In this document: positions 1-35,845 of the stretch, piece after piece
Position numbering within the stretch: the first letter of the stretch is position 1
Layout of the letters: every line of letters begins with the position of its first letter
NCBI GenBank assembly: GCA_016200145.1
Contig: JACQFH010000260.1
Coordinates: 1 to 35,845 of the forward strand
Length of the DNA stretch: 35,845 bases
Reading direction: 5' to 3'
Source: Planctomycetia bacterium
GTDB lineage: Bacteria > Planctomycetota > Planctomycetia > Planctomycetales > Planctomycetaceae
The notes under the pieces: model-generated
What the model saw: the letters and a program-made list of their open reading frames with translations, nothing else
Databases searched by the model: none
Told to the model about the DNA's origin: nothing
Program-made: the position numbers and the translations under genes

Positions 1-17
1 AGCGGACGGCACACGGA

Positions 18-2360
18 GTGTGCCTGCTACTTTACGCGATCCTCTGGCTTAGCGCGCCGCGAGGGGTGCACGCCGCGCCGCCAAAATTGGCGATGGCGGC
101 GCCTGAGACGGTCGGCATGAATCCCGAGGCACTGGCGGCCATCGACGGCGAAGTCGAGCGCGAGATCGCGGCCAGGCGCCTGCCGGGGGCCGTCGTCATG
201 ATCGGCCGCGAGGGACGGATCGCCTTCTTCAAGGCCTACGGCCACCGCCAGGTCGAGCCCGACCAGGTTCCCATGACGGCCGACACCGTGTTCGACATGG
301 CCTCGGTCACCAAGCCCGTGGCGACCGCCACCAGCATCATGCTGCTGGCCGAGCGGGGCAAGCTGCAAATCGGCGATCGCGTCGCACAGCACATTCCGGA
401 ATTCGCCGAGAATGGAAAGGGAGAGATCACGATCCGCCAGCTTCTGATTCATCAGAGCGGCCTGATCGCAGACAATGCCCTCGCCGACTATGCCGACGGG
501 CCCGAGCGCGCGCTGGCGCGGGTCCTGGCGCTGCGTCCGCAGAACGAGCCGGGGACAAAGTTCACTTACAGCGACATGAATTTCGTCGTGCTGGGCGAGC
601 TGGTGAAGCGTCTTTCGGGAAACAGCGTACACGAGTTTTCGCGGGACCACATTTTCGTTCCGCTGGGAATGACCGAAACCGGGTTTTTGCCGGCCGACGA
701 GCTGCGTGCCCGCGCGGCGCCCACCGAGCAGCGGGACGGCCACTGGATGCGGGGCGAAGTCCACGACCCGCGGGCCTTTCGGCTGGGGGGCGTGGCCGGT
801 CATGCAGGCCTGTTTTCGACGGCAACCGACCTGGCCGTGTACGCCGAGATGATGCTCGAACGGGGAGCGTATGCCGGCGTGCGGATCCTGAAACCGTCGA
901 CGGTCGACCTGATGACGCGCGGAGTGGCTGTCTCGTCTGGTCAGCGCGGGCTGGGGTGGGACATGCGAACCCGCTTTTCGATCAACAAAGGCGCAACGAT
1001 GTCGCCAGCCGCGTATGGGCACGGCGGCTTCACTGGCACCGGGCTGTGGATCGATCCCCAGCTCGACCTGTTCGTGATTTTCCTCAGCAATCGCGTCCAC
1101 CCGAATGGCAAGGGGCTGGTCAACCCGCTGATCGGTCGGATCGGAACGATCGCCGCCAACGCGGTCGTGAGCCGCCTCGAATCCACGACACCTGCCGCGG
1201 CGGCCGCCGATGCGCCCACCGCGCGGCCAGAGGTGCTCACGGGGATCGACGTCCTCGAGCGAGACCAGTTCCGCAGGCTCCAAGGTCGCCGCGTGGGATT
1301 GATCACCAATCACACGGGATTCAACCGCCGGGGAATCGGCACGGCGCAACTGCTGTCGCAGGCCGAGGGCGTGAAGCTTATCGCGCTGTTCAGCCCCGAG
1401 CATGGCATCGCGGGCCGGCTCGACGTTGCCCGCATCGGCGACGGGCGCGACGAGAAGCTGAACGTGCCGATTTTCAGTCTGTATGGCGAAACCCGCAAGC
1501 CGACCGCCGAGAGCCTGAAAGACATCGACACGCTGGTGTTCGACATTCAGGATATCGGCACGCGGTTCTACACGTACCCGTCGACGATGGGGAACGCGAT
1601 GCGCGCGGCGGCCGAGCACAAGCTGAAGTTCGTCGTGCTCGACCGCCCCAATCCGATCAACGGCGTCGACGTCGAGGGGCCCGTGCTCGACGCAGGCAAA
1701 GAATCGTTTGTCGGCTACCACCGGATTCCCGTGCGGCACGGACTGACCGTCGGCGAGCTGGCCCGGATCTTTAACGCCGAGCTGGCGATCGGCGCCGACC
1801 TGGAGGTCGTCGAGATGGAAGGCTGGCGCCGTGCCGACTTTTTCGACGCGACCGGGCTGTTGTGGGTCAATCCGTCCCCCAACATGCGGAACCTGAACGA
1901 AGCGCTGCTGTATCCGGGAATTGGCCTGTTGGAGACGACGAATCTCTCGGTCGGCCGCGGCACCGACACGCCGTTCGAAATCATCGGCGCCCCGTGGCTC
2001 GACGGACAGAAGCTGGCCGGCGAACTGAATCAGGCAGGGCTTTCCGGCGTGCGGTTCGTGCCGACGTTCTTTACGCCCGCGTCCAGCAAGTTCAAAGACG
2101 AGCGGTGCGGCGGGGTGCAGATCGTGATCACCGACCGGCGCGAGCTGGCGCCGCTTCGGATCGGATTCGAAGTCGCCCGGCAACTGGCCCGGCTGTTCCG
2201 CGGCGGCTGGGACCCGAAGCAATACGATCGACTCCTGGGAAACGCCGCGGTATATAGGGCCGTGGTGGAAGGCAAGACGGTCGCTGAAATCGAAGCCCTA
2301 TTTCAGGCCGACCTTGACCAGTTCCGCCAGCGCCGGGAAAAGTTCCTGATCTACAAATGA
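18..2360 (+). CDS. Beta-lactamase-fold amidase fused to NamZ-like (DUF1343) exo-muramidase
   Basis: Two-domain secreted enzyme of 780 aa. Residues about 30-390 are a serine beta-lactamase/AmiE-type domain: SxxK at S96-K99 (SVTK), a YSDMN motif at 184-188 and an HGGFTG motif at 335-340 in the KTG position. After an Ala-rich linker (about 390-405), residues about 408-780 form a DUF1343/YbbC domain with the family blocks FSPEHG (458-463), FDIQDIGTRFYTY (508-520), DRPNPI and WVNPSPNMRN. In Bacillus the separate proteins AmiE and NamZ act with NagZ in muropeptide recycling; NamZ releases terminal MurNAc. The fusion suggests both steps occur in one polypeptide. A hydrophobic N-terminus ending near HAA looks like a signal peptide. 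The frame is open to the left window edge, so the GTG at 18 is only the first start visible and the true start may lie outside. Domain assignment is firm; substrate is inferred. Confidence 0.9.
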   Translation: MCLLLYAILWLSAPRGVHAAPPKLAMAAPETVGMNPEALAAIDGEVEREIAARRLPGAVVMIGREGRIAFFKAYGHRQVEPDQVPMTADTVFDMASVTKPVATATSIMLLAERGKLQIGDRVAQHIPEFAENGKGEITIRQLLIHQSGLIADNALADYADGPERALARVLALRPQNEPGTKFTYSDMNFVVLGELVKRLSGNSVHEFSRDHIFVPLGMTETGFLPADELRARAAPTEQRDGHWMRGEVHDPRAFRLGGVAGHAGLFSTATDLAVYAEMMLERGAYAGVRILKPSTVDLMTRGVAVSSGQRGLGWDMRTRFSINKGATMSPAAYGHGGFTGTGLWIDPQLDLFVIFLSNRVHPNGKGLVNPLIGRIGTIAANAVVSRLESTTPAAAAADAPTARPEVLTGIDVLERDQFRRLQGRRVGLITNHTGFNRRGIGTAQLLSQAEGVKLIALFSPEHGIAGRLDVARIGDGRDEKLNVPIFSLYGETRKPTAESLKDIDTLVFDIQDIGTRFYTYPSTMGNAMRAAAEHKLKFVVLDRPNPINGVDVEGPVLDAGKESFVGYHRIPVRHGLTVGELARIFNAELAIGADLEVVEMEGWRRADFFDATGLLWVNPSPNMRNLNEALLYPGIGLLETTNLSVGRGTDTPFEIIGAPWLDGQKLAGELNQAGLSGVRFVPTFFTPASSKFKDERCGGVQIVITDRRELAPLRIGFEVARQLARLFRGGWDPKQYDRLLGNAAVYRAVVEGKTVAEIEALFQADLDQFRQRREKFLIYK

Positions 2361-2387
2361 ACTCCTGCAAGCCAGAGGAGCGATCCA

Positions 2388-3131
2388 ATGCGTTCGAGGT
2401 TAATGACGTTTGCCGCAATCGTTGCGTTCGGTTCATCGATCCTGCTGGCGACGGCGCCAGGATGGGCGCAGGCCCCGGCAGCGGGCCAAGAGAGTTCGAA
2501 GCCGGCCGATCGGGCGAAGTCGCAAGAGCACGATTTTTCGAAATGGGAAAAGGAAGTGGCCGCGTACGAAGCGGCCGACCGCGAAAACCCGCCTCCGAAA
2601 GGAGGCGTGCTGTTCATCGGATCGTCGACGATCCGCCTGTGGAAGACGCTGGCGCAGGACTTCCCCCAGCACAAGGTGATCAATCGGGGGATCGGCGGAT
2701 CGGAAATCGTCGACGCCACGCACTTCGCCGACCGCCTCATTTTTCCCCACGAGCCGCGGCAGATTTTTCTGCGGGCGGGGGGCAATGACATCCATGGCGG
2801 CCGTCTGCCCGGCGAAGTGGCGCTTGACTTCGTCGAGTTTGAGCACAAAGTCCACAACCGCCTGCCGAAGACCGAGATCGCGTTCATCTCGCTGAGTCCC
2901 GCGCCGGCGCGGTGGGGCGAAAACGACAAAGGCCGTGCGCTCAACGATACGATCCGCAGATGGGCATTGGAGATGCCGCGAGTTTGCGTTGTCGACACCT
3001 GGGACATGACGCTGACCGCCGGCGGCGGGGCGCGGCACGAGCTGTTCGTTGAAGACAAGCTGCACTTCAACGCCGAGGGCTATAAGCTGCTGGCGGAGCG
3101 CGTACGACCGTATCTCCTGCCGGGGAAGTGA
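2388..3131 (+). CDS. Secreted SGNH/GDSL-type hydrolase
   Basis: 247 aa. The N-terminus (hydrophobic residues 7-27, ending WAQA) is a signal peptide. The SGNH blocks are clear: block I FIGSSTIRLW (77-85) with nucleophile Ser80, a block II glycine in GIGGSE (101-106), block III GGNDIHGG with Asn133, and the block V DxxH pair Asp223/His226 in EDKLHFNAEGY. The family includes esterases of acetylated sugars and polysaccharides. The position 27 bp after a muramidase/amidase gene and just before a deacetylase suggests a substrate such as an O-acetylated amino sugar, but this is inferred. The start is supported by an AGAGGAG ribosome binding site at about 2374-2380. The stop lies just before the next gene, so the three genes are probably one operon. 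Confidence 0.88.
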   Translation: MRSRLMTFAAIVAFGSSILLATAPGWAQAPAAGQESSKPADRAKSQEHDFSKWEKEVAAYEAADRENPPPKGGVLFIGSSTIRLWKTLAQDFPQHKVINRGIGGSEIVDATHFADRLIFPHEPRQIFLRAGGNDIHGGRLPGEVALDFVEFEHKVHNRLPKTEIAFISLSPAPARWGENDKGRALNDTIRRWALEMPRVCVVDTWDMTLTAGGGARHELFVEDKLHFNAEGYKLLAERVRPYLLPGK

Positions 3132-3136
3132 ATCCG

Positions 3137-3991
3137 ATGCGCCACATCCTGCTCTGTCTGATTCTGCTGAGCGATGCGTGCTTCGTGTTGGCCTCACCGC
3201 CGCGCCTGATCGTGCGGGGGGACGACATGGGGGCCGCGCATGCGGTCAACGAGGCGATCATCAAGTGCCATAAAGAAGGAATTCAGACGTCGATCGAAGT
3301 GATCGTTCCCTCGCCGTGGTTTCCGGAAGCGGCCAAGATGCTGGCCGAGAACCGCACGGTCGATGTGGGAGTTCATCTGGCCCTCAGCAGCGAGTGGGAC
3401 AACGTGAAATGGCGGCCCGTTTCGGATTGTCCCAGTCTGCGCGACGCTGACGGGTATTTTCATCCCATGATCTATCCCAACAAGAGTTACCCCGGGCGAT
3501 CGCTCAAGGACCACGACTGGAAGCTCGAAGATGTCGAAAAGGAGTTTCGCGCCCAGATCGAGCTGGCCGTGAAGCGACTTCCAAACGTGAGTCATCTCTC
3601 GGGGCACATGGGGTGCTCTGCGATTTCCGGCGAAGTCCGCGACCTGGTTCGCAGACTGGCGGCTGAATACAGGCTCGATATCGAACCCGCGGACCTGGGA
3701 GTCAAGGGGATCGGCTTCGTCGGTGCGCGGGGGACTTCGGAAGAGAAAATTGAGAGTTTCATCAGGATGCTCGACAGCCTGGAACAGGACAAAACGTACC
3801 TGTTCGTCGAACATCCGGGGCTCGATACGCCCGAGATGCGTGCGATTCATCACGTGGGGTACGAAAACGTGGCCGTCGACCGTCAAGGAGTGACCGATGC
3901 CTGGACCAGCCCGCGCGTCCGCGAGCAGATCAAGGCCCGGGGGATTCAATTGATCGGGTATCGGGATTTGAAGCCGTCGGCCAAGGAATGA
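3137..3991 (+). CDS. ChbG/YdjC-family carbohydrate deacetylase
   Basis: About 284 aa. It begins with a signal peptide (MRHILLCLILLSDACFVLA) and has the YdjC-like metal site DDMG just after the mature N-terminus, followed by VDVGVHLAL and LSGHMG, typical of this TIM-barrel-like deacetylase family. ChbG removes an N-acetyl group from chitooligosaccharides; here the neighbours suggest an amino sugar derived from peptidoglycan (inference). The frame can also start at GTG 3128, overlapping the previous stop. I prefer ATG 3137 because GGGGAAG at 3122-3128 is a well-placed ribosome binding site and the signal peptide starts there. It is the last gene of the three-gene scavenging operon. Confidence 0.88.
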   Translation: MRHILLCLILLSDACFVLASPPRLIVRGDDMGAAHAVNEAIIKCHKEGIQTSIEVIVPSPWFPEAAKMLAENRTVDVGVHLALSSEWDNVKWRPVSDCPSLRDADGYFHPMIYPNKSYPGRSLKDHDWKLEDVEKEFRAQIELAVKRLPNVSHLSGHMGCSAISGEVRDLVRRLAAEYRLDIEPADLGVKGIGFVGARGTSEEKIESFIRMLDSLEQDKTYLFVEHPGLDTPEMRAIHHVGYENVAVDRQGVTDAWTSPRVREQIKARGIQLIGYRDLKPSAKE

Positions 3992-4023
3992 CCGCTGCCA
4001 CGTTGCAGGTCCCGCCTGACCTC

Positions 4024-4116
4024 GACCCCGGTAGGGGTCGCAGATATTAGCCGGGGGTTGAGCGCAGCGACACCCCCGGAACGAGGAGTGAAAATCGATT
4101 CGACCCTGAAGGGGTC
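4024..4116. repeat. Compound palindromic intergenic repeat (REP-like)
   Basis: Three inverted repeats in a row: GACCCC/GGGGTC arms at 4024-4029 and 4034-4039; CCGGGGGT/ACCCCCGG at 4051-4058 and 4072-4079 with a 13-nt loop; GACCC/GGGTC at 4102-4106 and 4112-4116. The two outer hairpins are each followed by GTCGCAGA, so they are direct copies framing the central stem. The layout resembles dispersed REP-type units in planctomycete intergenic DNA. It may also terminate transcription after the deacetylase gene. No transposase is adjacent. Confidence 0.65.
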
Positions 4117-4257
4117 GCAGAAGTGTTGATAGCGAGATCGGCGTGCCAACATCGAAAACGGCAATCTCACGGCTGCGTGGATCTCGGACTTCGCACACAG
4201 ATTTAGCACACTGGGCGGAACCTGTTTGAACGGACCGCGATAACGGGAGAATGCACC

Positions 4258-6564
4258 ATGCGACGATTGGCGCTTTGTGCGTTGAGTCTGGCGGGGCTGG
4301 CCCTCGTGGCGTGGGGATCGAACTCGGGTCAGGCACCTGGCGACAAGCCTGCGGCGCCGGGAATTCCATTCCACTTCGGGGCGATTCAACCGCGCTTGTC
4401 GTCCGACGGCGGGCAACTCGCGTTTTCGTATCAGGGGGCGATCTGGCGACTGCCGCGCGACGGCGGGACCATGACCCGCCTCAGCGACGGCGCAGGCTAC
4501 GATATCGAGCCGGCCTGGTCCCCCGACGGATCGCTGATCGCGTTTGTCAATTCGCCGCGCATGTCGGGCGGGGCCGTGCGCGTGATCCGCGCTCAGTCTG
4601 GTGAACCGGTCTCGCTGCCCGCGACCGTCGACGCCATCGATACGGTCTCGTTCTCGAAGCTCGCATTTCATCCGGACGGGCGGCTGGTCGGGAATTTCCG
4701 AATCGGAGGCAGCGACCTGGGCCTGGCGCTGTTTGATCTCAAGTCAGGTAAGACTCAAACCATTGTGAAGCCGTCCCGTCAGGCGCGATACGCCCTGGAC
4801 CTGTGCTGGTCGGCCGACGGCAAGGCGCTGTTCGTCGTCAGCGAGTTGGGGGGCGCCCACTTCGACCTGTGGCGGGTGCCTGTCGACGACCCCGAGCGCG
4901 GCGCCCGCCGGATCACAAACGGGCAGGCGGATGAAGAGCGGCCCTCAGTTTCGACCGACGGGCGCTGGCTGGCGTTCACCGATAACCGCGAGGGGGGAAC
5001 CGCACTCGTCGTGCGCGACTTGCGCAGCGGCATCGACGCCACCGTACCGGTCGCCATGATGGATTTTCGCCGCCCGACGGGCACGCTGAAATTGACGATC
5101 GTCGACAAGCAGACCGGCCGGCCGGTGACGGCACGCGTCTCGCTGCGGCATGAAGGCAACAAATTTTACGCGCCCCCCGGAGCGCTGCATCGCGTCCTCG
5201 ACGATTACGGACACTTCTATTGTGATCGACAGGCGGATCTCGCGCTCCCGGCCGGCGAATACCGCGTGCGAGTCTTTCGCGGGCCCGAATACCGGGTCGT
5301 GCATCAAACGATTGCCGTCGCCGCCGGGCAATCCCAGACTGCGAAGATCGAGCTCGAACGCTGGACGAACGCTGCCGAGCGCGGCTGGCACAGCGGCGAG
5401 AATCACATTCACGCGAACTACGGATACGGGCAGTGGTACAGCACGCCGGCGACCATGCTCGAACAGTGCGCCGGGGAAGACCTGCGGGTCTGCAACTTCA
5501 TGGTCGCCAATTCCGACACCGATGGCGTGTTCGACCGCGAGTTTTTCCGCGGACGCCCCGATCCCCTCTCGACGGGCGAAACGATCCTGTATTGGAACCA
5601 GGAATTTCGCAGCACGCACTGGGGCCACATGACGCTCGTCAACCTGACGCAGCTCGTCGATCCGATTTTCACGGGGTTCAAAGACACGACGAACCCGTGG
5701 GACATCCCCACGAATTCCGACATCGCCGACCGCGCCCATCTTCAGCAGGGGCTGGTCAATTACACGCACGGGGCGCAGAACCCGGACGACCCCTACCTGG
5801 GGGCGTACACCGGCAAGTCGATTCCGCTCGACGTCGCGCTGGGGAAGATCGACACGATCGACCTGAACGCGAGCTATGCCGGCACCGTGCCGCTTTGGCA
5901 CCGCCTGCTCAATTGCGGCTTCCGCCTGCCGCCGTCGGCGGGCACCGATTGCTTCCTGAACCGGATCCGCAGCCAGTTGCCGGGGGCCAGCCGGGCGTAT
6001 GTGAAGATTGACGGCCCGTTCAGCTACGCCGCCTGGATCGACGGCCTGCGCAAAGGACGATCGTTCATCTCCAATGGTCCGATGCTGGAAATCACCGTGG
6101 ACGAACAATCGCCCGGCGGCGCGGTGAGGCTCGGCTCCCCGCGCGAAGTCCACGTTGTGGCCAAGGCTACGTCGCAGTTCCCGCTCGAGAAAGTCGAAGT
6201 TGTGTTCAACGGCGCCGTGCTCGCCAAAGGGACGATGGCGTCGGACAAGCTGAGCGCGGCGATCAACGTTCGTGCCGCGATACCGAAGAGCGGCTGGCTT
6301 TCACTGCGCGCCCAGGGGCCGAGCCACCCCGACCATTCGGGCGGCCTGCTCGAAGCCCATACCAGCCCCATCTACGTCGAGGTGGCCGGTAAACCAATCG
6401 CGTCACGCGCGGATGCCGAGTATTTTCTCAAGTGGCTCGAACGTCTGGAGCTCGCCCTGCGCTTGCGCGACCGCATCCCCAGTCCACAGCTCAAGCAGCA
6501 CGTCGAATCGCAGCTCGAAGCAGCCCGGCAGGTCTACGTGCGTGTGGCGCAAAACGCTGAGTAG
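4258..6564 (+). CDS. Secreted TolB/PD40 beta-propeller with CehA/McbA-like metallohydrolase domain
   Basis: 768 aa. A signal peptide (about 1-24) is followed by WD40-like TolB repeats to about residue 265, with PxWSPDG-type blades such as DIEPAWSPDGSLIAF. A carboxypeptidase-regulatory-like segment (about 278-360) comes next. From about 375 there is a PHP/CehA-McbA-type metallohydrolase domain with WHSGENHIH (His378, His383, His385), ANSDTDG, STHWGHM and SAGTDCF as likely metal ligands. The family includes phosphoesterases and carbaryl hydrolase; the real substrate is unknown. A ribosome binding site GGGAGA lies at 4245-4250. The stop codon (6562-6564) touches the stop of the convergent gene, so no separate terminator fits between them. 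Confidence 0.82.
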   Translation: MRRLALCALSLAGLALVAWGSNSGQAPGDKPAAPGIPFHFGAIQPRLSSDGGQLAFSYQGAIWRLPRDGGTMTRLSDGAGYDIEPAWSPDGSLIAFVNSPRMSGGAVRVIRAQSGEPVSLPATVDAIDTVSFSKLAFHPDGRLVGNFRIGGSDLGLALFDLKSGKTQTIVKPSRQARYALDLCWSADGKALFVVSELGGAHFDLWRVPVDDPERGARRITNGQADEERPSVSTDGRWLAFTDNREGGTALVVRDLRSGIDATVPVAMMDFRRPTGTLKLTIVDKQTGRPVTARVSLRHEGNKFYAPPGALHRVLDDYGHFYCDRQADLALPAGEYRVRVFRGPEYRVVHQTIAVAAGQSQTAKIELERWTNAAERGWHSGENHIHANYGYGQWYSTPATMLEQCAGEDLRVCNFMVANSDTDGVFDREFFRGRPDPLSTGETILYWNQEFRSTHWGHMTLVNLTQLVDPIFTGFKDTTNPWDIPTNSDIADRAHLQQGLVNYTHGAQNPDDPYLGAYTGKSIPLDVALGKIDTIDLNASYAGTVPLWHRLLNCGFRLPPSAGTDCFLNRIRSQLPGASRAYVKIDGPFSYAAWIDGLRKGRSFISNGPMLEITVDEQSPGGAVRLGSPREVHVVAKATSQFPLEKVEVVFNGAVLAKGTMASDKLSAAINVRAAIPKSGWLSLRAQGPSHPDHSGGLLEAHTSPIYVEVAGKPIASRADAEYFLKWLERLELALRLRDRIPSPQLKQHVESQLEAARQVYVRVAQNAE

Positions 6565-7608
6565 CTACCACGGATAGGCGCACTTGAACGGCAGCACCGG
6601 GACGCCAGGCGGGTAGTAGCACAGGTTCGAATCGCAGCACCACGGCGGAAGCTGCGCAAACCGAACCGGCAAGAGCGCGACGTCGGCCCCGAACTTGCAA
6701 TGCTCGACGACCGGCTGAATGCAATTGCCCCAGTGCCAGCCGTAGCGCTCGATGAGGAAGTGTTCGAGATAGATCGGGCGGTACGAAACAAATGGCGAGG
6801 GAATGGGCCGGAAGTTCGGCCCGAACGCGCGCGCCAGGCGCAGGCCTCCGAATGAGCCGGCCTGAAAGTCGTCGAATGCGACGACGCCGATGGAACGCAG
6901 CCCGACGTAGTTGCCTGGCACCGATGCCTGCTGAACGATGGCGATCTCCTTGCCGTCCAGCTCGATGTGAAGCTCAGTCCCCCGTGCCGTCACGGTCAGT
7001 GTTGCGGGAAATTTCACTTCGAAATCGAGCGACGGCAGGTGCGTTTCGCTGCCCCCTTCGAGCCGGCCGACGACCAGGCCCCGCTCCGAAATCAGAACGT
7101 ACTCGTAGTCGAGCGGCGCAGCGGGATCATCCGTTTCACGGGCGCGAAAGACGACCCCCGCGGTCGACTCGGGGCCGACTGAGACGACCTTGACCGAGAG
7201 TTTGAAATCCGGCGTGGGAATCGGGTTGTCGAGCCACGCAATCGCGCGGCCGCGGGCGACCGCCTGCTGGTCCAGAATGCGAAACGAGGCGTCCGGCCCG
7301 CGATGTGCTGTTCGCCAGAGTCCGCCGGGAGTGGGCGAATCGGCACGGTTAAAGTCGTCAGAGAACTGCGGAACTCGGGCTTCGGGAAGCCGCGCGGTGA
7401 CGCGGCTCAGCAATTGTTTCTCGTTCAGGATCTCGGTCGCGCCATACGACTGGTGCAGCCCCTGCAAGGCGATCGCTTCGGGGACGACGGTGATCGAATC
7501 ACCGGGTCGCGGGCCGCCGGGTGCCGGTTTCTCGGCCGCGAACGCGCCGGCGGCGAGCACCGACGCAGAAATCAGGGTGACGGCCGCGACTCGAGGACGG
7601 AGTGGCAT
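6565..7608 (-). CDS. Secreted LamG/DUF1080-like protein with Cys-rich tail
   Basis: 347 aa from ATG 7608 (the frame opens further upstream to 7707, but the signal peptide begins at MPLRPRVAAVTLIS). Residues about 75-245 resemble a concanavalin-like (LamG/3-keto-disaccharide hydrolase type) beta-sandwich: FSDDFNRAD, a GLWRTAHRG segment, AGVVFRARETDD and LHIELDGKEI. This fold is common in planctomycete secreted sugar-binding or hydrolysing proteins. The last ~60 residues are rich in Cys, Trp and Pro (NCIQ, EHCKF, PPWCCDSNLCYYPPG, FKCAYPW), suggesting disulfide bonds outside the cytoplasm. It ends tail-to-tail with the metallohydrolase gene, and is divergent from the TolC-like gene across about 185 bp. 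Function is not established. Confidence 0.75.
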   Translation of the reverse strand: MPLRPRVAAVTLISASVLAAGAFAAEKPAPGGPRPGDSITVVPEAIALQGLHQSYGATEILNEKQLLSRVTARLPEARVPQFSDDFNRADSPTPGGLWRTAHRGPDASFRILDQQAVARGRAIAWLDNPIPTPDFKLSVKVVSVGPESTAGVVFRARETDDPAAPLDYEYVLISERGLVVGRLEGGSETHLPSLDFEVKFPATLTVTARGTELHIELDGKEIAIVQQASVPGNYVGLRSIGVVAFDDFQAGSFGGLRLARAFGPNFRPIPSPFVSYRPIYLEHFLIERYGWHWGNCIQPVVEHCKFGADVALLPVRFAQLPPWCCDSNLCYYPPGVPVLPFKCAYPW

Positions 7609-7793
7609 GGGGCAAAACCCGAGCTGGGATTGGGCCAAATACATGGATCTTCGGCATTTCACGGCCTTCGTATTGAGCATAATCGGACTTTTGGGAAAAA
7701 GCGTCAAAAGCGGCAGCCTTCGCTCAATTTGCCACGCTTCGCAGTCGAATTGTGAAGGAGAGAAACCGTATTCCGCAGGGCCGGTGGACCACT

Positions 7794-9716
7794 ATGCAAT
7801 CATTTCGCGTTGCCGCGATTCTCGTGCTCGCCGTCGCGACTGGCTGTCAGACGCCCCGAGTCATGAACGAGACGGACTACGTCGCCGGCAATACGGTTTC
7901 GGGCGAAATTCCCGAACATCCACCCGAATTCGACCCGGCGATCGCCGTCCCCCCCACGGTCACCGAACCCAGCCGTCCCGAGAACTGGAAGGTTCGGCTG
8001 GAAGACGTGCTGCGAATGGGAATCGAAAACAGCAAGCAGATCGCCGTGGTGAAGTACCGCCCCGGAGAAGCCGGCGCCGCCGTGGAAGAGCAACTGGCCA
8101 CCTTCGACCCGTTCTTCAGCGCCGGTGTCGCGTTCGGCCGCAACCGGCCCAACGTTCTGGGGGTCTTCGATTCGCCGCAAAAACTCACCTCATTCAACGG
8201 CGACGCCGGCTTCGGGACGAATGCCACGGCCGGGGCTGCTTCGCAAATCGGCTTCAGCTCGATTCCCGGCTCGAGCATGGCGGGTCTCTCGAAGCGCAAC
8301 GCGACGGGGGGCCTGACCAGCCTCGGGTTCTCGGTCAACTCGCTGATGGTCAACCCGTCTGACGACTTGCAAAAGTTCTCGCCGCTGTGGACGTCGAACC
8401 TGTCGGTGGGAATCGAACAACCCCTGCTGCAGGGTGCGGGCGTCGAATTCAACCGCAGCCTGATTCTGATCGCGCAGGCCGGCAAGAAGCAGGCGGACTT
8501 CAACTTCGAAACGGAAGTCCGGCAACTGGCGCGCGATCTCGAACGCAGCTACTGGGACCTGTACTTCGCCTACAAGAACCTCGAATCGCAGGAAATCGGC
8601 ATGCGGCTCTCGCTGGCCATCTGGGACGCCGAAAAGACGCAACTCGACGCGCGCGCGGCCACCGAAGCCGACGTTGCGCAAGCCCGTTCGCAATATGAAA
8701 CGTTTCGCGACGCGCGGCTCCAGGCCCTCGATCAGGTCCTGGGCGCCGAGGCGGCCTTGCGGCTGCTGATCGGGTTGCCCCCCCAGGACACCAACCGGCT
8801 GGTTCCGATCGACGAGCCGACACGGGGCGAATTCTACCCGCATTGGGAATCGAGCCGCAATCTGGCCTTCGAGCTGCGCCCCGAGCTCAAGGCGCAGCGG
8901 CTGCAGATCCGCAGCGCAGAGCTCGAGCTCAAGCGGCAGGAAAACGGATTGTACCCCGACCTGACGGTGGGCGGGAACTACGCGTTTCTGGGGGCGAACA
9001 ACACGGTGGGCGGCTCCGTCAGCTCGCTGACGGGCGACGACCGCAGCAACTGGACGGTCGGCACGCGATTTCAGATTCAACTCGGAAAGCGCGCCGCTCA
9101 TGCGGCGGTCCGCAGGACGCAACTCGCCCTGGCGCGCGAGCGGGCTTCGCTGCGGAACGTCGAAAACACGGTGCTGTTCGAAATGCAGCGGTCGTACCGC
9201 GCGATCAACACGCAATACAACTCGCTCAAAATTCGCGAAACGCGGCGCGAAGCGGCCCGGCGATTCCTCGAGTCGCAGATCGAGCTGTTCCGCCAGGGAC
9301 GCACGACGATGATCGTGACCCTCGATGCACAGACGCGCTACACCGAAGCGCTGCGCGACGAGCAACTGGCGCTCACGCAATACAACCAGGCGCTGGTCGA
9401 CTGGGAATTCGCCAGCGGTTCGATCCTGAACACCGACCAGATTGCGATCGTCAATTCGGATCCGAACGTGAGCGGCCCGCGCGACACGTCGAGCCGGCCG
9501 GTCCCGCCGGGTATCTCGGTCAATCTGCCGTGTGGCCCCGGCACTCCCGAGGAATGGCCGTGCGTGTCACCCATCGAAGGGCTCGACGACCCGCTGTACG
9601 ACCCCACGGTCTACAGCCGGTTCGGCAAACCGGCGACGGTCGACGACCCCAATCCCGCCTCGCCCGAAACTCCGGCGCCGGTCCCGGCCGCTCCCGTGGC
9701 CCTCCCCGAAGAGTAA
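7794..9716 (+). CDS. TolC-family outer-membrane efflux lipoprotein
   Basis: About 640 aa from ATG 7794. The N-terminus MQSFRVAAILVLAVATGCQ has a lipobox-like VATGC with Cys18. Two long alpha-helical OEP repeats follow, with typical segments: LEDVLRMGIENSKQIAVVKY, ARAATEADVAQARSQYE, EAALRLLIGLPP, LELRPELKAQRLQIRSAELE-like stretches and FRQGRTTMIVTLDAQTRY. The C-terminus is Pro-rich. TolC proteins form trimeric channels across the outer membrane for ABC/HlyD or RND pumps. It is convergent with the RiPP cluster and could be the outer-membrane partner of that exporter (inference; it is on the opposite strand). The frame also allows GTG 7752; an AAGGAGAG at 7755-7762 is poorly placed for ATG 7794, so the start is uncertain. 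Confidence 0.82.
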   Translation: MQSFRVAAILVLAVATGCQTPRVMNETDYVAGNTVSGEIPEHPPEFDPAIAVPPTVTEPSRPENWKVRLEDVLRMGIENSKQIAVVKYRPGEAGAAVEEQLATFDPFFSAGVAFGRNRPNVLGVFDSPQKLTSFNGDAGFGTNATAGAASQIGFSSIPGSSMAGLSKRNATGGLTSLGFSVNSLMVNPSDDLQKFSPLWTSNLSVGIEQPLLQGAGVEFNRSLILIAQAGKKQADFNFETEVRQLARDLERSYWDLYFAYKNLESQEIGMRLSLAIWDAEKTQLDARAATEADVAQARSQYETFRDARLQALDQVLGAEAALRLLIGLPPQDTNRLVPIDEPTRGEFYPHWESSRNLAFELRPELKAQRLQIRSAELELKRQENGLYPDLTVGGNYAFLGANNTVGGSVSSLTGDDRSNWTVGTRFQIQLGKRAAHAAVRRTQLALARERASLRNVENTVLFEMQRSYRAINTQYNSLKIRETRREAARRFLESQIELFRQGRTTMIVTLDAQTRYTEALRDEQLALTQYNQALVDWEFASGSILNTDQIAIVNSDPNVSGPRDTSSRPVPPGISVNLPCGPGTPEEWPCVSPIEGLDDPLYDPTVYSRFGKPATVDDPNPASPETPAPVPAAPVALPEE

Positions 9717-9731
9717 CGCGGGAGTGAGGCT

Positions 9732-9784
9732 TGAGGCGTGAGACCCGAGACTTGAGGTGACGCACTGCAAGCCCTCACGCCTCA
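9732..9784. terminator. Bidirectional inverted repeat between convergent genes
   Basis: A perfect 11-bp inverted repeat, TGAGGCGTGAG at 9732-9742 and CTCACGCCTCA at 9774-9784, fills the 71 bp between the TolC-like stop and the peptide arginase stop. The loop of 31 nt is long for an intrinsic terminator and there is no strong T-tract. The position still suits a two-way transcription stop or REP-like unit. Confidence 0.5.
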
Positions 9785-9787
9785 CCT

Positions 9788-10660
9788 TCACAGCGCATCG
9801 CACGCGATCCGCTCGAGCGGGTAGACGCCAGCCAGCTCATCGAACAGCAGCGACTGGATGAGCTCGACCTGGTCGGCCGGCGTATAACCGCTGATCGCAG
9901 AGCGGCAGATGGTGATGACGCGGGGCGGCCCGGTCAGACGCCGCAGCGCCTGGCCGAATTCGCCCATGCGCGCTTTGATCGTTGCCTCGTCGACGCGACC
10001 GTGCCCGGGTTCCCAGGCGTCGGAATAGTCGGCCTGCAAAAAATAGCGGCCCGCGACTTCCACAGCGTGAACCTGCGCCCCCATCGTCGTGCGCAGCGGA
10101 TGATATCGGTCGCTGTGAAACCGCTCGTATTCGAGCTGCGTGACTTCGACCTGCGCGAATTGCCGCTGGTCGTTCGTCGAGAAATAATCGAGATCGATGT
10201 CGAGGGCCCAGGGATCGGCGACGTCGATCGCCTGCGCGCAGCGCACGCTACGCAGGCCAAAGTGCCGCCGTTGGGGATTGAAGGCTCCTGCCTGCCGGAT
10301 GCTGGTCGTGATCCTCAGGCTGCGGCCCTGTCGATCCATGGAATAGACGTGTAACAGCTTTTCGTGCGCGTCGGACGTGTCATTCTGGATCCAGAGCATG
10401 CGGTTGAAGACGCCCCGGTAGATGCTGGCGAGTATGAAACTCGCCACAGTCAGCTCCGAATACACGAATTCACGGAGTGCGGCGGGTTCGAGCGACAGTG
10501 CTCCGAGACTGGTGCGCAGGACTGGCAGCGACAAATCGCTGTGGGCGTCGACGTGGACGAGGCACGAACCTTCCGCCGGCAGCCAGCCTTTCTGCCGCGC
10601 CAATTCCCAGACGAGAAACGCCTCGTGATGTTCCTCCATCAAGACACAGGGAATGGTCAT
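9788..10660 (-). CDS. UPF0489 peptide arginase (Arg to ornithine RiPP maturase)
   Basis: 290 aa, matching the UPF0489 family whose member OspR from the landornamide cluster converts core-peptide Arg to ornithine. The arginase-like binuclear metal motifs are intact: EEHHEAF (9-15), HVDAHSD (His36, Asp38, His40, Asp42) and DIDLDYF (Asp154, Asp156, Asp158). A conserved RSAISGYTP-like block lies near the C-terminus. It starts 31 bp after the lanM stop on the same strand and is almost certainly cotranscribed with it. Every precursor core in this cluster contains Arg (3 to 5 per core), so suitable substrates exist. The exact Arg positions converted cannot be read from sequence. Family assignment is strong; activity on these cores is inferred. 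Confidence 0.88.
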   Translation of the reverse strand: MTIPCVLMEEHHEAFLVWELARQKGWLPAEGSCLVHVDAHSDLSLPVLRTSLGALSLEPAALREFVYSELTVASFILASIYRGVFNRMLWIQNDTSDAHEKLLHVYSMDRQGRSLRITTSIRQAGAFNPQRRHFGLRSVRCAQAIDVADPWALDIDLDYFSTNDQRQFAQVEVTQLEYERFHSDRYHPLRTTMGAQVHAVEVAGRYFLQADYSDAWEPGHGRVDEATIKARMGEFGQALRRLTGPPRVITICRSAISGYTPADQVELIQSLLFDELAGVYPLERIACDAL

Positions 10661-10691
10661 TCACGTTCCAGTCGATCGGGTGCTTGTGCGT

Positions 10692-13688
10692 TCAGGACAA
10701 CGTCAGTACTTGCGATACCTGGTCAGGACACGCAACTTGAAGCAACGTCAGGCCGATGCCCGACAATCCCGTCATCAGGCCGGGGATCGCGTTCCGTTCC
10801 GGGAACGGGCTCAGGTTCCAGACACCGCGCTCAGCGTAGAAATCGATCAGGCGTTCGGCCGCCGATCGGGCCTTGGCGGTCAGCGCGGGATCGTTGAGGC
10901 GTTCGCCGGCCGCGGCCGCGAGCCAGATCGGTCCGCAATCGCCGCAACACAGACAATGCGAACTGTCGTCCGCTCCGGCGAGCGCCTGGTCGAGAAATTC
11001 CCGCAGCCAAGATTCAATTTCGGGCTGCGGGCCAAACGATTCGAGCCAGCGCAGACAGGCCAGCCCGATTCCGGGAATGCCGTTGCACCAACTGCACGTG
11101 GCCAGCGCTTTGCCGGAGCTGATTTTTTCAAAACGTTCGATGGACATGCACCGTTCGCGCTGCAGGACTTCGAACGCGACGCGAGCGCCGTTGGCCGTTG
11201 TCGGCAACGCGCATACCGCGACGACGAAACCGGACGGACCGTGCGCCAGTCCGCAAGATTTCGAGAACCCCACCCCCGTTCTTTCCTGGTTCGCAGCGAC
11301 GACTTTTTCAAAACAACGCCTGGCAATCTCGGTGAACTCATCTCGCCCTGTGCACCGCGCCAGGTGTACGAGTACGGACGTCGCGCCACTGACCCCGCCC
11401 AGAAAATCCAGCAGTTCGTGAGTCTCCAGCGAGACCAGCCATGCAGGAGTCAGCAACCGGGCCCGATCGATGAGTTCCGGGTCATCGAGCAGTCGGCCGA
11501 CTTCGCAGCATCCGTAGACGAGAGAGCCGGGACCTTCAAACGCAGAAGCCGGAAATTGCCCGCGGTCGGCCGCATCGGAACAGGCTTGCTGCAACGCGCC
11601 GCGGGCGCAATCGCCGAATTCCGTTCGCCCGGTGACGCGCGCCAGGTTCGCCAGGAACAGCGCAATTCCACTGTTGCCCCGATACAACCAGGGGTCGGTC
11701 AGTGCGGTGAGAACAAGTTCGCCGTCATCCTTGAGCGTCAGCCAACCTGGTCCGTGCGGACACGCGATCGTTGTTGAAAGAATCCAGTCGCCGATGGCCC
11801 TGGCCGCATCCAGAATTCGTCCGGCCGATTCGGCCGACGGCATCGGCAGAGGCGGAGCGCCGGCGTATCTGAGCGATTGCCGCAAGACTCCGGCCGAAAA
11901 ATCGATTGCGGCTGCATCGAGGCTGCCGATGAATGCCGTGATGCCGTGCCGGGACGGCACCGGCACCTCGTCGGGCAGTAATTCCCCTTCGCCCGGACGA
12001 TCAGTCCAGACACCGGGCACACCTTCACGGCAGGCGAATCGCGGAATGTCTCCGCGCCACAGCGACCGATGTTCAGTCAGAATCCGCTCGGGAGTGGGAT
12101 CGGGGATGAACTCTTGCGATTGGAGCGCCCGGTCGAGTCCTTGTTCGAGCACCGTCAGTGAACCGGCGGGCTTCGGAGCACAGCTCCAGAGCATCACCCG
12201 TCCGTACCACTGCGTCGGCCGCAAAATCGAGCGAACCGCGACACCGCCGAATTCCGTCAGGGGCCCGCCTGTCGAGATCAACTCCGGCAGGCGACGACAC
12301 AAACACTGCAGAGCCTGAATGAATGACGCCACCAATTCGTTCAGGAAGTGAAGCGGGCCGATCGGTTGTCCTTCCAGCCGCGGCAGACTGACGAGCGAGG
12401 TACCGGACGACTCGCCAAACGCCGTACGCGCTCGATCGGTCTGAGCATCGGCCCATGCGAGGGGCGACGCGGGCCAGCCGCGGTCGGTCGTCCCTCCAAT
12501 GGCAGCAGACGTGTGGCAGGCACCGCCAGTTGCGCATCGTGTCCACACGGGCAACATGTGAGTGGCGAGGAGTCGCTTCAGAATGGCATCCCGGAAAGTC
12601 CAGTCCCGAGAACCTCGTTCGCTGTTGTCGTGCCAGGCCGACTCAGTCAGCAGCCCTTCGATATCGACCGGAACCGGATCAGGCCCTGCCGGCAGAATGT
12701 TCTCGCCGTGAAAATCGGTTCCGCCGAGTGCGGCCAGCAGCGCCAGCCACACGCCCAGGCGGCGATAGTAGAGACGCACTTCTTCGGTCGATGTGCATTC
12801 CCCTTGTTCAATGAATTCGGCCCAGCAGTAGCCGTCGCGGACAAGAGTCCACGGTTTGCGGACGGTATGCTGCGGTTCCGAGCGGTTCCACCAGTCGACG
12901 AACGTAGAAAACGCCCGATCGATCTGCGCGTCGCGCGGCTTGTAGAGAACGCGTGCTCCACCCGAAAAACTCACGGCGGCGACAGTCCGCTGCCCGCCGT
13001 GCGGATCAGAGAGTCCGGGCTGTATCCCGGCGATCTGCAGCACCGGCGTTCCCAGCCGTTCGGCGAGGGCCTTCCGGTCAGCGGCAAACCGCGCAAGCAG
13101 TTCGCGTGCCGAATCCGCAAGGTCGATCGTCCTCCTGGCCAGGCGCCCTGCCAAGGCTGGGTATCGGGCCAGGAACACCTCCAACGTGCCGGACTGAGAC
13201 GCAGCGCGGTCGATGTAATCGCGATATCTGGCGGCGGGAGTATCTCCCTTCAGCAGGCCCGCCTCGGCTGCGCCGGACAGATCGGCCAGTGAGGCGCGCT
13301 GCGCAAAGCGTGTCAGATTTTGCATCCAAAAGGCGGCGAATTGGCCGGCAGCTCGACCGGAAAGGCCGTCGACCAGTGCGAATTCCTGAGCTGCCTGCCA
13401 GATCTCAGCAACGAAGGGCTCAAGAAAGTGGCACTGATGCGGCAGGTCTGCCGTCGATTCAAGGAAGCCATTGCCGAGCTCACGGCGCAGATCCGCCTGC
13501 CAAGCACTCGAATCGGCCCTGTCGAGAACCCGGCGGAGGCAATTCTCAATCGCCCGCGCGTCGCGATCGGGCACCCAATCCGGGGTGCAACGGGAATCCT
13601 GTCCGGCTCGCGTCTGCAACCGGGGATCAAACCGCCACATCGTCGCACCACGCCATGCGGTCAAAGCGCTCGATCGGAAGCGCAACAC
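10692..13688 (-). CDS. lanM: Class II lanthipeptide synthetase LanM
   Basis: 998 aa, the usual LanM length. The N-terminal dehydratase (DUF4135, about 170-590) has the kinase-like active-site blocks LYKPRD (248-253), GTDFHGEN (323-330, with Asp325, His327, Asn330) and PVDIEG (Asp342), which phosphorylate and eliminate Ser/Thr in the precursor. The C-terminal LanC-like cyclase (about 625-990) has GNSGIALFL, AHGPSG (His816), CSWCNGIPGIG (Cys868) and LCCGDCG (Cys914, Cys915). The Cys-Cys-Gly form of the second zinc motif, instead of Cys-His-Gly, marks the ProcM-like clade known for tolerance of many substrates, which fits five diverse precursors. GTG 13688 or ATG 13640 (Met17) may be the true start; neither has a clear ribosome binding site. 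It lies between precursor 1 and the arginase on one strand. Confidence 0.93.
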   Translation of the reverse strand: MLRFRSSALTAWRGATMWRFDPRLQTRAGQDSRCTPDWVPDRDARAIENCLRRVLDRADSSAWQADLRRELGNGFLESTADLPHQCHFLEPFVAEIWQAAQEFALVDGLSGRAAGQFAAFWMQNLTRFAQRASLADLSGAAEAGLLKGDTPAARYRDYIDRAASQSGTLEVFLARYPALAGRLARRTIDLADSARELLARFAADRKALAERLGTPVLQIAGIQPGLSDPHGGQRTVAAVSFSGGARVLYKPRDAQIDRAFSTFVDWWNRSEPQHTVRKPWTLVRDGYCWAEFIEQGECTSTEEVRLYYRRLGVWLALLAALGGTDFHGENILPAGPDPVPVDIEGLLTESAWHDNSERGSRDWTFRDAILKRLLATHMLPVWTRCATGGACHTSAAIGGTTDRGWPASPLAWADAQTDRARTAFGESSGTSLVSLPRLEGQPIGPLHFLNELVASFIQALQCLCRRLPELISTGGPLTEFGGVAVRSILRPTQWYGRVMLWSCAPKPAGSLTVLEQGLDRALQSQEFIPDPTPERILTEHRSLWRGDIPRFACREGVPGVWTDRPGEGELLPDEVPVPSRHGITAFIGSLDAAAIDFSAGVLRQSLRYAGAPPLPMPSAESAGRILDAARAIGDWILSTTIACPHGPGWLTLKDDGELVLTALTDPWLYRGNSGIALFLANLARVTGRTEFGDCARGALQQACSDAADRGQFPASAFEGPGSLVYGCCEVGRLLDDPELIDRARLLTPAWLVSLETHELLDFLGGVSGATSVLVHLARCTGRDEFTEIARRCFEKVVAANQERTGVGFSKSCGLAHGPSGFVVAVCALPTTANGARVAFEVLQRERCMSIERFEKISSGKALATCSWCNGIPGIGLACLRWLESFGPQPEIESWLREFLDQALAGADDSSHCLCCGDCGPIWLAAAAGERLNDPALTAKARSAAERLIDFYAERGVWNLSPFPERNAIPGLMTGLSGIGLTLLQVACPDQVSQVLTLS

Positions 13689-13777
13689 TTGTGCAGCCCG
13701 AACGGGAACGCGAAACGCGCGCGGCGAATTGCAATGCTCGGGTCTTCTGCGATTTCACGATTCGTGAGAAAATACAA

Positions 13778-13844
13778 ACAGCGGGACAGGCGCACATTCG
13801 ACGGCGCCACCAATTGACGAATCCGGATGGCACCTGTCCCCTGT
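13778..13844. repeat. Inverted repeat between precursor 1 and lanM
   Basis: ACAGCGGGACAGGCGC at 13778-13793 is nearly the reverse complement of GCACCTGTCCCCTGT at 13830-13844 (one bulge, one mismatch; 36-nt loop). It lies between the precursor stop and the lanM start, both on the minus strand. It could be a REP-type unit or a partial terminator that lowers lanM expression relative to the precursor. Confidence 0.5.
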
Positions 13845-13858
13845 TTGCTGAATGCGGC

Positions 13859-14392
13859 TCAACAACAAATTGCAATTGTACCGGGCCGTGTGGGTCCATT
13901 ATTGGAACCATTGCCACTGCCGCCGCCACCCCCGCCACCGCCCCCGCCGCCTGGGCGGCGGCGGCGCTTGCCGCCGGCGACCGCTTCCAGCTCCATGTCG
14001 CTCAATTCGCCTTCGCCCGATTCGGTGGGGGGCAGGACGATGTGTACGCCGGCGGCCGTGTTTTCGTGAACGGTCACCTTGAGTGACGGAGGCAGCGTGA
14101 CGCCGATTTCGGCGCGGGCCGTCGTCGCCGGGTCTTTGAGCAGCCGGGCTTTGAAGCCCGCGTCCTGCTGCGCCTTCTGAAGCAGTTGCAGCGCTTCTTC
14201 GGGCAGGTCTTCGGTCTGGCCGCCGATGACCAGATTCATTTCGCTGGCCGTATCCTCGTGGACGACGAGTGTGGCGCCTGCGGGGATCGAGATGCCGGCC
14301 GCTTTGGCCGCAGCAGCCGGGTTGGCGATCAACTGCCGCCGGAAATCGGCGCTGTCGTTCGCTTTGTTTACGAGCTGATCGAGACTGGACAT
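13859..14392 (-). CDS. RiPP precursor 1: double NHLP leader, poly-Gly core ending Cys-Cys
   Basis: 177 aa from ATG 14392, preceded by an AGGAGA ribosome binding site shared with the other precursors. The leader (1-141) has two NHLP-like units: about 16-58 (FRRQLIANPAAAAKA...VVHEDTA) and about 78-121 (FKARLLKDPATTARAEIGV...VHENTA), then the classic ELSDMELEAVAGG with Gly140-Gly141, the expected C39 cleavage site. The 36-residue core starts KRRRRP, continues with 11 consecutive Gly, then SGNGSNNGPTRPGTIAICC. It has 5 Arg (arginase substrates), 2 Ser, 2 Thr and 2 Cys at the extreme C-terminus, so Thr-to-Cys thioether rings are possible. It has its own CRP-like promoter and is immediately upstream of lanM. 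The nitrile hydratase resemblance is only in the leader; this is not an enzyme. Confidence 0.9.
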   Translation of the reverse strand: MSSLDQLVNKANDSADFRRQLIANPAAAAKAAGISIPAGATLVVHEDTASEMNLVIGGQTEDLPEEALQLLQKAQQDAGFKARLLKDPATTARAEIGVTLPPSLKVTVHENTAAGVHIVLPPTESGEGELSDMELEAVAGGKRRRRPGGGGGGGGGGGSGNGSNNGPTRPGTIAICC

Positions 14393-14566
14393 GGAGGTCT
14401 CCTGGTGTAACGAGAAACTGGAACGGCCCAAAACTGCAAGACGCTGCGGGTCGGGCAAGTCTTCCCACAACGGAACGTCGGCAAGTCGCAATCTGGATGA
14501 AGGAATTGTCACGGAAACGGTATTCCAAACTTCAAGGGTTGTCGCCGATCGCGACCGGACGTCAGC

Positions 14567-14612
14567 ACTGTATCAAACCGACTCGTTTCGCGCTGTGACG
14601 CAAATCACAGCG
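14567..14612 (-). promoter_or_regulatory. CRP-like operator and class II promoter of precursor 1
   Basis: TGTGACGCAAATCACA at 14594-14609 fits TGTGA-N6-TCACA exactly; the outer bases extend the arms to CGCTGTGA/TCACAGCG (14591-14612). On the minus strand a -10-like TACAGT lies at 14572-14567, its centre 32 bp from the operator centre, the spacing of a class II CRP promoter (operator at about -41.5). The same layout is found before precursor 4. The predicted transcript starts near 14560, giving a ~168-nt 5' UTR. Confidence 0.72.
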
Positions 14613-14691
14613 CGACGAACTCTTTCAAAATGCAGGTCGCGGTTTCAAACCGGCCGATTCGCGGTCCCGCCGTCCCCATGTCCCGCAAGTC

Positions 14692-15198
14692 CTAACGAGT
14701 CTTGCGAACCGCCCATCGGGGGTCGCCGAAGGGTCCTCCGAAGCACCCTCCGGGGGGTTTGCCGGGTTTGTTCTTGCCGCCGGCAACCGCCTCGAGCTCC
14801 AGGTCGCTGAGCGCTCCCGTGGCCGGTTCGGCCGGGGGCAGAACCAGGTGGCAAATCTCGCTGGTGTTCTCATGAACGCAGACCTTCAGCGTCGGGGGCA
14901 GCACGATGCCGAACTCCGCCTTCGCGGCCGTGGCCGGGTCGGCAATCAACCTCGCTTTGAAACCTGCGTCCTGTTGCGCCTTCTGAAGCAACTGCAGCGC
15001 TTCGGCCGGAACTCCTTCGGTCTGGCCGCCGATCACGGCATGCGCTTCATCGGCCAGGTCCTGGTGGACGACGACCTTTATCCCGGAGGGCAAAGCGACG
15101 CCTGCCTCTCTCGCCGCCGTCGCCGGATTCGCAATCAGCTTTTCACGAAATTCCGCGGATTCAATCGCCTTGCTAACAAGCACATCAATGCTGGACAT
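14692..15198 (-). CDS. RiPP precursor 2: double NHLP leader, single-Cys core
   Basis: 168 aa. The 141-residue leader is collinear with that of precursor 1: repeat A about 16-58 (FREKLIANPATAARE...VVHQD), repeat B about 78-121 (FKARLIADPATAAKAEFGI...VHENT) and SDLELEAVAGG. The 27-residue core has KNKPGKPPGG, then CFGGPFGDPRWAVRKTR: one Cys, one Thr, no Ser, 3 Arg, 3 Lys. With Cys N-terminal to the only Thr, at most one lanthionine-type ring could form. Lys and Arg (as ornithine after the arginase) offer side-chain amines for the cluster's GNAT. The AGGAG ribosome binding site is well placed. A UTR block nearly identical to that of precursor 3 precedes it. It is probably third in the precursor 4-3-2 transcript, since no operator lies in the 65-bp gap upstream. 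Confidence 0.9.
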   Translation of the reverse strand: MSSIDVLVSKAIESAEFREKLIANPATAAREAGVALPSGIKVVVHQDLADEAHAVIGGQTEGVPAEALQLLQKAQQDAGFKARLIADPATAAKAEFGIVLPPTLKVCVHENTSEICHLVLPPAEPATGALSDLELEAVAGGKNKPGKPPGGCFGGPFGDPRWAVRKTR

Positions 15199-15263
15199 GG
15201 AAATCTCCTGGTTGTTGAGAAAACCTGGGACGGCCCAAAACCTCCAACTCTGGCGGAACTTTG

Positions 15264-15761
15264 TTAACGTCGATTACTGATCCCGGGGTGGATCTTGTCC
15301 CACCCGGGGGGCATGCGTTGACCGCCGCCCTTCGACTTGCCGCCGGCCACCCCTTCCAGTTCCAGGTCGCTCATCTCGCCGGTTGGCGGCTGCGCCGCGG
15401 GAAGTGCCAGGTGACAGGCGATGCTGGTATTTTCGTGGATACAGATCTTCAGATTCGCGGGCAAGACCACGCCCGTCTCGGCGCGGATGGCCGCTGCGGG
15501 GTCGCTGAGCAGTCTCGCCTTGAATGCCGCGTCCTGCTGCGCCTTGTTCAGCAATTGCAGAGCTTCGTCGGGCAGGCCGGCAGTCTGGCCGCCGATCACG
15601 ACGTTGATTTCGTTCGTCGTGTTCTCGTGCACAATGACCTTCGCACCGCTGGAAAAAGGGAGCCCCGCTTCTTTCGCCGTGGCCTCCGGATTCGAGATCA
15701 ACCGCTGCCGGAAATCAGCGTCGCCGATCGCCTTGCTGATGAAGACATCGATTGTGGACAT
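15264..15761 (-). CDS. RiPP precursor 3: double NHLP leader, Cys-free core
   Basis: 165 aa from ATG 15761 (a TTG one codon upstream is less likely). The leader has two NHLP units (FRQRLISNPEATAKE...VHENT and FKARLLSDPAAAIRAETGV...IHENT) and SDLELEGVAGG with Gly141 as predicted cleavage point. The 24-residue core contains KSKGGGQRMPPGW and ends in HPGISNRR: 3 Arg, 3 Lys, 2 Ser, no Thr, no Cys. No lanthionine can form within this core, so dehydration alone, Arg-to-Orn conversion or acylation would be the available modifications. The ribosome binding site is CAGGAGA. It is the middle gene of the precursor 4-3-2 array. Confidence 0.9.
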   Translation of the reverse strand: MSTIDVFISKAIGDADFRQRLISNPEATAKEAGLPFSSGAKVIVHENTTNEINVVIGGQTAGLPDEALQLLNKAQQDAAFKARLLSDPAAAIRAETGVVLPANLKICIHENTSIACHLALPAAQPPTGEMSDLELEGVAGGKSKGGGQRMPPGWDKIHPGISNRR

Positions 15762-15815
15762 CAAATTCTCCTGCTAAAAGAACCTGGGACGGCCCAAAAC
15801 TTCCAACTCCTGCGG

Positions 15816-15838
15816 CGCCGGCGTCTTATCCGCCGGCG
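15816..15838 (-). terminator. Intercistronic hairpin between precursors 4 and 3
   Basis: CGCCGGCG at 15816-15823 and 15831-15838 with a 7-nt loop (TCTTATC on the plus strand) forms a very GC-rich stem just downstream of the precursor 4 stop. No T-tract follows, so partial termination or 3'-end protection of the upstream message is more likely than a full stop. Confidence 0.4.
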
Positions 15839-15895
15839 AAGATTCGACAATGTTCATACCGGATGAAGTGGATATCTCGCGGAATCCAGAGTGTG

Positions 15896-16399
15896 CTAGG
15901 AAACACCCGCCAGGCTATGGAGTCTGCGGATGGTAATCATCCCGTGGGGGAAGCGGAAAGAGCGTGGTAACCCCGTGCCCCCGGCCACCCCTTCGAGCTC
16001 CAGATCGGTCATTTCGCCGCTCGGCAGTTCCGTCGATGGGAGCACGACGTGACAAGCCGTGCTCGTGTTCTCATGCACGGAGATTTTCAGGCTGGCGGGC
16101 AGGACGACGCCGATTTCGGCGCGGATCGCCGTGGCGGGATCGCTCATCAGTCTCGCCTTGAACGCCGGATCCTGCTGCGCCTTGTTCAGCAATTGCAGGT
16201 CTTCGTCCGCCGGGTCATTGGCCTGGTCGTCGATCACGAAATGGACTTCATTCGCCGCATTCTGATGGACGACCAGTTTTGTGCCGCTGGGCAGGAACAC
16301 ACCCGCTTCCCTGGCTGCCGCTTCCGCATTGTCGAGCAGCCGCTGCCGGAAATCGGAACTCTCGATGGCGATTTTCACCAATTCATCGAAGCTGGTCAT
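15896..16399 (-). CDS. RiPP precursor 4: double NHLP leader, Cys-free Arg-rich core
   Basis: 167 aa from ATG 16399, with a CCAGGAGA ribosome binding site; the frame opens further upstream to 16447 but that part is unlike the other precursors. The leader shows the duplicated NHLP unit (FRQRLLDNAEAAARE...VVHQN and FKARLMSDPATAIRAEIGV...VHENT) and TDLELEGVAGG. Its first repeat is more diverged (IDDQANDPADED where the paralogs have IGGQT). The 26-residue core includes TGLPRSFRFPHGMITIRR and ends LAGVS: 4 Arg, 3 Ser, 2 Thr, no Cys, no Lys. It is first in the array and carries the CRP-like promoter that probably drives precursors 4, 3 and 2. Confidence 0.9.
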   Translation of the reverse strand: MTSFDELVKIAIESSDFRQRLLDNAEAAAREAGVFLPSGTKLVVHQNAANEVHFVIDDQANDPADEDLQLLNKAQQDPAFKARLMSDPATAIRAEIGVVLPASLKISVHENTSTACHVVLPSTELPSGEMTDLELEGVAGGTGLPRSFRFPHGMITIRRLHSLAGVS

Positions 16400-16487
16400 C
16401 TTTAGTCTCCTGGCAAAGTCAAAAACCAGAACGGCCCCTGTTTGCAATTGTCATTGACGAGCCAACACGTCATCGTTCGGCGAGGCC

Positions 16488-16530
16488 ACTGTACCGAATC
16501 GAGAGTGGCTGGGCTGTGACGCAAATCACA
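16488..16530 (-). promoter_or_regulatory. CRP-like operator and class II promoter of the precursor 4-3-2 array
   Basis: TGTGACGCAAATCACA at 16515-16530 is identical to the site before precursor 1. TACAGT at 16493-16488 (minus strand) lies with the same 21-bp spacing from the operator edge and 32 bp centre to centre. The predicted start is near 16481, about 82 nt before the precursor 4 ATG. Confidence 0.72.
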
Positions 16531-16532
16531 AA

Positions 16533-16630
16533 GGAGTGCGGAATTCGGAGTGCGGAATGGAGAACGAATGGGGACTCGCCAACAGTTGCAACGATTTCGT
16601 TCGTTTCTCGCCTCTCGTCTCTCGCCTCTC
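16533..16630. repeat. Short direct repeats upstream of the precursor array
   Basis: GGAGTGCGGAAT occurs at 16533-16544 and 16547-16558, and TCTCGCCTCTC at 16606-16616 and 16620-16630. They lie between the Crp-like gene and the precursor 4 operator, are simple in composition and look like common intergenic filler. No gene is visible in this stretch. Confidence 0.5.
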
Positions 16631-16676
16631 CCCCTCTGCCTCCGGTTTCAAGAGCGAGTCCCCGCGCGCTTCAGCC

Positions 16677-17432
16677 TCACGGCAGGACCCAGCCCAATTC
16701 AGTCCGGTGCACCTGGCCCGCCTCGGCCAGCGCGCCGAATTTGCGGCTGACCGTTTCTCGTGTGAGGCCGCAACTGTCGGCGATCGTCTGGTGGCTGAGC
16801 GCCACCGGAATGTGCCGGCCTTCGCGGTCCTTGAGCCCGAAATCGCCGGCGATCAGCGAGAGAAACGCCATCACCCGCTCTTCGCTGCCGTCGATCGTCA
16901 GGAGCTGCATGTGCTGGATCGCCCTCTGGAATCGGCGGCTGCGTTCGACCTGCAGGGCCGCGCAAAACTTCGAGTTTCGCGCGGCAATCTGCTCAATCGC
17001 GCGATTCGCGATGCACAGCACTTCGCCCGGCTCGAGCGCCAGGACCGACATCGGCGCGCAGCCGTTGGCGCCGGGATCGATGTGGCCGAACGTGTCGCCC
17101 GGCGAGAGGATCCGCAGCAAAAACGCGCCTCCGCACCCGCGCGGCGCGTACTCGCCGACCCGGCCCGACAGCACCATCCCCAGGTAATCGACGGGGGCCC
17201 CGGAGGAAACGAGCTGCAGCCGCTGCGTGATCGGTTTACGGCAGCACAGGCCCTTGAGCACCTGCTCCTCATCGTGCTGCAACGACGAAAACAACGGGAG
17301 ACTGGCGACAAACTCAAAATTCGACGGCATTCGTACGACGGCCCTCGTCATGAACGCGTGATTCGAAATCGGCAGACAGGTGGAGAGAGTCTTCCAGTAT
17401 TGCGATTTCGTAATCCTGGCGACAGGGAACAT
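16677..17432 (-). CDS. Crp/Fnr-family transcriptional regulator of the cluster
   Basis: 251 aa from ATG 17432; Met28 or Met35 are other possible starts, since the effector domain begins only at about residue 40 (FVASLPLFSSLQ). Residues about 40-150 form the cyclic-nucleotide-binding-like beta-roll, followed by the long dimer helix (about 152-178) and a winged HTH (about 185-250). The recognition helix TRETVSRKFG (Arg225, Glu226, Arg230) matches the RETVGR of E. coli CRP that reads TGTGA. The phosphate-binding cassette (FGHIDPGANGCAPMSV, 115-130) lacks the usual Glu and Arg-Ser of cAMP-binding CRP, so the effector may differ. Several Cys are present (CC at 63-64). It lies 4 bp after the GNAT gene. 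Exact TGTGA-N6-TCACA sites precede three precursor promoters, so it is the likely cluster regulator (inference). Confidence 0.9.
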   Translation of the reverse strand: MFPVARITKSQYWKTLSTCLPISNHAFMTRAVVRMPSNFEFVASLPLFSSLQHDEEQVLKGLCCRKPITQRLQLVSSGAPVDYLGMVLSGRVGEYAPRGCGGAFLLRILSPGDTFGHIDPGANGCAPMSVLALEPGEVLCIANRAIEQIAARNSKFCAALQVERSRRFQRAIQHMQLLTIDGSEERVMAFLSLIAGDFGLKDREGRHIPVALSHQTIADSCGLTRETVSRKFGALAEAGQVHRTELGWVLP

Positions 17433-17436
17433 GCGT

Positions 17437-18336
17437 TCATGCGCGACCCGCCGTGCGGGTGGCGGGAAAGTGGCACTCAGCCCGGTAGGTCGTGCGGATT
17501 TCCGACATGTGCGGGCGCAGGCGCCGGTCGAAGAATTCCAGCATGCGGGCGTTGCCCGCCTGGATGCCCATGACGGCGCGGGGGATGTCTTGCGCCAGGT
17601 AACGGCGCACCGACTCGCCCATCAGCCACATGGCCATGCGGGCCGAACCGGGCACGGCCGCCACCCAGGTCGCGGTGAACCGGTGCATGACGGGAGCCAG
17701 CCGGTGATTGACCTGCCACCCAACGACGGCGCCCTCTTGCCGCACGCCCAGGCTGGTCGCCGGTTCGAAGTACGCGTCGTCGATGAACGGGTTCAGGGCA
17801 TAGGGAACTTCGCCGGCCGCCAGGCGCGCTTCGATCAGCTCGCGCTCTCGCGGCGTCAATTCGGCCCACGGAAAGAGCTGCCAGTCGGGCCGACCGGTCA
17901 ACCGGGCGAAGCACGGAATTCCCTCAACGCCCCAGCGCTCCGCAAACACCAGGTGCATGCTGGGGACCGGCGCGGTCCAGCCGCAATGCCCGCAAAAGGT
18001 TTGCAGCACATCAACGTCCGGATGCGAAAATGTGGCGAATGCGGATCGCACGCCGCGCTGTGACAGTTCCGACTCGATCAATTTCCAGACGGCAGTCCCC
18101 AGTTTCTGGCGACGCCAGTCGGGAACGACGTACAGCGACAGGATTTCCGCCGACTCCCCGTCGACACGAGCCAGCCCCAATGCCGCGGGCCGGCCCCAGG
18201 CGCGGACGCCGACCACGACGATGCTTGAGTCGGGATCCGTCAGAAACCGCACGTACGACGGAAATGTGAGATGGGCCCAGGCCGCGGCATCAGCGCCGTT
18301 CAGCAGAATCGCCTGCGGCCAGGGTGCGGAGGACAT
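17437..18336 (-). CDS. Tandem GNAT-family N-acyltransferase, candidate RiPP maturase
   Basis: 299 aa from ATG 18336 (MSSAPWPQ); the frame extends to 18444 but that part is not protein-like. The N-terminal GNAT domain (about 10-130) has motif A, LSLYVVPDWRRQKLGTA, with the acyl-CoA loop R75-RQKLG80. A second, more diverged GNAT-like half follows (about 150-290; GAVVGWQVNHRLAP, GNARMLEFFDRRL). In the selidamide RiPPs (kamptornamide, phaeornamide) a GNAT attaches fatty acids to ornithine or Lys side chains of NHLP-type precursors, next to a peptide arginase. The same pairing here makes side-chain acylation a good hypothesis. Self-immunity by acetylation or an unrelated role are alternatives. It lies between the exporter genes and the regulator, 4 bp before the latter. 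Confidence 0.82.
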   Translation of the reverse strand: MSSAPWPQAILLNGADAAAWAHLTFPSYVRFLTDPDSSIVVVGVRAWGRPAALGLARVDGESAEILSLYVVPDWRRQKLGTAVWKLIESELSQRGVRSAFATFSHPDVDVLQTFCGHCGWTAPVPSMHLVFAERWGVEGIPCFARLTGRPDWQLFPWAELTPRERELIEARLAAGEVPYALNPFIDDAYFEPATSLGVRQEGAVVGWQVNHRLAPVMHRFTATWVAAVPGSARMAMWLMGESVRRYLAQDIPRAVMGIQAGNARMLEFFDRRLRPHMSEIRTTYRAECHFPATRTAGRA

Positions 18337-18482
18337 GGGGATGAGAATGACGAAGCACGAATGTCTAAGGAAATCCAAAGTCCGAATTCCGAATTCTCCT
18401 TGTCTCCCCCTCTGCGTGCGAATTGGTCGAGGACTTTCGTACACACGACGCGTTCAGTCATTCAAAACGACGCTGCGCGCGC

Positions 18483-21400
18483 TCACACCGATTGCCGATC
18501 GACCAGCCGTTTGAAGGTGCCGTCAGCGGCGGCGAGCTCGGCGTAGTTGCCCACCTGGACGACCTGCCCGGCATCGAGCACGTAAATCCGATCTGCGGTC
18601 TGAATCGTGCTCAAGCGATGGGCGACGACAACGCGCGTCACGCGCCGCTTGTTGAGGCTCTGTGTGACGATCGCCTGCGTGAGGTTATCGAGGGCGCTCG
18701 TGGCTTCGTCGAAAATGATAATCCGCGGATTCGAGGCCAGAGCCCGCGCGATCAGCAGCCGCTGCCGCTGGCCGCCGCTCAAATTCGTGCCTCCCTCGGA
18801 GACGAGTGTGTGCAGCCCCATCGGCATGGCCTTGAGATCTTCGGCCAGGCCGGCGTCTTTAGCGGCCTCCTGGGCTTCGGTGGGACTGAGCGTGGTTCCG
18901 TAAGAGATGTTGTCGAAGATCGATCCCGCCGAGATCTTCGAATTCTGCAGGACGACGCCCAGTTGCTGGCGCACGGCCGTCAGGTCGAGGCCTTCGAGAT
19001 CCATTCCGTCGTACAGGATCGAGCCCGATTCGGGCCGGTCGAAGCCCAGGATCAGGCGCAACGCCGTGGACTTGCCGCTTCCCGAAGGTCCCACGAGCGC
19101 GATGAATTCGCCGGGCTGAGCTTCGATCGAACAATTGTCGAGAATCAGCCGGCCCCCCGGAGCGTATCGGAAACAGATGTTCCGCAGCGCAATGCCTCCA
19201 CGCAACGTGCCGGGATCGGCCCGCGATTCGTCGACTTCCGGCACGGCGTCGAGCAGGGGCTGAACGAGTTTGAACTTGGCAAAGCAATCCGCCAGGTCGA
19301 CCGCCAACTCGCTGGCGCCCAGGAGGCCGCTCAGGAACAGCGTAAAGGCCCCCTGAAAGGCGAAGAACGTTCCCATGGACAGCGTGGAATGGCCGGCCCC
19401 CTTCACGAGCATGACGCTGACGCAGACGTAAATCAGAATGTTCGCCAGCGTGGGCACGGCTTTGTTGAACAGGCGGCTGTAGTCGTGCAGGCGCTCGGCT
19501 CGCGCCTGGCACTCGAGCCATTCGGTAAAGGGCTCGAGCCAGGCGTTGAAGGCCCGTCGCCCCGCGCCGGCAATCCGCAGCTTGGCCACGCCGTTGACGA
19601 GCTGCACGACGAACCCGAACAGTTTCCCGTCGAGCTCCTGCCCTTTCATCGCCGATTTTCGAATCGTCACTGAAAAAAAGGCGTTGAGCGCCACGGCAGC
19701 GACCCCCAGCAGAATCGCCATCATGGCCAGCATCGAACTGTAGTACAGCAGCAAGCCCAGATTCAGGCAGGCGAGCAGGCTGCTCAGCAGCGTCCGCAAC
19801 CCCGTCCCTCCGAGCTTGTGGCTGATTTCGGTGACCATCATCACGCGATTCAGCACGTCGCCGCTGGCATACTCGCGAAAAAACGTGGCCGGCAGCCGCA
19901 GCAGGCGATCCATCATGCTGGCCTGGATCGCCATCGTCGAACCTTCACTCACGCGCAGCGTGATCAGCGACTGCGACGCCGTAAACGCCGCCTGAATCAG
20001 GTTCGTAATGACGAGCAGGCTGACAAGCTGGAACAGGAAGCTTCGATTGGCGTCGGGAACGGCCTGATCGATCACCGATCGCGTCGCCATGGGGAGCATC
20101 ATGCCCAGCCCCGTCAGAACAAGTCCCAGAAGAACGCTCAGCACCAGCTCGCGTTTGAACACAAGCAGCGAAAATGCGGCCAGGTCCCACATCTTGATCT
20201 TGCGGAACGGCAAGGGGCGGAAGAACGTCAGCGCCTCGGGGACGATCCGGCTTTGGAGCTGTGGATTCAGGGATTGCGGCTCTCCGCCGGCAGGATCGAC
20301 GACGGTGTATTCGCCCCGCTTGCGGATTAACGCCACGGGTCGCGTGCGCTCGCCCTCTTTGATAAACGTGAGCAACGGTCCGCTGTCGTGCTTCCACCAT
20401 TCTCCTTTCAGCTTGACCGACCGATAGCGGACGCGACTGCGTCGAATCAGACCGCTGAGCGTCGCCACGTCGGCCTCGCGCAGCTCGGACTCGGCGGACA
20501 CGTCGAATTTGACGCCGATTTCGCGGCCCAGGGCGGCCAGCACGCTTCCCGAAACAACCCCGTTCTGTTCGGGGGTCACGACGTGCGTGAGGCGCTGGGC
20601 CCGGTCTGCGCTGATCCGCCGTTCCCGGGTGGCGCGCAGCTCCAGCCGCTGCTTCTCGATCTGGGCCCGGTGCTTATGGACGGCGATCAATGCTGAACCG
20701 AGCCGCGAAAGGAAACGGCCGTTGGCGGCCCGCAGCGCCTCGGGCGAGACATCGGCGCCCGTCAGAATCGTGATCCGCGAGCTCGAAACGGCCCGCAGCC
20801 AGCAGTTGGGCGGCAGCGGAATGATCGCGGCCGACTCGGCTTCGCCGAAGTCGTCTTCGAGCGCATCGTAGATCCGCTCGAGCGACCCTTCCGACAGGGA
20901 AACTCCGAATTGTGATTTGTCGCCGGCGGATTTGCCCGAGAAGCTCGCACCCGACACCGATTTATCCCACACCGACTGGTCCCATTGCGAGCGCCCGCCC
21001 TCAATCGACTCGCCGCCCGCGGCGGCCGCCGAAATCTCTGCGCCGGGCACGTCGAACAACCGCAGCGACCCGCGCTCGACCAGCAGCCACAAGGTGTCGG
21101 ACGAGCCCGGTCGAAAGTAGCTCCCCTCCGGCACCCGGCATCGCCGCGCTTTCGCAGGTTGAATCGACGTCTCGGGGGCGGGATACTCGGTGGAAATGGG
21201 GGCCGCCAGGCGTTCGCACCAGCTCTCGATGTCGCGCACCCAGCGGGCATTGTCGAGCGGCGGTTCGTCCACCTCCTCGAGATGTCCTGTGGCTTCCGCG
21301 ACGGCCACCAGCCGCAGGCCGGCGCCGTCCACCGCCGCTCCGCCCATCAGGAGCTGACCCGGCGCCGCCGTGAACAGGTACGACCGGGCGCCCGCCGGCT

Positions 21401-21497
21401 GGCCATTCTGGTACGGTTCGGCAAACACGTTGACCAGGCCCGACCGGACCCGGTGCGCCAGTGTTGCCTCATCGAGGACCAGCGAGTTTGTGGGCAT
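18483..21497 (-). CDS. NHLM-type ABC transporter, permease/ATPase without active peptidase
   Basis: 1004 aa from ATG 21497; the longer frame (to 21695) overlaps the upstream ABC gene and its extra part is Arg-rich shadow. The N-terminal ~400 residues comprise a cNMP-like/accessory region (RSGLVNVFAEPY, SYLFTAAPGQLLMGG) and a segment resembling a degenerate peptidase domain (GPLLTFIKEGERTRPVALI). The transmembrane domain is about 430-720. The nucleotide-binding domain follows, with Walker A GPSGSGKST (about 795-803), signature LSGGQRQR, Walker B IIIFDEATSALD and the H-loop AHRLST. This fits the second ABC protein of NHLM bacteriocin systems, which pairs with a C39-bearing ABC. It is 32 bp after that gene's stop, so they are in one operon. 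Confidence 0.9.
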   Translation of the reverse strand: MPTNSLVLDEATLAHRVRSGLVNVFAEPYQNGQPAGARSYLFTAAPGQLLMGGAAVDGAGLRLVAVAEATGHLEEVDEPPLDNARWVRDIESWCERLAAPISTEYPAPETSIQPAKARRCRVPEGSYFRPGSSDTLWLLVERGSLRLFDVPGAEISAAAAGGESIEGGRSQWDQSVWDKSVSGASFSGKSAGDKSQFGVSLSEGSLERIYDALEDDFGEAESAAIIPLPPNCWLRAVSSSRITILTGADVSPEALRAANGRFLSRLGSALIAVHKHRAQIEKQRLELRATRERRISADRAQRLTHVVTPEQNGVVSGSVLAALGREIGVKFDVSAESELREADVATLSGLIRRSRVRYRSVKLKGEWWKHDSGPLLTFIKEGERTRPVALIRKRGEYTVVDPAGGEPQSLNPQLQSRIVPEALTFFRPLPFRKIKMWDLAAFSLLVFKRELVLSVLLGLVLTGLGMMLPMATRSVIDQAVPDANRSFLFQLVSLLVITNLIQAAFTASQSLITLRVSEGSTMAIQASMMDRLLRLPATFFREYASGDVLNRVMMVTEISHKLGGTGLRTLLSSLLACLNLGLLLYYSSMLAMMAILLGVAAVALNAFFSVTIRKSAMKGQELDGKLFGFVVQLVNGVAKLRIAGAGRRAFNAWLEPFTEWLECQARAERLHDYSRLFNKAVPTLANILIYVCVSVMLVKGAGHSTLSMGTFFAFQGAFTLFLSGLLGASELAVDLADCFAKFKLVQPLLDAVPEVDESRADPGTLRGGIALRNICFRYAPGGRLILDNCSIEAQPGEFIALVGPSGSGKSTALRLILGFDRPESGSILYDGMDLEGLDLTAVRQQLGVVLQNSKISAGSIFDNISYGTTLSPTEAQEAAKDAGLAEDLKAMPMGLHTLVSEGGTNLSGGQRQRLLIARALASNPRIIIFDEATSALDNLTQAIVTQSLNKRRVTRVVVAHRLSTIQTADRIYVLDAGQVVQVGNYAELAAADGTFKRLVDRQSV

Positions 21498-21529
21498 GAA
21501 ATTCTCTGGGACGCGGCTGGGCGTGAAAC

Positions 21530-23692
21530 CTAATGACTGTCTTCGGCGGACTGGATGAGCTTGGCGTAGTAACCGTTCTCGGCCACCAGCGATTCGTGAG
21601 TTCCCCGTTCGACGACGACGCCGTATCTCAGCACGACGATTTCGTCGCAGTCGCGGATCGTACTGAGGCGGTGGGCGACGATCAGGCACGTGCATCCCCG
21701 ACGCCGAACGGCCTCCATCATCAGGGATTCGCTTTCGGTATCGAGGGCGCTGGTGGCTTCATCGAGTACGAGAATCGCCGGCGAATTCACCAGGGCCCGT
21801 GCGATCTCCAGCCGTTGCCTCTGGCCCCCGCTGAGGTTGCTGGCCCCTTCGAGCAAGGTGCCGTCCAGGCCTCCCGGCAGGGCCATCACGGCCTGCTCGA
21901 TGATTGCGTCCTGCAAAGCGCGGCGGATCGCCGGCTCGCTGCCCGCCGGGTCCCACAGCGTGAGGTTCTGTCGCACCGTTCCTTCGAAGAGCACCACGTC
22001 CTGGTCGACGTAACCGATCGAATTCTCGAGCACAACGGAAGGAATCTCCCGGCGGCGCACCCCGTCGAAAGAAATCTCGCCCGACCACGGCTCATACAGC
22101 CCGGCAATCAACTTGGCGATCGTCGATTTGCCCGAACCGCTGCCACCGACGAAGGCCACGCACTGGCCGGGATTGACCTTGAGCGTAAAGTCTTTGATCA
22201 GCGGAGGGTCGGCCGGGCTGTAACCGAACGTCAGGTTCTGCACGTCGACCTGCCCGCGCAGGCTGTGGCCCAGCGCCTCGGCCGCGCCGCCGGCGGCTTC
22301 GCGCGAAACGGTGGGCACCGACGGTTCGTCGAGAACGTCGTCCAGTCGCTGCAGGCTGCCCTGCAGGTCCTGAATGGCGGGACCGACGGCGGTGAGCTCG
22401 GCGATCGGCGCCAGGAACGCTGCCTGCAATCCCTCGAACGCCAGCATCATACCGAGCGTCATTCGTCCTTCGATGACCATCAACCCGCCGACCAGCAGCG
22501 TCGCCGAGTTGATCAGGTTTTCGAGAATGCCGGGCAGCGACGAACAGATCAGGTTGCCAGCGGCCATCTTCTGGTGCAGCAGCGACGCCTTGCCGTAGTA
22601 GGCGATCCATTTCGAAAAGAACCCGTCTTCGGAACCGGTGGCCTTGAGCGTTTCGATCCCCTGCAGACCGGCGATCGCCACCGAAGACGCCGTGCCCTGG
22701 TCCTGCGACATGCGGAGGTTGGCCTCGACGCGCTGCCGATACATCAGGCGGAACAGCACGAAATTCACGACGCCCGACATGGCCGCCAGCCCCGTCAGAA
22801 GCGGACTGTACGACACCATCACCGCGCCGTAGAACAGCATGGTGCAGACGGCCAGAATGGCTTCGGCCAGTTGGCCCGTCAGCGCCGATGCCACCTGCTG
22901 ATTCTGCTGAATCCGGCAAGCCAGGTCTCCGGCAAAGCGTTGCGTGAAAAACGGCATCGGCAGATTCAGCAGCGATTGCAGAAAGCCGGACGACAGCGAC
23001 GAGATCAGCTTTAATCTCAGACGGCGGAGGTAGGTCAGCTCGAGCGCTTTGAGGGCAAGCTGCAGCAGCAGCACAGCTCCCGCGAAGACGCACAGCGCAG
23101 GGGCCCAGTGCAGGGCCCCCCCCACGATCACCCAGTCCACCAGGATGCTGGAGATCACCGGCAGGATCAGCTTGGGGGCCGTCAGCAACAGGCCCGCCGC
23201 CGTGCAGAACAGAATCGGGATCCAATTTCCTCGCAACCTGCGCAAAATCGCCGGCAGCACTCGCGGCGGCGAACCACCGCGCTGGAACTCGGGGCCTGGC
23301 GTCATCTGCAGCACCACCCCCGTATAGGAGCCGCTGAACTCTTCGCGCGTCACGCGCCGATGCCCGACTGCGGGATCGTTCAAGTGCACCCACTTCGGAC
23401 CCAGGTGCTCAACGACCAGAAAATGGTTGAACTGCCAGAACACGATGAAGGGGGGCTCGATCCCCTCGAGCGCAGCCAGGTCTTTCGTAAAGCCCTTGGC
23501 CTGCATGCCGTACGTGCGCGCCGCCTGCACGATCTTCGAGGCTTTCGAACCGTCGCGGCTGACGCCACAGCGCTGCCTGAGCTCAGCCAGGCTAACCCAG
23601 CGGCCGTAATACGACAGGATCATCCCCAGAGCGGCGGCGCCGCATTCGACGGCCTCGAGTTGCAGCCTGGTTGGAGTATAGACCTTCTTCAA
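21530..23692 (-). CDS. NHLM-type C39 peptidase-containing ABC exporter
   Basis: 720 aa starting at TTG 23692 (an ATG at 23703 is out of frame). The N-terminal C39 protease domain (1-130) has the oxyanion Gln11 and catalytic Cys17 in QLEAVECGAAAL, His90 in FNHFLVVE and Asp106 in LNDPAVGHR, so it should be active. It would cut precursors after the Gly-Gly ending the leader. The membrane domain is about 155-440. The ATPase has Walker A GGSGSGKST (about 513), NLSGGQRQR, Walker B ILVLDEATSALD and AHRLST. It combines leader removal with export of mature peptide across the inner membrane, with the neighbouring HlyD protein (19 bp upstream) as periplasmic adaptor. Confidence 0.94.
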   Translation of the reverse strand: MKKVYTPTRLQLEAVECGAAALGMILSYYGRWVSLAELRQRCGVSRDGSKASKIVQAARTYGMQAKGFTKDLAALEGIEPPFIVFWQFNHFLVVEHLGPKWVHLNDPAVGHRRVTREEFSGSYTGVVLQMTPGPEFQRGGSPPRVLPAILRRLRGNWIPILFCTAAGLLLTAPKLILPVISSILVDWVIVGGALHWAPALCVFAGAVLLLQLALKALELTYLRRLRLKLISSLSSGFLQSLLNLPMPFFTQRFAGDLACRIQQNQQVASALTGQLAEAILAVCTMLFYGAVMVSYSPLLTGLAAMSGVVNFVLFRLMYRQRVEANLRMSQDQGTASSVAIAGLQGIETLKATGSEDGFFSKWIAYYGKASLLHQKMAAGNLICSSLPGILENLINSATLLVGGLMVIEGRMTLGMMLAFEGLQAAFLAPIAELTAVGPAIQDLQGSLQRLDDVLDEPSVPTVSREAAGGAAEALGHSLRGQVDVQNLTFGYSPADPPLIKDFTLKVNPGQCVAFVGGSGSGKSTIAKLIAGLYEPWSGEISFDGVRRREIPSVVLENSIGYVDQDVVLFEGTVRQNLTLWDPAGSEPAIRRALQDAIIEQAVMALPGGLDGTLLEGASNLSGGQRQRLEIARALVNSPAILVLDEATSALDTESESLMMEAVRRRGCTCLIVAHRLSTIRDCDEIVVLRYGVVVERGTHESLVAENGYYAKLIQSAEDSH

Positions 23693-23711
23693 GGGCGGCC
23701 CATCTGGTTCA

Positions 23712-25133
23712 TTAGAAGCGATTCAGGATTGGCAATACGAATGTGATCGGGGCGCGTTCCTCGACGGTGATGCGGGTCGCTGTGGTCGTTCCGGCCGAGA
23801 ACTTCAATTTCGGACCGGCCGACGTCCAACGGAAACCACTGAACGAGTTCGCATCCCGTTCGAGCTCGACTTCCACTTCGATCATCCCGCCGGGCTGCGC
23901 CAGGGCCTTGACGATTTCCGGATTGCCGACAATGGCCGTCGCCGATTCCTCGGTCACCGGGTAGGGGGAAACGCGCGTCACCTTGCCGAGAATTCCGCCG
24001 TAGCGCTCGCGCTGCACGGTCGTCGGCGTGACGCGCACTTTCAGTCCCGGATTCAAACGCTTGCCGCTCGAAAGCGGCAGGTACACGAGGTTCCGCAGGC
24101 CCAATTCCGCGTCTTCGTCGTCGGCCTCGACGGCCCCGCACCGGCTGCCCGGGCCGATCACCTGTCCCAGGTTCACCGCCAGCTCGACGACCCGGCCGCT
24201 CACCGGACTGCGGATCATGCCCTGTTCATCGAGCTGTTTCTCGATTGTGGCGATCCGGTCGCGCTGATCCATGATCTGGCTCTCTCGCAAAGCCTCTGAC
24301 TGGCTGCGGTCGAGCTCGGCGCGTACGGCCTCGAGCGCCACGCGGCGCAGCTCGCTCTTGAGTTCGACCTGCCGCGTCCGCCGCTGAGCATCCAGTTGCT
24401 GAATCTCGAGGTCTTTCAGCGCAAACTCGAACGTTTTCAGGTCCATTTCCGCGAGTTGAATGTCGCTGCGCACGACTTCGGCCCCGGCGGCGATCACCGC
24501 GTCTGAGGTCGCCAGCCGCTTCGTTTCGAGCGCGCGAAATCGCGCCAACTGGCCGGCTAATTCCTGGTGCAGGCCGGAAACCTCTTCCCGCGTCTTCTTC
24601 AGTCCCGCCAGTTGAGCCGCCAGCAATTCCTGGTTTCTCTCGATCATGCGGCTGCCGATCGATTCGAGCTCCAGCAGGCCCTGGTTCAGCGATTCCTGCT
24701 GCGTCATCCGCAAAGAGGATTCCTTTTCCGACCGATCGGCTTCCAATCGGCGCTGGCTCTGGTCCACGCGTTCCAGCTCTTTCATGCGGACTTTCGCCTG
24801 CTGCAAAGCCTGCCGCAGCTCAGACTGATTGACGACAGCCAGCATGTCTCCCTTGTTCACGTGTTGACCGACGCGGGTCGACAGCTCGACGATCTGACCG
24901 CCATAGGGCGATTGCAGACTGCGCACGCGCCCGGGGTTGATCAGGACCCCCGCCCCCGCGACGGTTTCGGGAATTCGCCCCAGGATCGACCAGACGAGAG
25001 CCCCCCCGACGAGGGCCGAAAGCGCTGCCAGAGACACCCAGGCCCGCGCCGGAACGAGCGACCACGGGCGGTCGAGCCCCTCGGGCGAGGCCAGTTGATC
25101 CAGGGCTTCTTTTCGAAAGATTTCGCGTGCCAT
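23712..25133 (-). CDS. HlyD-like periplasmic adaptor of the NHLM export system
   Basis: 473 aa. A single transmembrane helix lies at about residues 30-50 (WVSLAALSALVGGALVWSIL). A lipoyl/beta-barrel half follows (GRVRSLQSPYGGQIVELSTRVGQHV, split around the hairpin), then a long coiled coil (about 105-285, Gln/Glu/Arg-rich), the second lipoyl half (GMIRSPVSGRVVEL) and a C-terminal barrel. This is the standard membrane fusion protein order. It should bridge the ABC exporter to an outer-membrane channel, possibly the TolC-like protein encoded at 7794-9716. It lies between the CNB-domain gene (33 bp gap) and the peptidase-ABC gene (19 bp gap). Confidence 0.9.
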   Translation of the reverse strand: MAREIFRKEALDQLASPEGLDRPWSLVPARAWVSLAALSALVGGALVWSILGRIPETVAGAGVLINPGRVRSLQSPYGGQIVELSTRVGQHVNKGDMLAVVNQSELRQALQQAKVRMKELERVDQSQRRLEADRSEKESSLRMTQQESLNQGLLELESIGSRMIERNQELLAAQLAGLKKTREEVSGLHQELAGQLARFRALETKRLATSDAVIAAGAEVVRSDIQLAEMDLKTFEFALKDLEIQQLDAQRRTRQVELKSELRRVALEAVRAELDRSQSEALRESQIMDQRDRIATIEKQLDEQGMIRSPVSGRVVELAVNLGQVIGPGSRCGAVEADDEDAELGLRNLVYLPLSSGKRLNPGLKVRVTPTTVQRERYGGILGKVTRVSPYPVTEESATAIVGNPEIVKALAQPGGMIEVEVELERDANSFSGFRWTSAGPKLKFSAGTTTATRITVEERAPITFVLPILNRF

Positions 25134-25166
25134 TGCTTACCGACGGGGGTTTGGGGAAAGAATTCT

Positions 25167-25700
25167 CTAACCGCGGACTCGTGTCATCAGCCAATCGAGC
25201 CGCTTTCCAGCAAGCATCAGCTCGTCGAGGAGCTCGGGCGAGAGTTCGTCGGGGGAGTCGGCGTCGTCGCTTAATTCGGAGCCTTTGGCCGACGAATCTT
25301 TCCGCGCGCTCAAGCGCCTCAGCCGCTGGGCCAGGCAGATCGACAGGGCGCGATAGAAGCGGGCCGCGAAATTGGCGTCGTCCGAGAGCCGTTCGCGGAT
25401 CAGTTCGGAACTGATCGCCAGGATCCTGCCCGGCCCGGTGGCGGCAACGGTGGCACTGGCGCCGCGCGAGTCGACGAACGACACGTCCCCCATCACGTCC
25501 CCTTTGGTGGCCTGGGATATCTGCTTGCCGCCGACCAGCACGGCAAAGTGCCCTTCCAGAACCAGCAGCAATGCGACGACCGGCTCGCGCTCGCGGATGA
25601 CCTGATGCCCGGCGACGACCTGGCTGACCTTGCCGACGGCGGCCAGCCACTCGATGTCTTCGTCTGCGAGCAGCCCGATGATTCCAATTGCTTGACCCAA
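25167..25700 (-). CDS. Cyclic-nucleotide-binding domain protein of the export operon
   Basis: About 177 aa. The CNB beta-roll spans about residues 8-125 (GLLADEDIEWLAAVGKVSQ, GHQVIREREP, VLEGHFAVLVGG, KGDVMGDVSFVDSRGASATVAA). The phosphate-binding cassette keeps a GD..SFVD..GASATV pattern. No helix-turn-helix follows; the C-terminus is an acidic, Ser-rich linker and a short helix. It is not a DNA-binding regulator and may gate or scaffold the exporter, as similar proteins are common in NHLM loci. TTG 25700 is chosen because AGGAGG (minus strand, 25710-25705) lies just before it. The frame also allows GTG 25757 (196 aa), which has no good ribosome binding site. Confidence 0.8.
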   Translation of the reverse strand: MGQAIGIIGLLADEDIEWLAAVGKVSQVVAGHQVIREREPVVALLLVLEGHFAVLVGGKQISQATKGDVMGDVSFVDSRGASATVAATGPGRILAISSELIRERLSDDANFAARFYRALSICLAQRLRRLSARKDSSAKGSELSDDADSPDELSPELLDELMLAGKRLDWLMTRVRG

Positions 25701-25923
25701 GTTCCCTCCTGAAAAACGGCCGTGTTGACGACTGCGATGGAGAACCGTTGCACTCACCCATCGTGGGCAGCCGCGGCAAGCGCCGTCAAGGCATTTTCAG
25801 GGCTTTTCCTCGTTCCCAGATCGCGCGGGAACGAACCAATGCGCACAAGTGACCTGAGTGCCCAGGACACAACCTTGCTTCACAACGTCAGCAGGTGGCA
25901 ACGAATTATCGCTAATAGAAATT

Positions 25924-26475
25924 CTACAGCATGCCGGCGAAGTTGTGCCCTTTGAGGCTGCCGGGAGGGAACCCAAGGATCCCTGGGATCGCTCGTCCCC
26001 CGAACCGGCGAAAGATGCTCCCGATCCCTTTCCCCCCCGAGACCGCCTCCAGCTCCAAGTCGCTCATCTCCGCGTCGGGCGATTCGGCGATCGGCAGGGC
26101 GACATGAACGGCGGTCGCCGAATTCTCATGAACAGAGACCTTCAGCGACGCCGGCAGCACGACGCCGATCTCGGCGCGGGCCGTGGTGACCGGATCGGCC
26201 AGCAGGCGGGACTTGAAGCCGGCGTCCTGATCTGCCTTTTTGAACAATTCCAGCGCCTCGGCGGGGAGGCCGATCGTCTGCCCCCGCAGCACCAGGTTCA
26301 CCTCGTGGGGCGTGTCTTCGTGGACGATCAGCCGGGCGCCAGCGGGGAGCGTCCCGCCAGCCTCTGTCACGGCGGCAGCCGGGTCGGCGATCAGTTTGCG
26401 GCGGAATTCGGCGCTGCCGACCGCCATCAGGACGAGCAGATCGAAACTGTTCAACGATTCTGGTGCGCTGGACAT
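25924..26475 (-). CDS. RiPP precursor 5: double NHLP leader at head of export operon
   Basis: 183 aa with a leader of 148 residues (seven longer than the others at the N-terminus). Both NHLP units are present (FRRKLIADPAAAVTEAGG...IVHEDT and FKSRLLADPVTTARAEIGV...VHENS), ending SDLELEAVSGG. The 35-residue core reads KGIGSIFRRFGGRAIPG and continues hydrophobic and Gly-rich, ending in FAGML. It has 3 Arg, 2 Ser, no Thr and no Cys, so no lanthionine is possible. The ribosome binding site is CCAGGAGA as in the other precursors. It is the first gene downstream of the third CRP-like promoter, so it may lead the operon precursor 5, CNB protein, HlyD, two ABC proteins, GNAT and regulator. Confidence 0.9.
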   Translation of the reverse strand: MSSAPESLNSFDLLVLMAVGSAEFRRKLIADPAAAVTEAGGTLPAGARLIVHEDTPHEVNLVLRGQTIGLPAEALELFKKADQDAGFKSRLLADPVTTARAEIGVVLPASLKVSVHENSATAVHVALPIAESPDAEMSDLELEAVSGGKGIGSIFRRFGGRAIPGILGFPPGSLKGHNFAGML

Positions 26476-26523
26476 GGATATCTCCTGGCAAGAAGTCCCC
26501 GTTAAACGCCTGCGAACTGGTCA

Positions 26524-26566
26524 AAAATGACAGACTCAACCCGCTCTGTCTGTGACGAAAGTCACA
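26524..26566 (-). promoter_or_regulatory. CRP-like operator and promoter of precursor 5/export operon
   Basis: TGTGACGAAAGTCACA at 26551-26566 fits TGTGA-N6-TCACA. On the minus strand CATTTT (26529-26524; 4 of 6 to TATAAT) has its centre 32 bp from the operator centre, exactly as in the other two promoters. The predicted start is near 26517, 42 nt before the ATG. The -10 hexamer overlaps a 15-bp sequence repeated at 32325-32339. Confidence 0.65.
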
Positions 26567-26583
26567 AGCATCTCCAAACGTAA

Positions 26584-26603
26584 CGGAAGTCGTGAGACTT
26601 CCG
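26584..26603 (-). terminator. Hairpin upstream of the precursor 5 promoter
   Basis: CGGAAGTC (26584-26591) and GACTTCCG (26596-26603) form a perfect 8-bp stem with a GTGA loop. It lies downstream of the nucleotidyltransferase gene on the minus strand and 17 bp before the operator, so it may insulate the cluster from upstream transcription. There is no T-tract. Confidence 0.45.
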
Positions 26604-26629
26604 ACATATTGCGACTAATCTAGCAACCT

Positions 26630-26715
26630 GTTGAAAAACACCGTGGCATAGGCTTCCCGCCTGTGAATCGTCGCGAAATCATGACAGGTTGGAAGCCTAT
26701 CCCACATTTTTCAAC
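26630..26715. repeat. Palindromic intergenic repeat, copy 1
   Basis: Nested inverted repeats: GTTGAAAAA/TTTTTCAAC at 26630-26638 and 26707-26715, and ATAGGCTTCC/GGAAGCCTAT at 26648-26657 and 26691-26700. A second copy with the same core is at 32419-32487. Together with the hairpin and operator it fills the 321-bp gap before precursor 5. No gene is seen in the rest of that gap. Confidence 0.7.
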
Positions 26716-26796
26716 GGCCTGTTAAGCCCGCGCAGCCGGTCGAAAGCTATGAAGCCTGGCAACCGTGCCGGTGGGCCTGGCACAGCTAGACCCACC

Positions 26797-28083
26797 CTAC
26801 ACCTTGGCCAGCGATCGGGCGAATTCCAGCGCCTCGTCGCGCGTCGTCACCAACCCGTCGAGCTGAGCGTCGCGTACGCGTTCGAGAATCTCTTTGAATT
26901 TGGGGCCGGGGACCAGTCCCATCGCCAGCAGGTCGTCCCCGGTGATCAAGGGGGGCGGATTGATCTCGGAAGCGGGCGTCGTCCGCAGATACTGTTCACA
27001 GAATTCGACGTCGTGCAACCCCTCATTCCGCGCCAGGGCGCAGGCTCGCTCGAGCGCCAGGAGTTCTACGATCAGCCGCTCGGCCAACAGCCGCTTCAGC
27101 CGGTGCGGCGGCCACCCGGGGGCGCCCGCCAGCGCGCCGCGATGTGCAACGAGCCAGCTCACGTCGTGGCATTCGTCGTTCGAGAGCTTGAGCCTGCGAC
27201 AAACCTGCTCGGCACGAATTGCCGCTTCCTCAGCAGTGCCATCCCGGGCCAGGTCGTAAAAGGTTGCCGCCAGTGCCAGCTCGAAGCGTGGATCGGGAAG
27301 GATCCGCAGCGCGTGCAGGGTGGGCTGCCAGCGGTTTTGCGGCGCAGGGAGAGCAGCCGTCGCCACGACCGGCGTCAGTTCCGGCAGGATGACTGTCAGC
27401 AACTTCAGCTCATGCGCCAGCTCGAGCGCCTGCGTGCGCCGCGGGTGGACGAGCATTTTCTTCAGCTCCTGCGCGATCCGTTCCTGGCTGACGACCAGGA
27501 TTTCCGGGGCCATCGCCTGCACGGCGTCAGCCGTGTCGGGATCGAGCTGGAAGTCGAACCGGGCGACAATTCGCACGGCCCGCAGCATCCGCAGTTTATC
27601 TTCGCCGAATCGCGCCGCGGGATCGCCGATCGCCCGCACCACCTTGCGCGCCAGGTCCTCCTGCCCGCCCACATAATCGAAGACCTGCTCGGCCAGCGGG
27701 TCGTAGAACATGCCGTTGATCGTGAAGTCGCGACGGCGGGCGTCCTCCTCGGCCGTGGCGAATTCGACGCGCTCGGGGCGGCGGCCGTCGAGATACGGGC
27801 CTTCCGTGCGGAATGTGGCGACTTCCACGTCGCCGGCCGGGCTCCGCCGCGGCCCGTGGACCAGGATCACTCCGAAGCTCGCGCCGATCGCCAGCGTCCG
27901 TTTCGGACCGAACAGCGTCTGCACTTCTTCGGGCCGGGCGCTGGTGGCCACGTCGTAATCATCGGGCGGTTTGCCCAGGAGCAGATCCCGGACGCAGCCG
28001 CCGGCCCACAGCGCGCGGAAGCCCGCGCCCTGCAGCCGGCGGACGACATCCACCGCAAACTCTCGTTTCGGGTCGGCCGCCAT
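26797..28083 (-). CDS. CCA-adding enzyme / poly(A) polymerase family nucleotidyltransferase
   Basis: 428 aa. The class II nucleotidyltransferase head is clear: GGCVRD at 28-33 (nucleotide contact), then DDYDVATSA with the catalytic DxD at Asp42/Asp44, and IVARFDFQLD-type neck motifs (RMLRAVRIVARF). A C-terminal helical part follows (about 240-428; LKLSNDECHDVSWLVAHRG). Members add CCA to tRNA 3' ends or poly(A) to RNA; the two cannot be told apart safely here. The ATG overlaps the stop of the upstream gene by one base (TAATG on the minus strand), indicating translational coupling. Confidence 0.9.
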   Translation of the reverse strand: MAADPKREFAVDVVRRLQGAGFRALWAGGCVRDLLLGKPPDDYDVATSARPEEVQTLFGPKRTLAIGASFGVILVHGPRRSPAGDVEVATFRTEGPYLDGRRPERVEFATAEEDARRRDFTINGMFYDPLAEQVFDYVGGQEDLARKVVRAIGDPAARFGEDKLRMLRAVRIVARFDFQLDPDTADAVQAMAPEILVVSQERIAQELKKMLVHPRRTQALELAHELKLLTVILPELTPVVATAALPAPQNRWQPTLHALRILPDPRFELALAATFYDLARDGTAEEAAIRAEQVCRRLKLSNDECHDVSWLVAHRGALAGAPGWPPHRLKRLLAERLIVELLALERACALARNEGLHDVEFCEQYLRTTPASEINPPPLITGDDLLAMGLVPGPKFKEILERVRDAQLDGLVTTRDEALEFARSLAKV

Positions 28084-28847
28084 TAGAACGTGTATTCCCG
28101 GCCGGGCTCTCCGATTTTCAAGTTCGGCAGGCCCAAGGACTGCAATTCGGCCAGCACCGACGCACGAAATGCCGGTTTGATGTGAACGGCGATCACGGGC
28201 ACGTCAACCTGCAGCTTGAGGACCTCTCCCGCGAACTTGGCGGGAGTCAGGTGCATCGATTTGACTGCCAGCCAGTCCATGCGATTCGGAAAACTGGCTT
28301 CCAGGAAGCACCCGCGCAGGTTGGGAGCGGCGTTAGTGACCTTCCAGATTTCGTCTGTCGGCGACGTGTCCGAAACGATGGCAAACGAGGCCTCTCCGTC
28401 GCTGACGACGAAACCGAATGTGGGAACGACGTGATTCAGCTCGACCGGAGTCACGCGGTAGCGGCCCACATCGACGGTTTTTCCCGATTCGATTTCCTGT
28501 GTCCGCAGGAACGGCGTCTCGGTCGCCGACAGCCGGAACAGGTCGGGCCACACGCGGTCGTTGAAGAAATCCCCGCGCAGACTGCTGAGCGTCGCCCGGC
28601 TGCCGTAGATCATCGGCGAGGCGGGGCTGGGGCGGTAGACGTTGTCGAGAAAGATCGGCAGCGAGGCGATATGATCGATGTGCGCGTGCGAGAGAAAGAC
28701 GTCCTGGATCTTGTCCTGCAGAGTCGGCGGCGAGAGCATGCCAATGCTGCCCGCGTCGATCGCCAGCACGTCGTCGACCAGATACGACATCAGAAATTGA
28801 TGCCCCTCGTCGACCCCCACGGAAGAGCAGAGCAGTTTGACTTTCAC
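28083..28847 (-). CDS. MBL-fold metallohydrolase resembling class II cyclic-nucleotide phosphodiesterase
   Basis: 254 aa from a GTG start. The metallo-beta-lactamase core is intact: LAIDAGS, then SHAHIDHI with His54, His56, Asp58, His59, a later ELNHVVPTFGF and the VSDTSPTDE aspartate. The wording around SHAHIDHI and NHVVPTFGFVV resembles class II cAMP phosphodiesterases more than tRNase Z or lactamases; this is a judgement by eye. If correct it would hydrolyse cAMP or cGMP, of interest because two cyclic-nucleotide-binding-type proteins are encoded in the adjacent cluster. Its stop overlaps the next gene's start by one base, so the two are coupled. Confidence 0.78.
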   Translation of the reverse strand: MKVKLLCSSVGVDEGHQFLMSYLVDDVLAIDAGSIGMLSPPTLQDKIQDVFLSHAHIDHIASLPIFLDNVYRPSPASPMIYGSRATLSSLRGDFFNDRVWPDLFRLSATETPFLRTQEIESGKTVDVGRYRVTPVELNHVVPTFGFVVSDGEASFAIVSDTSPTDEIWKVTNAAPNLRGCFLEASFPNRMDWLAVKSMHLTPAKFAGEVLKLQVDVPVIAVHIKPAFRASVLAELQSLGLPNLKIGEPGREYTF

Positions 28848-28907
28848 TACTTGGTCCCGTCAATCTTCGCCGCTCACGGCCAGCTCGTCCGTTGGATGTG
28901 CGGCGAG

Positions 28908-28926
28908 CATCCAGCCCGCCTGGATG
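28908..28926. other. Small hairpin in divergent intergenic region
   Basis: CATCCAG (28908-28914) and CTGGATG (28920-28926) make a perfect 7-bp stem with a 5-nt loop, in the 224 bp between the MBL-fold gene and the divergent sigma factor gene. No T-tract and no known operator match. Nothing else is recognised in this gap. Confidence 0.35.
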
Positions 28927-29071
28927 GCTCCTAGAGTACCCCGCCAGACTTTCGCCCGCAACCGGCTGCGCCATCTTGCGAAAATGTTCGGTTTCGACGG
29001 AAATCTTTGAACCGCGCCGCGGCGGCGCGCGACTCAATTCTACACACAGGCCGTGAAGCACGAGCGGCAGA

Positions 29072-29632
29072 ATGCCAGACGCCTCCCCTACGAATGCACG
29101 ATTCGAGCAACTGCTTGTCTGTCGTGCCCAGGAGGGGGACGAAGAGGCGTTTCGAGCGCTGATCGCGGCGTACGAACGGCGCTTATTGTTTTTCCTGCGC
29201 AGGACGGTGAACGACGAACATGCGGCGCTCGACCTGCTGCAGGACGTCTGGCTGATTGTGTTTCGAAAGATCCGGCGATTGAAATCGCCGGCGGCGTTTC
29301 GCGTGTGGATCTACCAGATTGCCCACGACCGGGCCGTGTCGCAGGTGCGGCGCGAGCGCCGTGAGGACGACGTCCTGGAGGCCGCGGCGTCGGATGCAGA
29401 GATCATTGCCGTGGATGAGTTTGCACAGGTCGACCGGGCCGACCTGGTTCGCAACTGCCTCGACCGGCTTCCGCAGGAGCAACGAATTCTATTGACATTG
29501 CGATTTCTCGAAGACCTCGACCTGATCGAGCTCGCCGAAACGGTGCGTGTCCCTGTGGGAACGATCAAGTCGAGGCTGCACTACGCCAAGCAGGCGATGC
29601 GACAGATGCTGAAGGAGTACGAACATGGCTGA
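29072..29632 (+). CDS. ECF-type RNA polymerase sigma factor
   Basis: 186 aa. Sigma region 2 (about 22-95) has AALDLLQDVWLIVFRKIRRL, the core-RNAP and -10 recognition helices. After a short acidic linker, region 4 (about 122-178) has the helix-turn-helix LIELAETVRVPVGTIKSRLHYAK. No C-terminal extension. The gene overlaps the next one by 8 nt, so a membrane partner is cotranslated. ECF factors usually direct stress or envelope regulons; the target promoters are not evident here. Confidence 0.93.
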   Translation: MPDASPTNARFEQLLVCRAQEGDEEAFRALIAAYERRLLFFLRRTVNDEHAALDLLQDVWLIVFRKIRRLKSPAAFRVWIYQIAHDRAVSQVRRERREDDVLEAAASDAEIIAVDEFAQVDRADLVRNCLDRLPQEQRILLTLRFLEDLDLIELAETVRVPVGTIKSRLHYAKQAMRQMLKEYEHG

Positions 29633-30050
29633 CCAGAACCCGAAACAGGCGTTTCTCAACTCGTTGTTGAAAACAGACCCGGGCATCTCGGAACAGGCGT
29701 TTCAGGAGTACCAGATCATGCTGGAACAGAAATTGAGCACGGCTGAAAAGAAGTTTCGCCGCCGCCGCCAGTGGACGAAATGGATGTGGATTGCCACGGT
29801 GGCGGTCTTTATCCCCGGTTTTGCGATTGCGACGGCAGCACCGCCTGAGATTCGGCCGTTCGGCGCTACGTTTGTCGTGGTGGGAATCGTGTTGTTCTAC
29901 CTGGCCCTGCTGCGGCTGATCATCCACGTCTTTTTTGAACGCTACGCGTTTGATTCGGCCCGCAACGAATATCGCGACGCCATGCTCCTGGAGCTGACGC
30001 GCAAGGTCGACACGCTGGCAACGCAGATGGCCAGGCACCTGCCGCAATGA
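29625..30050 (+). CDS. Two-helix membrane protein cotranslated with the ECF sigma factor
   Basis: 141 aa. A cytoplasmic-looking N-terminal part (about 1-50, charged, ending KKFRRRRQW) is followed by two transmembrane helices (about 52-72 and 79-104) and a charged C-terminal helix (about 105-140). The start overlaps the sigma factor stop by 8 nt, so the pair is translationally coupled. Position and topology suggest an anti-sigma factor or accessory protein, but there is no zinc-finger (HxxxCxxC) motif and no recognised anti-sigma domain. I do not recognise a family. Confidence 0.8.
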
Positions 30051-30107
30051 GCGGCCGGGGCGCTTTTGCGCTGCCATGCCAAACAAGACACTTCCACAAA
30101 TCGCGTC

Positions 30108-30190
30108 GTGTCCGTTTTTCGCGGATTTGTGGTGCGGCCGTCTCGGCTGCACGTTGGCAGGTGAGACGCCTGCACCACAAAAACGGACAC
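30108..30190. repeat. Nested palindromic repeat before the alpha/beta hydrolase gene
   Basis: Outer arms GTGTCCGTTTTT (30108-30119) and AAAAACGGACAC (30179-30190) are perfect 12-bp inverted repeats. Inside, TTTGTGGTGC (30126-30135) pairs with GCACCACAAA (30172-30181), and the stem continues with GTCTC/GAGAC. The motif AATCGCGTCGTGT also occurs on both sides (about 30098 and 30198). This looks like a dispersed REP-type unit. It lies between the sigma-factor operon and ATG 30275. Confidence 0.65.
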
Positions 30191-30274
30191 TACTACGAAT
30201 CGCGTCGTGTTGATTTCCTGAGCGCCGGCGCGCATCTTTGGGGGAAATCCCTGACATCCAAAAGGACTCGCCCC

Positions 30275-31138
30275 ATGGAACTCCTCACGCCGTTGCTCAT
30301 CGCTCTCGTACTCGTATCGGCGGCGCGGGCCCAGGACGTCAAACGCGACATTCCCTACGCCGATCCGGCGGACGCGAAGCAGGTACTCGACGTGTTTGCT
30401 CCGCCCAATGCGAAGAAATTCCCCGTGGTCTTCTGGATTCACGGCGGCGGCTGGCAGACGGGGGATAAGTCCGACGTGCAGATCAAGCCGCAGTTCTTCG
30501 TGGACACAGGGTTCGTCTTTGTCTCGACGAACTATCGGCTCCTGCCGGACGTGGACATGGCCACGATCATTCGCGACGTCGCCAAGTCCATCCGCTGGGT
30601 GCATGACCACATCGCCGAGTACGGGGGCGATCCAAACCGCCTCTTGATCATGGGCCATTCCGCCGGCGCACAGCTCGCCGCGCTGGTCTCGATCGATGAT
30701 CGCTACCTGAAGGCCGAGGGCCTGTCGCTGGCCATCGTCAAAGGCTGCGTCCCCGTCGACGGCGACACGTACGACGTGCCGGCCATCATCGAGACGGCAG
30801 AGACCCGCCGCCGCGTCCACGGTCAGCCCCCGCCGAAGCAAGGCCACCGAGAGAAATTCGGCAACGACCCGGCGAAGCATCGCGACTTCTCGGCCGTCAC
30901 GCACGTGGCCAAAGACAAGGGCATTCCCCCGTTTTTCATCCTGCACGTCGCCGAGCATCCCGACACCAGCGCCCAGGCGCAACGCCTGGGCACCGTCCTC
31001 AAAGAGGCGGGCGTCTCCACCACAGTCTTCGGCGGCCGGGAAACCACCCACAGCAAGATCAACGCCGACCTCGGCAAGCCCGACGACCCCGCCACCAAAG
31101 CGCTTTCCGATTTCCTCGCCGCAGCGCTGAAGAAGTAA
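30275..31138 (+). CDS. Secreted alpha/beta hydrolase (esterase/lipase)
   Basis: 287 aa from ATG 30275, preceded by AAGGA at 30261-30265; the longer frame from 30047 runs through a palindromic repeat and is not protein-like. A signal peptide is present ([20 protein letters not shown]). The fold markers are the oxyanion motif HGGGW (56-60), nucleophile elbow GHSAG with Ser129, probable acid Asp230 and His259 (TTHSKI). It belongs with the BD-FAE/carboxylesterase-like secreted esterases. Planctomycetes use many such enzymes on acetylated or feruloylated polysaccharides; the substrate here is not known. Confidence 0.88.
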
Positions 31139-31173
31139 TTGGGTACGTCATCCCAGCGAGCCGCGGCTGGGGC

Positions 31174-31193
31174 ACCAACCTCTTTAGGTTGGT
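31174..31193. terminator. Bidirectional hairpin between convergent genes
   Basis: ACCAACCT (31174-31181), loop CTTT, AGGTTGGT (31186-31193): a perfect 8-bp stem in the 91-bp gap between the esterase and the amidohydrolase, which converge. It is placed to stop transcription in both directions. Confidence 0.6.
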
Positions 31194-31229
31194 CCGCCGC
31201 GGGTGCGCCCGCATTGCTACTTGACCTGG

Positions 31230-32183
31230 TCACGGATACTTGTACGCAACCTGCGAGTTCTTTGAGAAGAATTTCTCGGCCGCCGCCGCACCGCGACCCT
31301 TCATGTACTGGTCGCTGATGGCGAACGCTTCCTTGTACGTGGCGACGTGGTCGCTGACGGGCCAGTCGCTGCCGTAGATCAGCCGGTCGTCGCCGAAGAT
31401 GTTCCACATCGCGTCCAGCACGGGGCGGTAGAACGCGACGTCGAGCGGAACCCGTCCCTTGTCGCCGGGCTTGCGTTTGACGAGCTCGACCAGGGCCGAC
31501 ACTTTGCAGAACACGCGCGGCCGCCTGGCCGCTGCCTGCATCCCCTCGCTCCACTCCTTTGGCGGCGCGGCGCCATCGAGCTGGAGGTTCGCCAAATGGT
31601 TGATGACGATTCGCAATTCGGGAAGTTTCTCGGCAAGGCGCGCCACGTCGGCCGGTGTCGCCGGTCCGCCGTTGACGTCGAGCGCCAGGTCGCGCTCGGC
31701 CAGGCGTTTCAAGTCGGCAATGTACTCTGGTTTGTCGAGCCCGGCCCGCAATCCGTCATGGCCGATGCGAATGCCGCGAAAGACCGGATTCGCCGCGAAT
31801 CGCGCCAGGTTTTTGGCGAAGTCCGACTGTCCCGGCTCGAGGTGGCCCACGACGCCGACAACAGAGCGATTCGCGGCGGCCAACTCTAAGAGCCAGGCAT
31901 TGTCTTCGACGCGCGGGCTGGCCTCGATCACCACCGTTTTCGTCACCCCCAGTGGCGCCGCCTGCTCGAGAAAGTGCTTGGGGAGCACGGTCCGGTAGAG
32001 CACGTCGTCGTCTTTCGCGGGCCACGGGATGCCTTCCGGTCGCGTCGGATCGTAGAAGTGCGTGTGACAATCGACGATCGCCAGGCGATCTTTGTTTTGA
32101 GCCGGCGCATCGGACTGGTTCGCCAGGCACCCGACGGCCAGGCCGATTCCCGATTTCATGAAACTGCGACGAGTGACTGTCAT
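31230..32183 (-). CDS. Tat-exported amidohydrolase family protein
   Basis: 317 aa from ATG 32183; the longer frame to 32240 precedes the signal. The N-terminus MTVTRRSFMKSGIGLAVGC is a twin-arginine signal, with a possible lipobox Cys19. The mature part is a TIM-barrel amidohydrolase (Amidohydro_2 type): DCHTHFYDP with His40/His42, RGIRIGHDGL, RIVINHLAN and a terminal YGSDWPVSD with the catalytic Asp. Related enzymes are lactonases or decarboxylases of sugar and aromatic acids; the exact substrate is unknown. Confidence 0.88.
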   Translation of the reverse strand: MTVTRRSFMKSGIGLAVGCLANQSDAPAQNKDRLAIVDCHTHFYDPTRPEGIPWPAKDDDVLYRTVLPKHFLEQAAPLGVTKTVVIEASPRVEDNAWLLELAAANRSVVGVVGHLEPGQSDFAKNLARFAANPVFRGIRIGHDGLRAGLDKPEYIADLKRLAERDLALDVNGGPATPADVARLAEKLPELRIVINHLANLQLDGAAPPKEWSEGMQAAARRPRVFCKVSALVELVKRKPGDKGRVPLDVAFYRPVLDAMWNIFGDDRLIYGSDWPVSDHVATYKEAFAISDQYMKGRGAAAAEKFFSKNSQVAYKYP

Positions 32184-32418
32184 TGTAAACTCCGATGCTG
32201 CAAAACAGGGAACGGCCTGCTTCCGGAATGAATTCTTCATCCGTGTTCGATCCGTGTTTCATCCGTGGCTATTTTATGCTCCCATCCACGATTTGGCCCC
32301 GGGCCTTACATCCGGCGCTCTGCCAAAATGACAGACTCACTCCTCTTGACTGCTGAAAACCAGGGGAAAAGCCGCCGTTTTTTCGTATCTGACCACTGGC
32401 GCGCGACTTGCTTTGCGT

Positions 32419-32487
32419 GGCATAGGCTTCCAGCCTGTGTATTCTCGCGAAATCACGACCGGCTGGAAGCCTATCCCACATTTTTCG
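32419..32487. repeat. Palindromic intergenic repeat, copy 2
   Basis: The same unit as at 26630-26715: ATAGGCTTCC (32422-32431) and GGAAGCCTAT (32465-32474), followed by CCCACATTTTTC as in copy 1. The 15-mer AAAATGACAGACTCA (32325-32339) is also shared with the other site. It lies in the 339-bp gap between the amidohydrolase and htpG; no gene is seen there. Confidence 0.7.
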
Positions 32488-32522
32488 ACGGGCTGTAACG
32501 CCCCTGTCCACCGGAGTTTGCC

Positions 32523-34448
32523 GTGTCCGACAAGCAGGAATTCACGTTTCAAACCGAGATCAAGCAACTTCTGCACATCCTCTCGCACTCACTCTACCAG
32601 AACCCCGAAATCGCTCTGCGCGAACTGATTTCAAACGCGTCGGATTCGCTGAACAAGTTGCGACACATCCGCCTGACCGACGAGAAACACCGCGGCGACG
32701 ACGCGCTCGAGATTACCCTCGAGCCCGACAAAGACGCCAAGATGCTCGTGATCCGCGACACCGGGCTCGGACTGACACATGACGAGCTCGTCGAAAACCT
32801 GGGCACCATCGCGCACAGCGGTTCGAAAGACTTCCTGCGGAGCCTGGCTTCGTCGGCGAAGGCCGGAGGCGGCGAGGCCGACCTGTCGCTGATCGGGCAG
32901 TTCGGCGTCGGTTTCTATTCCGCTTTCATGCTCGCAGACAAAGTTGAAGTCGTCACGCGCAGTTACCGCGAAGACAAAGGCTGGCGCTGGGAGTCCGACG
33001 GCTCGGGCCGCTTCACCATCACGCCGGCTGAAGGGGACGTGCCCCGCGGGGCCCAGATTCGATTGCACCTGAAGGAAGACCGCGAAGACTATCTCGAACC
33101 GCACCGGCTGAAGTCCATCGTCCGCAAGTATTCGACGTTCGTCCCCTTCCCGATCCGCCTGGCCGATGAAACGCTCAACGAGCAGAAGCCGATCTGGGTC
33201 GAGCCGAAGAACCAGGTGACCGACGAGCAGCACGCCGCGTTCTACCAGTGGCTGACTCACCGAACCGACGAGAAGCCGCTGTGGCGCTTGCAGCTCTCGA
33301 GCGATTCGCCGATCCAGTTTCATTCGATATTATACTGCCCGCCGTCGAATTTCGAACTGCTGGGCTTCGGCGCGATCGAGCACGGCGTGAACCTGTGCGC
33401 GAAGCGGGTGCTCGTGCAGGACGACTGCCGCGACTTGCTCCCCGATTACCTGCGGTTCCTGTACGGCGTCGTCGATTCGGCCGACCTGCCCCTGAACGTG
33501 TCGCGCGAGACGCTGCAGGACCACAAGCTGCTTCCCAAGTTGAAACGGGTGCTGACGAAAAAGGTACTCGATCACCTGGCAACGCTGGCGGACGAGGAAA
33601 GCGGTACGTTCACGACGTTCTACCAGCAGTTCGGCCCGATCCTGCGCACGGGGATCGGTCACGATTTCGAGAACCGCGAGCGCATCGCCAAGCTGATGCG
33701 GTTCCACTCGACGTTTACCGCGGCCGAAAGCCAGATCGTCGGAGCCGGCCCGAAACCGACCGACCCCACGGTTTCGCTCGACGCGTACCTCAAGCGGGCC
33801 GCGGAAGGTCAGACGCAGATCTATTATCTGAGCGGGCCCGACCTGGCGGCCCTGTCGCGGCATCCGCACCTCGAAGCGTTTCGCAAGCGGAACCTGGAGG
33901 TTCTGTTCCTGAACGACCCGATCGACGAGTTCGCGCTCACTCAGCTCCACCAGTACGAACAGAAGCAATTGATTTCGATCGACTCGGCCGACGTCAAGTT
34001 TCCGGATTCGACGAAACCGGCCGACGAAGCCGAGCGCGCGGCGGCCCCCAAAAATTTCACGCGCGTCGTGGAACTGTTTCGCGGGGCGCTCGACGGCAAA
34101 GCGGCCGACGTGCGCGAATCGTCGCGGCTGACCGACAGCCCGTGCTGCCTGGTCAACGTGCAGGGGACGATGAGCAGCCAGTTGCAGAACGTGATGCGGC
34201 ACACGATGAAGGAATTCGAGGCGCCCAAGCGGGTCCTGGAATTGAACCCACACGCGCCGCTCGTCGCGCGCCTGTGCGAGCTGGCCGCTAACGCCGACAA
34301 CGATGACTTCATCCGCGACTGCGGCCGCCAACTGTACGCCAACGCCCAGATCCTCGACGGCCTCGTGCCCGACGTCGAAGAGACGACCAGCCGCACCCTG
34401 AAATTCATGGAAGAACTGTCGCGCACCCGCTCGGCGATCGTCACGTAG
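32523..34448 (+). CDS. htpG: Molecular chaperone HtpG (Hsp90)
   Basis: 641 aa from GTG 32523 with GGAG at 32513-32516. The GHKL ATPase domain has the Hsp90 blocks: LYQNPEIALRELISNASDSL (Glu34, Asn38), RDTGLGLTHDELVENLGTIA and GQFGVGFYSAFMLADKVEV. The middle domain includes PLNVSRETLQDHK, and the C-terminal dimerisation domain ends near FMEELSRTR. The length fits bacterial HtpG. It is an ATP-driven dimeric chaperone in the cytoplasm. It is monocistronic, followed by two hairpins. Confidence 0.96.
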   Translation: MSDKQEFTFQTEIKQLLHILSHSLYQNPEIALRELISNASDSLNKLRHIRLTDEKHRGDDALEITLEPDKDAKMLVIRDTGLGLTHDELVENLGTIAHSGSKDFLRSLASSAKAGGGEADLSLIGQFGVGFYSAFMLADKVEVVTRSYREDKGWRWESDGSGRFTITPAEGDVPRGAQIRLHLKEDREDYLEPHRLKSIVRKYSTFVPFPIRLADETLNEQKPIWVEPKNQVTDEQHAAFYQWLTHRTDEKPLWRLQLSSDSPIQFHSILYCPPSNFELLGFGAIEHGVNLCAKRVLVQDDCRDLLPDYLRFLYGVVDSADLPLNVSRETLQDHKLLPKLKRVLTKKVLDHLATLADEESGTFTTFYQQFGPILRTGIGHDFENRERIAKLMRFHSTFTAAESQIVGAGPKPTDPTVSLDAYLKRAAEGQTQIYYLSGPDLAALSRHPHLEAFRKRNLEVLFLNDPIDEFALTQLHQYEQKQLISIDSADVKFPDSTKPADEAERAAAPKNFTRVVELFRGALDGKAADVRESSRLTDSPCCLVNVQGTMSSQLQNVMRHTMKEFEAPKRVLELNPHAPLVARLCELAANADNDDFIRDCGRQLYANAQILDGLVPDVEETTSRTLKFMEELSRTRSAIVT

Positions 34449-34489
34449 TCGTCTCCGCCGAGACGAGACTCTGTCGAAAGCAAAAGACC

Positions 34490-34510
34490 CCTGCCGGTTC
34501 ATCCGGCAGG
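34490..34510 (+). terminator. Hairpin 1 after htpG
   Basis: CCTGCCGG (34490-34497), loop TTCAT, CCGGCAGG (34503-34510). Perfect 8-bp stem 42 bp after the htpG stop. A near-copy with the loop in the opposite sense follows at 34556. Confidence 0.6.
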
Positions 34511-34555
34511 TGAATAAGTTTGCGATGCTAGACGGCAGACACCGGCGCTCAATAA

Positions 34556-34584
34556 GACCCCTGCCGGATGAACCGGCAGGGGTC
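34556..34584 (+). terminator. Hairpin 2 after htpG
   Basis: GACCCCTGCCGG (34556-34567), loop ATGAA, CCGGCAGGGGTC (34573-34584): a perfect 12-bp stem. The loop is the reverse complement of hairpin 1's TTCAT, so the two are inverted copies. Together they separate htpG from the gene at 34733. Confidence 0.65.
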
Positions 34585-34732
34585 GAGCCACGCGAAGTTC
34601 ACGTGTCCAGTGACGGATTCTGTTTGCAATCCTGCCTCCCATCAGCGATGCTGATGGCGTGTAGTGGCGGAAGTTTGCCGGGACGGGCACCGGCACAGCG
34701 CGTCATTCTGAAGGCCGTGCGGAGGATTTCCA

Positions 34733-35008
34733 ATGGACAATTCTTCTCCGTTCGAACGCGATGTGCTCCTCAAGGGGGAGCTCGTGATCATCGTGCGCGG
34801 CCGCCGCGACGGCCGGCCGCGCGCGGGGCAGCGCGTCGTCGTTTCTGCCTGCGGGTTCGTGTGAGGCGGCACGTCGGCCGTCACAGGTTGTGACGGGTCC
34901 GCCATTCTGGAAGCGCCGCTGGGCAAGGTCGAGATCCAGGTCGGGTCGATCCGCGAAGAATCCTGGATCGCCGTCGATTCGCAAACGGTCGTCGAGATCG
35001 ACTGCTGA
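34733..35008 (+). CDS. Candidate selenoprotein: 91-codon gene with in-frame TGA (Sec44)
   Basis: ATG 34733 follows a strong ribosome binding site GGAGGA (34721-34726). The frame runs 43 codons to TGA at 34862-34864, then stays open 47 more codons to a second TGA at 35006-35008. Codons after the first TGA keep the high G/C third-position bias, so they look translated. The product would be MDNSSPFERDVLLKGELVII..., with CGFV-Sec-GGTSAVTGCDGSA around position 44 (Cys40, Sec44, Cys53) and a final EIDC (Cys91). A SECIS-like stem-loop starts directly after the TGA. The second half (TSAVTGCDGSAILEAPLGKV) resembles carboxypeptidase-regulatory-like beta-sandwich proteins; I do not recognise a family. 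Alternatives are a nonsense mutation or a 43-aa peptide. Whether the genome encodes SelA, SelB, SelC and SelD is not visible here. Confidence 0.6.
34862..34903 (+). promoter_or_regulatory. Bacterial SECIS-like element following in-frame UGA
   Basis: Directly after TGA 34862-34864 there is a lower stem GGCGG (34865-34869)/CCGCC (34899-34903) and a perfect upper stem CCGTCAC (34878-34884)/GTGACGG (34890-34896), capped by AGGTT. The loop begins about 20 nt after the UGA and has G within its first two bases. This fits the general bSECIS rules (loop 16-37 nt from UGA, short loop with early G), and the GGU is like that of the E. coli fdhF loop bound by SelB. Confidence 0.6.
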
Positions 35009-35095
35009 ATTGAGTCTGCTGGCCCGTGCATTCCCAGGCAAATCCGGCTGGAAGCGCGCATAATGGCGGCACGCTTGTCGCCTTGTCCCATGGAG

Positions 35096-35115
35096 GTCAG
35101 CCTTTCCAGGCTGAC
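35096..35115 (+). terminator. Hairpin downstream of the candidate selenoprotein gene
   Basis: GTCAGCCT (35096-35103), loop TTCC, AGGCTGAC (35108-35115): a perfect 8-bp stem in the 163-bp gap before the kinase gene. A probable terminator or repeat unit; no T-tract. Confidence 0.5.
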
Positions 35116-35171
35116 GCATTGCGACTCTTCCAAACACGAACAGCCTCTCAGCCAGCATCCCGACCCTTCCC

Positions 35172-35845
35172 ATGCCCGACAGTCCTGCTGGCCCAACGTC
35201 CGCTCGTCAGGCGAAACTGGAACAGATTCTGGCCGACTACCTGCACTCGGTCGAACGCGGCGATCCACTCGACCGGCAGTCGCTGCTGGCGGCGCATCCG
35301 GACCTGGCCGCCGACCTCACGTCGTTCTTCCGCAATCACGATGCGATCGGCCGGCTGGCCGAACCGCTGAACGCGGCGGTCGACGCACCAACCCTGCTGG
35401 GGATGTCGGACACGCACTCCGCGCAGGCTGGCCAGACAATTCGCTACTTCGGCGATTACGAGCTGCTCGATGAAATCGCCCGCGGCGGCATGGGAGTCGT
35501 CTTCAAAGCCCGGCAAGTCAACCTGAACCGGGTCGTGGCCCTGAAGATGATCCTGGCGGGCCAACTGGCGCACGACAGCGACGTCAAACGGTTCTACGCC
35601 GAGGCCGAAGCAGCGGCGAACCTCGACCACCCGGGCATCGTTCCGATCTTCGAAATCGGCCAGCACGACGGCCAGCACTACTTTTCGATGGCGTTCGTCG
35701 AAGGGGAAAGCCTGGCACGGAAAGTCGCCAACGGTCCGTTACCACCGCGGGAAGCGGCCCAGCTCGTGAAGCAGGTGGCCGAGGCGGTCGATTATGCGCA
35801 CGCGAAAGGGATCATCCATCGCGATCTGAAACCGGCGAACGTGCT
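35172..35845 (+). CDS. Ser/Thr protein kinase, planctomycetal type (3' end outside window)
   Basis: 224 residues visible from ATG 35172; the gene runs off the right edge. A short N-terminal region (about 1-90; LEQILADYLHSVERGDPLDRQ and AAHPDLAADLTSFF) is the helical segment seen before many planctomycete kinases. The kinase domain starts at YELLDEIARGGMGVVFKARQ (the first Gly of the loop is Ala103). It has the ATP-anchoring Lys125 in VALKMI, a probable Glu of helix C (YAEAEAAANLDHPGIV), hinge FVEGESL, and the catalytic loop HRDLKPAN (His216, Asp218, Lys220) at the very end. Planctomycetes encode many such kinases, often with C-terminal WD40 or TPR sensors. No ribosome binding site is evident. 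Confidence 0.92.
   Translation, partial: MPDSPAGPTSARQAKLEQILADYLHSVERGDPLDRQSLLAAHPDLAADLTSFFRNHDAIGRLAEPLNAAVDAPTLLGMSDTHSAQAGQTIRYFGDYELLDEIARGGMGVVFKARQVNLNRVVALKMILAGQLAHDSDVKRFYAEAEAAANLDHPGIVPIFEIGQHDGQHYFSMAFVEGESLARKVANGPLPPREAAQLVKQVAEAVDYAHAKGIIHRDLKPANV

Follow-up and report, generated by a model that had tools for sequence, protein, structure and literature searches.

Can a TGA in the middle of a short bacterial frame be read as selenocysteine (Sec), or does the gene simply end there? The question was raised by a 91-codon frame on contig JACQFH010000260.1 of a Planctomycetia bacterium, within a stretch of 35,845 nucleotides that is referred to here as the window. The frame starts with ATG at 34733 and has TGA as codon 44, after which 47 sense codons follow before a second TGA at 35006-35008. 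The features of the gene are as follows.

34733..35008, + strand: probable selenoprotein gene of 91 amino acids, with UGA codon 44 as Sec and TGA as final stop (from frame, codon bias and the homolog G439:C226 with TGA at the same codon)
34721..34725, + strand: Shine-Dalgarno-like GGAGG, 7 nt upstream of the ATG (from sequence)
34862..34864, + strand: probable recoded UGA, Sec44 (TGA kept in a distant homolog; SelA, SelB and SelD in the genome)
34850..34867, + strand: codons of the C-G-F-V-U-G core, C40 to G45 (from alignment; both members identical save for V/T at residue 43)

An earlier note on this DNA had described a frame with a strong ribosome binding site, an in-frame TGA at codon 44 and 47 further codons with the same third-position GC bias. 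The positions of the GGAGG, the ATG and the TGA were confirmed. GC contents at the three codon positions were 0.74/0.47/0.84 upstream of the TGA and 0.64/0.49/0.81 downstream of it, so that the third-position bias indeed continues past the TGA, and the neighbouring upstream htpG gene had 0.64/0.39/0.84 for comparison. By codon usage, the annotated frame ranked first of the six frames on either side of the TGA. The gene stands isolated, with htpG (32523-34448) before it and a Ser/Thr kinase gene from 35172 onward after it, both neighbours being named from reading the translations.

The simplest alternative is that the UGA is a real stop, leaving a 43-residue peptide, or that the gene is decaying, a pseudogene produced by a nonsense mutation or a sequencing error. 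The sequence comes from a single MAG that may contain an error, and the gene is rare, with no ortholog in a same-genus genome. However, coding-like composition persists past the TGA, and one clear homolog turned up among 392 genomes sampled throughout the phylum (G439:C226:27765-28019; record CALEHF010000226.1, identified by a scan of a GTDB-based collection with a pattern from the two-member alignment). It lies in a distant genome of another class, among different gene neighbours (EgtB-like and others), and shares 39% identity with the window protein over residues 5-89 (E 2.7e-16), with a single TGA inside the aligned region. This TGA aligns exactly to codon 44, without gaps around it: VSACGFV-UGA-GGTS in the window and FKSCGFT-UGA-GAHQ in the homolog. 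The two ATG starts fall at the same end of the alignment, and the lengths differ by one residue.

The 47 residues after the TGA were also compared alone, and 17 of them (36%) were identical. This half scored 88 against a shuffle mean of 20.7 (sd 4.2), none of 3000 shuffles did as well, and the +0/+0 pair of reading frames scored far above all other pairs. The two genes therefore present an in-frame UGA with coding sequence conserved on both sides. The earlier note had listed two outcomes that would speak against a selenoprotein, namely homologs not conserved across the TGA and homologs all ending at it; instead, the homolog shares the position of the TGA, and its similarity extends over the 47 residues that follow. 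Independent decay at one and the same codon in two distant lineages, with the sequence beyond it kept, is not a credible account of these alignments. A stop or a decaying gene is thus largely refuted already, and we consider it very improbable.

Residues invariant in both members include C40, G41, F42, U44 and G45. The note's CxxxU motif is therefore conserved at C40 and U44, but the second Cys to which it drew attention, C53, is not conserved in the homolog, and neither is the terminal C91.

A hairpin follows the UGA directly.

34865..34903, + strand: bSECIS-like hairpin (from folding; the homolog shares spacing, stem length and loop size)
34865-34869/34899-34903, + strand: lower stem GGCGG/CCGCC, 5 bp (from folding)
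34878-34885/34889-34896, + strand: upper stem CCGTCACA/TGTGACGG, 8 bp, or 7 bp with an AGGUU loop (from folding)
34886-34888, + strand: apical loop GGU, beginning 21 nt past the UGA (from folding)

Folding of the 41 nt 3' of the TGA gave a minimum free energy (MFE) of -21.7 kcal/mol (z -2.6 against dinucleotide shuffles). The published bSECIS model allows a loop of 3-9 nt, a stem of 4-16 bp, a spacing of 16-37 nt and an MFE of -7.5 or lower (PMC13188914), and as applied here it also requires a G within the first two loop positions. Both members satisfied it with an 8-bp stem, a 3-nt loop and a spacing of 21 nt, at -21.7 kcal/mol for the window and -12.2 kcal/mol for the homolog, a combination that is not rare by chance. 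The upper stem of the homolog contains one bulge and its loop is GAU. The first loop position is G in both hairpins, and the innermost pair is A-U in the window and G-C in the homolog.

It should be noted that this genome is GC-rich and that 20% of 2052 TGAs in its sequences satisfied the loose model. The share fell to 8% when an upper stem of at least 7 bp was required in addition, and to 0.7% with such a stem and an MFE of -20 or lower. The folding energy of the window hairpin was reached by 4% of synonymous recodings, and that of the homolog was ordinary for its codons, with 36% of recodings equally stable. The window hairpin agrees with SelB-dependent recoding but is only supportive and not decisive alone, because of the high background rate and because 4% of synonymous recodings are as stable. 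Hairpin stability as proof of Sec insertion was rejected for the same background rate. The bSECIS geometry that had been claimed for this locus does match the published model; however, it is weaker evidence than was claimed.

The genome of the window encodes SelA (448 bits) and SelD (388 bits). Its selB is split over two contig ends, the GTPase part being cut off where contig C161 ends and the remainder, with the beta-barrel and winged-helix domains, starting contig C726; the assembly is a draft of 742 contigs and 96% complete. The Sec cluster, fragmented in this assembly (G000), lies on one contig in the same-genus genome G008, where SelB, SelA and SelD are clustered. The homolog's genome encodes a full SelB above the curated cut-off. 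SelA was not among the matches listed for this 91%-complete draft in the phylum search, and it is present in many relatives within the same class. In the window's genome, no tRNA-Sec scored above the Rfam gathering threshold among the 150 of 1355 candidates scored, and none was found near the Sec genes. RF01852 matches of 35-43 bits at the loci checked were ordinary Arg, Leu, Ser, Thr, Tyr and Gly tRNAs. Of the four genes selA, selB, selC and selD that the note had proposed to look for, three products were thus found, SelB in two pieces, but the tRNA was not found among the candidates scored; the absence of Sec machinery, named there as a further outcome against a selenoprotein, was not what the genome showed.

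These results bear on a second alternative, in which the UGA is read through as another residue, such as Trp or Cys by a near-cognate tRNA, without Sec machinery, and the hairpin is coincidental or a generic stimulator of readthrough. The frequency of loose bSECIS hairpins after TGAs of this genome and the missing tRNA-Sec would fit such a case. Yet the window's genome encodes SelA, SelB and SelD, that of the homolog encodes SelB, and both hairpins are of SelB type in geometry and equal in spacing. Moreover, conserved readthrough of UGA without Sec in a small bacterial domain is, to our knowledge, rare, which also counts against it. We regard this alternative as improbable, barely less so than a stop.

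The window gene is therefore read as a genuine selenoprotein of a new, rare family in Planctomycetota, the phylum indicated by gene content, made by standard SelB/bSECIS recoding, with a probability of roughly 0.88 from sequence comparison. This reading rests on the homolog that keeps both the TGA and the similarity downstream of it, rather than on the hairpin alone. SelB, loaded with Sec-tRNA-Sec, would bind the hairpin 3' of codon 44, and the UGA would be read as selenocysteine instead of stop, as suggested by conservation of the frame, by the geometry of the hairpin and by the presence of the machinery. Cys40 and Sec44 may then form the active pair of the conserved CGFxU motif; by analogy with CxxU families, their chemistry would be of the thiol/selenol redox type and pass through a selenenylsulfide.

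Such a redox role is the most likely job of the C40/U44 pair, at about even odds, and binding of a metal or metalloid by the two residues, in place of redox catalysis, comes second. The scaffold around the pair is probably a beta-sandwich and not a thioredoxin fold, and several known selenoprotein families are metal-related (PMC13188914), both of which speak for metal binding. However, the two members share no conserved His or further Cys near the motif, and no metal genes were noted beside either gene, so that we consider metal binding possible but rather unlikely.

The fold of the product was approached by profile and structure comparison. The window protein had no Pfam or NCBIfam match, and the homolog matched bMG3 (PF11974; E 8.5e-4) and Big_1 (PF02369; E 2e-3), both below the curated cut-offs. 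A profile of the two members aligned with four carboxypeptidase-regulatory-like domains at 96.8% probability (hhalign), a value that is partly circular since the domains had been picked by similarity. PF13620 (CarboxypepD_reg) is matched by three of the four, in one case above cut-off. The remaining one forms the last domain of a 547-residue frame in the homolog's genome (L119 1400-1612, G439:C63); it lacks both Cys and Sec at the motif and is a possible Sec-less relative there. An AlphaFold model from the two sequences was all-beta at low confidence (pLDDT 54) and gave nothing significant in Foldseek, and the single-sequence prediction (pLDDT 34.5) was too low to use. Given the weak likeness of CarboxypepD_reg, Big_1 and bMG3 beta-sandwich domains over its length, the product is probably small and all-beta, a relative of the carboxypeptidase-regulatory-like or bacterial Ig-like domains, and we treat the beta-sandwich assignment as a lean, not a result. 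The beta-sandwich-domain matches inspected lack the CGFxU motif, unlike the new protein. It is probably cytoplasmic, because no N-terminal hydrophobic signal was evident on reading the protein.

The family is known from two members only, the window gene and its homolog. No further homolog was found in the host's family, of which 150 and later 170 genomes were searched, or among the plasmids, phages and viral contigs searched. The weak genome-search matches, when translated, were mostly chance reading frames, with the exception of a few carboxypeptidase-regulatory-like domains. In a scan of ~85,000 species, exact peptides that had Cys in place of Sec matched nothing, and the pattern from the two-member alignment matched only the homolog's own record. 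The earlier note had suggested homologs with Cys (TGC or TGT) at position 44, and none was found in the genome, phylum and species-wide searches, which thus give no support to a Sec/Cys exchange.

A 2026 catalogue lists 119 prokaryotic selenoprotein families and subfamilies (PMC13188914, Table 1), among which neither a CxxxU motif nor any carboxypeptidase-regulatory or Ig-like domain is listed. The catalogued proteins likewise have a UGA followed by a bSECIS-type hairpin, and Cys near Sec, as in CxxU families (PMC13188914). A matching report was not found in the literature searched, a scope that left out most subscription journals and preprints. The recoding mechanism is of a known kind, and the selenoprotein family appears new. 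With it, the bacterial selenoproteome would come to include a small domain whose fold is probably not that of thioredoxin.

Glycine reductase selenoprotein A (GrdA) is named as a selenoprotein that lacks Cys homologs (PMC12013277); it has a CxxU motif and belongs to a different family, and the window protein shows no sequence match to it. According to its authors, deep-Sep may overlook selenoproteins that have no Cys homologs (PMC12013277). We tentatively suggest, at somewhat less than even odds, that the new family has no Cys homologs at all, Sec having arisen in a loop of a beta-sandwich whose relatives carry neither Cys nor Sec there, with CGFxU as the putative active site. Pipelines that need homologs with known Sec or with Cys would overlook a family of this origin, and if Cys homologs are truly absent it would be one of those selenoproteins that present predictors discard by design. 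Annotation pipelines would in any case end the gene at the UGA, which makes the family easily overlooked in databases.

Two stretches beside the gene have copies elsewhere. A palindromic element of ~100 bp, GACCCCTGCCGGTTCATCCGGCAGG ... CCTGCCGGATGAACCGGCAGGGGTC, lies between htpG and the selenoprotein gene (window 34486-34584); at least seven further contigs of the genome carry near-copies (~79-84% identical), and G008 and G014 carry partial ones. From its sequence and distribution it would be classed as an interspersed REP- or MITE-like repeat. On the other side, window 35050-35193, which takes in the leader of the Ser/Thr kinase gene and its first codons, has an 80% identical copy at G000:C432:820-963, possibly a duplicated kinase or a shared leader.
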